In this document: positions 1-64,000 of the stretch, piece by piece
Numbering within the stretch: the first letter of the stretch is position 1
How the letters are laid out: each line of letters begins with the position of its first letter
Source of the DNA: Crocosphaera sp.
Lineage (GTDB): Bacteria; Cyanobacteriota; Cyanobacteriia; Cyanobacteriales; Microcystaceae
Direction: 5' to 3'
NCBI RefSeq assembly: GCF_030064895.1
Contig: NZ_JASJEB010000020.1
Coordinates: 1 to 64,000 of the forward strand
Length of the DNA stretch: 64,000 nt
Position numbers and translations under genes: made by a program
The notes under the pieces: model-generated
Database searches by the model: none
What the model saw: only the letters and a program-made list of their open reading frames with translations
Told to the model about the DNA's origin: nothing

Positions 1-174
1 AGTTACTAGCCAAATTTCTGACCTGGCTTCCCCACTATTAATTTTCCTCCATTCTTAAAAACTAATAAACTTCTCATAGGTTTATTAGGGATGATTTTTT
101 AAAAAAGTCTTTTCATTTTCTTTTTACAAACAGTCTCTTAAAGTGGGAAGTCATAAGTTATTCCTATTTGATTT

Positions 175-205
175 CTCCCCGTCCCCCCGTCTCCCCGTCT
201 CCCCA
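175..205. repeat. C-rich short tandem repeat
   Basis: Imperfect repeats of a CCCCGTCT-like heptamer/octamer lie downstream of the DnaJ-like gene. The same C/T-rich motif returns near 28.6 kb, and its complement near 16.23 kb, so it belongs to the dispersed short repeat family of this genome. The rest of positions 1-240 is AT-rich, and I see no gene in it. Confidence 0.7.
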
Positions 206-240
206 TGAGTCACTACAGAGTAATTTAACTGCTTAACAGC

Positions 241-1218
241 TTACTGAAGGGAACTAAACCATTTTCCCACAGACTCAAGCCTTTCAGTATTTCGTTGACG
301 ACGCAGTTGATATTCTGCGTAAGCAGTATTAATACGGGCAGTAATTTGATGTGCTAGGGGATGTTCCGTGCGATCGGGATGCCACGATCGCAATAAATTT
401 TTATAAGCTTGTTCTACTTTATTGGGGGGAGAAAATGCGGTAATTCCTAACACTTTCCACCAAGAAGAAGCAGGATCAAGTAAGATAGGATCAATCACTA
501 AAGAACTATCCCAGAGAATTAATTTTACTCTTTCCCAAGGCATTCCATAACAACGATGATAAATTTTTTTGAGGGAATTTAACCCTAAAATTTCTGTACT
601 GTGTTGATGCCATTGTCTAAAGGCACAAAGTTTATCCCACTGCCAAAAGGTATGATGGTCTTCGGCCAAAGATTCTAAAACAACTTTAACTAAGCTTGGT
701 GGTTCTTTTAACTGTAATAAATTGGATAATTCAGGAGAAAATTCTCGATGTAAAGGATAATCTACCCATTCCCAATAATTAAAACCTGGTTTTCCTAAGC
801 GTTGACGATAAAAAGAAAACCAACCCATTTCCCATACAGAAGCTAAAGGCGTAACTAAGGGGTAAAATTGACCCTTGAGAGCCGTTTCTGGACTATCTTC
901 TAAGACACAACTTAAGGGAGTGAGTAAAGGGCTTGCTAAAGGATAAAATTGACCCTTGAGAGCCGTTTTCGGACTATCTTCTAAGAGACAACTTAAAGGA
1001 GTGAGTAAAGGGCTTGCTAAGGGGTAAAATTGACCTTTGAGACGATCTCGAGGAATATCCTCTAATAAACAAGCGATCGGTTTATGTTGACCCCTTAAAA
1101 TAGGGGGAGAAGACTTGTGACGTTTGGCTGTGGATAGGAGTAAAGAAACTGCCAACAACATCCCTCCACAGATTAATATATTAGACAAAAAATCACTAAT
1201 AAAAGCCATCACTCCCAT
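241..1218 (-). CDS. DnaJ-like (J-domain) membrane-anchored protein with internal tandem repeats
   Basis: This 325-residue protein has one hydrophobic segment at residues 7-27, probably a membrane anchor. Residues about 46-121 hold three near-identical copies of a 27-residue unit of the type CLLEDSPKTALKGQFYPLAS. The C-terminal 80 residues look like a J domain, with helix II leading to the HPD signature (SWHPDRTEHP). J domains stimulate the ATPase of Hsp70/DnaK, so a co-chaperone role is likely. The J domain is C-terminal here, unlike classical DnaJ, and no Gly/Phe or zinc region is present. The repeat block is unlike anything I recognise and may vary in copy number. The gene lies downstream of aar on the same strand, but the 176-bp gap with inverted repeats argues for separate transcripts. 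The J-domain call is firm; the client and role are unknown. Confidence 0.75.
   Translation of the reverse strand: MGVMAFISDFLSNILICGGMLLAVSLLLSTAKRHKSSPPILRGQHKPIACLLEDIPRDRLKGQFYPLASPLLTPLSCLLEDSPKTALKGQFYPLASPLLTPLSCVLEDSPETALKGQFYPLVTPLASVWEMGWFSFYRQRLGKPGFNYWEWVDYPLHREFSPELSNLLQLKEPPSLVKVVLESLAEDHHTFWQWDKLCAFRQWHQHSTEILGLNSLKKIYHRCYGMPWERVKLILWDSSLVIDPILLDPASSWWKVLGITAFSPPNKVEQAYKNLLRSWHPDRTEHPLAHQITARINTAYAEYQLRRQRNTERLESVGKWFSSLQ
855..1080 (-). repeat. 81-bp in-frame tandem repeat inside the DnaJ-like gene
   Basis: Units start at 855, 936 and 1017, exactly 81 bp apart, so the frame is kept and each copy adds 27 residues. The first two units differ at only a few bases. The third diverges toward its far end, where LLEDIPRDRLKG replaces LLEDSPKTALKG. 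High identity at the DNA level points to recent duplication. Confidence 0.9.
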
Positions 1219-1288
1219 AATTAAACCCCAAAAAATTCTAATAATCTATAGCAGTCAGTAATAATATGCGAGAAGAGAGAATATATCA

Positions 1289-1354
1289 GGACATAATACT
1301 ATTATTTATGTCCCTACAAATACATCCTTGTAGGGGTTTAACACTGTTAAACCC
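1289..1354. repeat. Two hairpin-forming inverted repeats between aar and the DnaJ-like gene
   Basis: GGACATAA (1289-1296) pairs with TTATGTCC (1306-1313). GGGTTTAAC (1334-1342) pairs perfectly with GTTAAACCC (1346-1354) over a 3-base loop. They lie just past the aar stop and could end or stabilise its transcript. No T-run follows on the minus strand, so I do not call a classical terminator. Confidence 0.6.
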
Positions 1355-1394
1355 TGCTCTTCATTGTCTCACAACCGAAACCTGATTTCTACAG

Positions 1395-2417
1395 TTACGA
1401 ACTTAATAATGGTTGTAATCCATGTTTAACAGATGCCCCTCCTATTTGTTCCATCTTAGTCACTGTAATTTGATTACGTCCCCAAGAGAAATTAGTATGC
1501 CATTGTTCAAACTCTAATAAAATGGCTTCGGCAAAACAAGCAAACATTTGACGAGAAGGAACATCCATATTGACAGTTTCCATAATCTTCCAGTCAATAT
1601 CTAGAGAATGTTCCACAACTCCGCCTTTAATGATATGGACATCAGGATGTTTAATTTTTGTGTCTAAATTCTTGGGATAACCACCATCCACAATTAAACA
1701 GGGTTTTTTCAGGGTTTCGGGATTAATTTCTACCCCTTTAGGCATACTCGCCACCCAAACGATAACATCTGCTTCGGGTAAGGCTTCTTCTAGCCCCATA
1801 ATTTTACCCCGTCCCAACTCATCTTGTAGTCGTTGTAATCTTTCTTTATTGCGAGCAATTAATAAAAGTTCCTGAGTATCGGTTTTTTTATCTAACCAAC
1901 GACACACCGCACTACCAATGTCTCCTGTTGCCCCACAAACGGCAACAGTTGCCTGGGATAAGTCAATACCCAGTTTAGCTGATGCGAGTTCTACTTGACG
2001 GGAAATTATATAAGCAGTGTGGGTGTTTCCAGTGGTGAAGCGATCAAACTCTAAAGAGACATTACGAACTTGTCGATTATCCTTAAGGTTGAATTCTTCA
2101 AAAATAATCGAAGAAAAACCCCCCAATGCTGTGATATTAAGGTCATTTTTCTGCGCAAAGGCCATTGCATTTAAGATTTTACGAATTGCTGCTTTAATCC
2201 GTCGCTTGATCAGCATTTCTGGTAAAAAAGCAGATTCTATATACTTTCCTTCGATTGTTTGTCCTGTGATGCTGGTAACACGAAAATGCTCGACGAATTG
2301 GGGTGGAGCAGAACACCACAAATCAAGTCCCTGACTTGCATAAGGACCATAGCCAAAGGCATCAGCGACGGAGTGGGCGTGTTCTAAACTTGTAAGATGA
2401 CCAATTAAACCAAACAT
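1395..2417 (-). CDS. aar: Long-chain acyl-[acyl-carrier-protein] reductase
   Basis: This enzyme reduces fatty acyl-ACP to fatty aldehyde with NADPH, the first step of cyanobacterial alkane synthesis. The 340 residues match the family length. The N-terminus [14 protein letters not shown] is characteristic. A Rossmann motif [14 protein letters not shown] lies at about 160-175, and Cys294 in [11 protein letters not shown] falls at the position of the acyl-thioester cysteine known from Synechococcus AAR. The usual partner, aldehyde-deformylating oxygenase, often sits immediately upstream in other cyanobacteria; here the upstream neighbour is a divergent flippase-like gene. The pair is therefore split, as in some Cyanothece-like genomes, and the partner must lie outside this window. 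Function is assigned with high confidence. Confidence 0.95.
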
Positions 2418-2682
2418 TGATTATTCTATATGATAATTAAGCAGAAAAGAGACTATATTATAGGAAAAAGTTAAGACTCTTAACAATAGTACCGTAATCT
2501 TTTACTTATTGATCATATTTTGAGAGTAGATAGCCTTTATCATAGAGGTAGGATTGGTGAAATTACCCATATTGCTGGTTTTAAATCTAAAAAAATACTC
2601 GACTTGAGGGAAGTGTCGGAAATTTTGATCTAGCTTTTTAGAGTATCACATCCAATTTTTGAAGTATTTTTACCCTCTATCT

Positions 2683-3690
2683 ATGGCTAAAAACAATATT
2701 TTACGTTGGTTTCCCCCCTGTCTCAGTCTGGGGCTATTTGCTTTATCTCTATGGACGATACAAAATAACTTACAGCATTATCAAGCTGAACATTTTTGGG
2801 GCAGTTTATCGCAGATTCCTCCTAGTCATATTATCTTAGCGATCGTCCTGACGGCAATAAACTATTTAATTATGACTGGATATGAATGTTTAGGATTAGC
2901 TTATATTCGTGAATCCCTTCCCTATAGGAAAAAAGCCTTAGTGGGTATTATTTGTTCTGGGATTAGTAATAGTGTGGGGTTTGCGGTTTTGAGTAGTTGT
3001 ATGATTCGTTATCGTTTCTATTCTACTTGGGGATTTTCTGTTGTCAAAATTGCCCAAGTTTCTGCTTTTTGTAATCTCTCATTTTGTTTGGGTTTATTTG
3101 TAGTTGGTAGTGTCATTTTCCTAAAAGAACCTTTAGCAATCCCCCAATTAATAGATTTCCCATTTCTGTCAGTTCGTCCCATTGGAATCATTTTTTTAAT
3201 TGTTATTTTAGCCTATTTATTTTTAACTGTTATTCGTCAAAAGCCTTTAATTATTGGTAAGTGGATTATCCCCCATCTTACTTTTAAATTAGCAGCCAGT
3301 CAATTAATTATTTCTGCTCTGGATTGGTGTTTAGCTTCGGCGGTTTTTTATACTCTTTTATATCATTCTGTTTCTTTATCTTATTCTGCTTTTTTTGGGA
3401 TTTACATGTTAGCACAAGTTGCAGGATTAGCTAGTAATATTCCAGGGGGATTGGGAGTTTTTGAAACGGTCATGATGTTATTATTAACTCCATTTATTAC
3501 GTCAGAAAAATTATTAGGAACCTTGTTAATCTATCGGGGTATTTATTATTTTATTCCTCTGAGTGTAGCTGCTTTACTGTTAGGCAAATATGAATGGCAT
3601 CATTTCTTTCAGAAGAAAAAGCCTGACTACGAATCAGTCTCTAGCCTCTCAACACCAGCTAGAGAAACTATCAATAAGGTAAATAATTAA
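2683..3690 (+). CDS. Flippase-like UPF0104/LPG-synthase transmembrane family protein
   Basis: This integral membrane protein of about 335 residues has eight or so hydrophobic helices. The pattern GYECLGLAYIRE, then SNSVGFAVLSSCMIRYRFYS, then ASNIPGGLGVFETVMMLLL fits the transmembrane half of lysylphosphatidylglycerol synthase and the wider UPF0104 group. The soluble aminoacyl-transfer domain is absent, so it is more likely a lipid flippase or glycolipid-related membrane protein than an LPG synthase. I chose the ATG at 2683 (MAKNNILRW); an in-frame TTG at 2659 would add eight residues. It is divergent from aar. The charged C-terminal tail is probably cytoplasmic. The substrate cannot be deduced. 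Confidence 0.75.
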   Translation: MAKNNILRWFPPCLSLGLFALSLWTIQNNLQHYQAEHFWGSLSQIPPSHIILAIVLTAINYLIMTGYECLGLAYIRESLPYRKKALVGIICSGISNSVGFAVLSSCMIRYRFYSTWGFSVVKIAQVSAFCNLSFCLGLFVVGSVIFLKEPLAIPQLIDFPFLSVRPIGIIFLIVILAYLFLTVIRQKPLIIGKWIIPHLTFKLAASQLIISALDWCLASAVFYTLLYHSVSLSYSAFFGIYMLAQVAGLASNIPGGLGVFETVMMLLLTPFITSEKLLGTLLIYRGIYYFIPLSVAALLLGKYEWHHFFQKKKPDYESVSSLSTPARETINKVNN

Positions 3691-4216
3691 AATAAGGGGA
3701 AGGAGTTTGAGACTCCCTGGGTTAAAACCGCAGGGATTCTAGAGGTTATCTAATCAGGGGATAAATCCAATGGATTCCCTTCGGTCAATTTATATTTTGG
3801 TCGGTCATTCATCCCCACCTTGTGGAAGGATCGGGTATAGTGCCCGACATTAGGATAAAAATAATCTTTGATGAGCGATGGGGTGTGTTCAAGATTCACA
3901 ATTTTGGCAAAAGAAAGATAAGTCCAAAAACCCAGGCCAGCAAGGAGTTTAGACTATGAGTATATAAACTAGATCGAAAAAGTTACACTCTCCCTGTTAG
4001 ATTTCTAAGGATTTTGGGAAATATAGGAATAACAAGGGACAAGTTCTCGTAATTCAAATTATAAGGAGTTGGCCTAAAATCTTCGCCAGTTTTACCGTAT
4101 TTTCAACTATCTTGTTGTTGATACTATTTTGTCGAGTCTGTTTATGGCGATTCTTATGATTACTTAATTACTAAGTTCTTGTCTTTGTAAAAATGTAATC
4201 TCTAATTAGAAAAGTT
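3691..4216. other. Intergenic region, 526 bp, no gene seen
   Basis: The stretch separates the flippase-like gene from the first PEP-CTERM gene. Both strands are broken by stops. A short pairing CCCTGGGTT...AACCGCAGGG near 3714-3735 could end the upstream transcript, but it has no T-run. The rest probably holds the promoter of the downstream gene. I recognise no RNA. Confidence 0.5.
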
Positions 4217-4900
4217 ATGTTGAAGCTTACGAAAATGTTGTCCTTAGCTGGAACTCTTATTGTCTTAGGTAGCATTAATCCTGCCCAAGCTGCACTAGTT
4301 GCTGAACCATTGGTTATTAATTCAGATGAGGAAAATGTAATACAAACAATTACTGGGTTACAAGTTTTGAATTCAGATGGTTCAGCAATTGATGTATTTA
4401 CAGTTGATTTTCAATTTGATTCGTTCACTACCATTTTTGGCGGCTTCTCCTCTTCATCTGGCGACTTCTCCCCTTCATCTGAAGCGTTTTTTTTTGATGA
4501 TTTAGAAGGCGCTGAGTCAGCTAGAAGAGCAATAAATGATGCTATAAATGGTATGACTACTACTACACCCATTGGGGTTGAGGGGTTATTCAATCTTCCT
4601 GGTTCCGAAGATGCAATTATTGTCGCTCTCAACTCTTATATAATTCCTGGCAAATTCAGTGACAATGATTCTAACATGGTGGAGACATTGATTGGTCAAT
4701 TTACAAATGGCGCATGGGTAGGTAATACTACACAGTTACAACCCCAAGGTACTCCGACTATGTACGCAAAATTCACTAAAACAGGGGAAATTAATATTGA
4801 TAGTACTCCCACTCCTACAGTCCCTGAATCCTCTAATTTAGTGAGTATTCTGATTTTTGGAACATCTCTTCTATTCGTGGCTAAAAATAGAATAAGATGA
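4217..4900 (+). CDS. PEP-CTERM sorting domain protein
   Basis: This is a 227-residue exported protein. The N-terminal signal peptide (residues about 1-25, cleavage near NPAQA-A) is followed by an acidic Ser/Asp/Phe-rich domain without a recognised fold. The C-terminus carries a PEP-CTERM signal: VPESSN, then a hydrophobic stretch (LVSILIFGTSLLFVA), then a basic end (KNRIR). Such tails are handled by exosortase and direct proteins to the cell surface or matrix. The biochemical role is unknown. It converges on a second, longer PEP-CTERM gene, with a hairpin terminator between them. Confidence 0.8.
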   Translation: MLKLTKMLSLAGTLIVLGSINPAQAALVAEPLVINSDEENVIQTITGLQVLNSDGSAIDVFTVDFQFDSFTTIFGGFSSSSGDFSPSSEAFFFDDLEGAESARRAINDAINGMTTTTPIGVEGLFNLPGSEDAIIVALNSYIIPGKFSDNDSNMVETLIGQFTNGAWVGNTTQLQPQGTPTMYAKFTKTGEINIDSTPTPTVPESSNLVSILIFGTSLLFVAKNRIR

Positions 4901-4923
4901 GGATGTATAACAATACATAAATA

Positions 4924-4943
4924 AAGCCCACTTAAGTGGGCTT
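4924..4943 (+). terminator. Perfect palindrome between two PEP-CTERM genes
   Basis: AAGCCCACTT is followed directly by its complement AAGTGGGCTT, giving a 10-bp self-complementary stem. It lies 24 bp past the stop of the plus-strand gene and 53 bp before the end of the minus-strand gene, so it may serve both. Confidence 0.7.
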
Positions 4944-4995
4944 ATTGTAGTTTCCTAACACAAATTGAGAATTGACTATTGGTATTAATTAGAAA

Positions 4996-6477
4996 TTAAT
5001 TTCTATTTTTTCCGGATAACTTTAATTGAATTCCACTAAGTCCCAACAATATAAGGCTCAAAACTGAGGTAGATTCAGGAACTGAGGGTGCGTTGCTCGT
5101 TTCGTTTGGGTTAGTGCTTAGTGGGTTAGTGCTTTGCTGGTCATCTGGATCTTGGTGAGTTGACAAAGGAATTAATTGTATAGCAACTCTCTGATTCTCA
5201 GAAGCTTCTTGAGGATTGTTATTATTTACCCATCCCATAGTGATTTCACCTTTCAGGTTTGTGACCGTCGATCCCAACCCTCCAAGAATGGTTGGATCAG
5301 TGAAGTAAAAAAACGTTTCCTCTGAAATTCCTCCATTCTCAACTACAAGGTTTGATGAACTACAAAAATCACTAATGGGTGATCCATCAGCTTCATTAAC
5401 ACAAATTTCCATACTCGTATTTGCCGCAACCTGTTTGACAACAGAGAACAATTTGAGTCCCTCAATATTTTCACAAGTATTAACGGGAGAAGTAATCACT
5501 TTATCACTATTATTGTCATTATTAGCAGAAAATGTTACTGTAGCCTGATTATTGCTACATTGGAGTTCAAATCTAGTTGGAATGTTATTGGACCATACCC
5601 AATCCGTCTCATCTAATACCTGATCTAGAGTATCCCGACCTTTCACAAGTCTCTGTTCTTTAAATGTGCTACCTCCAGCAAGACTTTGTAATTTAAAGTT
5701 GGGAGCAGGAGTATCAAGAATCTTAAAACTCTCATTCCATAGCTGAAAACTCAAATCAATGCGAGGTTGCTCATCAATATTGCCTCCATCTTCGGAAAAT
5801 AAAGTGTCTCCGGGGAAAACACCAAGAAAAGGTAAATTAAGGGTTGTAACCGGTTCAATAGCAAGAGAAAATTCAGGAATTTTTTTCTGCAATAAATCAC
5901 TGATGAAATCATTAAACGGTTGTTCTTCAGCAGTGGGTGAATTGAATCTTGTATTCGCCCCTTGAGTAATACTACCTCCAAAGAAGATTTGTCCATTATT
6001 TACACGATTAGGATCAATAGGTGTGTTTTCATCCCAGGAATTAGGATCAACATTCCTGACATTGATAGAAAGGACTGGAGATATCAGTGGGTTTGTGTTA
6101 GGGTTCAGAGGGTTGCCACTAGGATCATTACCTGCATTATTAGTTTGATTAAAACGCAATGTAGCCTGTAAATTCCTGATTTCCGCTCCTGCGTCAAGGA
6201 AAGGTGTTATGTCATTAATAACGTTTTGGAAATCAAAACCTAGATAAGCTACTTGTTTTCCTGTTTGTCCATTTTGTTCATCTAACTGACCCACTGCAAG
6301 GAAGTTATTTCCACCAAGTGTAATCCCAGGAAAACGGGTATCTGAAAAATTATCCTCACTCGCAACAATACCATTGCGCTCCCACGTTTCGGCCTTTACC
6401 AGGTTACTGTTAAGAGCTATCAGACCGAAAATAATACTTGTTGTTGCTAGTTTTAAAGGGAAGATTAGAGTTGCCAT
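4996..6477 (-). CDS. PEP-CTERM sorting domain protein, 493 residues
   Basis: A signal peptide (about residues 1-29, ending near LVKA-ETW) precedes a long Asn/Asp/Thr-rich extracellular region containing four well-spaced cysteines. The C-terminus has VPESTS, a hydrophobic helix (VLSLILLGLSGIQLKL) and the basic end SGKNRN, the PEP-CTERM layout. A Ser/Thr/Asn/Pro linker (about 440-470) precedes the anchor. Residues 40-270 resemble secreted beta-sandwich proteins, but I cannot name a domain. It is convergent with the smaller PEP-CTERM gene and divergent from uvrC. Export is well supported; function is unknown. Confidence 0.8.
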   Translation of the reverse strand: MATLIFPLKLATTSIIFGLIALNSNLVKAETWERNGIVASEDNFSDTRFPGITLGGNNFLAVGQLDEQNGQTGKQVAYLGFDFQNVINDITPFLDAGAEIRNLQATLRFNQTNNAGNDPSGNPLNPNTNPLISPVLSINVRNVDPNSWDENTPIDPNRVNNGQIFFGGSITQGANTRFNSPTAEEQPFNDFISDLLQKKIPEFSLAIEPVTTLNLPFLGVFPGDTLFSEDGGNIDEQPRIDLSFQLWNESFKILDTPAPNFKLQSLAGGSTFKEQRLVKGRDTLDQVLDETDWVWSNNIPTRFELQCSNNQATVTFSANNDNNSDKVITSPVNTCENIEGLKLFSVVKQVAANTSMEICVNEADGSPISDFCSSSNLVVENGGISEETFFYFTDPTILGGLGSTVTNLKGEITMGWVNNNNPQEASENQRVAIQLIPLSTHQDPDDQQSTNPLSTNPNETSNAPSVPESTSVLSLILLGLSGIQLKLSGKNRN

Positions 6478-6679
6478 TTTTCTATAGGTTTTTTTATTGT
6501 CTATGTTCAGGGTATAAAGTTAATTCCCCCAAAAACTTTTCATAACTTTTTAGGGTACTCAGAATAGAGTTTTTCTCAAGCTATTCAGATTTTGACACAT
6601 AAACTATATTTTTGCTTTTGCGAGATAGTCTAATTTCTACGTAACATAGACAATTGATGGGTTAGGAGGATTTTGGTCT

Positions 6680-8533
6680 TTGTCACAGCTTTCAGAAACC
6701 TTAGACGGGCAAATAAAACTGCTCCCCAATGAACCTGGGGTCTATTTAATGCGCGATTATCAAGGGGACATTCTCTACATTGGTAAATCGAAACGGTTAC
6801 GAACGCGGGTTCGTTCTTATTTTCAGTCTGGGCAAAAGCATAGTCCTCGCATCAGTTTAATGGTGCAACAGGTGGCTAACATCGAGTTCATTGTAACCGA
6901 TACGGAGGCTGAAGCTTTGGCTTTAGAAGCTAATCTGATCAAGCAGCATCAACCTTATTTTAATGTTTTACTCAAAGATGATAAGAAATATCCTTATGTT
7001 TGTATTACTTGGTCGGAAAGTTATCCTCGAATTTTCATTACTCGTAAACGACGTTTAAATCATCAACGCGATCGCTATTATGGTCCTTATGTCGATACCC
7101 ATTTACTACGGGAAACATTACGCTTGGTGAAACGGGTTTTTCCTCTGCGTCAACGGCCTCAACCTTTATTTAAAGATCGCCCTTGTTTAAACTACGATAT
7201 CGGTCGTTGTCCTGGGGTCTGTCAAGGGTTAATTTCTCCTCAAGACTATCATAAAATTGTGGAAAAAGTGGCCATGATTTTTCAAGGAAGAACGGAGGAG
7301 TTATTACAAAAATTATCAGCACAAATGGAGTTAGCTGCTAGTCAGTTAAATTTTGAAAAAGCTGCTCAATTTCGGGATCAAATTAAGGCTATTCAAGGGT
7401 TAGGAATTGATCAAAAAGTTACTTTACCTGATGATACTATTTCACGGGATGCCATTGCCCTAGCTGCTGATAATAGTTATACCTGTATTCAATTATTCCA
7501 AATTCGTGCAGGCCGTTTAGTAGGAAGGTTAGGTTTCTTTGCTGATACGGTTTCAGGCAGACCAGAAGGTATTTTACAACGGGTATTAGAGGAACATTAT
7601 CTACAGGTTGATGCTGTAGAAATTCCCAGTGAAGTTTTAGTGCAGTATCCTCTTCCTGAAACTGATATTTTAGCTAATTGGTTAGGAGAAAAAAAGGAAA
7701 AAAAAGTCAATATTATTGTACCTCAAAAACAGCAAAAAGCGGAGTTAATCCGTTTAGTAGAACGTAATGCAGGATACGAACTAGAAAAAATTAAACGCCA
7801 TGCTCAACAAAATTTATTAGCATTAGAAGATTTAGCGCAATTATTAGATTCACCAACGATTCCCCATCGTATTGAAGGGTACGATATTTCCCATATTCAA
7901 GGGTCAAATGCTGTTGCTTCCCAAGTTGTTTTTATTGATGGAGTTGCGGCGAAACAATCTTATCGTCATTACAAGATAAAAAATCCCAATATTACTATGG
8001 GTCATTCCGATGATTTTGCTAGTTTAGCAGAAGTATTAGGTCGTCGTTTTCGTTCCTATGAAAATAAATCTGAAAACGAGTTATTAGGGTTAGATGATTA
8101 TCCCGATTTAATTATGATCGATGGAGGAAAGGGTCAACTTTCTGCGGTGATAAAAGTTTTAGAAAATATGAATCTGATGCCTGGTTTACAAGTGATTAGT
8201 TTAGCTAAAAAACGAGAAGAAATTTTCTTACCTAACCAATCTCAACCTTTAGCTACTCACCCTGAACAATCGGGAGTTCAATTATTAAGAAGAGTTCGAG
8301 ATGAAGCCCATCGATTTGCTGTAAGTTTCCATCGTCAACAACGGTTAAAAAAAAGCCGTCATTCCCGTTTAGATGACATTCCAGGGTTAGGCTTCCAACG
8401 ACAAAAACAACTACTTGCTCATTTTCATTCTATTGATTATATTCGAGAAGCTTCTATTGAAAAATTACAAGAAGTATCGGGAATTGGTCAAGCTTTAGCA
8501 ACAGAAATATATAATTATTTTCATCTTAATTAA
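6680..8533 (+). CDS. uvrC: UvrABC excinuclease subunit C
   Basis: UvrC makes both incisions in nucleotide excision repair after UvrA/UvrB find the lesion. Domains in order are a GIY-YIG nuclease (residues about 14-95, with GVYLM and [14 protein letters not shown]), a UvrB-binding UVR motif near 205-240, an RNase H-like nuclease with YDISHIQG and [11 protein letters not shown], and a C-terminal double helix-hairpin-helix (DDIPGLG...VSGIGQALA). The 617 residues fit the family. Translation starts at a TTG; a strong GGAGG at 6665-6669, ten bases upstream, decides this start. It stands alone between a divergent PEP-CTERM gene and a 439-bp gap. Confidence 0.96.
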
Positions 8534-8972
8534 AAATCTTAAATTCATCAAAAATTACTGTTTATCAATAAAATTGCTAGTTTTTATAGTAAGCAATAAC
8601 AAATCCTCTTTAGATTTACCCCTTAAAAATTTCATAGGTAAACACTTTCACAAGTCAAAAGCAAAAAGTTTATCTCTTCTGTGAGTAATAGGATTCAAAA
8701 GGGAGATAATCTCACCGTGCGATGGCTAGATTATCCGTACCAAGCAATGATTATTTTCTTGTTTTTCTTCTTTATAAATTAAGAGTCTTTAAACCTAAAT
8801 CTCGGGTAAATTTTTACTTTTACTTTTGTTTTTTTTGTTATTTTACTTTTTAATTTGCCTGAAAGGCCGCGTTAAAACCCTCCTGCGTGTTATAAAATAT
8901 TAGATGGGGTTGACAACTGGATTTTTTATAAGAATAATGAATTAATAATGTCTAGGTAAAAATCTTCTAATA
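8534..8972. other. Intergenic region between uvrC and the HAD gene
   Basis: This is 439 bp of AT-rich DNA without a supported reading frame. Its last part holds a candidate promoter, described separately. I see no structured RNA or repeat family in the rest. Confidence 0.5.
8910..8938 (+). promoter_or_regulatory. Candidate sigma-70-type promoter for the HAD phosphatase
   Basis: TTGACA (8910-8915) is separated by 17 bases from AATAAT (8933-8938). The -35 box is perfect and the -10 box matches five of six bases. It ends 34 bp before the ATG at 8973. This is pattern evidence only. Confidence 0.5.
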
Positions 8973-9749
8973 ATGTCCCTAACTAACATCAACTCTGAAT
9001 TAGTAAAGAATGAACTGAAAAAAATTAAATTAATAGCCACTGATATTGATGGAACCTTAACCAAAAATGGTCAGTTTAATAGTCAGTTAGTATCAAATTT
9101 AGAAACATTAAAACAACAAAATATTTTGGTTCTCTTAATCACAGGACGTTCAGCAGGATGGTGTCAATCTTTAGTCAATTATTTGCCAGTATGGGGTATA
9201 ATAGCCGAAAATGGAGGTGTTTATGCTTTAAAAGAATCACAAAGTATGAAACCGTTAACAGCTATTAATAATATAAGAGAACATCGTCAATTATTACAAA
9301 ATAATTTTGAGGAAATAAAACAAAATTTTCCCCATCTTCAGCCATCTTCTGACAATCAATTTCGCATAACAGATTGGACATTTGATTGTCACGAATGTTC
9401 TCAAGAAGAATTACTAACTATAGAAAAGATTTGTCAGGAGAAAAAATGGGGATTTACATATAGTCATATTCAAGGACATCTTAAACCCCTTAAACAAAAT
9501 AAAGCTAATGGATTAATATTCCTCAAAGAAACTTATTTTCAAGAGTTGTCTTATTCAGAAATCATGACAGTTGGTGATAGTCCTAATGATGAAAGTTTAT
9601 TTGATAAAAACTTGTTTCATATTACCGTTGGTGTAGCAAATATAGCTAAGTATCTAGACAAACTAGAACATAAACCCTTGTACATAACAAATTTATCAGA
9701 AAGCGATGGCTTTGGCGAATTAGTTAATTTTTTGGTCAAACAAAAATGA
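8973..9749 (+). CDS. HAD-superfamily (type IIB) phosphatase
   Basis: This 258-residue protein has the HAD motifs: the nucleophile loop in LIATDIDGTLTKNG, motif II in LLITGRS, and the metal-binding VGDSPNDESLF near residue 205. The cap lies between motifs II and III, as in Cof, sucrose-phosphate phosphatase and mannosyl-3-phosphoglycerate phosphatase relatives. It probably dephosphorylates a small sugar phosphate or a similar metabolite. No glycosyltransferase partner is adjacent, so the substrate remains open. It stands alone, 223 codons' worth of non-coding DNA away from sigF. Confidence 0.8.
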   Translation: MSLTNINSELVKNELKKIKLIATDIDGTLTKNGQFNSQLVSNLETLKQQNILVLLITGRSAGWCQSLVNYLPVWGIIAENGGVYALKESQSMKPLTAINNIREHRQLLQNNFEEIKQNFPHLQPSSDNQFRITDWTFDCHECSQEELLTIEKICQEKKWGFTYSHIQGHLKPLKQNKANGLIFLKETYFQELSYSEIMTVGDSPNDESLFDKNLFHITVGVANIAKYLDKLEHKPLYITNLSESDGFGELVNFLVKQK

Positions 9750-10379
9750 GCAAAAAAGTAATTGATAAATAAACAGGTTACTCACAATGTATAGCAATAA
9801 TCAGAGTTCCTATTTTCTGATTAATAAGAGTATCAATAATCAAACGAGATGCTTTGTAGAGATAATCATTAATCTTGAATTATCTTTTATTACTAGGCTA
9901 TATAGGCTATAGTTTATTCTAAAAAAACTAAGAGGTTTTATAAATCATTTCGCTGATCGCGGCGTTTGAGTAGCATCTGTAACAAAAACCACGCTAAGGC
10001 TGAAACTCTTTGAGGGCAAGGATTTTAGACCCTAACTTTTGGCTGGAAGTTGAGGTTTATATAACTCAAGGGAATTATTAATTTTTGTTAAGCATGAGAA
10101 CAGTAAGTACAGAAAAACTCAGTATATTTGTGGTTGTTTGATTATATATGACTATAAGAGGTTTTGAAACGGGAAAGACCTTAACGACTTTACACAGAAA
10201 AATGATAACTTCATCTATCTTTAATATATAGCCCTATTTTCTCCGTAGGATTAAGTAGCGTGTAATTAAAAGAACTATTTAAAAAATAGTATAAATCCCG
10301 TTGTACGCAACCTTCTCTTCATTTTAGGCTAAGTATAGTTAATTGCTTGCTAACAACAGTAAAACAGCGCGGATTTGCC
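9750..10379. other. Intergenic region upstream of the sigma factor gene
   Basis: About 600 bp carry no supported gene on either strand. The region is AT-rich and long for this genome. It probably contains the promoter and 5' leader of the sigma factor gene. I see no clear -35/-10 pair, hairpin or repeat that I would name. Confidence 0.45.
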
Positions 10380-11156
10380 ATGTATACTCCCGTAAAAGAA
10401 AATGTAAAACTCGAAACCCTTAAGTTGTTTCAAGAGTATCAAAAAAACCCAAAAACTAGAATAAGAAACAAAATTTTAGAATTAAATTTTGGTTTGGTTC
10501 GCAGAGAAGCACATCACTGGGTTCATCAATGTCCAGAAAGCTATGAAGATTTAGTTCAAGTTGGGAGTTTAGGTTTAATTCGTGCCATTGAAAGGTTTAG
10601 TATTGGAAAAGGTCATGCCTTCAGTTCCTTTGCTATTCCCTATATTAGAGGAGAGATTCAACATTATTTACGAGATAAAAAATATACAGTTCGTATCCCT
10701 AGACGTTGGTTAGAAATAGGAAGACAATCTATCCATGTTCGTCAAGAATTTAGAGAAAAATTTAATCGTCAACCCACGGATTCAGAAATTGCTCAAGTTC
10801 TAGAAATCTCATTAAAAGAATGGCAAGAAGTCAAACTAGCTTTCCAAAATAGAGAACCGGTTAGTTTAGATGTCAAAATTAGCAATGGTGGAGAAGGACA
10901 AACCAGCTTAGGAGATTTAGTTCCCGACGCTAATTATCGCAGTTTTCAACTAGCACAAGAAGATCAAATCCGTCTCCAACAAGCATTAGGAGAATTAGAA
11001 GAAAAAACAAGAAATATTCTTGAATTTGTTTTCCTCAAAGACTTAACTCAAAGAGAAACAGCCGAACAATTAGGAATTAGTGTTGTTACCGTTTCTCGTC
11101 GTGTCAAAAAAGGGATAGAAATTCTCAAAAATAATATGAGTCAAGAGATATGTTGA
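10380..11156 (+). CDS. sigF: RNA polymerase sigma factor, SigF-type (group 3)
   Basis: This is a 258-residue sigma-70 family factor lacking region 1.1 and the long non-conserved region. Region 2 is visible in DLVQVGSLGLIRAIERF and FSSFAIPYIRGEIQHYLRD, region 3 in FNRQPTDSEIAQVLEIS, and region 4 in RETAEQLGISVVTVSRRVKKG. The layout matches the SigB/SigF/sporulation-like group, called SigF in cyanobacteria, where it controls type IV pili and motility genes in Synechocystis. I chose the ATG at 10380 (MYTPVKENVK); a TTG at 10347 would add eleven residues, and neither has a convincing ribosome-binding site. The next gene, 98 bp on, is a PatA-like regulator, which fits a motility or surface programme. 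Confidence 0.85.
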   Translation: MYTPVKENVKLETLKLFQEYQKNPKTRIRNKILELNFGLVRREAHHWVHQCPESYEDLVQVGSLGLIRAIERFSIGKGHAFSSFAIPYIRGEIQHYLRDKKYTVRIPRRWLEIGRQSIHVRQEFREKFNRQPTDSEIAQVLEISLKEWQEVKLAFQNREPVSLDVKISNGGEGQTSLGDLVPDANYRSFQLAQEDQIRLQQALGELEEKTRNILEFVFLKDLTQRETAEQLGISVVTVSRRVKKGIEILKNNMSQEIC

Positions 11157-11254
11157 TTTAAAAAAGAGCTTAATTTACTCTTAATTGGTGATCTTAATCA
11201 CCTAAAAACGAAATAAATTATGAGAGACTGGAGTTAGGTCTATAATGTAAATTA

Positions 11255-12532
11255 ATGAAAGGAATTGTGTCAATGGCTGATGTTGATCGAGAAAAAAGAA
11301 ACACTCCATCTTCTTTAAACACCCTTTCCATGACACAGAGAACTTGTGAACCCGCTTCCCCTATTTGTTTCCCAAAATTTGCCACTACCCAACAGGCAAG
11401 TTTATTTCAAAAATTAAAAAACAATCAATTTAGTGGTAAAGTTTGTTGCCAAACTGCCCAAGGAACACAATCTAATATTTATTGGTATTTAGGGAGAATT
11501 ATTTATGTAACAGGGGGAACACACTCTCTAAGAAGATGGATAAGAACAGTGTTGCAACATTGCCCAAAACTGAAAGCAATGGGATTGCAATCTCTCTCCC
11601 TGGAAAAAGATATTTCTGTCTCCATTCGTCAAAATCATCCCATTAGTTGGGACTATGATTTACTATGTAGTTGGCTGAAACAGCAAAAAATTGATCGCGC
11701 ACAATTGTCAGATATTATTGCTAGTATGGTCACGGAAGTTTTATTTGACCTCATGCAACGTAGTCAAGTATCTTGTCATTTTTATACTGATAGAAAATTC
11801 TCTTCTCCTCCAGTCTTACTTGACCCACAACAAAGCATTGTTACTACCTGGAAATCTTGGCAAAATTGGCATCGTTCTATGTTAGGAAATCACTCTCCTA
11901 ATGAAGTTCCTGTGATTAAAAATTTAGAACGATTAAAAAAAAGGTCTTCACCGAAAACCTATCAATTTTTAACCCAGTATATTGATGGAAAACGTAGTTT
12001 GCGAGATTTAGCGGTTTATATGGAGCAAGATTTATTAAGGTTGACCTCATCCTTAGTACTGTACATTCAACTGGGACTGATAGACTTAAAAGAAATTGAA
12101 GACTTACCTCAATCTTTGACTTTACCTAAACAAAAGTTATTAGCTAAAAATCCCAAAAAGTTGATTGCTTGTGTCAATGATAACCCTCGAATTTTTCAGT
12201 TAATGAATGATATTATTACAGAGGAAGGGCATCAATTTTTAGGTATTAGTAATAGCAACAAAGTTATCTCCTTATGTATGGTTCATAAACCTGATTTAAT
12301 TTTTGTTGATTTAGAAATGTTGGGAATAGATAGTTGGAAAATTTGTCGTCAACTTCGTAAATCTCAAATGTTACCAAAACCTCCCATTATTATTTTCTTA
12401 GGAAAAAAAGGAGTGTTTGAAAGGTTACATCATACAATTGCTGGATGTGCTGGTTTTATTAGGAAACCCTTGAATAAACAAGAAATATTGGAAACAATCA
12501 TTGAACACCTACCCCAATCAGTCGCTGCTTAA
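11255..12532 (+). CDS. PatA/PixG-like response regulator
   Basis: This 425-residue protein has a PatA-type N-terminal region (about 45-280, starting FATTQQASLFQKLKNNQFSG), including a C-terminal helical part of the kind IDGKRSLRDLAVYMEQ. A receiver domain occupies about 300-420. In the receiver the phosphate acceptor is the Asp in DLIFVDLEM and the conserved Lys is in GFIRKPLN. The first acidic pair, usually DD, reads ND (CVNDNP), so metal binding may be weakened. Relatives steer phototaxis, pilus function and heterocyst pattern. An internal ATG at 11273 is an alternative start. It lies between sigF and the NACHT-HEAT gene, all in one direction, with gaps of 98 and 68 bp. Confidence 0.85.
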   Translation: MKGIVSMADVDREKRNTPSSLNTLSMTQRTCEPASPICFPKFATTQQASLFQKLKNNQFSGKVCCQTAQGTQSNIYWYLGRIIYVTGGTHSLRRWIRTVLQHCPKLKAMGLQSLSLEKDISVSIRQNHPISWDYDLLCSWLKQQKIDRAQLSDIIASMVTEVLFDLMQRSQVSCHFYTDRKFSSPPVLLDPQQSIVTTWKSWQNWHRSMLGNHSPNEVPVIKNLERLKKRSSPKTYQFLTQYIDGKRSLRDLAVYMEQDLLRLTSSLVLYIQLGLIDLKEIEDLPQSLTLPKQKLLAKNPKKLIACVNDNPRIFQLMNDIITEEGHQFLGISNSNKVISLCMVHKPDLIFVDLEMLGIDSWKICRQLRKSQMLPKPPIIIFLGKKGVFERLHHTIAGCAGFIRKPLNKQEILETIIEHLPQSVAA

Positions 12533-12600
12533 GAAAAGCTTTCAGTTCGTCTATAAATATTGTGATCAAGTAGAATTATAAGTAAAATTAGGCGACAATA

Positions 12601-15600
12601 ATGTCCCAACCCAACCCACCCGTGCTTGAAAAGAAATCCTCCTCCTTCAGCATTGACTGGAAAAAAGTCGGTCGTATGATGCTGAGATATTTTTTACCCA
12701 TCAATCCTATGAGTACCCAACCCGATGAAAGGGGAAACGATGGGAAAGACCTGCTAATTGGTTTAGACTGTATTCAAATTGCTAATCGTAGTAATGCTTA
12801 TTCAAAAAACTTTCAGAACCAATCATCTCAAGATAAACCCCTTCAATCTAGGGAATTAAATCTTAACAACTCTCAACTAGAACTATTATTTAAACAAATT
12901 TGTGATCCAAATAGAGACCCCAGACGCAGACGCAACATTGCCATTATGGGGGAATCTGGAACAGGCAAAAGTGTTTTTTTGCAAACCTTTGCTCGTTGGA
13001 TGCTAGAATCAACAGACTATATCCCTATTTGGGTGTCTCCCGAACAACTAGGCAGCTTTTCTCTTGAAGAATATTTAACTCAAAAATGGCTCACTCAATG
13101 TTGTAAGCACTATAGCAAAAAGCAGAAAATATCTCTAGAATTTTGGCAAACTTCTTTTGATGAGTTATTAGAAACCGGCAGAGTTTGGTTATTCGGGGAC
13201 GGGATAGATTACTTATTCACTGAATCTAGCGATAATAGCAGTGAGTCTCCCCTTTCCTTCTTCAAAGAACAACAAGAATATACAGGAAATTCTCATCTAA
13301 TTTTAACCTGTCAAACCGTTACCTGGAAAATTCAATCGCAAGCTTTAGCTGCATTTGATATCTATGAAACTAAATCTCTTTTAAATCAAACTGAAATTCA
13401 ACAATTTGTGGAAAGATGGTTATATCCCTACTCATCTCCAAGGGAAAATTCAGCAATAAAAAGGGATTTAGACAGAAATTTATCCACTTTATTGGGTCAA
13501 CCCGAAAACCAACACCTTCAAACTTGGTTAAATAATCCCTTACGCTTATCTTTGCTTTGTCGTCTTTGGCAGAAAAACCCTCACACCTTACCCCAAACAG
13601 CAGCAAGTTTATATCAAGTCTTAGTTAATGAATTCTATCAATGGCAAGCAGAAAACAGTAATGTTACCCTCGCAGAACAACAACCATTGAATGAATTTTT
13701 AACTCGTTTAGCCTTAAATCATCGAGAAACGGCCTTGTTTTCTGCACCTATTTCTCCAGAGATGATCGAAGATAATACTTCGTTACTTTCTTTGAGTTTG
13801 CAACTACACTGGTTAAGACCGATTGGAATAGTTAGAGAACTAGAAAAACATAATCAGTATCGATTTGAAGATCAAACCGTTGAAGATTATTTCGCAGCTT
13901 TGGGCATTGAGAACTGGCAATATTTTTTCACCACAGAGACAACAAAAATCGAGATGTTTAGTGATAAATGGCAACACATCTTGCTATTTTGGATAGGACG
14001 AGAAGATATTGCTTGCGAAGAAAAAGAAGCCCTAATGACAGCGTTAATTGAGTTTGATGATGAATGTGGTCAGGAAAATTTTTATGGTTTTCGGGCTTAT
14101 TTAACCGCAGCTAGGGCCTTGTCAGAATTTCAGGATTTTTCTTTAAAAGAAATGATCATAGAACAATTGTTCATCTGGGCATTAGCAGACGAGGATGACT
14201 CCAACTTACGTCGTTTGGCCACTAGAGAAACGATCGCTGATATTTATCGTCCTCTGGTGATTACTCATTTAATTAACAATTTTCAAAATGATTCCCAACT
14301 GTTACAACAACAACAAAGATTGAACTATTTAGAACAATTAGGTAAAGGGAACCAAAAGGCGATCATAGCTTTAACGCAATGTTTACAAAATACCGAAGAT
14401 ACAAACCTTCGTTGGCAACTAGCAGAAACTTTAGGAACCATTGATCCAGGGAATTCTACGGCTATTAATTTAATCGTTCAAGGGTTAGAAAATGCTACCA
14501 AGGAACAAGACTATCAAAAAGCATTTTTAGCATTAGAAAAAATTGCTCAAGGACAGGGACAAGGTATTAAAGCCTTAGTACGTTTATTACATAGTCAACC
14601 CACTCCTAATTTAAAAAGACGGACTTTTCAATGTTTAGAAATTATTGGTCAAGGAAATGCAACAGCTATTGCTATTTTAGTTCAATTAATTCGTAGCACT
14701 AAAGACGAAACTATCCGAAAACAAGCAGCGGAAAGTTTAGAAAAGATCGACCCCGGTAATCCCACAGCGATTGCTGGTTTAATTAAATTAATAAAGACAA
14801 CAAAAAAAACAAGTATTCGTCAAGAAGTGGTTTATATTTTGGGAGAAGTTTCTCCAGGAAATTCTCAAGTTATCGCCGCGTTAGTTTCTCTTCTCGAAGC
14901 GAACGATGATCTGTATATGCGTTGGATGGCTATTAGTAGTTTAGGTAAAATTGGGGTAGGAAATGAACAAGCGATCGCAATTTTGGAAAAATTAATGGAA
15001 CCAGAAGAACCGTTACTAATTCGCAAGGAAGCATTAGATAGTTTAGGTAAAATTGACCCCAACAACAAGAATATTATTAAAGTTTCTATGCAATTAATGG
15101 AAGAAGTAGAAGACGAAGAATTATATCGAGAAATTGCCGAAAAACTGGGGAAAATAGACCCAGGAAATTCCAGTTCTATTAATGCTTTAACAAAAAGTTT
15201 GCAAATATCAACAGACGAGTTTGTTTTACGTCAAGTTGCGGTAAGTTTGGGCAACATTGATCCAGGAAATTTAGAAGCATTGATGGTTCTAGTCAATCTA
15301 ATTCAATCTACAAATGATCCAGATATTCGTAGTTTAGCTGCCGAAAGTTTAGGAGAAATTGGTCAGGGAAACCCAGCCGCGATCGCAACATTAATCCGAC
15401 TATTAGAAACAAGTTCTCACCTAGAAAGTCGCCGTTGTGCAGCGAAAAGTTTAGGTAAAATTGCTGTTGGAAATAAAGGGGCAGTCGCTACTTTTATCAG
15501 AGTTTTACCAACTATTAAGGATCAAGATTTAGGAAGACAAATGGCCGAAGAATTAATAACTATTTTACCAGAAAAACAAATGCCTCAAGTGGTTAGTCAA

Positions 15601-16203
15601 TTGCGGGATCATCTACTATATAGATCATTACCGCATTATTCTCCCTGTTATCAAGTGATGTGGCATTGTGCGCAACATTTACCTTATCAAACTTTTAAAG
15701 AAGTTTGGCAGCAACGAGGTTTACCACAGAAACTGTCATTAACTTTACAAACCTCCGAACCAGAAACACGAGAGAATAACACCAATTTTGAGAATTTACA
15801 ACAACAACTTAAAAACGCACCCGAGTTAACTTCGAGTCAGATTATTTTCATTGAAACTCGCTGCTTTATCGATGCAGAAAATCCTGCTATTGATATCTAC
15901 GACCAAATGTTAGAACAAAACTGTCCAGTATTTGAATATGGTTTACCAGAAACCCTTTCTAAACTTCGTCTTTATTGGCATTTATTACCAAAAAAATTTA
16001 ATAAAAGCCAGTTAATTTTACTTTTTTATGATCACGGTAATTCTAGTTTATCGTCCCATCTTTTAAATAGTTTAGCTAAGTTTAAGGGCATCATTGCTGT
16101 TATAACCCGACAGGAATCATCAGAGTTATCCGTTTTTTCTCCTGATGATCCCCAATTGGGGCAAACCCTCATAGACTGGCTACAACAACAGTTAAATTCG
16201 TGA
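12601..16203 (+). CDS. NACHT-domain NTPase with HEAT repeats and a C-terminal alpha/beta domain
   Basis: This is a 1200-residue STAND-type ATPase. The Walker A motif GESGTGKS is at about 117-124, and a Walker B-like strand reads VWLFGDGIDYLF near 200. The NACHT helical part includes NPLRLSLLCRLWQKNPHTLP. About eleven HEAT units of 37 residues span roughly 575-1000, with consensus GNxxAIxxLxxLLxxTxDxxxRxxAAxSLGKIDP. The last 130 residues form an alpha/beta domain (QIIFIETRCFIDAENPA; LILLFYDHGNSSL) that I cannot assign, possibly an effector or a NACHT-associated C-terminal domain. Family knowledge: bacterial NACHT proteins sense a trigger with repeats and switch by ATP-driven oligomerisation, some in phage defence. 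A signalling role is equally possible here, because the neighbours are sigF and a PatA-like regulator. Confidence 0.85.
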   Translation: MSQPNPPVLEKKSSSFSIDWKKVGRMMLRYFLPINPMSTQPDERGNDGKDLLIGLDCIQIANRSNAYSKNFQNQSSQDKPLQSRELNLNNSQLELLFKQICDPNRDPRRRRNIAIMGESGTGKSVFLQTFARWMLESTDYIPIWVSPEQLGSFSLEEYLTQKWLTQCCKHYSKKQKISLEFWQTSFDELLETGRVWLFGDGIDYLFTESSDNSSESPLSFFKEQQEYTGNSHLILTCQTVTWKIQSQALAAFDIYETKSLLNQTEIQQFVERWLYPYSSPRENSAIKRDLDRNLSTLLGQPENQHLQTWLNNPLRLSLLCRLWQKNPHTLPQTAASLYQVLVNEFYQWQAENSNVTLAEQQPLNEFLTRLALNHRETALFSAPISPEMIEDNTSLLSLSLQLHWLRPIGIVRELEKHNQYRFEDQTVEDYFAALGIENWQYFFTTETTKIEMFSDKWQHILLFWIGREDIACEEKEALMTALIEFDDECGQENFYGFRAYLTAARALSEFQDFSLKEMIIEQLFIWALADEDDSNLRRLATRETIADIYRPLVITHLINNFQNDSQLLQQQQRLNYLEQLGKGNQKAIIALTQCLQNTEDTNLRWQLAETLGTIDPGNSTAINLIVQGLENATKEQDYQKAFLALEKIAQGQGQGIKALVRLLHSQPTPNLKRRTFQCLEIIGQGNATAIAILVQLIRSTKDETIRKQAAESLEKIDPGNPTAIAGLIKLIKTTKKTSIRQEVVYILGEVSPGNSQVIAALVSLLEANDDLYMRWMAISSLGKIGVGNEQAIAILEKLMEPEEPLLIRKEALDSLGKIDPNNKNIIKVSMQLMEEVEDEELYREIAEKLGKIDPGNSSSINALTKSLQISTDEFVLRQVAVSLGNIDPGNLEALMVLVNLIQSTNDPDIRSLAAESLGEIGQGNPAAIATLIRLLETSSHLESRRCAAKSLGKIAVGNKGAVATFIRVLPTIKDQDLGRQMAEELITILPEKQMPQVVSQLRDHLLYRSLPHYSPCYQVMWHCAQHLPYQTFKEVWQQRGLPQKLSLTLQTSEPETRENNTNFENLQQQLKNAPELTSSQIIFIETRCFIDAENPAIDIYDQMLEQNCPVFEYGLPETLSKLRLYWHLLPKKFNKSQLILLFYDHGNSSLSSHLLNSLAKFKGIIAVITRQESSELSVFSPDDPQLGQTLIDWLQQQLNS

Positions 16204-16214
16204 TGTTCATTGAC

Positions 16215-16255
16215 GGGGAGTATGTGGGTAGTGTGGGGAGATGGGGAGACGGGGC
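16215..16255. repeat. G-rich short tandem repeat
   Basis: Degenerate GTGGGGA/GACGGGG units follow the NACHT gene. They are the complement of the C-rich repeats at 175-205 and 28.6 kb. Confidence 0.65.
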
Positions 16256-16259
16256 GAAA

Positions 16260-16304
16260 AATCAATAATTACATCTCGCTTTTGAAAAGATGTAATTATT
16301 GATT
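16260..16304. terminator. Long hairpin between convergent NACHT and hemH genes
   Basis: A 17-bp perfect inverted repeat, AATCAATAATTACATCT (16260-16276) and its complement (16288-16304), encloses an 11-base loop. It sits between two genes that converge, so it can end transcription from both sides. The stem is AT-rich and lacks a clean T-run. Confidence 0.65.
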
Positions 16305-16348
16305 GTTAATTGTTAATTTCTCAACATCTTGTTTAAATGCGTCTTAGC

Positions 16349-17512
16349 TTACAAAAGACCCACATAGTGTAGCGGTCCTTGACCGATCATTAACTCGATC
16401 AACAAGCCGAAAAACCCTAACATGGCTAATCTACCGTTCCAAACCTCAGCAGCAGTGGTCAATCCCCACTGCCAACGTTCTTGAGGATACATTTTCATGT
16501 TTTTCTTGGGATGGGTAACAGAGTCAAAGGTGACGGGGGGTTCTTTGAGGGAATGATTCACTAAGTCTGCTAACGCATCGATGAAAAGGGAATGGGTATT
16601 TAAGGCCGGAACTCTGAGAAAATTGGTAATACCTGCTTCTTCAGCTACTTCACGGTATTCAATATCAATCTCTTGTAGGGTTTCGATATGTTCCGAGACA
16701 AAACTGATGGGAACTACTAATAAATCTTTAACTCCTTCTTCCCCAAGTTCTTGCAATGCTTCCTCTGTGTAGGGTTTTAACCATTCCACCGGGCCGACTC
16801 GACTTTGATAGGCTAAAGTATGAGCATTGGGACGGTTGAGGGTTTTCATGATCAAACGGGTACAAGCTTCAATTTCTGCTTGATAGGGATCGCCAGCTTC
16901 TTCAACGTAGCTTTGTGGAACCCCGTGGGCGCTAAAAAAGATATGAATGCGATCAGGGTTAGAACATTTATCCAATTCTTGGGCAATGAGATCGGCCATC
17001 GCTTGTAAATAAAGGGGATGATCGTACCAAGATGGAATCAAAGTATATTCGATCTGTCGTAGCATAGGATCGGCTTCCCACATTTCTTCTAGTACCCGAA
17101 AACTAGAACCACTGGTACTGATAGAAAATTGAGGATAGAGAGGAAGAATAACCAATTTACGGAGGCGATCGCGTTTGATGCGGGCAATGGCTTCTTCGGT
17201 GAAAGGATCCCAATAGCGCATTCCGATATAAATATCGGCTTTTTGCCCAGTCTCAGCTAATTTCTGTTCTAGGGCTTCTCCTTGCGCTTCTGTAATCTTC
17301 CGTAATGGTGAACCTCCCCCAATCTGACGATAATTTTCTTGGGAGGTTTTGGTTCTCGCATTAGCAATGAACCAAGCTAAGGGTTTTTGTAGCCAAGGAA
17401 AAGGTAGTCTGATAATTTCTGGATCAGAAAATAGATTGAACAGGAAAGGGCGAACATCTTGTAATTGTTCTGGACCCCCTAAATTTAGTAATAAGACCCC
17501 AACGCGATCCAT
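16349..17512 (-). CDS. hemH: Ferrochelatase with C-terminal chlorophyll-binding-type helix
   Basis: Ferrochelatase inserts Fe2+ into protoporphyrin IX, the last step of heme synthesis. Family signatures are [12 protein letters not shown] at the N-terminus, [15 protein letters not shown] near 125 and the active-site histidine in [19 protein letters not shown]. Residues about 344-387 form the cyanobacterial extension: a linker and one membrane helix with the chlorophyll a/b-binding-type motif [14 protein letters not shown]. This tail is known to tie the enzyme to membranes and to regulate tetrapyrrole flow. At 387 residues it has the full length expected for this fusion. It is monocistronic, convergent with the NACHT gene. 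Confidence 0.97.
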
Positions 17513-17710
17513 AATTTTTTATAGTTAATTAAGATTTTTCGATTCTTAAATAAGTGTAACAAGATTTGCACCCTTAATAACAGTTTTCAATTTGATTAAT
17601 TAATATGTACTACCAGCGACGGGCTAACCTTCATGATGCAACCGAGATCGCCCCTCTGTGGATGGCTTTTTCCCAGAACAAGAGGATAAATCAGTATCTA
17701 GTAGTAATTC

Positions 17711-17817
17711 ATACCAAATCCGCTTATTATCGTAGAGTAATATTCTATCTCCCCCTGCCGCCTCTGCTTCCTCTACTCATCAAGATGATTATCTACTATC
17801 TAAAGCGGATTTAGTAT
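17711..17817. mobile_element. MITE-like element with imperfect terminal inverted repeats
   Basis: ATACCAAATCCGCTT... (17711-17735) and the complement of 17793-17817 (ATACTAAATCCGCTT...) match at 20 of 25 positions. The core is pyrimidine-rich (CTCCCCCTGCCGCCTC), and no coding sequence of length is present. The size of about 107 bp and its place between hemH and the DUF445 gene fit a non-autonomous miniature transposon. I could not fix the target duplication. The flanking DNA from 17513 to 17940 holds no other feature I can support. Confidence 0.6.
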
Positions 17818-17940
17818 CACCCCCCTCGTAATCACAATCAATGAACAACTATTATAATTTACCGAAAAAATCAAGAATTTGTTATCAATATTAATAATAA
17901 ATTGATACTAACAGAAGTAGATTTTATCTTTTAATTAAGA

Positions 17941-19200
17941 CTATCTCAGTAACAATAATACGGTTTGAAAAGAGCCTACTAAAAATCCTAAAATTCCCCC
18001 TAGATTAACGATAGCTTGTAATTCACTTTTAACAATACCTTGGACTGCCATTTCTAAATTTTGGGGAGTGGTGGCATTAACCCTATCAATAATAACTTGA
18101 TCAATAGATAAAATAGGAATTGCTTGAGCGACAATTTTTTCTAAATCTTCCTCTAAATATCTTTCTAAAATTAAAGCTAATTCCTCACTAATAGTTTCCA
18201 AAGATGAGGTTATAGCAGAAGAATCTTGAAGTCTATTAATAATTAAAACAGATAGTTTTTCCCAATCAACAGTTTTCCCAAAATCTTGAACAAATTTTGC
18301 CCCACTTTGTTGAATATAAAGTTGTACCGTTTCACGGGTAGTTTTACGAAGTTGTCTAACAGTAGAAACCGGTAAATTTTGTAAGGCAAGACTCTGTAAC
18401 CATTCTCTTAAACGACTACGAACTTCTAAAGATAATAACAGTTCTTTTAACCGAGTATTAGCCATTTCTTTGTCTTCCAAACAAAAACTTCTTAACCGTA
18501 ATAATGTATTACGAACCCCGAATAAATTAGCAACAACCCAATAAGTTCCACTGGTTTTTTCCCTCACCCCTTCATCAATAACTTGGATATTTCTTTCTGT
18601 TAAAAAGTCAACCAATGTTTGTCTGATCGTATCAGGAGGGATAACCCCTTCTAATAACCAATCAGCGAACTGTCTAGCTTGAGCATTATTGAGTTTAAAA
18701 TCTAAAAGAATTTGATCAAAAATCTGATTAATTTGGGTTTCCAAAAAATCTTGTCTACGGGCTAAAGTTCTTAAAAGTCGGGGTAAAGATTCGCTAAATA
18801 AATCCTCTAAAATTCCCGATAAAATTTTTGCAGTTTTTTGTTGCTTATCTAATTTTACTTGTTTAATAGATAAGTTTAATAACCATAAAATAGCTGCTTG
18901 TACCCGTTCCGTCTTCAACAAACGTTTTGCTAATTTTTGTAATTCTTCAGGGGTTAATAATGACCCCATAATTGTATCAGAAACCTTCTTAGCTAATCGT
19001 TCTTGGTTACGAGGAATTAAACCTGGTGTAAACGGTAAACGACGCTTACCAATATAAATCGCTTTGTAAGGGCGAAACAACATATTAATAGCAATATCAT
19101 TGGTAAAATAACCAATAATAGCTCCTGCTATCGGCGGAATAATAATAGTAGAAACTAGAGATAAATTAATAGAAGAAATATCTAACAAAGTCATGATCAA
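17941..19200 (-). CDS. DUF445 family membrane protein
   Basis: This 419-residue protein begins with a hydrophobic segment ([20 protein letters not shown]) and the strongly conserved DUF445 motif ...[35 protein letters not shown]. The middle is long, helical and charged, and a second hydrophobic helix closes the protein ([18 protein letters not shown]). The family is widespread and its function is not established. The first methionine (MIMTLLDI) could be either of two, three codons apart. It lies 77 bp downstream of menG on the same strand, separated by short tandem repeats. The family call is firm. Confidence 0.88.
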
Positions 19201-19229
19201 TAACCAAAGATTTCAACTCATTTTTAAGA

Positions 19230-19294
19230 GTTATCAGTCATAAGTTATCAGTTATCAGTTAAGTTTATTTCTCACTGTTAACTGTTAACTGTTT
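19230..19294. repeat. Short tandem repeats GTTATCA/AACTGTT
   Basis: Repeated TTATCAG units are followed by AACTGTT units. Their right end overlaps the last codons of menG, whose C-terminal KTVNS is encoded within the repeat. Similar units recur near 30.57 kb and 34.77 kb. Confidence 0.75.
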
Positions 19295-20000
19295 TACTGC
19301 CCACTAAAACCCCCATTAATCCTAGAGCAATGGGATAATGAATAACAGGATAAAACCCTACTTCTCGAGCTAATTTTACTTGTTCTGTTCCGATAGGAAA
19401 TCTTTCTAAACTAGGCATAATATAGGCATATTCGTCCTTCAGTCCATAATATTCTGCAAAAGGAACCACTAAATTATCAAGATACCATTTTTGGAACCCC
19501 TCTTGCCAAGGTTGTGAAGGACGATGGAAGTCTAGAATAGCTACTTTAGCCGATGGTTTCAAAACACGGTGTATTTCTTGTAAAGAACGGGAGATATCCG
19601 TAACATTCCGTAACCCATAGCCCATAGTGGCACAGTCAAAAGTGTTATCCTCAAAGGGTAAATTTAGGGCATCCCCCTGTATCCATTCTAACGGTAACCT
19701 AGGATACTGATTGTAAGCTCGTTGGGCTGCGATCGCCAATAATTCTTGAGAAAAATCTAAACCGATAACTTTTCCTGTTTTACCGACTTTACGGGCTAAT
19801 AATTGGCTTAAATCGCCACTACCACAACATATATCTAAGCCCATATAACCTTCTTTGGGTTCGCTCCAGTTTACGGTCATTTGTTTCCAGATACGATGCT
19901 GCCCAAAACTTAACCAGCTATTGAGTTGATCGTAAACCGGGGCAATGCGATCGAAAATAGTTTGAATATCCGTAGCAGAATGCCAAGTGTTATGGTTCAT
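19278..20000 (-). CDS. menG: 2-phytyl-1,4-naphthoquinone (demethylphylloquinone) methyltransferase
   Basis: This is a class I SAM-dependent methyltransferase of the UbiE/MenG family, 240 residues. Motif I is GLDICCGSGDLSQLLA near residue 53. The family signatures YDQLNSWLSFGQHRIWK and GYGLRNVTD are present, and the C-terminus is YPIALGLMGVLVGSK. In cyanobacteria this enzyme performs the methylation step of phylloquinone, the photosystem I cofactor, rather than ubiquinone synthesis. The stop region runs into a heptamer repeat, so the last few residues may vary between strains. Upstream is a DUF1353 gene on the same strand, 58 bp away. Confidence 0.93.
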   Translation of the reverse strand: MNHNTWHSATDIQTIFDRIAPVYDQLNSWLSFGQHRIWKQMTVNWSEPKEGYMGLDICCGSGDLSQLLARKVGKTGKVIGLDFSQELLAIAAQRAYNQYPRLPLEWIQGDALNLPFEDNTFDCATMGYGLRNVTDISRSLQEIHRVLKPSAKVAILDFHRPSQPWQEGFQKWYLDNLVVPFAEYYGLKDEYAYIMPSLERFPIGTEQVKLAREVGFYPVIHYPIALGLMGVLVGSKTVNS

Positions 20001-20058
20001 AAATACAAAAACCGACTGTTTCTACAGAAAATAAAAATCACATTATTCAATTAGTTTT

Positions 20059-20496
20059 TTATTCCCATTTGTTAAGTAAATTAGCAACAGTTACTGCGGA
20101 ATAGGCAAGATCCACATTTAATGGAGACACAAATGCTTGCTCCATAATTGTGCGGAACAATAAATCAGCTTCTTTCCGTGTATATTGTTCTTTATTTCCT
20201 GTTTGTAAACTGAGAATATCTCCCCTCATTTTTTGCTTTGGATCATTTCGTCTACCACCATTAGTAACATATAAGTAGTCATGAATAAGAGGTGCTTCAA
20301 GAGACAGTTCAAAAGGAGCAATCACTCTCCAGAAGAAACGAGGGATAGAAGATAAATCATATTCAGAGTGTTTATATACTGCAATTTCCACCTGTCTTTT
20401 TTTATCAACATAGCTATAGTCTTCAATCAAACTCCAGAAATGGGTGCTGGGGTTATAAGAAACCGTTGCTCGTTGAATTGGGCTAGATTGTGTCAT
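20059..20496 (-). CDS. DUF1353 domain protein
   Basis: This 145-residue protein has the DUF1353 hallmarks DLSSIPRFFWRVI, then APLIHDYLYVTNG, then TRKEADLLFRTIMEQA. The family occurs in phages and in bacterial chromosomes, and its role is unknown; the conserved His-Asp pair suggests a hydrolase-like or metal site. No phage genes surround it here. It may share a transcript with menG downstream. Family recognition is good; function is unknown. Confidence 0.78.
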   Translation of the reverse strand: MTQSSPIQRATVSYNPSTHFWSLIEDYSYVDKKRQVEIAVYKHSEYDLSSIPRFFWRVIAPFELSLEAPLIHDYLYVTNGGRRNDPKQKMRGDILSLQTGNKEQYTRKEADLLFRTIMEQAFVSPLNVDLAYSAVTVANLLNKWE

Positions 20497-20568
20497 AGTG
20501 CATATTGATTATAAAAAATCTCGAAAATGCTTGATGCTCTCTTTTAGTTGAAATTTTCTCTTAATTAT

Positions 20569-20970
20569 TTATTGAGCATCATTAGCCATGTCTATATCTG
20601 AAGATAAATGCTTTAAAAAAGCTTGAAGCTTCATCCGTTCGATGTAAGGCCATCCTCCCGTCTCGTCAATATCCCGTAATAACTCATACAAATCGTTGCG
20701 ACTATTGGGTAAGGAAGGTTCTAATAAATTAACCCGAATATCTCTATGTAACGCCTCCAGAGTTCGCAGTAACTCAAGTAACCGTTGTGGGTCATCATTA
20801 CATTGAGTGGAAGCAATATTGACCCTGGTAACAATCTCTTCTAGAGACGCTGGAAAAGAACCATGTTTAGAGTTAAGGGACGGATCGGTTGTTGCTGATG
20901 AGTTGATTTGTTCCATTCTTTTTTTGCTCTTTTCCCTAGCCATACCAATCATAAAAGATTTTCGGCTCAA
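20569..20970 (-). CDS. Conserved cyanobacterial hypothetical protein
   Basis: This 133-residue soluble protein has predicted helices and a conserved-looking core (SLEEIVTRVNIASTQ; LLELLRTLEALHRDIR; YELLRDIDETGGWPYIERMK). Several methionines near the N-terminus (positions 1, 7, 10, 19) leave the start unsure; the one at 19 (MEQINSS) removes a very basic leader. I do not recognise a domain. It is divergent from psbO, with about 156 bp between them. Confidence 0.6.
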   Translation of the reverse strand: MSRKSFMIGMAREKSKKRMEQINSSATTDPSLNSKHGSFPASLEEIVTRVNIASTQCNDDPQRLLELLRTLEALHRDIRVNLLEPSLPNSRNDLYELLRDIDETGGWPYIERMKLQAFLKHLSSDIDMANDAQ

Positions 20971-21126
20971 AAGAATTGCAAACTGAAAAGGGATGTTGGG
21001 GACGAATTTTGGTAGAGTAGATCCCGATGCGATTGCCTAACTTGTCCATGAGATGGCAAGCAACAGCCTTTTATGAGTGATGGCCAGAGGGACAAGACAT
21101 TTTAATTTCAGATTAACAAAGCGAGG

Positions 21127-21960
21127 ATGATTATGAGATTTCGTACATTACTGGTTGCTTTTTTTGCCTTATGTTTAGGGTTACTCACCGCTTGTAGTGA
21201 CGTACCCGATAGTACAGCTAACCCCCAAGACTTAACTTACGACGAAATTCTAAACACAGGAATTGCCAACAACTGTCCGCAAATTTCTGAATTTACAAGG
21301 GGTTCTCTTGCTATTGAACCGGGTCAAACCTATTTCGTTGATGATCTTTGTTTGCAACCCCAAGAATATTTTGTCAAGGAAGAACCAGTTAACAAACGTC
21401 AAGAAGCAGAATATGTTCCTGGGAAGTTATTAACCCGTTATACCACTAGCTTAGAGCAAATTAGCGGTAATATTACTGTTGATGACGAAGGAGTTGTTAC
21501 CTTCAAAGAAGAAGGTGGTATTGACTTCCAACCTGTGACAGTTCAACTTCCTGGAGGGGAACAAGTTCCTTTCTTCTTCACAATCAAGAATTTAGTGGGT
21601 AAAACCGAACCTGGATTTAGTTCCATCAATACTTCCATTGATTTTGTGGGTGATTTCCGAGTTCCCTCCTATCGCGGTGCAACTTTCCTCGATCCTAAAG
21701 GTCGTGGGTTAGCTACTGGTTATGATAACGCGGTTGCTTTACCTGCTACGGCTGATAAGGAAGACTATGCTAATGTGAAACAAACTCCCATTGGTCAAGG
21801 GTCTATCTCTCTTCAAGTGACCAAGGTAGATAAAGAAACAGGAGAAATTTCTGGAGTATTTGAAAGTGAACAGCCCTCTGATACCGATTTAGGGGCTAAA
21901 GAACCCGTTGATGTCAAAATTCGTGGTGTTTTCTATGCTCGCGTGACCCCTGAAGTATAA
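21127..21960 (+). CDS. psbO: Photosystem II manganese-stabilizing protein PsbO
   Basis: PsbO is the 33-kDa extrinsic protein on the lumenal side of photosystem II that stabilises the Mn4Ca cluster. The signal peptide (MRFRTLLVAFFALCLGLLTAC) is followed by LTYDEILNTGIANNCPQI and the full family sequence, including GRGLATGYDNAVALP and the C-terminal beta-barrel. The two cysteines of the known disulfide are present (NNCPQ and DDLCLQ). The signal ends in LLTAC-S, which matches a lipobox, so the mature protein may be lipid-anchored. A strong hairpin terminator follows at 22032, and a heme oxygenase gene lies next downstream. Confidence 0.97.
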   Translation: MIMRFRTLLVAFFALCLGLLTACSDVPDSTANPQDLTYDEILNTGIANNCPQISEFTRGSLAIEPGQTYFVDDLCLQPQEYFVKEEPVNKRQEAEYVPGKLLTRYTTSLEQISGNITVDDEGVVTFKEEGGIDFQPVTVQLPGGEQVPFFFTIKNLVGKTEPGFSSINTSIDFVGDFRVPSYRGATFLDPKGRGLATGYDNAVALPATADKEDYANVKQTPIGQGSISLQVTKVDKETGEISGVFESEQPSDTDLGAKEPVDVKIRGVFYARVTPEV

Positions 21961-22031
21961 GGGTGAAAAGAATATAAGTTCTGTCAGATTCTTTCCATGA
22001 AACAAAGTGGCAAACCGCCCCTTTTTTAACA

Positions 22032-22057
22032 AAACCCCGCCCTTAACGGCGGGGTTT
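22032..22057 (+). terminator. psbO terminator
   Basis: AAACCCCGCC (22032-22041) pairs with GGCGGGGTTT (22048-22057) over a 6-base loop. It is a GC-rich 10-bp stem with T residues at the 3' side, 72 bp after the psbO stop. Confidence 0.85.
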
Positions 22058-22219
22058 AAATTAATTTACATTTATTAATAATTAAACCCCAACTTTTGTA
22101 AAAATTCTTAATGAAAATTGCCCTTAATTTAAGATACTCTACACAACTAGGCGGTTTTTTAAGCTTTTGTCATGAAGCCACCGATCGAGTGTTCACTTAC
22201 AATAACAGGAAAAGATAGC

Positions 22220-22936
22220 ATGAGCGTTAATTTAGCAACCATGTTACGGGAAGGTACAAAAAAGTCCCATACAATGGCGGAAAATGTTGGTTTTGTCAAG
22301 TGTTTTTTAAAGGGAGTTGTTGAAAAAAATTCCTATCGAACATTGGTGGCTAATCTCTATTTTGTCTACAGTGCCATGGAAGAAGAAATGGAGAGATTAT
22401 GTCATCATGAATTAGTTTCTAAGATTTACTTTCCAGAGTTAAATCGTAAGCAGTGTTTAGAAAAAGATTTAAGTTTTTATTATGGGCCTAATTGGCGCAA
22501 TGAAGTTGCCCCTTCAGAAGCAGCAAAAGCTTATATAGCACGTATTCATGAGGTTGCAGAAACTCAACCTGAATTATTAGCAGCACATTCATATACTCGT
22601 TATTTGGGGGATTTATCCGGCGGACAAATTCTCAAAAAAATTGCACAACGGGCGATGAATTTGGGAGAAGATGGCACAGCTTTCTACGAATTTGAAACCA
22701 TTTCCGATGAGAAAGCTTTTAAAAATAAGTACCGTCAATCACTAAATGAAATGCCCATTGACCAAGCAACAGCCGAACAAATTGTTGACGAGGCAAATGC
22801 TGCTTTTGGGATGAACATGAAAATGTTTATGGAATTAGAAGGTAACTTAATTAAAGCTATTGGAATCATGCTCTTTAATACCTTAACCCGTCGTCGTTCT
22901 ACAGGAAGTACAGAGTTAGCAACGGCTGAAAATTAA
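22220..22936 (+). CDS. ho: Heme oxygenase (biliverdin-producing)
   Basis: This enzyme cleaves heme to biliverdin IX-alpha, CO and Fe2+, using ferredoxin as reductant, and feeds phycobilin synthesis. With the ATG at 22220 the protein is 238 residues, the family length, and begins MSVNLATMLREGTKKSH. The proximal heme ligand is then His17, as in the cyanobacterial enzyme. The distal-helix signature YTRYLGDLSGGQILKKIA is clear. An in-frame ATG at 22172 would add sixteen residues not expected for the family; AGGA lies about ten bases before 22220 and supports the shorter form. I cannot tell whether this is the constitutive or the low-oxygen isoform. Confidence 0.94.
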   Translation: MSVNLATMLREGTKKSHTMAENVGFVKCFLKGVVEKNSYRTLVANLYFVYSAMEEEMERLCHHELVSKIYFPELNRKQCLEKDLSFYYGPNWRNEVAPSEAAKAYIARIHEVAETQPELLAAHSYTRYLGDLSGGQILKKIAQRAMNLGEDGTAFYEFETISDEKAFKNKYRQSLNEMPIDQATAEQIVDEANAAFGMNMKMFMELEGNLIKAIGIMLFNTLTRRRSTGSTELATAEN

Positions 22937-23040
22937 GCTTCTTTTTTGTCTTAGAAGAATTTTCAAATAATAATCCTGACAGCTTGGTTTTGGTTATTCT
23001 AATCTTGATCAAGTTATCAGGATTATTGTTAATTAATAAT

Positions 23041-23162
23041 TGTCATTCTAAGAAAATAAATAATCTCTTCCATAATAAATAACGAATAACTGTCATTATA
23101 AGGAACGAAGAATCTCATTAACCTCTTTGCATTAACTATCATTCTGAGGAATGAAGAATCTC
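23041..23162. repeat. Three degenerate copies of TGTCATTCTGAGGAATGAAGAATCTC
   Basis: Copies begin at about 23041, 23091 and 23137. Each follows the pattern (T)GTCATT..(A)AGGAA.GAAGAATCTC. The first copy has drifted most. They lie in the 377-bp gap between the heme oxygenase gene and the next gene, where I see nothing else. They are likely a dispersed intergenic repeat rather than a regulatory array. Confidence 0.6.
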
Positions 23163-23313
23163 TAGTGCCTTTTTGTTGAACAAATATAAATAAATATTAA
23201 ATTACTTATCAGCTTAAGATAATAATAACAATATAACTTAATTTCATTAGTAGGATCGGAGTAGAGAAGAAACTCTCGCAGATAACCTCTTCAAAGTCAT
23301 GGAGGTGAGAGAT

Positions 23314-23871
23314 ATGATGAGATTAAATCAAACACTTTTTTCTACTATCGGACTATCAACCCTGATGACTTTATTAATGACTTCAGGAACGGTTCAAGCA
23401 ACTCCACTTTGTTATATGGTGAATCAAACTGGTCAAACCGTCGATTTATCCTATATGTGTAATCAAAACACCGCTACAACTCAACACTCACAAACTCAAC
23501 CAGAAGAAAGGACTTTTAGTCGTCGAGTTCCTGTTAATAATCCAACATACCAAACACCAATGAGAACCTATACGGATGTCTATAAATATGTTAACAGTAA
23601 TGAAAGTGAGGAAGATGCTTGGAACGATTTCCAATACTATAATCGATTTTTGGAATTTCCTAGTGCTAATGTATCAAGAAGCGTAACTCGTCAAGAAATT
23701 AGTCCTAGAATTATTCGGTCGGAAGCTGTTAATTTTTACAACGCTGATACTTCATTCAATCAACCAACATTTACAACAAGACAACCACGAGACTTACGTA
23801 ATGTTTCTAGTCAATATGTTTTAAATGGTCAAGGTGTTCTCGAATTAAGGTACTATGATCTTAATAATTAA
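23314..23871 (+). CDS. Secreted hypothetical protein
   Basis: This 185-residue protein has a clear signal peptide (MMRLNQTLFSTIGLSTLMTLLMTSGTVQA, cleaved before TPLCYM). The mature part has two cysteines about 14 residues apart near its N-terminus, is rich in Asn, Thr, Tyr and Arg, and ends in VLELRYYDLNN. I recognise no domain. The ATG at 23314 is preceded by GGAGGTGA at 23301-23308, which decides the start over the ATG at 23299. A hairpin terminator follows. It is probably periplasmic or extracellular. Confidence 0.65.
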   Translation: MMRLNQTLFSTIGLSTLMTLLMTSGTVQATPLCYMVNQTGQTVDLSYMCNQNTATTQHSQTQPEERTFSRRVPVNNPTYQTPMRTYTDVYKYVNSNESEEDAWNDFQYYNRFLEFPSANVSRSVTRQEISPRIIRSEAVNFYNADTSFNQPTFTTRQPRDLRNVSSQYVLNGQGVLELRYYDLNN

Positions 23872-23923
23872 CAAAGTCTAAGACTAAATTAATAGGATAT
23901 CCTTCTTAAAAAGATTAACTTTT

Positions 23924-23943
23924 AAGCCCGTCAATTCGGGCTT
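23924..23943 (+). terminator. Hairpin terminator of the secreted protein gene
   Basis: AAGCCCG (23924-23930) pairs with CGGGCTT (23937-23943) over a 6-base loop, followed by TATTACC. It lies about 53 bp past the stop codon. Confidence 0.7.
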
Positions 23944-23979
23944 TATTACCAAATTAAATCCGAAATTTGAGAAAGTATT

Positions 23980-24543
23980 ATGATACAAACTGAACATAAA
24001 TTTTTAAAATTAGATAAATTTTTATAACTTCCTGAAACAAAACCAACACAGGAATATATTAACAGTAAAATTACACAGAAACCCATGGCCCAAGGAAAAC
24101 ACAGTCTTATTCAAGCAGAATTAATTATTGCTATTAATGCTATCAGTAAACCTCAAAAAATTGCTTATGCTTTGCCTGAACTTCGTTGTAAATTTGGGGA
24201 ACGTTCCCTAGTCCCTGACGTGGTTGTTTTACAATGGAATAGAATTAACCGTGAGGAAAATGGAGAAATTGCTAATAGTGTTTTAACTCATCCCGACTGG
24301 ACAATTCAAATTTCATCCCCGAATAAGAGTTATATGAAAGTAACAGGAAATATTTTACACTGTCTCAATTATGGGACTGAGTTAGGTTGGTTAATTGAGC
24401 CTGAAAACCAATCAATTCTTGTCTTTCTTCCTCAACAACAGCCCCTATTATTAGAAGATGTAGAAAATAGTTTACCTGTCCCTAACTTTTTATCAGAATT
24501 ACAATTAACCGTCGGTGATATTTTTAGTTGGTTAAAACTGTAA
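23980..24543 (+). pseudogene. Uma2-family (DUF820) endonuclease gene with an in-frame stop
   Basis: An ATG at 23980 opens a typical Uma2 start, MIQTEHKFLKLDKFL, then a TAA at codon 16 (24025-24027), and then in the same frame LPETKPTQEYINSKITQKP continues into the rest of the domain. The remaining 152 codons from the ATG at 24085 are open and hold the family core (ELRCKFGERSLVPDVVVLQ; ELGWLIEPENQSILVF). One base change restores the full frame, so this is a recent nonsense mutation. A shorter protein from 24085 is conceivable but would lack the N-terminal strand and helix. Uma2 proteins are PD-(D/E)XK-like, very numerous in cyanobacteria and of unknown role. The 3' end overlaps the convergent hydrolase gene by 12 bp. 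Confidence 0.82.
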
Positions 24544-25452
24544 ACCGATAACTGTTTTCAACCAATCTAATAAAATAGGATTAAAGCGATCGGGACATTC
24601 ATCCTGAGGACAATGACCAGCATGATCTAATTCTATTAAAGTTATCTGCTTATTTAAGTTAGAAAATTTAGAAGCTAAAGTAACAGGAATCATTTTGTCT
24701 TGACGACCCCAAACTAACAACATAGGAATACTTAATTTTTGTAATACATCCTTGACAGAAGGAGAATAATTAGGTTTTCTTAGCCCTTCAAATAAGAGAC
24801 AAAACGTTCTCGCAGCCCCCCGATCTTGTGGAGGAATAGTAATCATGTCTAATAACTCATCAGTAATAGCTGATTTATCATAATACGCAACCCCAACCCA
24901 GGGGCGAATTACCCCAGGACGACGAATAATATTAAACAATAATTTTAATAACAAAGGAGGACTAAATACCCCTTCAATGGTATTAACGATCGGGCGTAAA
25001 CCTTTGGGAATTGCCTCCTGTCGTAAAGAAACATCAGGTAAACTCAACATCACCAAACCAGCCACCATTTCAGGATATTTAAACGCTGCGGTTAAACAAA
25101 CCAAAGAACCAATAGAGTTACCTACCAAAACAACTGGTTGACCGATGAAAGATCGCCAAAAATCATAAATTTGTTCTGCCCATAAATAAGTGTTGTAATC
25201 CGTTGCGGCTTTCTGGGATTGACCAAACCCTAATAAATCTAAAGCATAGACTCGATATTGTTGTCGTAGGGTAGGGATATTGTGTCGCCAATGTTCCACC
25301 GCCGCCCCAAAACCATGTACTAAGATTAAAGGGGGTTTTGTGTCGGATTGTGCTGTTTCTGCTGGTAAAAAAGTGTAACGAATTGGCCAACCACGCCAAA
25401 TCCATTGTCTTTGTCGTCCGATGCGCTTCTCCCAAGCTTGTTGTTGACTCAC
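24532..25452 (-). CDS. Alpha/beta-fold hydrolase
   Basis: This 306-residue hydrolase has the oxyanion-side motif PPLILVHGFGAAVEHWRHN, the nucleophile elbow GNSIGS near residue 113, the acid in LLVWGRQDKMIP and the histidine in IELDHAGHCPQDE. The cap is helical, as in haloalkane-dehalogenase and chlorophyll-dephytylase-like relatives. Cyanobacteria carry many such genes, and the substrate cannot be deduced. It converges on the broken Uma2 gene and is divergent from infC. Catalytic residues appear complete. Confidence 0.85.
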   Translation of the reverse strand: MSQQQAWEKRIGRQRQWIWRGWPIRYTFLPAETAQSDTKPPLILVHGFGAAVEHWRHNIPTLRQQYRVYALDLLGFGQSQKAATDYNTYLWAEQIYDFWRSFIGQPVVLVGNSIGSLVCLTAAFKYPEMVAGLVMLSLPDVSLRQEAIPKGLRPIVNTIEGVFSPPLLLKLLFNIIRRPGVIRPWVGVAYYDKSAITDELLDMITIPPQDRGAARTFCLLFEGLRKPNYSPSVKDVLQKLSIPMLLVWGRQDKMIPVTLASKFSNLNKQITLIELDHAGHCPQDECPDRFNPILLDWLKTVIGLQF

Positions 25453-25693
25453 TGAATGATCCTGTTATAAATCTTTACACCTTTTTATTTTACGATCGCT
25501 CACAGAAGGATTAAACTAGGAAGTAAATAGGGTAAGTATTATCCTTAACGGTAAATTGCCCCAACCTAACAATATAGTCAATAAATACAATCAGAACTTA
25601 GTAGAAAATGATTACAATAAAACAGGCTAGTCTTATGGCCTGGATTAACTACTAACGTTCATTAATCATATCGAGAGACATTAACAAACGCCT

Positions 25694-26233
25694 GTGATAG
25701 ATAAAAGACGCACACAACGCGATCTCCCTAAAATCAACGAAAGAATCCGCTTCCCCGAAATTCGGGTCATCGATAGTGATGGTTCCCAACTGGGGATAAT
25801 TACCCCGGAAGAAGCCTTAAAGGTTGCCCGGGAACGAGAATTAGACTTGGTGTTGGTTAGTGAAACAGCTAAACCTCCTGTTTGCCGAATCATGGATTAC
25901 GGTAAATATAAGTTTGAACAGGAGAAAAAAGCTAGAGAAGCTAAGAAAAAACAACACACCGCTGATGTTAAGGAAGTGAAAATGCGCTATAAAATATCAG
26001 AGCATGATTATCAAGTGCGAGTCAATCAGGCTAAACGCTTTCTTAAATCAGGGGATAAAGTCAAAGCAACTATTACCTTTCGAGGGAGAGAAATACAACA
26101 CTCTAACTTAGCACAAGATTTACTCAGTCGTATGGCTACCGACTTACAGGAATTAGCAGAAATTCAACAGGCCCCCAAACGAGAAGGCCGTAACATGATG
26201 ATGTTAATGAGTCCCAAAAAAGACTCTAAATAA
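25694..26233 (+). CDS. infC: Translation initiation factor IF-3
   Basis: IF-3 binds the 30S subunit, checks start-codon pairing and prevents premature 50S joining. The 179 residues contain the N-domain ([21 protein letters not shown]), the linker ([24 protein letters not shown]) and the C-domain ([30 protein letters not shown]). The start is a GTG: an in-frame stop sits only four codons upstream (25682) and no other standard start lies between. Rare start codons are a known autoregulation feature of infC. A strong terminator follows at 26262, so it is probably monocistronic. Confidence 0.96.
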
Positions 26234-26261
26234 ATTAGTTCCTAAATTATTCTTTCATCAG

Positions 26262-26292
26262 CAGACGTACATTAGTACGTCTGTATTTTTTT
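26262..26292 (+). terminator. infC intrinsic terminator
   Basis: CAGACGTAC (26262-26270) pairs with GTACGTCTG (26275-26283) over a 4-base loop and is followed by TATTTTTTT. This is a textbook Rho-independent terminator 29 bp past infC. Confidence 0.9.
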
Positions 26293-26315
26293 AAGACGAA
26301 TTTGAGGGAAAAACC

Positions 26316-26792
26316 ATGAAAAACCTACAATTTTTAACTTTTTTAGTCATCGGATTATTAATAGTAATGTTGGTGAATATTATGCCGATCGCTGCTAATG
26401 GTGATAACAACTCTTCCTTAAGAGAAACATTAGAAGAAAATCGTCAATTATGGCGATCGCAGACCATAAAAAATTATCAATACATATATCAACAATGGTG
26501 TTTTTGTCCACCTCCCAGTAATGATTATCTCAAAGTTTCCGTTAAAAATGATAAAATTACTGAAGTGGTTAATTTAAACAATAATCAAGTCATCCCAGAT
26601 TCAACATTTCCCAAAACCATTGAGGGACTTTTTAAAATTATCGAAGATGCAATTAAACGTAATGCTGATGAAATTTTAATTACTTATGATCCGACCCTTG
26701 GTTATCCCACTCGTGTAGCTATCGACTATCTCAAAATCCTAGCAGATGAGGAAATGACCTATACCGTTGAAAACTTGAGCAAACTCGATTAA
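26316..26792 (+). CDS. DUF6174-like secreted protein
   Basis: This 158-residue protein has a signal sequence or anchor (LTFLVIGLLIVMLVNIMPIAANG). The pattern is NYQYIYQQWCFCPP, then VSVKNDKITEVVN, then TIEGLFKIIEDAI, then ITYDPTLGYPTRVAIDYLKILADEEMTYTV. This is the DUF6174 layout, with a Cys-x-Cys near the start of the domain. The function is unknown, and it is probably periplasmic or membrane-bound. The flavodiiron gene starts only 16 bp after its stop, so the two may be co-transcribed, which would be an unusual pairing. Confidence 0.72.
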   Translation: MKNLQFLTFLVIGLLIVMLVNIMPIAANGDNNSSLRETLEENRQLWRSQTIKNYQYIYQQWCFCPPPSNDYLKVSVKNDKITEVVNLNNNQVIPDSTFPKTIEGLFKIIEDAIKRNADEILITYDPTLGYPTRVAIDYLKILADEEMTYTVENLSKLD

Positions 26793-26808
26793 TTTACCCC
26801 GAAAATAT

Positions 26809-28533
26809 ATGATTAATAAACCCAGAGACGTACAAGTTTATCCCATTGCTTCTGATACCATAGCAATAAGATCGCGGACATGGGATCGCTTAAAATTTGA
26901 AATAGAATACGGACTAAAACGAGGAACCACAGCTAATTCTTATCTTATTCAAGGGGATAAAATTGCCTTAATTGATCCCCCAGGAGAGTCATTTACCGAG
27001 ATATTTTTAAAAGCCCTACAAGAACGGATCGATCCCACAAAAATTGATTATTTAATTTTAGGTCATGTTAACCCCAACAGAGGGGAAACAATCAAAGCTT
27101 TACTAAAAATTGCTCCCAAAATTACCATCGTTTGTTCTAACCCTGGGGCATTACTATTACCTAATATTTTATTACCCGAATTTCCGCCCCAATTAAAAGT
27201 AGTCAAAGGAGAAGATATCTTAGATTTAGGGCAAGGACATAAACTAGAATTTATTCTAACCCCAAACCCTCGTTATCCCGCACAAATGTGTACTTACGAC
27301 CCCAAAACACAAATCCTTTACAGTGATAAATTATTTGGGTCTCATGTTTGTGGGGATCAAATTTTTGATGAAGGATGGCAAGTTTATGCCGAAGATCGAC
27401 GCTATTATTTTGATTGCGTCATCGCCCCTTACGCCAAACAAATTCAGACCTCTCTCGATAAATTAAGCAGTAAACCCGCTAAAGTTTACGGAACCGGTCA
27501 CGGTCCATTAGTACGTTATGGCTTAAAAGAATTAACTGATTCCTATCAACAATGGTTAGAGGCGCAAAAAGCCCAAACTCTAAGCGTTGCCCTCGTTTAC
27601 GCCTCCGCTTATGGCAATACCGCCACCTTAGCTCAAGCGATCGCCAGTGGTATCACCAAAGCCGGGGTCAGGGTTGAGTCCATCAACGCCGAAGTAGCCG
27701 AACCCGATGAGATCAAAGAAGCTATTAATAACTGTTCCGGGTTTATTTTTGGGTCCCCCACCCTTGGAGGCCACGCCCCCACCCAGATCCAAACCGCGTT
27801 AGGGATCACCTTAGCCAACGCCGATAAATCGAAACTAGCAGGGGTATTTGGCTCCTATGGCTGGAGTGGAGAAGCCATAGACCTCTTAGAAAACAAATTT
27901 CGGGATGGTGGTTATCAATTCGGTTTCGACCCCATCAAGGTCAAATTTACCCCCACTCAGGCAACATTAAAAACCTGTGAAGAAGCAGGAACAGACTTTG
28001 CCCAGGCGGTGAAAAAAGCCCAAAAACGCCGTCAACCGAAAAATTCCGTGAATCAGTCCCAGACAGATCGCCTACAACAAGCTTTAGGACGTATTGTCGG
28101 GTCATTATCCATTGTTACCTGTCAAGAAGAAGAATTAAGCGGGGCCATGTTGGCCTCTTGGATCTCTCAAGCGACCTTTAACCCTCCTGGGTTTACCGTA
28201 GCGGTGGCCAAAGAACGGGCGATCGAGTCTTTGTTACATCAAGGGAGTTACTTTGTCTTGAATATTCTCAGAGAAGGGGATCATCTTGGTTTGATGAAGC
28301 ATTTTCTCAAGCCGTTTTCTCCTGGGGAAGATCGTTTTGAAGGGTTAAAAACCCAGGTGGCTGATAATGGTTCTCCTATATTAGAAGATGGGTTGGCTTA
28401 TTTGGAATGTAAAGTCAGCGATCGCATGGAATGTGGTGATCATTGGCTTATTTATGCGATCGTCACCAAAGGAGAAGTTTTACACGATGGTGTAACCGCT
28501 ATTCATCATCGTAAGTCTGGTAGTCATTATTAG
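26809..28533 (+). CDS. flv1: Flavodiiron protein with fused flavin reductase (Flv1-type)
   Basis: Cyanobacterial class C flavodiiron proteins reduce oxygen to water with electrons from the photosystem I acceptor side. The 574 residues hold a metallo-beta-lactamase-like domain (about 30-240), a flavodoxin domain (about 258-400, starting LSVALVYASAYGNTATLAQAI) and an NAD(P)H:flavin reductase domain (about 425-570, GSLSIVTCQEEELSGAM). At the diiron site the usual H-x-E-x-D-H segment reads HVNPNRGE, so acidic and histidine ligands are replaced. This is the non-canonical pattern of the Flv1/Flv2 branch, and the N-terminus (MINKPRDVQ; RTWDRLKFEIEYGLKRGTTANSY) supports Flv1. Such subunits work as heterodimers with a canonical partner (Flv3), which is not in this window. 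Confidence 0.85.
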   Translation: MINKPRDVQVYPIASDTIAIRSRTWDRLKFEIEYGLKRGTTANSYLIQGDKIALIDPPGESFTEIFLKALQERIDPTKIDYLILGHVNPNRGETIKALLKIAPKITIVCSNPGALLLPNILLPEFPPQLKVVKGEDILDLGQGHKLEFILTPNPRYPAQMCTYDPKTQILYSDKLFGSHVCGDQIFDEGWQVYAEDRRYYFDCVIAPYAKQIQTSLDKLSSKPAKVYGTGHGPLVRYGLKELTDSYQQWLEAQKAQTLSVALVYASAYGNTATLAQAIASGITKAGVRVESINAEVAEPDEIKEAINNCSGFIFGSPTLGGHAPTQIQTALGITLANADKSKLAGVFGSYGWSGEAIDLLENKFRDGGYQFGFDPIKVKFTPTQATLKTCEEAGTDFAQAVKKAQKRRQPKNSVNQSQTDRLQQALGRIVGSLSIVTCQEEELSGAMLASWISQATFNPPGFTVAVAKERAIESLLHQGSYFVLNILREGDHLGLMKHFLKPFSPGEDRFEGLKTQVADNGSPILEDGLAYLECKVSDRMECGDHWLIYAIVTKGEVLHDGVTAIHHRKSGSHY

Positions 28534-28534
28534 G

Positions 28535-28700
28535 GTGGGAAGTTTGGGGAGTGTGGGGAGTGTGGGAAGGGTGGGAAGACGAGAAACAATATTAATATTT
28601 TGCTCCCCAGTCACCCCGTCACCCCGTCTCCCAGTCTCCCCTATCTCCCAGTCTCCCAGTCTCCCCGTCACCCAGTCTCCCAGTCACCCCATCTCCCCTA
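28535..28700. repeat. Low-complexity G-rich then C-rich short tandem repeats
   Basis: The first part is built of GTGGGGA-type units and the second of CCCAGTCT, CCCCGTCA and similar octamers. The two halves can pair with each other, so a long imperfect hairpin is possible between the convergent flavodiiron and ligase genes. The array just overlaps the stop of the ligase gene. Short open frames across it are artefacts of the repeat. Confidence 0.85.
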
Positions 28701-30479
28701 TTTCAACTTTTCCGTAACTTCAGCATTCTCACTCCAAACAGCAGCAACATTAATGGTTCCGTTCAAGAAGTTTTGACGACAAGCGCGACGTTGAATTTTA
28801 CCACTGGCGGTTTTTAATACGGTTCCTGACTTGGCTAAAACGATGGCGTAGGTTTGTATTTCATGTTCTTCGGCAATTTCTTGGCGAATATCTCCCAATA
28901 ATTGCTCAAAGTCCTGTTCTCCACTACGTCTTTCTAACTCCTGAACAATAACTAATTGTTCTTCTCCTTCTACTTCAACAGAAAAAGCAGCCCCATAGTC
29001 AGAACGAAAAATCGGATTCAAATGTTGTACCGTCCACTCAAGATCCTGGGGATAATGGTTAGTTCCGCGAATGATAATTAAGTCTTTCATCCGTCCAGTA
29101 ATATAGAGTTCTCCGTCTTTGAAAAACCCTAAATCCCCTGTTCTTAAAAAGGGACCTTCTTGGGTATCTTTTATATAAGCTTGAAAAGTTTCTTCTGTGG
29201 CCTCTTTGCGCTGCCAATAACCCTCGGCCATACTGGGGTCAGATACCCAAATTTCTCCCACCTCATCTTCAGCGCAACGGGTTAAGGTATCGGGGTTGAC
29301 GATGGCTATATTGGTTTCACACACCAACCGTCCACAACTAGCCATGATACGGGTTCCTTTTTCCTGTTGGGGATCGGCTTCAACAATTTTATCTTGTTCC
29401 ATGGCCGACGCATCGACACAGATAAACACGGGATGGGTTCCTTTGGGTTTACTGGATACCAGTAAGGTATATTCAGCCAACCCGTAAGCAGGGGCAAAAG
29501 TTTCCCAACGAAACCCACAAGGGGAAAAAGTTTCCACAAAATTCATCATTACCTTGGGGTTAATGGGTTCGGCGGCGTTTCCGGCTGCTTCCCAGCTACT
29601 TAAGTCTAGTTGGGCAATATCTTTGCTTTTGAGGCGACTTAAACAGAGATCGTAGGCGAAGTTGGGGGCTTGGGAATGGGTAACTTTATACTTAGTAATG
29701 TTCTTTAACCATTGAATGGGACGCTTAATAAAAGAGAAAGGAGACATCACATAACAGGGAGTTCCGTTGTACATAGGAACCATCATCCCTTCTACTAACC
29801 CATAATCATGAAAATAGGGCATCCAAGTATGGGTAATACTGTTTTCATCGTAGCCACAGGCCCGTTGTAAATAGCTGGCATGGTGCATTAAATTGAAGTG
29901 AGATAACATCACTCCTTTGGGGGTGGAAGTGGACCCAGAGGTATATTGTAGGTAGGCTAGTTGGTCTTTATCCACCTGGGGATCTTGCCAACCTTCAGCC
30001 AAGGATAAATCAACTGTAGCGGTGTCGATCCACTTCATTTGGTCAAATTCGGGAAATTCTCCTTTAACCCCTTCTACAAGGGATAAAATGCCCTCTGTGG
30101 TTAAGGCAAAGGTGGCGTTAGCATCTTTAACAATGGCCCGCAAACGGGGTAAAGTCCGTTTCAGTCTGCCTGACTCTGGTGGAGGGACGGGAATGGCAAT
30201 GACACCAGCGTATAAACAGCCACAGAAAGCGGCGATAACCTCTAACCCTTGGGGATATAAGAGTAATGCTCTTTCTCCTTTAGCTTGATATTTTTGTAAT
30301 AAACTGGCGATCGCTTTCGCTTGTTGATTTAACTCAGCGTAGGTTAAGGGTGGGGTTTCTTTTTTCCCGTCTATTAAAAAAGTATAGGCGTGGCCGTTGG
30401 GGGTTTGCTGGGCCCTTAGACGCAATAATTCTATTAGGGTGGTGGGAGTGGTTAAAGATTTTTCTAAGCCTTGAGTCAT
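28698..30479 (-). CDS. Fatty acyl-AMP ligase (FAAL)-like adenylate-forming enzyme
   Basis: This 593-residue enzyme of the ANL superfamily has the ATP-binding motif YTSGSTSTPKGVMLSH near residue 185, the motif FAPAYGLAEYTLL near 330, and RTGDLGFFKDGELYITGR with DLIIIRG near 440-465. The overall form (PPPESGRLKRTLPRLRAIV; MPYFHDYGLVEGMMVPMY) is that of fatty acyl-AMP ligases, which activate fatty acids as acyl-adenylates for loading on an acyl carrier protein. No ACP or polyketide synthase domain is fused or adjacent, which is unusual for a loading enzyme. It may act on a distant synthase or on lipid metabolism. The C-terminal Lys is in SGKIQRRACR. Confidence 0.85.
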   Translation of the reverse strand: MTQGLEKSLTTPTTLIELLRLRAQQTPNGHAYTFLIDGKKETPPLTYAELNQQAKAIASLLQKYQAKGERALLLYPQGLEVIAAFCGCLYAGVIAIPVPPPESGRLKRTLPRLRAIVKDANATFALTTEGILSLVEGVKGEFPEFDQMKWIDTATVDLSLAEGWQDPQVDKDQLAYLQYTSGSTSTPKGVMLSHFNLMHHASYLQRACGYDENSITHTWMPYFHDYGLVEGMMVPMYNGTPCYVMSPFSFIKRPIQWLKNITKYKVTHSQAPNFAYDLCLSRLKSKDIAQLDLSSWEAAGNAAEPINPKVMMNFVETFSPCGFRWETFAPAYGLAEYTLLVSSKPKGTHPVFICVDASAMEQDKIVEADPQQEKGTRIMASCGRLVCETNIAIVNPDTLTRCAEDEVGEIWVSDPSMAEGYWQRKEATEETFQAYIKDTQEGPFLRTGDLGFFKDGELYITGRMKDLIIIRGTNHYPQDLEWTVQHLNPIFRSDYGAAFSVEVEGEEQLVIVQELERRSGEQDFEQLLGDIRQEIAEEHEIQTYAIVLAKSGTVLKTASGKIQRRACRQNFLNGTINVAAVWSENAEVTEKLK

Positions 30480-30566
30480 GGTTATTTTTGAAGAAGGAGT
30501 TAGAGGGAGGTAAATATATAAATAAACTTTATTAATTCTAAAGGAAATCTTGATCTTCGCAAGTCT

Positions 30567-30616
30567 TAGCCAGTTATCAGTGATCAGTTATCAGTTATTG
30601 TTCACTGTTCACTGTC
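30567..30616. repeat. Short tandem repeats CAGTTATCAGT and GTTCACT
   Basis: Several CAGT(T/G)ATCAGT units and two GTTCACT units lie between the ligase gene and the DUF1400 gene. They belong to the same family as 19230-19294. Confidence 0.7.
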
Positions 30617-31160
30617 AAAAGGGAAGATCGGGGATATTATCGAGAAACCCCTCAATATTTTGATAGACTTCTACTAAGCGATCGCCGTCTACATGAATTT
30701 CTTCGGTGGGATAGTTTTCAAATATTTCAACTAAGCGTATATTTTGATCGGATAAGGCTGAGGTAACTAAAGCACCTCTTAAGGATTCTTTATTAGCGCG
30801 TTTTGATGGAGTGTGAATTACTTCCCCGATGGGATCAAGTATCATTCCTCCTGCAAAACTATTAAGAACTTTGGATAAAAAAACGGGATCAACATCCACA
30901 TTCTGATTTAATAATGCTCTTAATTCTTCTGGTTTTTTATTGGCTAATCTCAGATAGTTTTTTAGGGATCTTGATGTTTCTCCTGTGTTTGCTAACTGAC
31001 TTAATTCTTGAACAGAAATAGATTCCCTTAAAATGCTGTATTTTAAGACTACTCTTTCGGCCCCTTGGACTGACTGTTTAGTAAAAGTTAGCCCTAACAT
31101 AGCTAATATAAAACTAAAAATAAGTTGAGATTGTTTAAATAGCTTTTTGTTCTGTGTCAT
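30615..31160 (-). CDS. DUF1400 domain, secreted protein
   Basis: From the ATG at 31160 (MTQNKKLFKQ) the protein has 181 residues with a signal peptide ending near SVQG-AERVV. The mature part begins with the typical DUF1400 opening (AERVVLKYSILRESISVQELSQLANTG). This domain is found in cyanobacteria at the N-terminus of alpha/beta hydrolases and also alone, as here. The role is unknown. A longer form from 31256 would put 32 residues before the signal peptide, which I consider unlikely. The stop codon touches a short tandem repeat. Confidence 0.75.
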   Translation of the reverse strand: MTQNKKLFKQSQLIFSFILAMLGLTFTKQSVQGAERVVLKYSILRESISVQELSQLANTGETSRSLKNYLRLANKKPEELRALLNQNVDVDPVFLSKVLNSFAGGMILDPIGEVIHTPSKRANKESLRGALVTSALSDQNIRLVEIFENYPTEEIHVDGDRLVEVYQNIEGFLDNIPDLPF

Positions 31161-31272
31161 AACAAATAGTATCTTTAGCAATATTTTCGTTGTTACTATT
31201 CTAGCGAGAATTAAATAATTTGACCGCAGTTTCAAGACAGTAACAAAAACTGTCACAGTCTTACAAAAATAA

Positions 31273-31354
31273 CTTCTGTTCGATAGCGCCGGAACGTAGT
31301 GAGGAACTTCTGACTTCTGTGCGATAGCGCCGGAACGCAGTGAGGAACTTCTGA
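31273..31354. repeat. 41-bp tandem duplication
   Basis: Two copies, 31273-31313 and 31314-31354, differ at only two bases (GTTCGATAG against GTGCGATAG, and GTAGTG against GCAGTG). Each contains GATAGCGCCGGAACG and ends in GGAACTTCTGA. The unit looks like a dispersed intergenic element duplicated in place, between the divergent DUF1400 gene and the next gene. Confidence 0.9.
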
Positions 31355-31434
31355 CTTCGTTATTGCCTCTTGCCTGTTATATTTTGCATTGAATATAATG
31401 AGAATGGTAGCTCATTAAATTAGGAGGGTATTAT

Positions 31435-32763
31435 ATGACACTTCAGCCCGAAATTATGCAATCCGTTGAACAATTAGGCTATCGTGTTACTGTAGGAGAC
31501 GTGGCAGCAAAATCAGGGTTAAATATTAATTTAGCACAACAAGGATTACTGGCTTTAGCTTCTGATGTATCGGGACATTTAGAAGTTGCAGAGTCGGGAG
31601 ATATTGTTTATCTTTTTCCTGAAAATTTTAGAACTATTCTTCGTAATAAATACTGGAAGTTACAATTAAAAGAAACCTGGGATAAAATTTGGAAAGTATT
31701 ATTTTATATTATTCGGATTTCTTTTGGTATTATTTTAGTTGCTTCTATTATTTTAATGTTAATTGCTATTACTGTGATTATTATTGGTATTAGTTCTAGT
31801 AGGGATGGTGATAGTAATAATTCTGGAAGTCGTGGGGGAGGTTATAGGGGAGGAGGTATCTTTTTCTTTCCTAATTTTGGTGATCTATTTTGGATATTTT
31901 ATCCTGATTATGGTTATAATCGTTACGGAAATAATTCTTCTCGAAGATCCCAAAATAGAGATGATAGTGGGATGAATTTTTTAGAAGCAATTTTTTCTTT
32001 TTTATTCGGGGATGGTAATCCTAATTATAACTTGGAAGAACGTCGCTGGAAAGCAATAGGAACAGTTATCAAAAATAATAAAGGTTCAATTATTGCTGAA
32101 CAAGTTGCCCCATATCTAGATAATATTGATCGCTATAATCGAGAAAATGAAGATTATATTTTACCGGTTTTAACTCGCTTCAATGGTAGTCCCGAAGTCT
32201 CTCCTAATGGTGAACTAATTTATCATTTTCCTGAGTTACAAGTCACTGTTCAAGAATCAACTCAAAAATCAATTTCTAGTTATCTAAGAGAGAGATTGTA
32301 TAAATTTAGTGAAGCTGGTAGCGGTAAAATAATGTTAGCTATTGGCTTAGGAGCATTGAATTTTATTTTAGCATTGATCTTGGGTTCATTTTTGAAAGAT
32401 CCGAGTATCGTACAACAATTTGGTGGTTTTATTGCCTTTATTAACTCAATTTACTGGTTATTATTAGGATATGCGATCTCTTTTTTAGGGGTTCCTCTTG
32501 TTCGTTATTTTGTTATTCAAATAAGAAACGATAAAATTGATTCAAGAAATAGTCAAAGACAAGAAAGAACTGAAGTTTTACTGAATAAAAATGAAACTAT
32601 ACAACATAAATTAGACTATGCAAGTCAATTTGCTAATCAAGCAATGATACAACAGTCTGACATTGCTTATACCACAGAAAAAGATATCCTAGAACAAGAA
32701 ATTGAACAAGCAGATAAAATTGATCAAGAATGGCAAAAACGTCTAGATGGTTTAGATAATTAA
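31435..32763 (+). CDS. Cyanobacterial membrane protein with two winged-helix-like segments
   Basis: This 442-residue protein starts with a segment of about 65 residues (VTVGDVAAKSGLNINLAQQG ending DIVYLFPENFRTIL) that reads like a small helix-turn-helix-type fold. It is followed by a membrane helix (about 92-120), a Gly/Ser/Tyr/Asn-rich linker, a second copy of the same kind of segment (about 200-275, ending GELIYHFPELQVTV), two further membrane helices (about 300-365) and a charged, coiled-coil-prone tail. I know of similar proteins in cyanobacteria and plastids but no defined function. An AGGAGG at 31421-31426 lies eight bases before the ATG, so translation should be efficient. The duplication inside the protein is my own reading. 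Confidence 0.7.
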   Translation: MTLQPEIMQSVEQLGYRVTVGDVAAKSGLNINLAQQGLLALASDVSGHLEVAESGDIVYLFPENFRTILRNKYWKLQLKETWDKIWKVLFYIIRISFGIILVASIILMLIAITVIIIGISSSRDGDSNNSGSRGGGYRGGGIFFFPNFGDLFWIFYPDYGYNRYGNNSSRRSQNRDDSGMNFLEAIFSFLFGDGNPNYNLEERRWKAIGTVIKNNKGSIIAEQVAPYLDNIDRYNRENEDYILPVLTRFNGSPEVSPNGELIYHFPELQVTVQESTQKSISSYLRERLYKFSEAGSGKIMLAIGLGALNFILALILGSFLKDPSIVQQFGGFIAFINSIYWLLLGYAISFLGVPLVRYFVIQIRNDKIDSRNSQRQERTEVLLNKNETIQHKLDYASQFANQAMIQQSDIAYTTEKDILEQEIEQADKIDQEWQKRLDGLDN

Positions 32764-32811
32764 TCATCAATTTTTTATCCACCCTAAAGTTTGACCAAAG
32801 ATGATTAATTT

Positions 32812-33408
32812 TTAGTTAGTGAGATCACATTCAATTAAACGCATAAAGCAAAAAGTTGCCATCTTAAACCCATAGGGAGACTTCCACCAAATGGCAGGAA
32901 AAGTCCCTTCTGGAGCAGATAAGCTAAAATCCCAATTATCATAGTTACCCCCCTCCCATGTTCCATTTTTACGCCAACCAACACGATCTCCGTACTTCTC
33001 AAGGATACCCATATTTTGAGCGCGCAGGGTCTCGATACTACCACCAACTTCCACATAAAGACCTAACTGGATACTAAGTCCAAAGCGATCGTTGCTATAG
33101 TCTCGCCAAAGTTTATCAATCACTTGCAAAATAGTGCAAGGTAGTTGTTTCATGTCGTTTGGGGTTAGATCGTCTCGACTACGGTTAACTGCATCAAGGA
33201 TCACTCTGCTGGTTTCTTGATCCGCTTCTTTAAATTTTCCTGCTTTTAAATATTCTTGTAATTGACTATATCTATTTATATCTGAGACTAATTTTAATTT
33301 TTCTTCTAAATTTGTTACTTTATCTTTTAATGACTTTATTTCGCTTAGTATTTCCGCTAAATCAGGAGTTTCTTCTGGGGTAATAGCTGGGGTTAGAGAT
33401 TCAGACAT
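32812..33408 (-). CDS. GUN4-domain protein with N-terminal coiled coil
   Basis: The protein has 198 residues. Residues about 18-45 are heptad-like (LAEILSEIKSLKDKVTNLEEKLKLV). Residues about 48-190 form a GUN4 domain: LQEYLKAGKFKEADQETSRVILDA, then IDKLWRDYSNDRFGLSIQLGLYVEVGG, then VGWRKNGTWEGG and LSAPEGTFPAIWW. GUN4 binds protoporphyrins and stimulates magnesium chelatase. Cyanobacteria hold one canonical GUN4 and several paralogues in signalling proteins. The coiled-coil start and changes in the motif make a paralogue likely. chlH lies 11.5 kb away, which is no evidence for a link. Confidence 0.8.
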   Translation of the reverse strand: MSESLTPAITPEETPDLAEILSEIKSLKDKVTNLEEKLKLVSDINRYSQLQEYLKAGKFKEADQETSRVILDAVNRSRDDLTPNDMKQLPCTILQVIDKLWRDYSNDRFGLSIQLGLYVEVGGSIETLRAQNMGILEKYGDRVGWRKNGTWEGGNYDNWDFSLSAPEGTFPAIWWKSPYGFKMATFCFMRLIECDLTN

Positions 33409-33571
33409 AATAAATTATGGGTAACAAATAGATGATAGATGATATCTTAGGAAAGTTAAGGCAAATCTCAGGAAATTCTCATTACTTTCATTTTTAATGA
33501 TATTACATTCCTGAAAAATGGTCTATTTTGTTTTTCTTTTGTAATTAGTCAAAGCTGGTTTACGGATAAAT

Positions 33572-34762
33572 ATGGTAACCTCTCACTCTTCAAACGCTGT
33601 TAGTTATGATATCGAAAAAACTGTCCTAGATCGTTATCAAGAAGGGGCAAAAGTTCAACAACCTAGTTTATGTTGTCCAACTGAATACGAGGGAAACTAT
33701 CTAGAAATTTTACCTCAAGAAATCATCGAAAAAGACTACGGTTGTGGTGATCCTACTCGTTATGTTAATGAGGCAGAAACGGTTTTAGATTTGGGTTCAG
33801 GAACGGGTAAAAATTGTTACATTTTAGCTCAAAAAGTCGGAAAATCTGGTCAAGTTATTGGGGTGGATTTTAACGATGAAATGTTAAAAATTGCCCGTAA
33901 ATATCAACAAAATATTGCTGAGAAAATTGGAACCCATAATACAAAATTTGTCAAGGGCAAAATACAAGATTTAACCTTGAATTTAGACTTAGTTGCAGGT
34001 TGGTTAAAGGATCATCCTATTCAATCTGTGGATGATTTAACTAAATTTGAAAGTGAATGCGATCGCTTTCGTAAAGACAACCCTTTAATTGCAGATAATA
34101 GCATTGATGTGGTGATTTCTAACTGTGTTTTAAACTTGGTTAAACCGAATGATAAACAACAGTTATTTGAAGAACTATATCGGGTTCTAAAACGAGGGGG
34201 AAGAGCAGTTATTTCTGATATTGTTTGTGATGAAGATCCTACACAAAATATTCTTAATGATCCTGATTTATGGAGCGGTTGTATTGCAGGAGCATTTCGA
34301 GAAGATCAATTTTTAAAGATGTTTGAGGATGTGGGATTTTATGGGGTTGAAATTCTCAAAAGAGAGGAAAAACCTTGGCAAGTTATTGATGGTGTTGAAT
34401 TTCGTTCTATGACTATTCGTGCCTATAAAGGAAAAGAAGGGCCTTGTTTAGAAAGAAAACAATCCATCATTTATAAAGGACCTTGGAAACAAGTACAAGA
34501 CGATGATGGACACACTTTTTGTCGGGGAGAAAGAATGGCAGTTTGTGATAAAACCTATCAGATTTTAACTCGTACAGAAAGTCCCTATCAACAGGATATT
34601 ATTGGAGTTTCTCCTTATCAAGAAATACCCTTAGAAGAAGCAACAGAATTTAGTTGTAAAAATAAGGCAATTCGTCATCCAAAAGAAACCAAAGGCAGTA
34701 ACTATCATCTAACAGAAACTAAGGAAGATACTGACTGCTGTACCCCTGGAGAATGTTGTTAA
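33572..34762 (+). CDS. arsM: ArsM-like arsenite methyltransferase
   Basis: This is a 396-residue SAM-dependent methyltransferase. Motif I is VLDLGSGTGKNCYILAQKVG near residue 70, followed by GVDFNDEML. Three cysteines sit in the places known for arsenic binding in ArsM: YGCGDPTRYV, ISNCVLNLV and SGCIAGAFRED. The C-terminal third is an extra domain, ending in the cysteine-rich tail CCTPGECC, which may bind arsenic. The next gene encodes ArsS, so the methylated arsenic is probably fed into arsenosugar formation. A 68-bp gap containing short repeats separates the two. Classical ArsM is shorter; the length fits the cyanobacterial type. Substrate assignment is by family and context. Confidence 0.82.
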   Translation: MVTSHSSNAVSYDIEKTVLDRYQEGAKVQQPSLCCPTEYEGNYLEILPQEIIEKDYGCGDPTRYVNEAETVLDLGSGTGKNCYILAQKVGKSGQVIGVDFNDEMLKIARKYQQNIAEKIGTHNTKFVKGKIQDLTLNLDLVAGWLKDHPIQSVDDLTKFESECDRFRKDNPLIADNSIDVVISNCVLNLVKPNDKQQLFEELYRVLKRGGRAVISDIVCDEDPTQNILNDPDLWSGCIAGAFREDQFLKMFEDVGFYGVEILKREEKPWQVIDGVEFRSMTIRAYKGKEGPCLERKQSIIYKGPWKQVQDDDGHTFCRGERMAVCDKTYQILTRTESPYQQDIIGVSPYQEIPLEEATEFSCKNKAIRHPKETKGSNYHLTETKEDTDCCTPGECC

Positions 34763-34830
34763 TTATTCAGTTAACAGTGATCAGTTAGCAATGACTGATT
34801 GCTGTTAATTTACATAATGGAGAAAAATCA

Positions 34831-35826
34831 ATGATTTCTTTAAATAGTAATCAAATCAACCCGTTTTTTAAAAAAGTTAAAAACCCTTTAAATAAACAAA
34901 AAATAACCGTATTACAAATTAATTTAGGCAAACGGTGTAATCTTGCCTGTACCCATTGTCATGTGGAAGCAAGTCCCAAAAGAACAGAAGAATTATCCCC
35001 GGAAATCTGTCAACAATTAATTCAATTAATTAACCGTTTTCCACAACTTGAAACCGTTGATTTAACGGGAGGCGCACCGGAAATGAACTATGGGTTTAAA
35101 CCCTTAGTTGAAGCAGCTAGAAAAGCAAAAAAAGAAGTTATTGTCCGCTCAAACCTAACTATATTTTTCGAGGAAGGTTTTGAAGATTTACCAGAATATT
35201 TTGCTAAAAATGAGTTAAGAGTAGTTGCTTCTTTACCTTGTTATTTAGAAGATAATGTGGATAAACAAAGAGGAAAAGGGGTATATAATGCTTCTATTCG
35301 TGCCATTCAAAAACTCAATCAATTAGGTTATGGAAATGATCCTAATTTAGTTCTAGATTTAGTCTATAATCCACCCATTCCTAACAATAATAAATTTTCT
35401 TTAACTCCTGAGCAAATAAACTTAGAAAAAGATTACAAAACATTTCTAAAAGATAATTTTGATGTTTGTTTTAATAAGCTTTTTACTATTACTAATTTAC
35501 CTATTGGGAGGACTAAACAATATTTACAGAATAAAAAAATATATGAGCCTTATGTTCAATTTTTAGAGTCTAATTATAATGAGCAAACTCTCGATTATGT
35601 TATGTGTCGTAACCAGCTATCTATTGATTATTTAGGCAACATTTATGACTGTGATTTTAATCAAATGGAGAACATACCAGCAACCTTACCCAATGGAGAA
35701 CCTTTAACCGTAGAAACCTTATTAAAAATTGGTAATTTAGATGTTATTAATGATATCAAAACTGCTGATTATTGTTATGGTTGTACTGCTGGTAGTGGTT
35801 CCAGTTGTGGGGGTTCACTAATTTAA
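34831..35826 (+). CDS. arsS: Arsenosugar biosynthesis radical SAM protein ArsS
   Basis: This 331-residue radical SAM enzyme has the cluster motif CNLACTHCHVEASP (CX3CX2C) near residue 36. The SAM-binding motif VDLTGGAPEM follows. The C-terminal SPASM-like part contains YVMCRNQLSIDYLGNIYDCDFNQ and ends in CYGCTAGSGSSCGGS. ArsS is thought to transfer 5'-deoxyadenosine to dimethylated arsenic, giving the arsenosugar precursor. Some homologues are selenoproteins; both candidate sites here are cysteine. It follows arsM and precedes a membrane protein gene by 33 bp, so all three are probably one operon. GGAG lies ten bases before the ATG. Confidence 0.9.
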   Translation: MISLNSNQINPFFKKVKNPLNKQKITVLQINLGKRCNLACTHCHVEASPKRTEELSPEICQQLIQLINRFPQLETVDLTGGAPEMNYGFKPLVEAARKAKKEVIVRSNLTIFFEEGFEDLPEYFAKNELRVVASLPCYLEDNVDKQRGKGVYNASIRAIQKLNQLGYGNDPNLVLDLVYNPPIPNNNKFSLTPEQINLEKDYKTFLKDNFDVCFNKLFTITNLPIGRTKQYLQNKKIYEPYVQFLESNYNEQTLDYVMCRNQLSIDYLGNIYDCDFNQMENIPATLPNGEPLTVETLLKIGNLDVINDIKTADYCYGCTAGSGSSCGGSLI

Positions 35827-35859
35827 TTTATTCTAACTATTAATTTAAGGAGATTAACT

Positions 35860-36591
35860 ATGCTAAAAAATACAAAATTACGACAACTATTATTAAAATT
35901 AGGAGGAATTACTGTGTTAACTGCTGCTACTATAATTGTTATCAAACAACTAGGAATTTTAGATAGTTTCAGTATTATTGAAAGCTTACAAAATCTATTA
36001 CAATGGATACAAGATTTAGGAACTATTGGTTATATAGTCTTTACTTTGGCTTATATGTTATCCTCTGTTGTTTTGATTCCTGCTACTATTTTAACTTTGG
36101 GTGCCGGAGTCATTTTCGATGTAATTGAAGGCTCAATTTTAGTTTCTATTGCCTCGACATTGGCTGCAGTTTTAGCATTTTTAATCGGACGTTATTTTGC
36201 TAGAGGATGGGTTGCTAAACAAATAGAAAACTATCCAAAATTTAAAGCAGTTGATGAAGCAGTGGCCAAAGAAGGATGGAAAATTGTGGGATTAACTCGT
36301 TTATCTCCTATTTTTCCTTTTGTGGTCTTAAACTATGCTTTTGCCATTACTAAAGTATCTTTAAGAGATTATACTATTGCTTCTTGGATAGGAATGTTAC
36401 CCGGTTCAATTATGTATGTTTATATTGGTTCTCTCATTGGTAATATTGCTACTTTAGGTGCCGGCGGAAGGGAAAAAACAGCCTTAGAATGGGCATTATA
36501 TATTGTAGGATTAATTGCTACTGTATTAGTCAGTGTTTATGTTACTAAAATTTCTCGACAAGCGTTAGATAGTCAAATTGAAAAAACATAA
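35860..36591 (+). CDS. TVP38/TMEM64 (VTT domain) membrane protein
   Basis: This 243-residue protein has about six membrane segments. The VTT/DedA-superfamily signature is clear: ATILTLGAGVIFDVIEGSIL, then LIGRYFARGWVAKQI, then LTRLSPIFPFVVLNYAFAIT, then WIGMLPGSIMYVYIGSLIG. These proteins act as lipid scramblases or ion-coupled transporters. TVP38-type genes often sit beside arsenic or mercury genes, so a role in moving an arsenic compound or its lipid form is a fair guess, not proven. AAGGAG precedes the ATG by seven bases. It is the last gene of the arsM-arsS group. Confidence 0.85.
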   Translation: MLKNTKLRQLLLKLGGITVLTAATIIVIKQLGILDSFSIIESLQNLLQWIQDLGTIGYIVFTLAYMLSSVVLIPATILTLGAGVIFDVIEGSILVSIASTLAAVLAFLIGRYFARGWVAKQIENYPKFKAVDEAVAKEGWKIVGLTRLSPIFPFVVLNYAFAITKVSLRDYTIASWIGMLPGSIMYVYIGSLIGNIATLGAGGREKTALEWALYIVGLIATVLVSVYVTKISRQALDSQIEKT

Positions 36592-36778
36592 AAAATATAA
36601 TTATAAACCGGCTTACTCTTATTTTACCATAACATAAAAGAAGTTGAGTTCCATCAATACTAAGTCTATAACCAATAAAGTAAGTTTTGAGTCAGTTTTA
36701 TACAAATTTTCTTATATCGAATTCAGGTCAATAGGTTGACTAAAATAAATACCCTATTTTTCATGTAGAGGAACTTAC

Positions 36779-37279
36779 TTAAGACTTTAATTCCCCTGTT
36801 TCTTTTAAAATTTGCTCTTCTAAATTAGAGGAAATATGAAAGTGTGAATCGGAACGTAACTGGTTAATAATTGTTTTTACTGATGATACATTGCCTTGCT
36901 GCCATCCTCTTAAAATAATGCCTAAAACTCCAGTGATATTTAACCCTAAATTTCTGGCAATTTTCCTTCCATCCCTTTCATCAAGTAATTTCCAATCTGC
37001 TTTTAATTCAATAGCTAAAGCAATCGCTTCAGATTCTCCTTCGTCTAATTCCCGTCTTAATAATTTGACAAAAGCTTCATTTTCTACTGATTTAACTCTT
37101 ATCCAAGAAGCATCAAAAGCTTCTCTTAATTGTAAGGAACCTGGAAGATTTTCGTTAATTCTTAACTCCTTTAAAACAGCATTAGGAATAATAATCTCTC
37201 TAAATTGTTCTCTAACAAGATGCAGTTGATTGATTATTGCTAAATTAAGCAATGGGGATGTGTTACTAATGACTTGCAT
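36779..37279 (-). CDS. DUF3368 PIN-like toxin
   Basis: This 166-residue protein has a PIN-like layout: VISNTSPLLNLAIIN at the start (Asn in the usual first Asp place, common in this family), LDEGESEAIALAIELKAD in the middle and LLDERDGRKIARNLGLNITGVLGIIL toward the end. DUF3368 proteins are ribonuclease-type toxins paired with UPF0175 antitoxins. Exactly such a gene overlaps its start by 14 bp upstream. Both look intact. Confidence 0.85.
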   Translation of the reverse strand: MQVISNTSPLLNLAIINQLHLVREQFREIIIPNAVLKELRINENLPGSLQLREAFDASWIRVKSVENEAFVKLLRRELDEGESEAIALAIELKADWKLLDERDGRKIARNLGLNITGVLGIILRGWQQGNVSSVKTIINQLRSDSHFHISSNLEEQILKETGELKS

Positions 37280-37511
37280 AGCTTAAATCTTCTTCTAATT
37301 CTTGTTGAGTATAATGTCGATTAGTTCCTCTTTCTCCTAATAATTGACTAAATTGATAATGTTCCATTTTTGCTAATTCTCTAGCTTTTCCAAAAGACAG
37401 TAATTCTTGTTGGTATAAACTCACAGCTAATTCTTTTAGTAATTCACTTTCAAGACGTTTTTCTGGTAAGCGAATCGATTGTATAATAGAATCGGGAATA
37501 GATAATTTCAT
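37266..37511 (-). CDS. UPF0175 family antitoxin
   Basis: This 81-residue protein has the family pattern MKLSIPDSIIQSIRLPE, then LAVSLYQQELLSFGKARELAKM, then the helix-turn-helix-like YQFSQLLGERG. It is the DNA-binding antitoxin of the pair and overlaps the DUF3368 gene, the usual order for translationally coupled modules. It probably represses its own promoter. Confidence 0.85.
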   Translation of the reverse strand: MKLSIPDSIIQSIRLPEKRLESELLKELAVSLYQQELLSFGKARELAKMEHYQFSQLLGERGTNRHYTQQELEEDLSYASH

Positions 37512-37729
37512 GGTTTAATGTTTAGCTAGATTTACATCTAAAATTATTATAACAGTTATTATCACCAACTTTTAAATTATATTACTCCCTTCTGATTTTA
37601 TTTGTTTAGGTTAAATAATTCTCTAAAACTAAAAAAGTAGATTAAATTATTATCTAGCTTAATGTCTGATAATTATATTGATTTTACTCATCTTAAGTCA
37701 TCTTTTGTGTTAAAGAACTAGCTACAAAA

Positions 37730-37750
37730 AAGCCTACTAAAAGTAGGCTT
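37730..37750 (-). terminator. ndhD terminator
   Basis: AAGCCTACT (37730-37738) pairs with AGTAGGCTT (37742-37750) over three bases. Read on the minus strand it is followed by TTTTTGTAGC. It lies 26 bp beyond the ndhD stop. Confidence 0.8.
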
Positions 37751-37776
37751 TTCAATCAGCAAAATAGACTAAATTA

Positions 37777-39357
37777 CTATTTAATCATCGGCGCTTTAAC
37801 TGCCAAATCATAGCGAGAAGCAACTTCTACTTCTTCAACTAAACTAGGCACAGATTGACGTAACAAAGCGGTTAATTGAGTGGTGGTTGAATCGTAAATC
37901 TGAGTCACAATTTTCGGATACAAACCAATACCAATAATGGGAATTAACAGACAGGCAATAATAAACACCTCTCTGGGTTCTGCGTCAATTAGTTTGGTAT
38001 GAGAAACTAACTCTTTATTCTCCGGTCCATACAACATTTCTCGTAACATGGACAGTAAATAAATGGGGGTTAAAATGACACCAATGGCAGCTAAAAAGAC
38101 GATAATAACTTTGAAAGTCGAGTTATAAGCATCGCTAGTAGCAAAGCCCACAAACACCATTAATTCTGCCACAAAGCCACTCATTCCCGGCAACGCTAAA
38201 GAAGCCATTGAACAAGTGGTCCACATAGCAAATACCTTCTTCATTTTCTGACCAACACCACCCATTTCATCTAACATTAGGGTATGGGTACGGTCGTAGG
38301 TTGCCCCCACCATAAAGAAGAGACTCGCCCCAATTAAACCGTGGGAAATCATCTGTAACATTGCCCCACTCATACCAATATCGGTAAACGAAGCAATACC
38401 TATCAAGACAAACCCCATGTGAGAGATGGAAGAATAGGCAATTTTCCGCTTTAGGTTACGTTGGGCAAAGGAGGTTAAGGCCGCATAAACAATATTCACC
38501 ACCCCTAAAATAACCAACACCGGGGCAAAATAGGCGTGGGCATCGGATAACATTTGTGCATTCATCCGTATCAGGGCATAACCCCCCATTTTTAAGAGAA
38601 TACCCGCTAGTAACATATGCGCCGGCGCTGTAGCTTCTCCGTGGGCATCCGGTAGCCAAGTATGAAGGGGAAAAATCGGTAATTTTACTCCGTAGGCGAT
38701 GAGGAAACCAGCATACAAGAATAATTGTAACTTCAACGGGATATCTTTAGCTGCGATGGTCGCCATATCAAAGGTGACAGTATCCCCGTAAAAGGCCATG
38801 GTTAAAGCAGCAACCAGGATAAACAAAGAACCCCCTGCTGTGTAGAGGATAAACTTAGTAGCTGCGTACAAACGCCGTTTTCCGCCCCAAATAGATAAAA
38901 TAAGGTAAACCGGAACTAATTCTAATTCCCAAACCAGGAAAAACAGTAACATATCCTGTACAGCAAACACGGCTATTTGTCCGCCGTACATAGCTAACAT
39001 CAGGAAATAGAAGAGTTTGGGCTTAAAAGTCACCGGCCAAGCAGCCATGGTTGCTAAAGTGGTGATAAAGCCGGTTAATAAAATCAGAGGCATAGCCAAG
39101 CCATCAGCCCCCACAGACCATTTTAGGTCTAGTTGCGGAACCCAAGCATAGCTTTCTACTAGCTGTAAGTCGGGGTTACTGAGGTCATAACCGGTATAAA
39201 AAGCGTATACAATAATAGCAAAATCGATTAAACCCACGGTTAAAGCGTACCAACGGACGGTTTTGCCGTCTTTGTCGGGAATAATGGGGATTAACAAGGC
39301 TGCTACAATGGGAAAGAGAATAATGGTGGTTAACCAAGGAAAATTAGCAAGGTTCAT
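37777..39357 (-). CDS. ndhD: NAD(P)H-quinone oxidoreductase (NDH-1) subunit 4, NdhD
   Basis: NdhD is a proton-pumping, antiporter-like membrane subunit of the cyanobacterial NDH-1 complex, used in cyclic electron flow and respiration. The 526 residues carry about 14 helices. Conserved charged helices are visible in [18 protein letters not shown] (the key Glu), [20 protein letters not shown] (key Lys and His) and [19 protein letters not shown]. The sequence best fits the NdhD1/D2 (respiratory) branch rather than the CO2-uptake NdhD3/D4, but I hold that split loosely. No other ndh gene is adjacent; ndhF often pairs with ndhD elsewhere. Confidence 0.94.
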
Positions 39358-39615
39358 TGATATTTTCTAAGCATTCATCAAAATTTAGGGTTTTGCTAGG
39401 AGTCAGGAGTGATATAACCATCTATGAAAGTTCCCTGTTGCCTGACACCAAACCCGTTCGGTATGATCGTGGTGAGAGCCTAAACTGTGAGGATAAATGA
39501 CAATCCAGACTATCACCATTACACCCATCAATTTAACAAGATTTTTCTATAGATAATATTGTAAAAATCTTAAATTTTTTGAAAGCTTTAATTGCTTAGC
39601 AATTTATAATTATAA

Positions 39616-39642
39616 ATTCTACATTCTACATTCTACATTCTC
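39616..39642. repeat. ATTCTAC heptamer repeat
   Basis: Three perfect ATTCTAC units and a partial fourth end four bases before the ATG at 39646. They occupy the place of a ribosome-binding site, so copy number could affect translation of the radical SAM gene. Confidence 0.85.
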
Positions 39643-39645
39643 AAT

Positions 39646-40974
39646 ATGACTTTATCTTCTTTTCGCCCTGCTAAAATTACGGCTGTTTTATCGGATTCTA
39701 TTGCCGAAGAAATTGGCTTTGAAGTTGGGGATGCTATTGTTTCTATTAATGGCACAAAACCCCGTGATTTAATCGATTATAATTTTTTATGTGCTGATGA
39801 ATTCTTAGAATTAGAGGTATTAGATGGTCAGGGTAAGCTGCATCAAGTGGAAATAGAAAAAGATTATGATGATAATTTAGGTTTGGAGTTTGAAACGGCT
39901 TTATTTGATGGTTTGATTCAATGTAATAATCGTTGTCCTTTTTGTTTTATTGATCAACAGCCTCCAGGAAAACGAGATAGTTTATATTTGAAAGATGATG
40001 ATTATCGTTTAAGTTTTTTGTATGGTAGTTATTTAACTTTAACTAATTTGACAGAAAGAGAATGGCAAAGAATTGAAGCTATGCGTTTGTCTCCTTTATA
40101 TGTTTCTGTACACGCAACGGAACCAGAAGTTAGAACTAAATTGTTAAAAAATGAACGAGCAGGATTAATTAAAAAACAGTTTAAATGGTTTCAAGAAAGA
40201 CGGCTACAAATTCATGCTCAAGTGGTGGTATGTCCTGGTATTAATGACGGTATACATTTAGAAAGAACTTTGCAAGATTTAGCGGAATTTTCTTTAGGAG
40301 AAATCCCCACTATTTTATCAGCAGCAGTGGTTCCTGTGGGTTTAACTAGATTTCGTCCCACAGAAGATAAATTAATACCTGTGAGCCAAGAAAAAGCACA
40401 AGAACTTATTAAACAAGTACAAACTTTACAACAAGAATTTCATCAAAAATTTAACAGTAATTTTGCTTGGTTAGCCGATGAATGGTTTTTAATTGCTCAA
40501 GAAGAGTTACCGACAGAATCTCATTATGAAGATTATCCGCAAATAGGTAATGGTGTGGGTTCTATTCGTCAATTTATTAAAGAATTTCAAGAAAAAGCTA
40601 AACAATTATTACCCGAAAAAATAGAAAATAAAAAAACCTTAACTTGGGTTGTAGGTAATGCAGTAGAAAAAGCCTTTCAACCCTTAGTTAAACAACTAAA
40701 TAATGTTGGAAATTTAACCATTAATTTAGCTCCATTAAATAGTGACTATTGGGGACAAGAAATTACCGTAACAGGTTTATTAACAGGAGAAGATATTGTT
40801 TCCAAATTAAAGAATAGAGATTTAGGCGATGGAATTTTATTACCTTCTATTATGTTAAAAGATCACGATACAGTTTTTTTAGATGATCTGAGTGTTGAGA
40901 AAGTTTCTGATTACTTAAACAGTCCTATTATCATTATTAATAGTATTTCTGACTTGATTAAAAATTGTTGTTAA
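39646..40974 (+). CDS. Cyanobacterial radical SAM/DUF512 family Fe-S protein
   Basis: The 442 residues begin with a PDZ-like segment (ITAVLSDSIAEEIGFEVGDAIVSINGTKPRD). A cysteine motif follows in LIQCNNRCPFCFIDQQPPG (CX3CX2C) near residue 95, then the DUF512 region (NGVGSIRQFIKEF; LLTGEDIVSKL; DGILLPSIMLK). This is the conserved cyanobacterial and clostridial family of putative Fe-S oxidoreductases. The reaction is not known to me. No Shine-Dalgarno is visible, because a heptamer repeat occupies that place. The gene stands alone. Confidence 0.88.
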   Translation: MTLSSFRPAKITAVLSDSIAEEIGFEVGDAIVSINGTKPRDLIDYNFLCADEFLELEVLDGQGKLHQVEIEKDYDDNLGLEFETALFDGLIQCNNRCPFCFIDQQPPGKRDSLYLKDDDYRLSFLYGSYLTLTNLTEREWQRIEAMRLSPLYVSVHATEPEVRTKLLKNERAGLIKKQFKWFQERRLQIHAQVVVCPGINDGIHLERTLQDLAEFSLGEIPTILSAAVVPVGLTRFRPTEDKLIPVSQEKAQELIKQVQTLQQEFHQKFNSNFAWLADEWFLIAQEELPTESHYEDYPQIGNGVGSIRQFIKEFQEKAKQLLPEKIENKKTLTWVVGNAVEKAFQPLVKQLNNVGNLTINLAPLNSDYWGQEITVTGLLTGEDIVSKLKNRDLGDGILLPSIMLKDHDTVFLDDLSVEKVSDYLNSPIIIINSISDLIKNCC

Positions 40975-41092
40975 ATTATCTATGAGTTATTTTTTCTTAT
41001 GTTTTGGGTATACGCATCATTTAACAGAGAATGATTTCTACTTCTAAAGTGTTATTATTAACACAATATACCATTAACAAAAATCTTGTAAT

Positions 41093-41287
41093 ATGAAAGT
41101 TAAATAGGTATTAAAGCGACTAAAAGCAGATGGATGGTATCAAGTAAGAATGAGAGGAAGTCATCGAATTTTAGCTCATCCTCAAAAATCAGGTATTGTT
41201 GTCGTTCCAGGAAAATTAAGTAATGATATTCCTATAGGAACTTTATCAGCTATTTGGAAACAAGCAAAATTAGGAGAAGACAAATGA
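41093..41287 (+). pseudogene. hicA: hicA toxin gene with a stop at codon 5
   Basis: The frame reads MKVK, then TAG (41105-41107), then VLKRLKADGWYQVRMRGSHR and a full HicA sequence to GTLSAIWKQAKLGEDK before a TGA. All HicA features are intact, including the catalytic histidine in RGSHR and VVVPGKLSNDIPIGTL. One base substitution explains the stop, and no alternative start exists before the catalytic part. The stop overlaps the ATG of hicB as ATGA, the normal hicAB arrangement. The toxin is therefore probably dead while the antitoxin remains. Confidence 0.88.
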
Positions 41288-41493
41288 AACAGTATGCAGT
41301 GATTTATGAAAAAGGTGAAACAAATTGGGGAGCAATTGTTCCCGATTTACCAGGATGTGTTAGCATCGGTGATACTTTAGAAGAAGTACAAGAAAATGTT
41401 AAAGAAGCGATCGCGCTTTATTTAGAGGTATTAGAAGAAAGAGGTGAAGAAATACCTGAACCTTCGACAAAAGTAGGATTAGTTAATGTTTAA
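41284..41493 (+). CDS. hicB: HicB-family antitoxin
   Basis: This 69-residue protein has the partially degraded RNase H-like fold of HicB: MKQYAVIYEKGETNWGAIVPDLPGCVSIGDTLEEV and then NVKEAIALYLEVLEERGEEIPEPS. I chose the ATG at 41284, which overlaps the hicA stop; a TTG at 41254 lies inside hicA and is unlikely. With hicA broken, this antitoxin may persist as an autoregulator or may neutralise other HicA toxins. Confidence 0.85.
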   Translation: MKQYAVIYEKGETNWGAIVPDLPGCVSIGDTLEEVQENVKEAIALYLEVLEERGEEIPEPSTKVGLVNV

Positions 41494-41507
41494 TTTTTAT
41501 TTTTTTA

Positions 41508-41612
41508 CAACCCCAACAAATAAAAAAGGTAAAAGAAATTGCTACAGCGCAAGGAATTTATTATAATGAACTTATTAAGCAATGGATTGTAGAAAAAGCA
41601 TCTCAAAAAAAC
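41508..41612 (+). pseudogene. C-terminal remnant of a ribbon-helix-helix (CopG/BrnA-like) antitoxin
   Basis: The 35 codons before the second hicB read QQIKKVKEIATAQGIYYNEL and then IKQWIVEKASQKN without a start codon. This matches the helical C-terminal half of CopG/BrnA-type antitoxins. The remnant runs in frame into the ATG at 41613, so a fused product is possible only with a non-standard start. I read it as debris of another module. Confidence 0.55.
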
Positions 41613-41819
41613 ATGAGTAAATGGCGTGTTATTCTTGAAAAAGATATAGAAACAGGATATTTTTCTGTTTGCTGTCCAGAGTTACCAGGTTGTACCTCTT
41701 GCGGAGAAACAGAAGAACAAGCATTAGAAAATATAAAAGAAGCGATAGAGTTATATTTACAACCGGATGACATTAATTTATCCTCTGATGTGATGATTAG
41801 AGAGGTAATAATTACATGA
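41613..41819 (+). CDS. hicB: HicB-family antitoxin, second copy
   Basis: These 68 residues read WRVILEKDIETGYFSVCCPE, LPGCTSCGETEEQALENIKE, then AIELYLQPDD and a short C-terminal tail (SSDVMIREVIIT). The HicB motif is complete. The stop overlaps the ATG of a truncated hicA (ATGA), so the order is hicB-hicA, the reverse of the preceding module. Confidence 0.83.
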   Translation: MSKWRVILEKDIETGYFSVCCPELPGCTSCGETEEQALENIKEAIELYLQPDDINLSSDVMIREVIIT

Positions 41820-41929
41820 CTCGTATGCGTCGGTTAACTTCAAAGGAAGTTGAAAAATTGCTAAAAAAATATGGATTTGAATTAATTTCACAAAAAGGAA
41901 GTCATAGAAAATGGCGTAATATTGATTAG
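41816..41929 (+). pseudogene. hicA: Truncated hicA toxin gene
   Basis: The frame gives 37 residues, MTRMRRLTSKEVEKLLKKYG then FELISQKGSHRKWRNID, and a TAG. HicA normally goes on for another 30 or so residues with a beta-strand such as VIVPYHKGK and a final helix. Nothing of that kind follows in any frame, so the 3' half is lost. The catalytic histidine (KGSHRK) is kept, but the fold cannot be complete. Confidence 0.78.
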
Positions 41930-41981
41930 AATTAATGTTAGGTTATTTGAAAAGATAATTATTGATAATCACGCTTAAACT

Positions 41982-42269
41982 TCACGACTCATAAACTTTA
42001 CTTCTATGAGCAATAAAAACAACAGTAACTTGATAATGTGTTTCATCAATTTCATAAATTACTCTATAATCACCGACACGATAACGATAATAACCTGATA
42101 AGTTACCTTTCAACTTTTTGATATTTGGGTAAGTATAGGGATCAACTTTTAAACGCTCAAAACAGCGATCTAATTTTTTTTGTAATGAACCAGAAGCAGA
42201 TTCAAAAAAAGCTTGAGCATCAACACTAATTAGAACAGTATAACTAATATTTTCGCTTGAGTTGTTCAA
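41982..42269 (-). CDS. RelE/ParE-family toxin
   Basis: The 95 residues hold the RelE/ParE fold: VLISVDAQAFFESASGSLQKKLDRCFERL, then YPNIKKLKGNLSGYYRYRVGDYRVIYEI, then VVFIAHRSKVYES. The C-terminal GDYRVIYE and HRSKVY are typical of ribosome-dependent mRNA interferases. The antitoxin gene overlaps it by 26 bp upstream. It appears intact. Confidence 0.87.
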   Translation of the reverse strand: MNNSSENISYTVLISVDAQAFFESASGSLQKKLDRCFERLKVDPYTYPNIKKLKGNLSGYYRYRVGDYRVIYEIDETHYQVTVVFIAHRSKVYES

Positions 42270-42474
42270 CGGAAATTACCTTATTTTCTTTGACGTTTTT
42301 TTGCGCTTGAGCAAATGCTTCCTTAAATCCCTCAATTTTTAGTAATTCTTCAGTTGCTTCATTATCGTCTTTTTCCAGTAAATCAACTAAGAAATCAGCA
42401 ACAAGTAAAAGCTTGTCTGTTGATAGTTGATCTATATATGATTGGACTTGCTGACGAAGTTCTAGATTACTCAT
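42244..42474 (-). CDS. Antitoxin of the RelE-type pair
   Basis: This is a 76-residue acidic helical protein (MSNLELRQQVQSYIDQLSTD; LLLVADFLVDLLEKDDNEAT; KVISVEQLKRKY). It is a common cyanobacterial antitoxin type placed directly before RelE-like toxins. The ATG at 42474 is preferred to that at 42492, which adds MQCSLF. It overlaps the toxin gene by 26 bp, so translation is probably coupled. Confidence 0.75.
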   Translation of the reverse strand: MSNLELRQQVQSYIDQLSTDKLLLVADFLVDLLEKDDNEATEELLKIEGFKEAFAQAQKNVKENKVISVEQLKRKY

Positions 42475-42502
42475 AAATAAACTACACTGCATTGTAACAA
42501 AA

Positions 42503-42727
42503 TTATATCTTATATTCAGCTAAAGGATCATTAAAATCATCACTCATCCAAATTTTTCCTTAATGTAATCCCAAAACTCTTTTTTTAGGAGAAGGTTTTG
42601 ACTTCTCTAAAGTTAACGAAGATTCTTCAATAATAGAGTTTATATAGTCTAAGATTTGTTGTTGTTTATCAAGGGGAATATTTTGAAATTTAGTGATAAT
42701 GTTTTGAGTTATGTCATTAGTTGTCAT
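42503..42727 (-). pseudogene. DUF2281-type antitoxin gene with an in-frame stop
   Basis: From the ATG at 42727 the frame reads MTTNDITQNIITKFQNIPLD and continues to KKRVLGLH, where a TAA (42560-42562) interrupts it at codon 56. The same frame then resumes GKIWMSDDFNDPLAEYKI before a second stop. The tail with MSDDF is the conserved end of this antitoxin family, so GAA to TAA is the likely change. The usual PIN toxin is absent. A 55-residue product could still be made. Confidence 0.8.
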
Positions 42728-42894
42728 AAACTAAACTTAAATTTCACTATGAATATTATATCAAATTGAACTGAATGAGTTAGAATACAATCATGAAGGT
42801 ATGTTACACTACAGTTAATCCACCATACAATATTGTTGATCATACTATTGAGTAGCAAGATAGCAATATACTTGAGGTATCAAGGAGATAAACC

Positions 42895-43545
42895 GTGAAA
42901 CAGGAATTATTCAATGAATACTTTTTAGATGTAACTAGATGGGTGAAAAAATCACGGGAATTAATGATTGCAGCCAACTACTTGATAGGAATAAGTAATG
43001 GTCTTTTTAATACTGGTAATGACGTAATTAATAATTACTCAAAGTTACAATACCATCCTTTTGAAGCATGGGCAAGTGTCAGCAGTGCTGCATCACTTCT
43101 TTTAGGATTAGCATTGGAAAACTTGGTAAAAAGTCATTTAATTGAGAAAGAAAAAATTTATATTGATAAGAACAACAAGGTTAAGGGATTACACGGTGGA
43201 CATGATCTTTTAAAAATGCTTAATGATTCTGATTATAGTTTAAATGAAAACGAGCAAGAAAATATAAAATTGCTTACCTTTCAGCTACAGAGTCTCAGCA
43301 AATATCATCTTGCAAAAAATCCTACTAAACAAGCAGAGTTTACTGGAAGAACAACAAATCCTGTTACTATTTATAATTTAGTCATGAAGATAGCTCACGA
43401 ATTATTAAGTGAAAATAATCGGAAGCTGTTTTTAAATTCAGATGATAGTTATGATCACATACCTCTAAAACCAAATTTTACAGAAATACCAACAAAAGAA
43501 ATTTTAAAAATTGTGGATGCTTTACGAAAAAATGGACATCTATAA
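42895..43545 (+). CDS. Hypothetical protein, HEPN-like in appearance
   Basis: This 216-residue, mostly helical protein contains AWASVSSAASLLLGLALENLVKSHLIE, then GGHDLLKMLNDSD. A long helix with a glutamate and a later HDL motif recall HEPN-type proteins, but the R-x4-6-H catalytic motif is not clear. It starts at a GTG with AAGGAG eight bases before it, which supports the start. It sits among toxin-antitoxin genes, and its stop lies two bases from the convergent antitoxin gene. The function is unknown. Confidence 0.6.
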   Translation: MKQELFNEYFLDVTRWVKKSRELMIAANYLIGISNGLFNTGNDVINNYSKLQYHPFEAWASVSSAASLLLGLALENLVKSHLIEKEKIYIDKNNKVKGLHGGHDLLKMLNDSDYSLNENEQENIKLLTFQLQSLSKYHLAKNPTKQAEFTGRTTNPVTIYNLVMKIAHELLSENNRKLFLNSDDSYDHIPLKPNFTEIPTKEILKIVDALRKNGHL

Positions 43546-43547
43546 TT

Positions 43548-44003
43548 TTACTGTGTATATTCATCAAAATCATCTGACATTTCAATTAAACCTTTTGCAC
43601 TTCCGAATTTTGGTCTAGGTTTTTGGGATTTTAAGGGCAAAATTTGAAACGGTTGTCCATGATTTACATTATCTTGAGATTCCTGTTCATCAATTAAAGA
43701 GGAATCTTCAGAAACAGTAACAGTTAACTCTAAACCTAACTTATTTAACCAACTAGCTAAACTGTAAATTACATCGCTTCCTGATTGATTTAATAAGTCA
43801 TCAATTTTATTTTTCTGTAGTTGTATTTCATGAGGAGATAATTGAGTTTCTCCTAAAGCTTCTAAGATGTTTTCTAAGGCGATTTTTAATAGTTCAGTTT
43901 CGGGGTTTTCTTCTTGTAAAATTGCCCAAAGATAAGCGGTTGCTTCTGTGGAATCTTTTAAAGATTCTATTAAATATTGATGATAGTTTTTAGTCTTTGT
44001 CAT
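43548..44003 (-). CDS. HigA-like addiction module antidote with a fused C-terminal tail
   Basis: This 151-residue protein opens as an antidote partner of HigB-type killers (YLIESLKDSTEATAYLWAIL; ELLKIALENILEALGETQLS), with a weak helix-turn-helix (IDDLLNQSGSDVIYSLASWL). The last 50 residues are an extra linker ending in GSAKGLIEMSDDFDEYTQ. That ending is the toxin-contacting tail usually seen in Phd or DUF2281-type antitoxins, so this is a composite antitoxin. It overlaps the upstream toxin gene by 14 bp. Confidence 0.72.
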   Translation of the reverse strand: MTKTKNYHQYLIESLKDSTEATAYLWAILQEENPETELLKIALENILEALGETQLSPHEIQLQKNKIDDLLNQSGSDVIYSLASWLNKLGLELTVTVSEDSSLIDEQESQDNVNHGQPFQILPLKSQKPRPKFGSAKGLIEMSDDFDEYTQ

Positions 44004-44337
44004 TTCCTTGATTCCTTTGATAATCTAACCAGTATTGTTTCGCTTGTCTAATGTCTTTTTGTTGACTGTCTTTATCACCTCCACATAATAGGATAATCAA
44101 AATTGAACCTTTTTGAGCAAAATAAATTCTATAACCTTTTCCATAGTTTATCCTCAGTTCACAAACTCCGTCTCCTACTGATTTATAATCTCCTAAATTT
44201 CCTAATGTGACCCTGGTTAACCTTGTTTTTATTTTAGCTCTTGTTTTACCATCTTTCAATTTATTTAACCATTCCTCAAAAGGAACTTTACCCTCTGAAG
44301 TTTTATAGATTAAAATTTGTTTAGGTTGGTTTTCCAT
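43990..44337 (-). CDS. HigB-like (RelE/ParE superfamily) addiction module toxin
   Basis: The 115 residues show the killer-protein pattern: YKTSEGKVPFEEWLNKLKDG, then IKTRLTRVTLGNLGDYKSVG, then VCELRINYGKGYRIYFAQKG, then LLCGGDKDSQQKDIRQAKQY. Toxin before antitoxin is the HigBA order. The module appears intact. A HicB gene lies six bases upstream on the same strand. Confidence 0.87.
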   Translation of the reverse strand: MENQPKQILIYKTSEGKVPFEEWLNKLKDGKTRAKIKTRLTRVTLGNLGDYKSVGDGVCELRINYGKGYRIYFAQKGSILIILLCGGDKDSQQKDIRQAKQYWLDYQRNQGNDKD

Positions 44338-44343
44338 GAGATT

Positions 44344-44544
44344 TTAAGCAGTTTTAAGTCTTGTGTTAATTTCTGACGTATCAGCAACTTCTAAAAACAA
44401 CTCAACTGCTTCTTTTAAATTGTCTCTTACTTCTTCTATTGTCTCTCCTTGACTAGCAATATCTAACTCTGGACAAAGAGATACATAACCATCTCCTTCT
44501 CTTTCAATAATTTCTGTAAATTGTTGTATTGTTTGCATTGTCAT
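44344..44544 (-). CDS. HicB-family antitoxin without a toxin partner
   Basis: The 66 residues read QTIQQFTEIIEREGDGYVSL, CPELDIASQGETIEEVRDNL, KEAVELFLEVADTS and a short end. This is the HicB core without the C-terminal DNA-binding extension. No HicA sequence lies on either side. It is followed after six bases by the HigB-like gene, so it may ride on that transcript. Confidence 0.8.
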   Translation of the reverse strand: MTMQTIQQFTEIIEREGDGYVSLCPELDIASQGETIEEVRDNLKEAVELFLEVADTSEINTRLKTA

Positions 44545-44922
44545 TAATATTTTCGAGATTAATTTTTACTATTATAACTAATCGTTTAAAATAGAAATGC
44601 TTTCCAATCTATATTATCTATTGTCTTTCATCAATAATTGAATTAAATACACTTAAACGTAAAATTGTCAATCCTAAAATAAATAACTTTTGTAAATATA
44701 AACTTGAGTAAACACTCAGAAAATTTGTCAATATTTGTAACAAAATATGTCATTTTTCTTTACAAAATGTGTCAAATTATCCATGAAACAATCCATTGGG
44801 TGTCGTTTTCTGATACAAACACATAGAGAGCTAATTGATTTTGGCGGGCAACTTTCTTAGCCGATGTTGCTAGATTCCCCACCGTTTCAGACCTTAATAA
44901 AAACAAAGGAGCCATACCATAT
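44545..44922. other. Intergenic region upstream of chlH
   Basis: These 378 bp are very AT-rich and carry no gene. The middle holds the phased TGTCA direct repeats listed separately. A further TGTCA occurs at 44666-44670 but is out of phase. The leader of chlH ends in AAAGGAG, with 11 bases to the ATG. Confidence 0.5.
44720..44774 (+). promoter_or_regulatory. Three phased direct repeats AAAATnTGTCA, candidate operator
   Basis: AAAATTTGTCA ends at 44730, CAAAATATGTCA at 44752 and CAAAATGTGTCA at 44774. The spacing is exactly 22 bp, two helical turns, so a protein could bind all three on one face of the DNA. They lie about 150 bp before chlH and about 180 bp from the start of the divergent hicB gene. 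I do not know the factor. Confidence 0.5.
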
Positions 44923-47900
44923 ATGTTTACCCATGTCAAGTCCACCATTCGCCATATCGTTCCAGAGGGAACTAATGGTCGTTCTTTGCTAAAGGTGGTC
45001 TATGTGGTGTTAGAACCTCAATATCAGAGTTCCCTTTCCGCAGCAGTTAATGCTATTAATAAGAATAATCCTAATCTAGCCATCGAAATCAGTGGCTATT
45101 TAATTGAAGAGTTAAGAAACCCCGAAAATTACGCAGAATTTCAAAGAGATGTGGCAGAAGCGAACTTATTTATCGCTTCTTTAATTTTCATCGAAGACCT
45201 AGCAGATAAAGTGGTTGAAGCGGTGAAGCCCCATCGTGATAACCTAGATGCAGTATTGGTATTCCCTTCAATGCCCCAAGTAATGCGCTTAAATAAGTTG
45301 GGTAGCTTTTCCATGGCCCAGTTGGGACAGTCCAAAAGTGCGATCGCCCAGTTTATGCGCAAACGCAAAGAAAATTCTGGGGCCAGTTTCCAGGATGCTA
45401 TGTTAAAGTTATTGCGAACACTGCCTCAAGTTTTGAAATATCTGCCAGTGGAAAAAGCGCAAGATGCTCGCAACTTTATGTTAAGTTTCCAATATTGGTT
45501 AGGAGGGTCTTCTGAGAACTTAGAGAACTTCTTAGTCATGTTAGCTCATAAATATTCCTATCCCGATCTTTTCGAGGATAAAGAGGTTGACTACAAAGAG
45601 CCTGTGGTTTATCCTGACATGGGAATATGGCATCCTTTGTCCATGCAGATGTTTGAAGATGTTCCCTCCTATCTGGAATGGTATAACAGTCGTAGCGATA
45701 TTTCCGATGACTTAAAAGACCCCTTGGCCCCTTGTATCGGACTTATTTTACAACGAACCCATCTTGTCACCGGAGACGATGCACATTATGTCGCAATGGT
45801 GCAAGAATTAGAATGTATGGGGGCAAAAGTTATCCCTGTGTTTGCCGGAGGGTTAGACTTCTCCAAACCAGTGGAAGCTTATTTCTGGGACAACACAGTT
45901 AAAGGAGTGGAACCCGTTGCTACTGTTGATACTGTAGTATCATTAACCGGTTTCGCATTAGTAGGTGGTCCAGCGCGTCAAGATCATCCCAAAGCGATAG
46001 AATCATTAAAACGCCTCAACCGTCCCTATATGTGTGCGTTACCCTTGGTCTTCCAAACCACAGAGGAATGGGAAAAAAGCGATCTCGGGTTACATCCCAT
46101 CCAAGTTGCGTTGCAAATAGCCATCCCTGAATTAGACGGTGCCATCGAACCCATTATAATGTCAGGACGGGACGGAAATACAGGCCGGGCGATCGCACTT
46201 CAAGATCGTATCGAAGCAGTAGCCCAACGAGCTATGAAATGGGCTACCTTAAGGAAGAAGCCTAAACTAAACAAAAAAGTAGCTATAACCGTGTTTAGTT
46301 TCCCACCCGATAAAGGAAATGTGGGAACAGCAGCATATTTAGACGTATTTGGCTCAATTTACGAAGTAATCAAAGCCTTACAGGGTAATGGTTACGATGT
46401 ACAGGAAATTCCTGACTCTCCGAAAGAACTCATGGAAGCCGTCATACACGACGCACAAGCACAATATGCTTCTCCTGAGTTAAATATAGCCCATCGGATG
46501 TCTGTAGAGCAATACGAACGCTTAACCCCTTATTCTGTCCGTTTAGAGGAAAACTGGGGACCACCACCAGGACATTTAAACAGCGATGGCCAAAATTTAC
46601 TCATCTATGGGAAACACTTTGGTAACGTCTTTATTGGGGTACAACCCACCTTTGGATACGAAGGTGATCCCATGCGGTTACTATTCTCAAGATCCGCAAG
46701 TCCTCATCATGGTTTTGCTGCTTATTACACCTATTTAAACCAAGTTTGGAAAGCAGATGCTGTCCTCCATTTTGGAACCCATGGATCGCTAGAATTTATG
46801 CCAGGAAAACAGATGGGAATGTCAGGTGAATGTTATCCCGATAGTCTCATTGGTAGCATTCCTAACTTATATTATTATGCAGCTAATAATCCCAGTGAAG
46901 CGACAATTGCAAAACGTCGTAGCTATGCAGAAACTATCTCTTATTTGACTCCACCGGCTGAGAATGCAGGGTTATACAAAGGACTGCAAGAATTAAGTGA
47001 GTTAATAGGTTCCTATCAAACCTTAAAAGATGGCGGTCGTGGTGTTCCTATTGTTAACACCATCATGGATAAATGTCGCTTAGTTAATTTAGATCAGGAT
47101 ATTGAATTACCTGATACTGATGCTAAAGATATGAACCAAGAAGAACGAGATAATATCGTCGGTTTGGTCTATCGAAAATTGATGGAAATTGAATCTCGTT
47201 TACTTCCCTGTGGACTCCATGTTGTCGGTAAACCTCCCACCGCAGAAGAAGCGATCGCAACTTTGGTAAACATCGCATCCTTAGACCGAGAAGAAGAAGG
47301 AATTACTTCCTTACCTCGCATTATTGCTGACAGTTTAGACCGAGATATTGAAGAAGTCTATCAAAACAGCGATCGGGGAATTTTAGAAGATGTAGAATTG
47401 CTACAACAAATCACATTAGCAACCCGTGAAGCAGTGGCATCTTTAGTTAAAACCCAGGTAGATGCAGAAGGAAGAGTCTCTCTTGTATCTAAACTGAACT
47501 TTTTAAACTTAGGTAAAAAAGCCCCTTGGGTAGAAACTTTACACGATTTGAGTTACACAAATGTCGATCAAGATAAGTTAAAACCACTGTTTGAGTACCT
47601 CGAATTTTGTTTAGAACAGGTTTGTGCCGATAATGAATTAGGAGGGTTACTAAAAGCATTAGAAGGGGAATATGTATTACCTGGTCCCGGTGGTGATCCT
47701 ATCCGCAACCCCAACGTTTTACCTACTGGTAAAAACATCCATGCGTTAGATCCTCAGTCCATTCCTACACTCGCTGCTGTCAAATCTGCAAAAATAGTAG
47801 TAGATCGTTTAATTGCCCGTCAAAAAATAGATAATGGCGGTAATTATCCTGAGACCATTGCTTGTGTATTATGGGGAACAGACAACATCAAAACCTATGG

Positions 47901-48915
47901 TGAGTCCCTAGCACAAATTATGTGGATGGTAGGAGTTAAACCCGTACCCGACGCATTAGGAAGGGTCAATAAATTAGAATTAATTTCCCTCGAAGAATTA
48001 GGACGACCTCGTATTGATGTAGTGGTCAACTGTTCTGGGGTGTTCCGTGACCTCTTTATTAACCAAATGAACCTCTTAGATCAAGCGGTTAAAATGGCAG
48101 CAGAAGCAGACGAACCTATCGAAATGAACTATGTTCGTAAACACGCATTACAGCAAGCAGACGACATGGGAATTAACCTCCGTGAAGCTGCTACCCGTAT
48201 ATTTTCCAACGCTTCGGGTTCCTACTCTTCCAACGTAAACTTAGCGGTAGAAAATAGCAGTTGGGAAGAAGAAAAAGAGTTACAAGATATGTATCTCAAC
48301 CGTAAAAGTTTCGCATTCGATTCAGATAACCCTGGTATCATGAAAGATAACCGAAAAGTGTTTGAATCAGCGTTAAAAACGGCAGATGCAACCTTCCAAA
48401 ACTTAGATTCATCGGAAATTAGTTTAACCGATGTTTCCCATTACTTTGATTCTGATCCCACAAAAGTTGTCGCTAAGTTACGGGATGATGGTAGAAAACC
48501 ATCTGCTTATATTGCGGATACAACCACTGCTAATGCACAAGTTCGCACCCTTTCTGAAACCGTCCGTTTAGACGCGCGTACCAAGTTATTAAACCCTAAA
48601 TGGTACGAAGGAATGTTATCTCATGGTTACGAAGGTGTGAGGGAACTTTCTAAGCGTTTAGTGAATACAATGGGATGGAGTGCAACCGCAGACGCAGTTG
48701 ATAACTGGGTGTATGAAGACGTAAATACAACCTTCATTGAAGACGAAGAAATGTGTAAACGTCTGATGAATTTAAACCCTAATTCTTTCCGTAAAATGGT
48801 CGGTACATTACTCGAAGTTAACGGACGAGGTTATTGGGAAACCTCCGAAGAAAACTTAGAAAGGTTACAGGAATTGTACCAGGAAGTTGAGGACAGAATT
48901 GAAGGTGTAGAATAA
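44923..48915 (+). CDS. chlH: Magnesium chelatase subunit H
   Basis: ChlH is the large porphyrin-binding subunit that, with the ChlI/ChlD ATPase, inserts Mg2+ into protoporphyrin IX, the first step toward chlorophyll. At 1330 residues it is full length. Family signatures include [12 protein letters not shown]-like opening [16 protein letters not shown], the active-site region [20 protein letters not shown] near residue 625, [22 protein letters not shown] and the C-terminal [20 protein letters not shown]. The first methionine follows AAAGGAG by 11 bases. It is flanked on both sides by toxin-antitoxin clusters and followed by a hairpin. A second ChlH paralogue is known in some cyanobacteria; this one looks like the main form. 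Confidence 0.97.
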
Positions 48916-48923
48916 CATAGTAG

Positions 48924-48940
48924 GGTGGGCAATGCCCACC
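48924..48940 (+). terminator. Hairpin after chlH
   Basis: GGTGGGC (48924-48930) pairs with GCCCACC (48934-48940) over AAT, followed by TTAACTTTTAAATTT. It lies 9 bp after the chlH stop. This GGTGGGCAATGCCCACC unit also resembles a common cyanobacterial intergenic repeat. Confidence 0.7.
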
Positions 48941-49000
48941 TTAACTTTTAAATTTATTGTCCATTAAAAACATCTTTAAGCAAAATTATGATAATGAACA

Positions 49001-49360
49001 ATGAATATAAAACCTGTAGAATGGATGGGTAGTTCTTTGGATGACTTAAAACAGTTTCCTCAAGAAGTACAGTCCGATATGGGATACGCTTTGTATCTAG
49101 CACAAACAGGGATGTTATATAGTTCTTGTAAACCCTTAAAAGGATTTAAAGGTGCAGGAGTTATTGAAATTGTAGAAAATTTTGATGGCAATGCCTACCG
49201 AGCCGTTTATACTGTTAAACTAGAAGGAGTCATTTATGTCTTACACGCTTTTCAAAAAAAATCCAAACAGGGAATTACCACTCCTAAACAGGAAATTGAT
49301 TTAGTCAAAAGAAGACTTAAACAAGCTCAACAACACTATCAAGACTATTATGCTAACTAA
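49001..49360 (+). CDS. HigB-like (Gp49 family) toxin
   Basis: The 119 residues carry the Gp49/HigB pattern: VEWMGSSLDDLKQFPQEVQSDMGYALYLAQ, then KPLKGFKGAGVIEIVENFDG, then YRAVYTVKLEGVIYVLHAFQKKSKQGI and a C-terminal basic helix. These are ribosome-dependent mRNA interferases of the RelE superfamily. An XRE-type antitoxin gene follows after 22 bp. It appears intact. Confidence 0.88.
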   Translation: MNIKPVEWMGSSLDDLKQFPQEVQSDMGYALYLAQTGMLYSSCKPLKGFKGAGVIEIVENFDGNAYRAVYTVKLEGVIYVLHAFQKKSKQGITTPKQEIDLVKRRLKQAQQHYQDYYAN

Positions 49361-49382
49361 TCTTTAACTAGCAGGAGAAATC

Positions 49383-49727
49383 ATGAATCAAGAAATTAAC
49401 TTTTACTCTGGTAGCGGAAATATTTTTGAAGACTTAGGCTTTGAAAATGCTGATGAAATGTTAGCTAAAGCTGAATTGACTAGACAAATTAATTTAATTA
49501 TTCAGCAGAGACAATTGACTGATGAAGAAGTTGCTAAATTATTAAGCATAGAACCTTCTCAAGTAATAGAATTAGAAAAAGGAAAACTATTAAAATTTTC
49601 TACTGATGATTTAATTCGATTTTTGAAAGCGTTAGGTAAAGATGTAGAAATTGTTGTCAAAAATACCTCGTCTGTCTCAGGAAAGCTTACAGTTACTGAT
49701 ACAGAATCTAACGTGATGGTAAGTTAA
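49383..49727 (+). CDS. HigA-like XRE-family antitoxin
   Basis: The 114 residues have a helix-turn-helix in the middle (RQINLIIQQRQLTDEEVAKL; LSIEPSQVIELEKGKLLKFS) and the segment FLKALGKDVEIVVK, as in partners of Gp49 toxins. AGGAGA lies before the ATG. It is downstream of the toxin, the usual HigBA order. The C-terminal tail (SSVSGKLTVTDTESNVMVS) is longer than needed for the fold. Confidence 0.85.
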   Translation: MNQEINFYSGSGNIFEDLGFENADEMLAKAELTRQINLIIQQRQLTDEEVAKLLSIEPSQVIELEKGKLLKFSTDDLIRFLKALGKDVEIVVKNTSSVSGKLTVTDTESNVMVS

Positions 49728-49729
49728 AA

Positions 49730-49975
49730 ATGAAACATAATAAAGACTCAGAAAATCTATATCTAGACTATTTTTTATACCTAAAATATCCTATTTCAAT
49801 TTATCCTGAAGATGAAGGAGGATATACTGCTTTAATTCCTGACTTACCAGGATGTATAACTCAAGGGGAAACCTTAGAAGAAGTTGTTATTAATATTGAA
49901 GAAGCAAGAGAATTATGGATAGAGACAGTTTATAATAGTGGCAAAAAAGAGATTCCTTTACCATCAAGGAAATAG
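49730..49975 (+). CDS. HicB-family antitoxin without a toxin partner
   Basis: The 81 residues show the HicB core: YLKYPISIYPEDEGGYTALI, PDLPGCITQGETLEEVVINI, EEARELWIETVYNSGKKEIP. It begins two bases after the HigA stop and is probably read with that module. No HicA gene follows. This is the fourth HicB-type gene in the window. Confidence 0.82.
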   Translation: MKHNKDSENLYLDYFLYLKYPISIYPEDEGGYTALIPDLPGCITQGETLEEVVINIEEARELWIETVYNSGKKEIPLPSRK

Positions 49976-49996
49976 TTGATATTTTTAATTAAATAA

Positions 49997-50022
49997 GGTG
50001 TATTACACTTCGTTAATACACC
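49997..50022. repeat. Inverted repeat GGTGTATTA/TAATACACC
   Basis: Nine-base arms flank an 8-base loop between the HicB gene and the convergent membrane protein gene. It is likely a dispersed intergenic repeat; a decayed relative (GTTACACTACAGTTAATCCACC) is seen near 42803. It may also act as a transcription stop for both genes. Confidence 0.65.
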
Positions 50023-50039
50023 CTACAAAATAGGTTATC

Positions 50040-51047
50040 TCACTGATTTGAAGGAAGTTTAAGTCCCCTAAATCCTACAGAAAACTTGGTATGTTCTCCC
50101 GCAGGATTTGTTGTACTGCGTTGATAACGAACTAAAGGAAAACTAGCATTAAACTCGGTACTAGTAGGGAATTCACAATCTGTTTGACCGACTGTAATTG
50201 TTGAACCAGGACTGATTAGAGTAAAATAATCTGGTTGATTGGCGGAAGATCGAACCGAAGCTAAACCTTGAAGACCTCGATCACTACAAGTCTGGCCAAA
50301 ATTATCAGTAATAGTGCCTCTATTCCTCTCCCGATTTACTGCCAAATACAGGTCTTCGTTAGTTTTATTGGTAATAACAAAACCTAGCATTATCCTTCCA
50401 TTTTGGTTTTTGCTAATTCCACTAATTTGCATTTTCATAAATTGGTTTTCAACTGCTTCAATAATCGTCGTGTCGCGAGGAGTTGCAGTTGCTTCCCAAG
50501 TATCGACTGATGGTGTTTTTGAAGATGGTATGACTTCAGGTTGACCAGACTGACTCATTCGAATTGTTCTGGCTAGGTCTTGTTCATTTTCTAAATTGAT
50601 CGTAACGTTCTGCGTCGGATAGCCTGACTTAGTTAAAACAACACGAACATTTCCTTTACTGGGAATCTTAACGGTACCATAACCATTATCATCTGTGTAT
50701 GTCATTTCAGGTGGTCCACTTGAACCCATCACAGTAACTTCTACTCCTCCTAAAAGTTCCCCTGATTCTGTTCTTGTATATAGTTCAACTTTTTCTTGTG
50801 TAATTGATTCAGTGGGTTTTTGTGTAATTGATTCAGTGGGTTTTTGTGTAATTGATTGAGGGGGACAACTTAAGTTTAGCAAAAAGCATCTAAACTCTGG
50901 AATACCGATTAAACCGACTAATACACTACCAGCAGTTAAAACAGTTCCTATAATTGTTAAAATTAAGAACCAATTAGGCTTTTTAGGCATAGGGGAAGGT
51001 GTTTGAGGAGCTTGATGTGTTCGACTCATAAAATTAAAAAGATTCAA
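50040..51047 (-). CDS. Membrane-anchored protein with carboxypeptidase-regulatory-like domain
   Basis: The 335 residues have one membrane helix (about 28-48, LILTIIGTVLTAGSVLVGLIGI). A spacer follows with two copies of ITQKPTES and a partial third, encoded by a 24-bp tandem repeat near 50806-50865. Residues about 85-145 form a beta-sandwich of the carboxypeptidase-regulatory type (VELYTRTESGELLGGVEVTV; GYGTVKIPSKGNVRVVLTKSGYP). The C-terminal 150 residues form a further beta-rich domain with two cysteines (LGFVITNKTNEDLYLAVNRE). The outer domains are probably exported. The function is unknown. It lies within the second toxin-antitoxin cluster but is not part of a module. Confidence 0.65.
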   Translation of the reverse strand: MNLFNFMSRTHQAPQTPSPMPKKPNWFLILTIIGTVLTAGSVLVGLIGIPEFRCFLLNLSCPPQSITQKPTESITQKPTESITQEKVELYTRTESGELLGGVEVTVMGSSGPPEMTYTDDNGYGTVKIPSKGNVRVVLTKSGYPTQNVTINLENEQDLARTIRMSQSGQPEVIPSSKTPSVDTWEATATPRDTTIIEAVENQFMKMQISGISKNQNGRIMLGFVITNKTNEDLYLAVNRERNRGTITDNFGQTCSDRGLQGLASVRSSANQPDYFTLISPGSTITVGQTDCEFPTSTEFNASFPLVRYQRSTTNPAGEHTKFSVGFRGLKLPSNQ

Positions 51048-51132
51048 TATTTATAACCTCAATGGTACGAGTTCATTATGAAAATGACAGCATCAAAAAG
51101 ACGGAAAAAGACGGTATAGATTACATACTATT

Positions 51133-51276
51133 ATGGGTAGAATTGCTGAAACTCAACCTAATGCAAGTCGTGCTATGTTGGAGTTATTGGAACGTTCTAT
51201 TGATGAGACTCAAGCGACTATAGCAGCAACCGAAGCAACCATTAACGAGGAAAAGAGAGGGTTTAACTTATCATGA
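51133..51276 (+). CDS. Small 47-residue ORF preceding a broken antitoxin gene
   Basis: The frame reads MGRIAETQPNASRAMLELLE and continues RSIDETQATIAATEATINEE to FNLS. It is helical and Glu/Thr/Ala-rich. Its TGA overlaps the ATG of the next frame as ATGA, a coupling typical of toxin-antitoxin pairs. I recognise no family, and it may itself be a remnant. Confidence 0.35.
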   Translation: MGRIAETQPNASRAMLELLERSIDETQATIAATEATINEEKRGFNLS

Positions 51277-51483
51277 CACAAGAATCATTTACTCCTGATA
51301 TAGAACAAATTAAAGCAACATCAGCATACCGAAGCAGAATATCAAAGATTAGTAAAATTTTTGGACGAATTAATTGATGTCGTAGGTGAAAATGAATCTC
51401 ATCCCTTAGCATCATTAATGGAAGTAATAGGAGTATTAATTGAAAATTATTAAGATCAATATATTCCTGAATTATCGGCTTAA
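51273..51483 (+). pseudogene. HigA-like antitoxin gene with a frameshift and a stop
   Basis: The first part reads MTQESFTPDIEQIKATSA. Near 51320 the frame changes, and from 51325 it reads HTEAEYQRLVKFLDELIDVV, GENESHPLASLMEVIGVLIE, NY, a TAA (51451-51453), then DQYIPELSA and TAA. This is the C-terminal domain of the short HigA-type antitoxins (EAEY...HPLA.LMEVIG.LIE.YE). An indel and a GAA to TAA change explain it. It is clearly inactive as a full protein. Confidence 0.78.
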
Positions 51484-51541
51484 AATTGGCAGTTCTATAG
51501 AAATAATTGTGCTAAACTGTTATTAATTATAACTTTTTTAA

Positions 51542-51784
<243 letters not shown>

Positions 51785-51792
51785 TCTCAAAC

Positions 51793-52059
51793 ATGACAGA
51801 ATATAAAATAGAGTTCCTGAAAAGTGCTAAGAAAGAACTTGAAAAACTTCCCAGAAACATTCAAGAAAGAATCAGCAATAAACTTGAAAAATTAAAAATA
51901 GATCCTTATTCTCCTGACGTGAAACAACTCAAAAATGGGGAGGGAAGGTTAATAATAAGAATAGGAGACTATCGAATTATTTATCGGGTTGAGAATAATA
52001 TTTTAGTAATTTTGGTCATTAAAATTGGTCATCGTAGTAAAGTATATAAAAAATTATAA
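51793..52059 (+). CDS. RelE-family toxin
   Basis: The 88 residues are a compact RelE: YKIEFLKSAKKELEKLPRNI, QERISNKLEKLKIDPYSPDV, KQLKNGEGRLIIRIGDYRII and VIKIGHRSKVYKKL. The IRIGDYRIIY and HRSKVY motifs of the mRNA interferase are complete. Together with the upstream gene it forms an intact module. Confidence 0.9.
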   Translation: MTEYKIEFLKSAKKELEKLPRNIQERISNKLEKLKIDPYSPDVKQLKNGEGRLIIRIGDYRIIYRVENNILVILVIKIGHRSKVYKKL

Positions 52060-52139
52060 AAAATGGAAATAATAATGATTAAATTTAGAATTAATTTGGT
52101 AATATTGAATTGTGATTTGATAATTGAGGTGAATAAGTT

Positions 52140-52715
52140 ATGATTAATCCTCTAGAAATTAAGTTTGATTCTTGTCAACTGACAGATGAACAATTCTATA
52201 AACTTTGTCAAGATAACCGTGATTTACGGTTTGAAAGAAATAGTAAGGGAGATATGATGATTATGGCACCAACAGGAGGAGAAACAAGTGAGCGTAATTC
52301 TGAAATTAATTTTCAATTGAGACTATGGAATAAACAATATAAACTAGGTAAAGTTTTTGAATCTTCTGGAGGTTTCAAGTTACCAAATGGTGCAGATAGA
52401 TCCCCAGATGCTTCTTGGATAACTTTAGATAAATGGAATAATTTAACATTAAAACAACGTCAAAAGTTCCTGCCTTTATGTCCTGATTTTGTCATTGAAT
52501 TACGTTCTCCCAGTGATAGTTTAAAATCTTTACAAGAGAAAATGCAAGAATATATAGAAAATGGAACAAAATTAGGTTGGTTAATTAATCGAAAAGATAA
52601 ACAAGTAGAAATTTATCGACAAAAAAAACAAGTAGAAATATTAGATAATCCCACCACCTTATCAGGAGAAGATATCTTACCTAATTTTGTTTTAAATTTA
52701 GAATTAATTTGGTAA
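52140..52715 (+). CDS. Uma2-family (DUF820) endonuclease
   Basis: This 191-residue protein is a full-length Uma2 protein. Its landmarks are MTDEQFYKL-like LTDEQFYKLCQDNRDLRFER, GDMMIMAPTGGETSERNSEI, GGFKLPNGADRSPDASWITL (the family Asp), PDFVIELRSPSDSLKSLQEK (Glu-x-Arg) and GTKLGWLINRKDKQVEIYR. The fold is PD-(D/E)XK-like, and the biological role is not established. Unlike the copy at 23980 it is intact. GAGGTG precedes the ATG. Confidence 0.88.
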   Translation: MINPLEIKFDSCQLTDEQFYKLCQDNRDLRFERNSKGDMMIMAPTGGETSERNSEINFQLRLWNKQYKLGKVFESSGGFKLPNGADRSPDASWITLDKWNNLTLKQRQKFLPLCPDFVIELRSPSDSLKSLQEKMQEYIENGTKLGWLINRKDKQVEIYRQKKQVEILDNPTTLSGEDILPNFVLNLELIW

Positions 52716-52763
52716 AAATATCAACAGTAACACAACCTTCTAGGTTGTTAAAATAATATAATT

Positions 52764-53960
52764 CTAAGCAATACTGCCTCTTTTTCTCGCCTCTTTATAA
52801 GAAGTTCCCACATTGTGTAAACCAACCCGAATCATTTGTTGTTCCAATAACGCAAAAAAACGAACGCGATCGCCACCTCGGATCACTGCTTGGTTATGAG
52901 ACTCAGCTAAGGCAACAGGATAGCCAAACCCTTTACTTACCTGTGCTAACATAATCCCCAAAGCCTGATCGAATAACTCTTGATCTTCAACCACCCAGGC
53001 CGGCACTTCTACCCTAGCAATTTCCGTTCCTACATTAACGTAACAAAAATAGATGCGTTGCGCTTCATCATAAAGATCGAGAATACGGGCCGAACTTTTC
53101 CAGAGAGGTCCCCGTTCTCCAGGTTGCAGACTTTCCCCCCATAACGTCGTATCTCGTAAAGGTTCAATCATCTGACAAGGGGCCTTTTCTTCCCCCAAGT
53201 CCAGACAATTCATAATACAGTTTGGCGTGTCAAAGGTACAGTTATGAAGACGCAAAAAGTTGACAGCTTCCACACTACGGGAGGCACTAAGATACCCCAT
53301 CAAAGGAATACGTGCAGCCTTTAATTGTTCCCAAGCCTCTTGAATAGGCACTAAAATTAAATCACGAGCATCATGGGCCAAACCGTCCAAAAACCAATAG
53401 ACTAATGAGCCATCTACCATGCTTAAATTGGGTTCATGGTGGGCCCCTGGCGGTTTAACCCAACCACAGGCCATTTCCGCTAAACATTCGGCCTCTAAAA
53501 CGCTTCGGCGATATCCTAACCATTCTTCTGTCCTAATACCCCATTGTCTCGAAACATAAAGGTCTTCGGGACGATAATAAACCTCTGGTAAACTATCTAA
53601 TAAAGGGTGTAAATTTTGTCCATAATGAAGCATTACCCTTCCCACATTAATTAGATAACAATAGGCAATTTCGTGGTGAGAGGGAGCAATTTGTGAGCCA
53701 TCTGTAGCAAAGACACTATGACTGTAAGGAGGAGGAACAATTGTTATGCGAGTGTCCAAAGGTTCCATAGGTATAGCAGCAGAAAAAATGAGGCGATCGC
53801 TCCAAGTTTGGTAAAGTTCGAGTAATTCTTCTTGTTTATTTTGTGCTTGTTTTAATATAGTTTTTGCCAGTTCCAGACGTTGGGAACTAGCGTTCATTTC
53901 TTGTTGAAAATGCTGACTAATTCCTGGGATTTTTCCTGCTAGTTTAGCGATGTCTAACAT
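52764..53960 (-). CDS. NurA-domain nuclease
   Basis: The 398 residues contain the NurA domain from about 75: SVFATDGSQIAPSHHEIAYC with the first catalytic Asp, then PNLSMVDGSLVYWFLDG with the second, and near the C-terminus YPVALAESHNQAVIRGGDRV with a His and an Asp. NurA is a 5'-3' exonuclease and endonuclease that works with the HerA ATPase on DNA ends in archaea. Cyanobacterial homologues are known, but their partner is not. No herA is adjacent here. A helical N-terminus (about 1-60) precedes the domain. Confidence 0.85.
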   Translation of the reverse strand: MLDIAKLAGKIPGISQHFQQEMNASSQRLELAKTILKQAQNKQEELLELYQTWSDRLIFSAAIPMEPLDTRITIVPPPYSHSVFATDGSQIAPSHHEIAYCYLINVGRVMLHYGQNLHPLLDSLPEVYYRPEDLYVSRQWGIRTEEWLGYRRSVLEAECLAEMACGWVKPPGAHHEPNLSMVDGSLVYWFLDGLAHDARDLILVPIQEAWEQLKAARIPLMGYLSASRSVEAVNFLRLHNCTFDTPNCIMNCLDLGEEKAPCQMIEPLRDTTLWGESLQPGERGPLWKSSARILDLYDEAQRIYFCYVNVGTEIARVEVPAWVVEDQELFDQALGIMLAQVSKGFGYPVALAESHNQAVIRGGDRVRFFALLEQQMIRVGLHNVGTSYKEARKRGSIA

Positions 53961-54013
53961 AAGAATTTTTTCTCCTCATTATTATTATAATACTCCATAA
54001 AATTCTAGTAAAT

Positions 54014-54706
54014 TTAATGAATAAAAGGGGCAAAAAAATTTAATAAAGCATAACGATGACGAGATTGTATCCAGATTTTACCAATACCTTTAAAATGGCA
54101 AAATAGATTATGTTCTCCTACGGTTCCTATATGTACCCCCGACACCGACAAATTTTGAAGCTGTTTAATTTCATAGTTTAGTGTATCTTCAAAAGCCACT
54201 AAATAACTGAGATTAATAATATAGTTTCCTTTAACTGAAATTTCCTGAATATTACCATAATAATTTAACCATAAGTCTCCCGTTCCCAAAAGATGTAAAA
54301 AAAAGGAATCCCGTTCACTAATTGGCTTAATATTGGGAGACGATATCACTCTCAATTGAACTTTTTCACTACAAGCCAAAAAAGAAAATATTTGAGTAAT
54401 TATTCCCGATTCTCCATCTAAATAATGATGTTGTATAGAACCAAGAACATCAGGAATTAAATAAACACTACCAGGTAACTTAGGAGCGGTTATTTCATGA
54501 ATAGTTAAATTAGAAGTCAGAGAAAAATTAAGGTTTAAATCTAAAGAATCATTCATAACAGCTTTACCGATTTGAATAGAAGCATCTCTAATATTCAAGG
54601 CAGATATTTTAACAAAAGCCTTGTCTGAAGACTTTAATTTAATCATTAAATATGCAGAATCAGGGTCGTTATTAATTTGATATTCAAGGTGTTGATTAGT
54701 TGACAT
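54014..54706 (-). CDS. AIM24-family protein
   Basis: This 230-residue beta-rich protein has the AIM24 pattern in its middle and end: GSVYLIPDVLGSIQHHYLDG, LHLLGTGDLWLNYYGNIQEI, YLVAFEDTLNYEIKQL and LFCHFKGIGKIWIQSR. AIM24 (TIGR00266) proteins occur across bacteria and in mitochondria; their role is obscure. It lies seven bases downstream of a second AIM24 gene, and the two are paralogues, probably co-transcribed. Positively conserved Gly and Asn positions are kept. Confidence 0.75.
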   Translation of the reverse strand: MSTNQHLEYQINNDPDSAYLMIKLKSSDKAFVKISALNIRDASIQIGKAVMNDSLDLNLNFSLTSNLTIHEITAPKLPGSVYLIPDVLGSIQHHYLDGESGIITQIFSFLACSEKVQLRVISSPNIKPISERDSFFLHLLGTGDLWLNYYGNIQEISVKGNYIINLSYLVAFEDTLNYEIKQLQNLSVSGVHIGTVGEHNLFCHFKGIGKIWIQSRHRYALLNFFAPFIH

Positions 54707-54713
54707 TTATTGT

Positions 54714-55376
54714 TTACTTAGATTTTAATTTCTTAGCGATTAAATAGCCCCAATTTTTTCCCTGATGGGTTTGACAGTATAACTTGCCCTCTCCCCTAAA
54801 TTTTATGAAGATTTTGGGTTTTTGCCACCATTTTTCCTTAAGTTCTTTAACTTCATATTTTAGACTATTTTCAAAAGCAACTAAATGCTCAACCTTTACC
54901 CAATACTCTTCTTCAACTTCAATCAAATAAATTGCACCTAACCCATTGAGTAAGACTTCACCTTTTCCTGTCAGACTTAATAAAGTTAAAGTCTGATTTT
55001 CAGAGGGAAATTTAATTTCTGGAATACCAAAAAATAAAGTCATGGTGCCATCGCAGGCCAAATAAGCAGAGGCAACAACCACAAGTTTATACTTTTTAAT
55101 GCTATGAACGACAATATTCCCAATCATAGCAGAAGCCAACAAAACCTCATTTGTATCGTTTAAACCGCAAAATTCTGTTAAAAACAGGGATTCTGTGGCA
55201 ATTATCTTTGTATTAGATGATTTGCCCTTAGCTGAACTTCGACGGAAGCTAGTACTGATACTCACATTGCCACGCATAGCTACCAAAGTTCCTGCTTGAG
55301 TTATCAATGTTTGATCATTTTTCAAGAGAATACGAGCTATGGAACTTTCTCGCTCATTAATAATTTTAACTTTCAT
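54714..55376 (-). CDS. AIM24-family protein, paralogue
   Basis: From the ATG at 55376 (MKVKIINERESSIARILLKN) the protein has 220 residues. It holds the opening of the AIM24 fold (DQTLITQAGTLVAMRGNVSI), FFGIPEIKFPSENQTLTLLS, LTGKGEVLLNGLGAIYLIEV, HLVAFENSLKYEVKEL and FRGEGKLYCQTH. The downstream paralogue has the same closing motifs but a more diverged N-terminus. An upstream start at 55415 would add a Phe/Cys-rich stretch that I think is not translated. Confidence 0.8.
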   Translation of the reverse strand: MKVKIINERESSIARILLKNDQTLITQAGTLVAMRGNVSISTSFRRSSAKGKSSNTKIIATESLFLTEFCGLNDTNEVLLASAMIGNIVVHSIKKYKLVVVASAYLACDGTMTLFFGIPEIKFPSENQTLTLLSLTGKGEVLLNGLGAIYLIEVEEEYWVKVEHLVAFENSLKYEVKELKEKWWQKPKIFIKFRGEGKLYCQTHQGKNWGYLIAKKLKSK

Positions 55377-55480
55377 GTTGAACAGGGGAAGGGAAAAACA
55401 GAAGCAGAAGAACAAAGCTATAATTAAACGGAAAAAATTATTTAAAATTATTTCAGTGTTGATAGCGATGGCAAAATGAC

Positions 55481-55861
55481 ATGAACATACTACACATAAT
55501 CAAAGTTGTTGGCGGAGTCAGTCTCATTGGCCTGGGAACCAGCATGGTATTAACAAACCCTGGACAGATAGATTACGAAAGTTATGCAACCGATACCCTC
55601 AGCAGCTATTTAAAGCAAGAACTGTGTTCACAAGCATCGGGAGGGTTAGGCAGTTTTCTCGCTAGTCATTGCAAAACCCTTGTTGATACTGGAAAACCTC
55701 ACATGAAGCGGGTTATCGCTAATAAAACCATTCGCCAAAACTACTTGTTATTTAGTGTTTATGAAACAGAACTGCTTTTGCCCTCTCCAGTTCCCAATTA
55801 CGAATTTGGAACCATCGGGGTATTTCAGCAATTTTACACCTATCAAGCTGATAAATTTTAG
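55481..55861 (+). CDS. DUF4359 protein
   Basis: This 126-residue protein has an N-terminal membrane or signal helix (IIKVVGGVSLIGLGTSMVLT). DUF4359 features follow: NPGQIDYESYATDTLSSYLK and two cysteines (ELCSQASGG; SHCKTLVDTG), then NYLLFSVYETELLLPSPVPN and FGTIGVFQQFYTY. It is found in cyanobacteria and has no known function. It ends six bases before scpA, which suggests co-transcription. It is probably anchored and faces the periplasm or lumen. Confidence 0.8.
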   Translation: MNILHIIKVVGGVSLIGLGTSMVLTNPGQIDYESYATDTLSSYLKQELCSQASGGLGSFLASHCKTLVDTGKPHMKRVIANKTIRQNYLLFSVYETELLLPSPVPNYEFGTIGVFQQFYTYQADKF

Positions 55862-55867
55862 TAAACC

Positions 55868-56671
55868 ATGACTAACAGCCCCACCCCTATTTTAAACCCA
55901 ATCAAAACCAATCAGGCCACAGAAGTTATCGAAACCCTGATTAATTTAGCCCAACAGGGAGAAATCGATCCTTGGGACGTTCAAGTAATTGATGTTATCG
56001 ATCGCTTTTTGCAAGAATTAGGCATCAACGACTATGGAGATAACATTTACGAACAAGCCACTTTACCCAAGTCAGGACAAGCTTTTTTATGGGCATCGAT
56101 GCTAGTCCGTTTCAAAGCCGATTCTTTAGAACAACTAGAAAGCGACCAGAGTGAGCCAGAATTACCTTGCGACCCAGAAGAAATGACGGAAGAGGGACAT
56201 AGACAGTTCCGTATTTCCGACCTAGAAAAACATCTTCGTCGTAGAACTGCCGCCCGTCCTCCTCGTCAACGTCGTGTTACCCTGCAAGAGTTAATCACTC
56301 ATATCGAAGAAATTGCCGAAGAAATAGAAACAGCAGGGCCCCCTCGTCGTCGCAAAGCAACCCCTAAACCCCATTCCCAACGAGAAGCCATGAAAATGGT
56401 GACTCAATTGGCACACCAGGAAAATTTAACGGAATTAGCCCAACAATTAGAAGTTTTTTTCGCCCAACAGTGGCCAAATTCACCCGAAATAGAACGAAAA
56501 CTAGATTTAGACGACTTATTACACCAATGGCATCAACTTAACCCTCCCCACGACGACCATAAACAAGATCGAGTTGGGGTCTTTTGGGCTTTATTACTCC
56601 TCTCCTCTCAATCCAAAGTCGAATTATCTCAAGAGGAATTTTATCAAGACCTCACCATTCAAGTGCTTTGA
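55868..56671 (+). CDS. scpA: Segregation and condensation protein A
   Basis: ScpA is the kleisin that links SMC heads and ScpB in chromosome condensation. The 267 residues show the N-terminal SMC-neck-binding helices (IETLINLAQQGEIDPWDVQV; IDVIDRFLQELGINDYGDNI; SGQAFLWASMLVRFKADSLE), an acidic middle and the C-terminal winged helix (VGVFWALLLLSSQSKVELSQ; EEFYQDLTIQVL). The middle contains a basic, Arg-rich insert (RRRTAARPPRQRRV), common in cyanobacterial ScpA. It starts six bases after the DUF4359 gene. Confidence 0.92.
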   Translation: MTNSPTPILNPIKTNQATEVIETLINLAQQGEIDPWDVQVIDVIDRFLQELGINDYGDNIYEQATLPKSGQAFLWASMLVRFKADSLEQLESDQSEPELPCDPEEMTEEGHRQFRISDLEKHLRRRTAARPPRQRRVTLQELITHIEEIAEEIETAGPPRRRKATPKPHSQREAMKMVTQLAHQENLTELAQQLEVFFAQQWPNSPEIERKLDLDDLLHQWHQLNPPHDDHKQDRVGVFWALLLLSSQSKVELSQEEFYQDLTIQVL

Positions 56672-56796
56672 GTTATATTATTGAACGATTAACCATTAAC
56701 TGATTTAAAATCGTTATCCGAATTTAGCAAAACTTAATGGTAAACTAAGCAGTGTCACCTTAAATACCTGTGGCGAAGATTGAGGAAAGATTATTA

Positions 56797-57960
56797 ATGA
56801 AAGCCATGATTCTGGCCGCTGGGAAAGGAACTCGCGTTCGTCCCATTACCCATACCATCCCTAAACCGTTAATTCCCATTTTGCAAAAGCCTGTGATGGA
56901 GTTTTTGCTAGAACTTTTGCGACAGCATGGTTTTGATGAAATAATGGTCAATGTTAGCCATCTGGCCGAAGAAATTGAAAGTTATTTCCGTGATGGCCAA
57001 AGATTTGGTGTTCAAATCGGCTATTCTTTTGAAGGGAAAATTGTTGATGGTGACTTGGTAGGTGAAGCGTTGGGATCAGCCGGTGGGTTAAAACGAATTC
57101 AAGATTTTAATCCCTTTTTTGATGATACCTTTATCGTTTTATGTGGTGATGCTCTTATCGATTTGGATTTAACTGCCGCCGTTAAATATCATAGGGAAAA
57201 AGGTGCGATCGCTACTATTGTCACAAAATCGGTTCCCAAAGAAGTAGTATCGAGTTATGGGGTAGTGGTAACCGATGAGGAGGGAAGAATTCAAACTTTC
57301 CAGGAAAAACCCTCTGTAGAAGAAGCCCTCAGCACTAATATTAATACAGGGATTTATATCTTTGAACCGGAAATTATTAATTATATTCCCCCCAATCAGA
57401 AATATGACATCGGTGGTGAATTATTCCCCATGTTAGTTGAAAAAGGTGCGCCGTTTTATGCGGTGAGTATGGATTTTGAATGGGTGGATATTGGGAAGGT
57501 TCCTGATTATTGGCACGCTGTTCGCGGTGTTTTAAAAAGAGACATCAAAAATGTGCAAATTCCTGGAATTGAGGTTAAACCAGGAATTTATACGGGGTTA
57601 AACGTGGCAGTTAATTGGGATAAGGTTAATATTCAAGGGCCTGTTTATATTGGTGGAATGACTCATATCGAAGATGGGGCGACTATTATTGGCCCTAGTA
57701 TGATTGGCCCCAATTGTCTGGTTTGTAGCGGCGCAACGGTGGATAATAGCGTCATTTTTGAATATTCTCGTCTTGGTCCAGGGGTGCGTTTAGTGGATAA
57801 ATTGGTCTTTGGACGCTACTGTGTGGATAAAACAGGGGCGGCCATTGATGTACAGCAAGCGGCCTTAGATTGGTTAATTACTGATTCTCGTCAAATCTTC
57901 CCCGATGATAGCCAAATACCACAACAGGCGATCGCAGAATTACTTAATCAAAACCAGTGA
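56797..57960 (+). CDS. NDP-sugar synthase (nucleotidyltransferase with beta-helix domain)
   Basis: The 387 residues open with MKAMILAAGKGTRVRPITHT and PKPLIPILQKPVMEF, the nucleotide-binding signature of sugar-1-phosphate nucleotidyltransferases. VLCGDALIDLDL carries the metal-binding Asp, and WVDIGKVPDYW closes the catalytic domain. From about 255 a left-handed beta-helix follows (VNIQGPVYIGGMTHIEDGAT; IGPNCLVCSGATVDNSV). The product is GDP-mannose or a similar NDP-sugar; I cannot decide the base or sugar. The ATG at 56797 has GAGGAAAG upstream; a GTG at 56770 would add nine residues. A terminator-like hairpin follows. Confidence 0.88.
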   Translation: MKAMILAAGKGTRVRPITHTIPKPLIPILQKPVMEFLLELLRQHGFDEIMVNVSHLAEEIESYFRDGQRFGVQIGYSFEGKIVDGDLVGEALGSAGGLKRIQDFNPFFDDTFIVLCGDALIDLDLTAAVKYHREKGAIATIVTKSVPKEVVSSYGVVVTDEEGRIQTFQEKPSVEEALSTNINTGIYIFEPEIINYIPPNQKYDIGGELFPMLVEKGAPFYAVSMDFEWVDIGKVPDYWHAVRGVLKRDIKNVQIPGIEVKPGIYTGLNVAVNWDKVNIQGPVYIGGMTHIEDGATIIGPSMIGPNCLVCSGATVDNSVIFEYSRLGPGVRLVDKLVFGRYCVDKTGAAIDVQQAALDWLITDSRQIFPDDSQIPQQAIAELLNQNQ

Positions 57961-57965
57961 CCTGG

Positions 57966-58002
57966 GTTCGGAGTTTGGAGTTCGGAGTTCGGAGTTCGGA
58001 GT
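57966..58002. repeat. GTTCGGA heptamer repeat
   Basis: About five consecutive GTT(C/T)GGA units follow the NDP-sugar synthase stop. They belong to the same short-repeat class as those at 39616 and 62.5 kb. Confidence 0.85.
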
Positions 58003-58005
58003 CAA

Positions 58006-58034
58006 ATGATTTTCTCCTGAAAAATCATCTTTTT
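58006..58034 (+). terminator. Terminator of the NDP-sugar synthase gene
   Basis: ATGATTTT (58006-58013) pairs with AAAATCAT (58021-58028) over 7 bases and is followed by CTTTTTTG. The stem is AT-rich, but the T-run is clear. Confidence 0.65.
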
Positions 58035-58049
58035 TGCAGTCAGGGGTGA

Positions 58050-59291
58050 TCATGAGTTAAAACACTTATTAACTAAACAATTAGCAATTCTTTGTGCTGC
58101 CCCTGGTTTTCCCAGGCGTTTTTGTCCATTCTTGGCAATGTTTTCTAATTTTTTGGGATCTTTTATTAATTGAGTTAAGGAATCTCCCACTTGTTGAGGT
58201 GTATCTACTAAAGTCACGGAACACCCTAAAAGACGAGTTTGATTTTGAGCAAATTTTTTAGTAAACTGGGGACCGTTTCCAGGGAAGCTAATCACGGGTT
58301 TACCTAACCCCACAAATTGTTCTGTAGCTGTCCCGGCCATGGCAATACCAACATGGGACAATTGTAAACAAGTTTGATAAGCTTGTTGAGTAAGAATTAA
58401 GGAAGTTTCACCCTGAGTGAATAAAATAGCTTGAGGATCTGAAATTGATAAATTGTAAGTATTTTTTGCTTCTTTTTGCCAATTCTTATCTATCAAATCT
58501 TCTTGAAAAGGAATAGAATTAAAACTAGGGGTAATAGCTGCTAAAAATAATAGCGATCGCTGAGAAAAAACTGCTTTGATACTATCAACAGCTTGCAGGA
58601 TTAATTGCCAATTATTTTGTGCTTCTGGCATCCTTGAACCTGGTAATAAAAGAATGATTAAAGTTTCAGTTTCCGATGGAAAAGTTAGGGATTTATTAAC
58701 CGAAAAATTATCCATCATGGGGTTGCCTAAGTCATAAACAGGAATAGAGAATTTCTCTAAAATTTGAGCAGTAAGGCTATCCCTGACAAAAACACCGCAA
58801 CAAGTCAAACGATTCATTAACCAACGTTCCCAAGGAAAATACATCGATCCTAGCCAACGTTCAAGAAAGGATGTAGAAGTCAACCACCGTGTTTCATCTC
58901 GTAGATAATATTCTGATTTCGCCGTTCCCACAAAAGCAAACTCACCACCACTTAACCAAGCAAATAATAGAGGAAGAATATCACCCACTGCTAATATTTT
59001 GCCCCCATTTTCTCCCCATCGTTTTATAGTTTTATATTGATGATAAGTTAGGTTTAATAATCCACCGTTAAAATCACGCCATAATTGATTAATATCTTGA
59101 TTAAACCCTCCAGATGGCATAGTTTTCACTGTACCAATGATAGGAATATTGGCTTTTTCGTAAGCATAACCTTTCCCAACTAAGGGTAAGGCAGAAATTT
59201 TAGTAATGTCGGGAAACTGTCTCAATTCTTGAGCAATAGATACTGCAATAACATCTTCTCCATGACCATTACTAATAACTAAAATTTCCAT
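58050..59291 (-). CDS. Lipid-A-disaccharide synthase-related glycosyltransferase
   Basis: This 413-residue protein belongs to the cyanobacterial LpxB-related family (TIGR03492 type). It begins MEILVISNGHGEDVIAVSIA, has the GT-B fold with LIILLLPGSRMPEAQNNWQL in the second half, and the donor-side SHVGIAMAGTATEQFVGLGK with PVISFPGNGPQF. The family is thought to act on a lipid-linked acceptor, but it is not true LpxB and no lipid A genes are adjacent. No membrane segment is seen, so it is probably peripheral. Function beyond glycosyltransfer is open. Confidence 0.82.
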   Translation of the reverse strand: MEILVISNGHGEDVIAVSIAQELRQFPDITKISALPLVGKGYAYEKANIPIIGTVKTMPSGGFNQDINQLWRDFNGGLLNLTYHQYKTIKRWGENGGKILAVGDILPLLFAWLSGGEFAFVGTAKSEYYLRDETRWLTSTSFLERWLGSMYFPWERWLMNRLTCCGVFVRDSLTAQILEKFSIPVYDLGNPMMDNFSVNKSLTFPSETETLIILLLPGSRMPEAQNNWQLILQAVDSIKAVFSQRSLLFLAAITPSFNSIPFQEDLIDKNWQKEAKNTYNLSISDPQAILFTQGETSLILTQQAYQTCLQLSHVGIAMAGTATEQFVGLGKPVISFPGNGPQFTKKFAQNQTRLLGCSVTLVDTPQQVGDSLTQLIKDPKKLENIAKNGQKRLGKPGAAQRIANCLVNKCFNS

Positions 59292-59329
59292 AATTTTAAC
59301 CTTATATTTTTATCTCGAAAATGTAATCA

Positions 59330-59701
59330 TTAAGAGTATAAATTTAAACTCTCAATGAAGGTAAAATCTTTCTTATTGAGTGTATATAATTCAATTTTGT
59401 GGACTATTGCAGTAGCAGCAATCAGAGCATCAGGAATAGTTAATTTATGACTTAAAGTATATTTTTGCATAAGTTTAATAAACTGTGTTGAGATTGCTTT
59501 ATCTATTGGCAGAATATGTAACTGTTTTAAGTTGGTGCTGATTCTATTTAATTCTTGTTTATTTAATGCTCCATAATACAACTCAGCTTCAGTAATTACA
59601 CTAATGGCTAAATTTCTGCTCCCTATATTACGCAATTGAGAAATAACCAATGGCTGATTTTTATAGAATTCAATAATGATATTTGTATCACACAAAATCA
59701 T
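59330..59701 (-). CDS. vapC: VapC-like PIN-domain toxin
   Basis: From the ATG at 59701 (MILCDTNIIIEFYKNQPLVI) the protein has 123 residues. The PIN acidic residues are present: the Asp in CDTNIII, the Glu in ISVITEAELYYG and the Asp in IPDALIAATAI, with a last Asp in LNKKDFTF. VapC toxins are ribonucleases, often cutting tRNA. The ATG overlaps the antitoxin gene by 4 bp; a start at 59719 (MERRKQ) would lie deeper inside it. The pair appears intact. Confidence 0.88.
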   Translation of the reverse strand: MILCDTNIIIEFYKNQPLVISQLRNIGSRNLAISVITEAELYYGALNKQELNRISTNLKQLHILPIDKAISTQFIKLMQKYTLSHKLTIPDALIAATAIVHKIELYTLNKKDFTFIESLNLYS

Positions 59702-59952
59702 TTGCTTTCTTCTCTCCAAACTTGTTTACGAAGCGAGTGAATATCAATCTCTCTGTTTTCCCAAATTCCTGCTAGAGAAAAGAAGTTTTCTTGTTCTAAT
59801 TTTTCCGTCGTTTGACCAGAAAAGACACTATTTTCTATTTGGCTTTCCTGTTGGTTTTTAAAGTCTATAAATTCAATAAATTTAAACACTTCTTGTTGTT
59901 CTTTCGGAGGAAGTTGCTTAATTTTTTCAATAGCTGCTTCTAGGGATAACAT
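59698..59952 (-). CDS. DUF2281-type antitoxin of the VapC pair
   Basis: The 84 residues open with LEAAIEKIKQLPPKEQQEVFKFIEFI, the DUF2281 helix pair, and then have a linker and the toxin-contacting tail FSLAGIWENREIDIHSLRKQ with VWREESK. It overlaps the toxin start as ATG/TAA. Compare the broken DUF2281-type gene at 42503-42727, which lacks a toxin. Confidence 0.82.
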   Translation of the reverse strand: MLSLEAAIEKIKQLPPKEQQEVFKFIEFIDFKNQQESQIENSVFSGQTTEKLEQENFFSLAGIWENREIDIHSLRKQVWREESK

Positions 59953-59998
59953 GGTATTTTCTCCTTAATTTAACTTAATTTTAGCTAATACTCTCAGA

Positions 59999-60664
59999 TT
60001 AACCCATCAAAAATTCTATCATCTGAAAATCCTCCAGAGAATCAATTTCTACCGCAGCTATTTCACTCATAACATAGAGAGATATTTTGCCGCCGAGTCG
60101 GTTTTTATTTTCTTTGAGTACCCAGGGTTTAAACACATAAATTGACCCATTTTCTACATATTGGGGGTTCATATCTTGACGACGGGGACGGTGACGATAA
60201 TCATAATTAATAGACTTAGCAACCCCATTCACTTCTTCCCAGAGAAAACGATGAGACGGAGAAACCGATACCAGAGAGTCCCCTTGCTCATTTTTTAGTT
60301 TAGCGATCGCTTGATCAATTTCGACACCGGTTCTAATAGGAGATGTACATTGTAAAAATACCAATAAGTCTGGATTAATATTTTGATCTTCTAATGCTTT
60401 TAGGCCATGAATTAAAGCAGACTCAGAGGAAGCCGTATCATTAGCAAACTCAGCCGGACGATTGATGATTTTTGCCCCATATTCAGCCGAAATATTAGCA
60501 ATTTCCGGATCATCCGTGGAAACATACACTTGATCAACCGAGGTAGACTCTTGAGCATCCTCGATAGAATAAGCAATTAAGGGTTTCCCTGCCAAAAGAC
60601 GAATATTTTTACGGGGAACCCCTTTTGAGCCTCCACGCGCCGGAATAATAGCAATAGTTGTCAT
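59999..60664 (-). CDS. CMP-sugar (acylneuraminate) cytidylyltransferase family protein
   Basis: The 221 residues start MTTIAIIPARGGSKGVPRKN, the cytidylyltransferase signature, followed by LAGKPLIAYSIEDAQ, VYVSTDDPEIANISAEYGA and VFLQCTSPIRTGVEIDQAI. YVENGSIYVFKPWVL and IDSLEDFQMIEFL complete the fold. It activates a nonulosonic acid or related sugar with CTP. With the NDP-sugar synthase and the LpxB-related gene nearby it suggests surface polysaccharide synthesis, though the genes are on different strands. The ATG at 60664 is preferred to 60694. Confidence 0.88.
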   Translation of the reverse strand: MTTIAIIPARGGSKGVPRKNIRLLAGKPLIAYSIEDAQESTSVDQVYVSTDDPEIANISAEYGAKIINRPAEFANDTASSESALIHGLKALEDQNINPDLLVFLQCTSPIRTGVEIDQAIAKLKNEQGDSLVSVSPSHRFLWEEVNGVAKSINYDYRHRPRRQDMNPQYVENGSIYVFKPWVLKENKNRLGGKISLYVMSEIAAVEIDSLEDFQMIEFLMG

Positions 60665-60733
60665 GGCTACACCTTTTTTGATCAATAATAACAACAGAGA
60701 AACACTTAATCATTTTATAGTCCTTAAGCTGTA

Positions 60734-62356
60734 ATGCTTACTACCAACGTTCCATCAAAAAAGAGAATGTCTGAAGAAACTTGTACAATAGCAGCGATCG
60801 ATATTGGCACTAATTCCATTCACATGGTAGTTGTGGAAATTGATAAAACCCTCCCTGCTTTTACCATTATTTCACGGGAAAAGGATACCGTCCGTTTAGG
60901 AGAGCGAGATCCCAAAACAGGTAACTTGAGCGAAGCGGCCATTAAGCGTTCCTTGGCTTCTTTACGAAGATGTAAAGACCTAGCAGATAGTTTCAACGTA
61001 GAATATATCATTGCCGCCGCCACCAGTGCCACCAGAGAAGCTCCCAATGGGTTAGACTTTATCTGGCAGGTACAAGCAGAAATAGGCATCACCATCAATT
61101 TAATTTCTGGGTATGAAGAAGCCCGTCGCATCTATTTAGGGGTGTTATCGGGGATGGATTTCCAGGAAAAACCCCACGTTATCATTGATATTGGCGGCGG
61201 TTCCACGGAAATTGTCCTTGCTGATTCCCAAGAACCCCGATTTTTAAGCAGTACGAAAGTAGGGGCAGTCCGTCTCACTAATGATTTTATCAGCACTGAT
61301 CCCATCGATAAAAAAGAATTAACCTATTTACAGGCTTATGTACGGGGAATGTTAGAGCGGCCTATCGATGAAGTTAAACGCAAACTTAAACCAGAAGAAA
61401 TACCCCAAGCAGTCGGCACATCAGGAACCATTGAAACGTTGGTAACTATCCATGCAATGCAAACTTTGGGAGAATTACCCAGTCCCTTACAAGGGTATCA
61501 AATGAGTCGTCAAGACCTCAAAGATATGGTCAAACAATTTGTTTCTTTGACCTACGAAGAACGGGTGAATATATCAGGAATGGCGGAAAAAAGGGCGGAA
61601 ATTATTGTTGCTGGTGCGGTTATTCTTTTAGAAGCAATGACTATGTTAGAGCTAGAAACTATTACTATTTGTGAAAGGGCATTAAGAGAGGGAATGATTG
61701 TTGATTGGATGTTAAATAATGGCTTAATCGAAAATAGATTAAGTTTTCAAACAGAAGTGCGTCAAAGAAGTGTTTATAAAATTGCTCGAAAATATAAAGT
61801 TGATCTTGGTTATGCTGAACGGGTTGCTACTTTTGCTGTTAGTTTATTTGATCAATTATCAGGTACGCTTCATAACTGGAAACAAAGAGAACGAGAATTA
61901 TTATGGTCAGCAGCTATTTTACATAATTGTGGGGTTTATATTAGTCATTCATCCCATCATAAACACTCTTATTATTTGATTCGTAATGCAGAATTATTAG
62001 GCTTTACAGAAATAGAAATTGAAACCATTGCCAATATTGCCCGTTATCACCGAAAAAGTACACCCAAGAAAAAACACACTGCTTACAGTAAATTACCGGA
62101 TAATTACCGTAAACAAGTTAAACAATTAAGTGCAATTTTACGCCTTGCTGTGGCTTTAGATCGTCGACAAATTGGAGCAATTAAAGACATTGATTGTAAG
62201 TACGATCAAGAATACAAAAAACTACATTTACATATTATTCCTTCTAATCCTAAAGATGATTGTTCCTTAGAATTATGGAATTTAGGTTATAAAAAAGTTG
62301 TTTTTGAAGACTTATATAATTTAAAAATTATGGCAACCCTAGAATCTAAAATATAG
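60734..62356 (+). CDS. ppx: Ppx/GppA phosphatase (exopolyphosphatase)
   Basis: The 540 residues carry the sugar-kinase-like ATPase fold: IAAIDIGTNSIHMVVVEI (phosphate 1), VIIDIGGGSTEIVLADS (phosphate 2) and GTSGTIETLV. A C-terminal HD-type helical domain (RELLWSAAILHNCGVYISHS; HHKHSYYLIRNAELLG) spans about 320-530. The enzyme degrades polyphosphate processively, or hydrolyses pppGpp. The two-domain length matches Ppx. An internal ATG at 60767 (MSEETCTIAAI) is an alternative start. It is divergent from the cytidylyltransferase gene. Confidence 0.92.
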   Translation: MLTTNVPSKKRMSEETCTIAAIDIGTNSIHMVVVEIDKTLPAFTIISREKDTVRLGERDPKTGNLSEAAIKRSLASLRRCKDLADSFNVEYIIAAATSATREAPNGLDFIWQVQAEIGITINLISGYEEARRIYLGVLSGMDFQEKPHVIIDIGGGSTEIVLADSQEPRFLSSTKVGAVRLTNDFISTDPIDKKELTYLQAYVRGMLERPIDEVKRKLKPEEIPQAVGTSGTIETLVTIHAMQTLGELPSPLQGYQMSRQDLKDMVKQFVSLTYEERVNISGMAEKRAEIIVAGAVILLEAMTMLELETITICERALREGMIVDWMLNNGLIENRLSFQTEVRQRSVYKIARKYKVDLGYAERVATFAVSLFDQLSGTLHNWKQRERELLWSAAILHNCGVYISHSSHHKHSYYLIRNAELLGFTEIEIETIANIARYHRKSTPKKKHTAYSKLPDNYRKQVKQLSAILRLAVALDRRQIGAIKDIDCKYDQEYKKLHLHIIPSNPKDDCSLELWNLGYKKVVFEDLYNLKIMATLESKI

Positions 62357-62402
62357 TTTTATCTAATCATAAAAGAATCTATGTTTGGGAGATAAATTTA
62401 CA

Positions 62403-63113
62403 ATGAAAATTCTCGATTCTAATCAATCATATACCTTTAGTAAAATTTTTGAATTGAAGGCAGAAGCGGATGAATTATAGCAGTCGCCAAAGCTATTAGG
62501 ACATTTTTCTGTTCCCTGTTCCCTGTTCCCTGTTCCCTTAAAATATAATTTATGTGTCCTAACTAGCCTGTCTATTGCTATAGTAGCTGATTTTGGTTAT
62601 ACTTTTTCTCGAAAAAGACTTAACTTACCTAAATATTCAGGACAGTTAGATAGACTAGAACAATTAAGCGATCGCATTACAGAAATTTTACCCAATGTAA
62701 GTCTGAGTACAGAAGCAGCTAGACGAGAAATTCTTATTTCTCCTGTGATTACTGATCTAGTTCACTATACTAATGCTCAACTAAGAATTGAATACTCTCT
62801 TAAAGTTTCTGAACAATTACAAGGCTATTTAGATTATTTTATTTATACCGATCGTTCCTTAATTATTATTGAAGCTAAAAAAGGAGATTTAGAATATGGT
62901 TTTAATCAACTAGCTGTGCAATTAATCGCCTTAAATCAGTGGAAAAATAATCAAAATAAAGCTAACATATTAGGGGCTGTAACCATTGGTAATATTTGGC
63001 AATTTGGTCAATTATTACCTCAGAAAAAACACCTCGAACAAGGACTAGAAACCTATCGAGTTCCTGAAGATTTAGAACTTTTAATGCGAATTTTAGTAAA
63101 GGCATTAAATTAA
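62403..63113 (+). pseudogene. PD-(D/E)XK nuclease-like gene split by a MITE
   Basis: The ATG at 62403 reads MKILDSNQSYTFSKIFELKA then EADEL, and then meets a TAG belonging to the inserted element. Beyond the element the same frame resumes at 62583 with VADFGYTFSRKRLNLPKYSG and runs to a stop at 63111. Joining the parts gives about 201 residues with a nuclease-like core: EQLQGYLDYFIYTDRSLIII, EAKKGDLEYGFNQLAVQLIAL (an Asp, then Glu-x-Lys). Such proteins resemble type I restriction or Uma2-like relatives; no partner is adjacent. A fragment from the ATG at 62745 may still be translated. Without the insert and one TA the frame is restored exactly, so the insertion is recent. Confidence 0.85.
62476..62582. 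mobile_element. 103-bp MITE with TA target duplication (IS630/Tc1-like)
   Basis: The element runs from 62478 to 62580, flanked by TA at 62476-62477 and 62581-62582. The left end TAGCAGTCGCCAAAGCTATT and the complement of the right end (TAGCAATAGACAGGCTAGTT) match imperfectly and both go on to AGGACA(C)AT. Inside are four TTCCCTG heptamers. TA duplication is the mark of the IS630/Tc1-mariner group, and a decayed IS630-type transposase lies 1.3 kb away. Confidence 0.82.
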
Positions 63114-63139
63114 AAAAGATGTTTTAATTAATCCATAAC

Positions 63140-63174
63140 ACCCTGTTAAGCTCTCAAATTCGCTTTAACAGGGT
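63140..63174. terminator. Inverted repeat between convergent genes
   Basis: ACCCTGTTAA (63140-63149) pairs with TTAACAGGGT (63165-63174) over 15 bases. It lies between the split nuclease-like gene and the convergent small gene and can end both transcripts. Confidence 0.65.
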
Positions 63175-63197
63175 ATTAGTCAAGTCTAAACACATTG

Positions 63198-63536
63198 TTA
63201 ACTTAAACTTTTGCGGATATGCTCCTCAATTTTCTTTTTCTTGCCATTATCTTCTAGAGAAAATTTACCAAAGTTAGCACTACTACTGTTGACATGAGCC
63301 ATAATTTTTTGCTTACGACTATCTTTGACGATGGTTTTTGATACTGGTAATGGTTCTGGAGATGTCTCCGCTTCTGGAGTTTTCTCTGCTTCTGGAGATG
63401 TCTCCAGTGTTGAAGTTGGTTCAGGAGTAGGAGGAGCAGTTGGTTTAGTTTGAGAGGTTTTTTTCGCGGAGATATAGGAACTTACATCGGCACTCTGTTT
63501 TAAGTGTTCGAGAATACGTTTTTTGCGATCATCCAT
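63198..63536 (-). CDS. Hypothetical protein with three basic RKxxIxxH motifs
   Basis: This 112-residue soluble protein begins MDDRKKRILEHLKQSADVSS. A Pro/Thr/Glu-rich linker (about 35-68) follows, then DSRKQKIMAHVNSSSANFG and a last copy NGKKKKIEEHIRKSLS. The same short pattern, basic-basic-x-x-Ile-x-x-His-x-x-x-Ser, thus occurs three times. I recognise no family name; similar small proteins occur in cyanobacteria. The linker could be disordered and the motifs could bind a partner or nucleic acid. Function unknown. Confidence 0.65.
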   Translation of the reverse strand: MDDRKKRILEHLKQSADVSSYISAKKTSQTKPTAPPTPEPTSTLETSPEAEKTPEAETSPEPLPVSKTIVKDSRKQKIMAHVNSSSANFGKFSLEDNGKKKKIEEHIRKSLS

Positions 63537-63597
63537 AGCGAGATTGCTTATTGTGTGAATTTTTTAATCAAACCTAATTTTACTATTAAGCGGTGTA

Positions 63598-63657
63598 GGG
63601 TGGGTAAAACAAGATAACTCAAAGAACAATTGATAAATTTTGATTGATTACCCACCC
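63598..63657. repeat. Inverted repeat GGGTGGGTAA/TTACCCACCC
   Basis: Ten-base perfect arms at 63598-63607 and 63648-63657 enclose 40 bases. The arms resemble a common cyanobacterial intergenic repeat. The region between the small gene and the hydrolase remnant has no gene. Confidence 0.6.
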
Positions 63658-63722
63658 AAGCAAACTAATGATAACTAACCTGGAGATGGTGGATAATATC
63701 AACCTTTAACTATCATCAAGGA

Positions 63723-63857
63723 TTAACGGTTTGCCTGTGACTTGCTTTTTGCCACTTCATAAATTAAATTAGTAACCAGTGTTGTCCATCCTTGATGACT
63801 AGAACCATGACCTTGACCGGTATCTCCATTAAAACCCACATTCCGCACTTCAAAATG
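63723..63857 (-). pseudogene. C-terminal remnant of a glycoside hydrolase (MGH1-like/GH63-type)
   Basis: The minus strand reads HFEVRNVGFNGDTGQGHGSS, HQGWTTLVTNLIYEVAKSKS, QANR and TAA. The FNGxTGxGxGxSHQxGWTxLV pattern is the conserved end of mannosylglycerate/glucosylglycerate hydrolase-like and GH63-type proteins. Upstream, a TAG lies at 63864-63866, and the homology stops where transposase sequence begins. The rest of the gene is missing, so this is the tail of a gene disrupted by an IS. Confidence 0.7.
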
Positions 63858-63867
63858 TAGTATCTAG

Positions 63868-64000
63868 GAAAAAAAAACTTACGGATATCGAGAGAGAGAT
63901 GAGAAGAAAAGACAAGAATTTAGAACAAAAATCAAAAAAAGGAAAAAAGAAGAATTAGTATATATTGATGAATCTCCGAATAGATAATAGAGAAGATTAT
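63868..64000 (+). mobile_element. Decayed IS630-family transposase fragment
   Basis: The plus strand from 63868 reads EKKTYGYRERDEKKRQEFRT, KIKKRKKEELVYIDES, then PNR and TAA. Shifting one base near 63978 gives IDNREDY, so a frameshift interrupts the common YIDESGIDNREDY motif of ISY100/IS630-type transposases. The Asp in YIDES is the second residue of the DDE site. The window ends inside it. Upstream sequence is truncated at the junction with the glycoside hydrolase remnant. Confidence 0.75.

Follow-up and report, generated by a model that had tools for sequence, protein, structure and literature searches.

The window, by which we mean the whole stretch of 64,000 nucleotides analysed here, lies in contig C106 of a draft genome of 5.5 Mb in 188 contigs. 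Its relatives mark it as a cyanobacterium, the 47 related loci bearing names that we read as cyanobacterial. A gene for a PD-(D/E)xK nuclease-like protein is interrupted there by a short element that carries a heptamer array and is bordered on each side by a TA dinucleotide. The features of the locus are as follows.

62403..63113, + strand: gene cut by the insert; it encodes a cyanobacterial PD-(D/E)xK nuclease-like protein, of 201 aa once the insert is removed (from the joined frame, homologues, PADLOC PD_DExK and the model of a homologue)
62476..62477, no strand: left TA of the target duplication
62478..62580, + strand: MITE, subfamily A, 103 bp
62478..62480, + strand: in-frame TAG stop brought by the insertion, after residue 25 (from translation); identical with the first three bases of the element
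62478..62503, + strand: left imperfect terminal inverted repeat, 26 nt, TAGCAGTCGCCAAAGCTATTAGGACA
62512..62539, + strand: heptamer array, 3 x TTCCCTG + TTCCCTT, with four GGG runs on the opposite strand
62555..62580, + strand: right imperfect terminal inverted repeat, 26 nt
62581..62582, no strand: right TA of the target duplication
62745..63113, + strand: residual open frame 3' of the insert, 122 aa, starting at GTG 62745 (residue 80 of the joined protein)
63869..64000, + strand: remnant of an IS630 transposase gene, continuing to C106:64314; a neighbour, outside the MITE

The length of the element (103 bp), its coordinates, its imperfect terminal inverted repeats (TIRs), the flanking TAs and the heptamers all agree with the original prediction, and removal of 105 bp (the element plus one TA) yields the single 201-residue frame that had been claimed. 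In the present sequence the frame opens at ATG 62403 and reaches a TAG after 25 codons, so that a 25-residue peptide results. Because 105 bp amount to 35 codons, the reading frame is kept across the insert and the break consists of the TAG only; downstream of that stop, the insert stays open and in frame with the remainder of the gene. The interrupted gene is probably a null allele. It might still be usable, through a restart of translation downstream or with the insert as a removable switch, and an insert of 35 codons with one stop, followed by a frame open to the end of the gene, would fit such a scheme. We hold this to be highly improbable, as the next in-frame ATG, GTG or TTG is the GTG at 62745, 54 codons past the insert, and excision by Tc1/mariner elements usually leaves a scar.

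The label “nuclease-like” of the original prediction was borne out by PADLOC PD_DExK, which matches two intact homologues (6.6e-28 and 4.9e-25), cleavage activity itself being putative. Support from Pfam was weaker: the residual frame and one homologue matched HSDR_N_2 with scores under the cut-off of that family, a search with the joined protein and another homologue gave nothing at E up to 0.1, and 15 sequences of a set of 21 matched HSDR_N_2 at E up to 0.01. Across the alignment of these 21 sequences D110 never varies, and E123 and K125 are conserved to at least 90%, which corresponds to the D ... (E/Q)xK motif. The predicted model of a homologue (pLDDT 89.4) found large-subunit mitoribosomal proteins as its top matches in Foldseek (E 7e-4), followed by the restriction enzyme DrdV (E 2e-3) and, more weakly, lambda exonuclease (E 0.04). 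Judged by its sequence, “nuclease-like” is a fair name for the product of the interrupted gene.

The element is short and free of a transposase, has TIRs and a duplicated TA, occurs in many copies and has an autonomous relative in the same genome; it is an IS630/Tc1-mariner (ISY100-like) MITE. Its six-frame translation, 35 codons in all, contains no start-to-stop frame of note. The two ends pair with each other when the + strand is folded as DNA or as RNA (z of -2.9 and -5.2, respectively). Read on the minus strand, the heptamer unit is GGGAACA. The pattern TTSCCTGTTSCC occurs four times in the window against 0.05 expected, with three overlapping matches in the MITE array and one at 39431.

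A genome search for further copies, proposed with the original prediction, revealed 76 visible copies of this form, here called form A. The left end together with the TA has 74 exact matches in the genome, compared with none for a reversed-pattern control, and the left-end pattern without the TA returns the same 74, so the TA is present at every copy whose left end is exact. The right end has 76 exact matches, 74 of them in form A and two in older two-unit copies. Of the right-end matches, 72 pair with left-end copies; two of the 74 copies lose their right side at contig ends, and two more, on contigs C15 and C140, lose their left end in the same way and bring the total to 76. When both ends were searched genome-wide with up to three mismatches, the only copy within the window was the one described here. 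Another identical copy of form A lies at C106:64775, 2.3 kb from the copy in the interrupted gene. Viral contigs contained no exact match to the left end plus first unit. Nineteen plasmid records matched, each over 28–35% of the element, corresponding to the array, and none matched over 80% of the element.

All 69 complete A copies among the loci fetched are identical over 107 bp, five more being cut by contig ends. Zero differences in 69 x 103 positions place the upper 95% bound at 4.2e-4 per site. A sister form, B, has TTGCCTG units, and its 13 complete copies are likewise identical to each other; left ends with one common substitution number 15, namely the 13 complete B copies, one cut by a contig end and one truncated. 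Of the 103 positions, 7 distinguish form A from form B, and the third base of each heptamer accounts for four of these. Since these differences recur in every unit, each array is internally uniform, as slippage or conversion would leave it. The number of units is four in A and B, one in L087 and two in L092 and L093; these last three are older single copies, and a further copy, L014, is without its right half. A congener, G007, contains four related copies with 3 to 5 units. Array length thus varies while the ends of the element persist.

Identity among copies might reflect gene conversion or collapse in the assembly instead of youth. Cyanobacteria are often polyploid, and the seven A copies cut by contig ends indicate that the assembly struggled with the repeat. 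Against this, 71 copies have distinct flanks, form B stays distinct from A at seven fixed positions within the same genome, and one of the occupied sites is empty in 8 of 8 congeners. We regard such an explanation as extremely improbable and attribute the identity to a recent burst of transposition.

Empty sites support the recent arrival. The joined protein was matched across the insertion point at 50% identity or more by the window itself and by 12 loci from other genomes (L097–L108) among 30 loci tested, L109 and the weak matches (about 25–31%) being left out of the comparison; all 12 homologous loci are ungapped at the insertion point. The nearest homologue, L097 in G010, a genome of the same family, is 79% identical, and its DNA reads GAATTAGTTGCTGAT with a single TA where the window has GAATTA, the element and TAGTAGCTGAT. 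The G010 gene is frameshifted farther along, so that the site is empty although the gene itself is broken. Since the nearest homologue is broken at a different place, the gene may be one that is easily lost. No close orthologue of the interrupted gene, and hence no allelic empty site, was found in the eight congeners searched. Another copy of the MITE, L027, lies in a dihydrouridine synthase gene (Pfam Dus, 3e-108), and at this site the flanks adjoin in a straight read-through with a single TA in all eight other species of the genus. The original prediction had spoken of a fresh MITE with TA duplications and had named the lack of any empty site and of further copies as evidence against it; the identity of 69 of 69 complete copies, the TA at 71 of 71 copies described below and the empty sites in relatives (12 of 12 homologous loci uncut, and 8 of 8 congeners empty for the L027 copy) bear it out, and both the 76 copies and the empty sites run counter to that objection.

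All 71 copies that have 10 bp or more of readable flank on each side (60 A and 11 B) show the TA at both ends. Around it, A or T occupies position -5 in 68 of the 71 copies and position +5 in 70, and C is scarce at -4 (1/71) as is G at +4 (4/71), so that the surroundings of the TA are weakly mirror-symmetric. For three of these copies the flanks are too short for placement relative to genes; 33 of the remaining 68 sit inside open frames of at least 120 aa, among which only the Dus gene was checked by Pfam. Avoidance of genes was considered as a candidate property: the 33 of 68 compare with a fraction of 0.652 among 693 target-like TA sites (binomial p = 0.005). This suggests that the copies are mildly depleted from genes, and because the control comes from this one window we do not lean on it. 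In-frame exaptation was considered as well, as a minus-strand frame of the element is open for 35 codons. Eleven of the 33 genic copies are placed so that this frame would be read, compared with 10 of 33 that have the corresponding phase on the plus strand, where the frame is closed, and for want of an excess the exaptation reading was dropped.

A plausible source of the transposase is resident in the genome. Contig C50 contains one complete element of 954 bp with matches to HTH_Tnp_IS630 (1e-13) and DDE_3 (7e-39), with ends TAGCAATCGCCAGGGCGATTAGGACA and TAGCAACCGCCAAGGCGGTTAGGACA and a TA on each side. Its left end agrees with that of the MITE at 24 of 28 positions (4 of 28 differ), and the right end of the MITE differs from the left end of this insertion sequence (IS) at 6 of 28. 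Ends of the IS that are 100% identical over 92 to 135 bp were found seven times for the left end and six times for the right, the complete copy included; apart from the complete copy, they sit at contig ends. All 12 ends read (7 left and 5 right, at 11 loci, the right end on C30 being left out) adjoin a TA. The recurrence of its ends at 100% identity indicates that the 954-bp IS was recently active. It comprises two frames that meet at a run of nine A, where a -1 step would give a protein of about 290 residues, and as the gene is split in this way the transposase may need slippage to be made. Runs of nine A occur in three IS630-type genes or remnants (L031:528-536, L034:1406-1414 and window positions 63869-63877), the one in L031 at the frame change, which suggests a transposase made by slippage. 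The remnant at 63869–64000 is 71% identical to the resident IS, and no ends of the 954-bp type were found around it. By eye, the MITE interior shows no clear derivation from the 954-bp IS. An origin of the heptamer from the IS was also rejected, as the IS has no heptamer and, again by eye, shares only CCCTTAAA with the MITE after the left end.

Studies of a related element allow this layout to be compared with a known system. ISY100 (ISTcSa), an IS630/Tc1-mariner element of Synechocystis PCC 6803, has imperfect ends of 24 bp, compared with 26 nt in the MITE, and, as here, duplicates its TA target and encodes a DDE transposase with an N-terminal HTH like that of the related 954-bp IS (PMC2170065, the parts available to us). 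According to the same parts of that paper, ISY100 inserts almost only at TA, which it duplicates, and mini-elements that retain 30 bp from both termini are as active as intact ISY100. Compared with ISY100 in its layout, the MITE differs in being noncoding, 103 bp long and furnished with a heptamer array; and whereas ISY100 is described there with one gene of 282 aa, the 954-bp IS has two frames split at nine A.

The differences of 4/28 and 6/28 between the ends leave room for another transposase, now lost or unassembled, that would move the MITE, the 954-bp IS being related to it only ancestrally at the ends. The genome does contain other IS630-type matches, five for DDE_3 and ten for the second frame of the IS, which such a view could draw on. 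The resident IS, for its part, has recently multiplied (12 of 13 matches 100% identical) and has the same TAGCA...TTAGGACA layout and TA target as the MITE; among the five DDE_3 loci, the four other than the resident IS comprise L032, L034 and L035, which show no ends of this kind, and the remnant L033, which has only MITE copies at its sides. A vanished transposase therefore strikes us as rather unlikely, and mobilisation in trans by an ISY100-like enzyme, with the resident IS as its plausible source, is the reading that we carry forward.

The relationship between heptamers and the MITE was examined within this genome and across the order. The double unit TTCCCTGTTCCCTG has 156 matches in the genome, and about 152 of them lie in form A, the array of which holds two such matches (148 in the 74 left-end copies and two each in C15 and C140); among the 100 places listed, three double-unit matches lie outside the MITE, on C24, C51 and C54. 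The original prediction that heptamer repeats of this genome can travel inside a MITE is thus upheld for TTCCCTG (about 152 of 156) only; inspection by eye of 39340-39700, 57880-58100 and 30500-30720, around other heptamer arrays of the window, found no MITE-like element at these three sites. The window contains heptamer arrays outside the MITE at 19229-19293, 30571-30613, 39616-39641 and 57966-58002, and the units of its other arrays are AGTTATC, ACTGTTA, CAGTTAT, GTTCACT, ATTCTAC and GTTCGGA.

The pattern TTCCCTGTTCCCTGTTCCC is present in 72 of 195 genomes of the order, with a maximum of 1,146 in G129 (overlapping matches counted), compared with 7 of 195 genomes for a control pattern read backward, 70 of whose matches fall in one genome, G042, which apparently contains another family of heptamer arrays. 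At G085:C1:3623465-3624087 overlapping heptamer matches extend over some 600 bp, apparently as one long array of the TTCCCTG type. A significant flanking inverted repeat was found around 5 of 30 arrays, taken one per genome (6 of 30 with the other control and cut-off). Three of the five (L304, L305 and L307) look element-like, and two (L299 and L314) resemble simple-repeat matches; L306 fell under the stricter cut-off despite its IS630-like ends. The corresponding figures were 5 of 18 arrays from four heptamer-rich genomes, 1 of 3 arrays of this genome outside A and B, and 6 of 52 blast-hit loci, equivalent to 5 of 49 distinct places (L289, L291 and L292 duplicate L144, L147 and L149). Within these sets L324 also duplicates L302. 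Dropped from the test were L332 and six of 58 blast-hit loci. The test undercounts, since its positive control recovered only 3 of 5 true copies. Most arrays tested across the order have no detectable MITE around them.

MITE-like elements with unrelated ends have acquired heptamer arrays on several occasions. Ends like those of the MITE described here enclose arrays at L330 and L340; a MITE-like type TAGCG...GAGGTACA does so at L305, L325, L335 and L282; and other array-bearing types have the ends AAGTAGTCGGACA (L144 and L290) or AAGTACCTGGACA (L266), with further kinds besides. The MITE-like stretch of the TAGCG...GAGGTACA type at L325 (G201:C1:230570-230990) surrounds an array of 22 units. 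At L215 (G067:C284:7150-7850) a related left end is followed by GATTCCC units, which correspond to the GGGAATC heptamer described in Xanthomonas. Unit numbers of arrays in MITE-like settings elsewhere range from 2 to 22.

In single-stranded folds of the MITE the ends pair and the array is left in the loop. The minus strand of form A is predicted to reach -31.6 kcal/mol with a quadruplex compared with -19.8 kcal/mol without it, a gain of 11.8 (RNA parameters, a proxy for DNA); with the same parameters, no quadruplex is predicted for the minus strand of form B. One could accordingly ask whether the array is a working part, its four GGG runs forming a G-quadruplex that favours transposition or serves host regulation. 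Both multiplied forms have four units, and in A the predicted quadruplex of the GGG strand lies inside the stem of the inverted ends. The GGGNATC and GGGGA(C/T)T heptamers of Xanthomonas and Nostoc offer a parallel in their G run on one strand and their preference for four units (Rehm et al., PMC4692102, in the parts available). Form B, in contrast, has GG runs only and no predicted quadruplex, yet it multiplied; MITE-like arrays elsewhere cover the whole range of unit numbers given above; and the known bursts number two. We consider a working role for the array very doubtful and treat it as passive.

Taken together, the element is very probably an ISY100-like non-autonomous MITE that is moved in trans and has undergone a recent burst, one copy of which breaks the nuclease-like gene, with the array as a passive passenger. 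An ISY100-like transposase supplied in trans would recognise the imperfect 26-nt ends and excise the MITE, which would then be pasted at a TA in an A+T-rich site; the duplication of the TA is observed directly, and the enzymology is modelled on ISY100. The likely supplier would be the resident 954-bp IS630 element, whose multiple copies are plain from the genome and whose cross-mobilisation of the MITE is presumed. By this route the version with four TTCCCTG-type units would have multiplied, so recently that no substitutions are visible yet, to 76 copies or more, and the sister version, with its four TTGCCTG-type units, to 13 or more. A single copy would have entered the PD-(D/E)xK nuclease-like gene and introduced the stop after codon 25, probably creating a null allele. 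The array would ride passively in the loop that separates the ends, its unit number varying from 1 to 5 within the MITE lineage, most simply by slippage.

Parts of this picture are already known. IS630-type MITEs that target TA are familiar, and BrickBuilt of Porphyromonas gingivalis precedes the present case as a MITE carrying a tandem repeat (PMC4596501, parts available). BrickBuilt is described there as having a unit of 23 nt and as present 19 times in the type strain, always between genes, whereas the MITE reported here has a 7-nt unit and at least 76 copies, 33 of the 68 evaluable ones within frames of at least 120 aa. The GGGAACA unit conforms to neither GGGNATC nor GGGGA(C/T)T, and, as far as the available parts of PMC4692102 indicate, the heptamers of Rehm et al. 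generally have no link to mobile elements, while nearly all those considered here lie inside one. The MITEs of Anabaena sp. 90 similarly break genes, 15 of 147 being located in disrupted ORFs; the available sections of that report (PMC3542288) describe no evident similarity to the IS ends of that genome and mention no array inside a MITE. Nezha (Zhou 2008, cited in PMC10969869) is an active cyanobacterial MITE according to its title, and we liken it to the present element by that title, not by sequence. A survey of titles and abstract openings, in which subscription journals were thinly covered, found no report of a cyanobacterial MITE that contains a heptamer array. The unusual points are the scale, the identity of the copies and the repeated appearance of G-rich heptamers as cargo in MITE-like elements of several types; the mechanism is ordinary and the cargo is not.

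Tandem heptamers have long been used as cyanobacterial markers, and we know of no settled account of how they spread. A heptamer probe is the subject of a 1995 paper (cited in PMC3542288), and STRR fingerprinting is named in an abstract. We can imagine a broader scheme in which G-rich heptamer arrays, abundant in many cyanobacterial genomes, are repeatedly captured and spread by unrelated MITEs, with one MITE as the main carrier in this genome and four GGG units perhaps aiding multiplication through a quadruplex in the loop, and we judge this scheme in its entirety to be distinctly improbable. As the copies are identical and a likely transposase is present, both transposition and the role of the array are open to tests with small constructs. 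The identical arrays at more than 70 sites, all within a MITE and roughly half of them located in genes, demonstrate a mobile carrier of heptamers directly. Mini-transposons can thus disseminate short tandem repeats.
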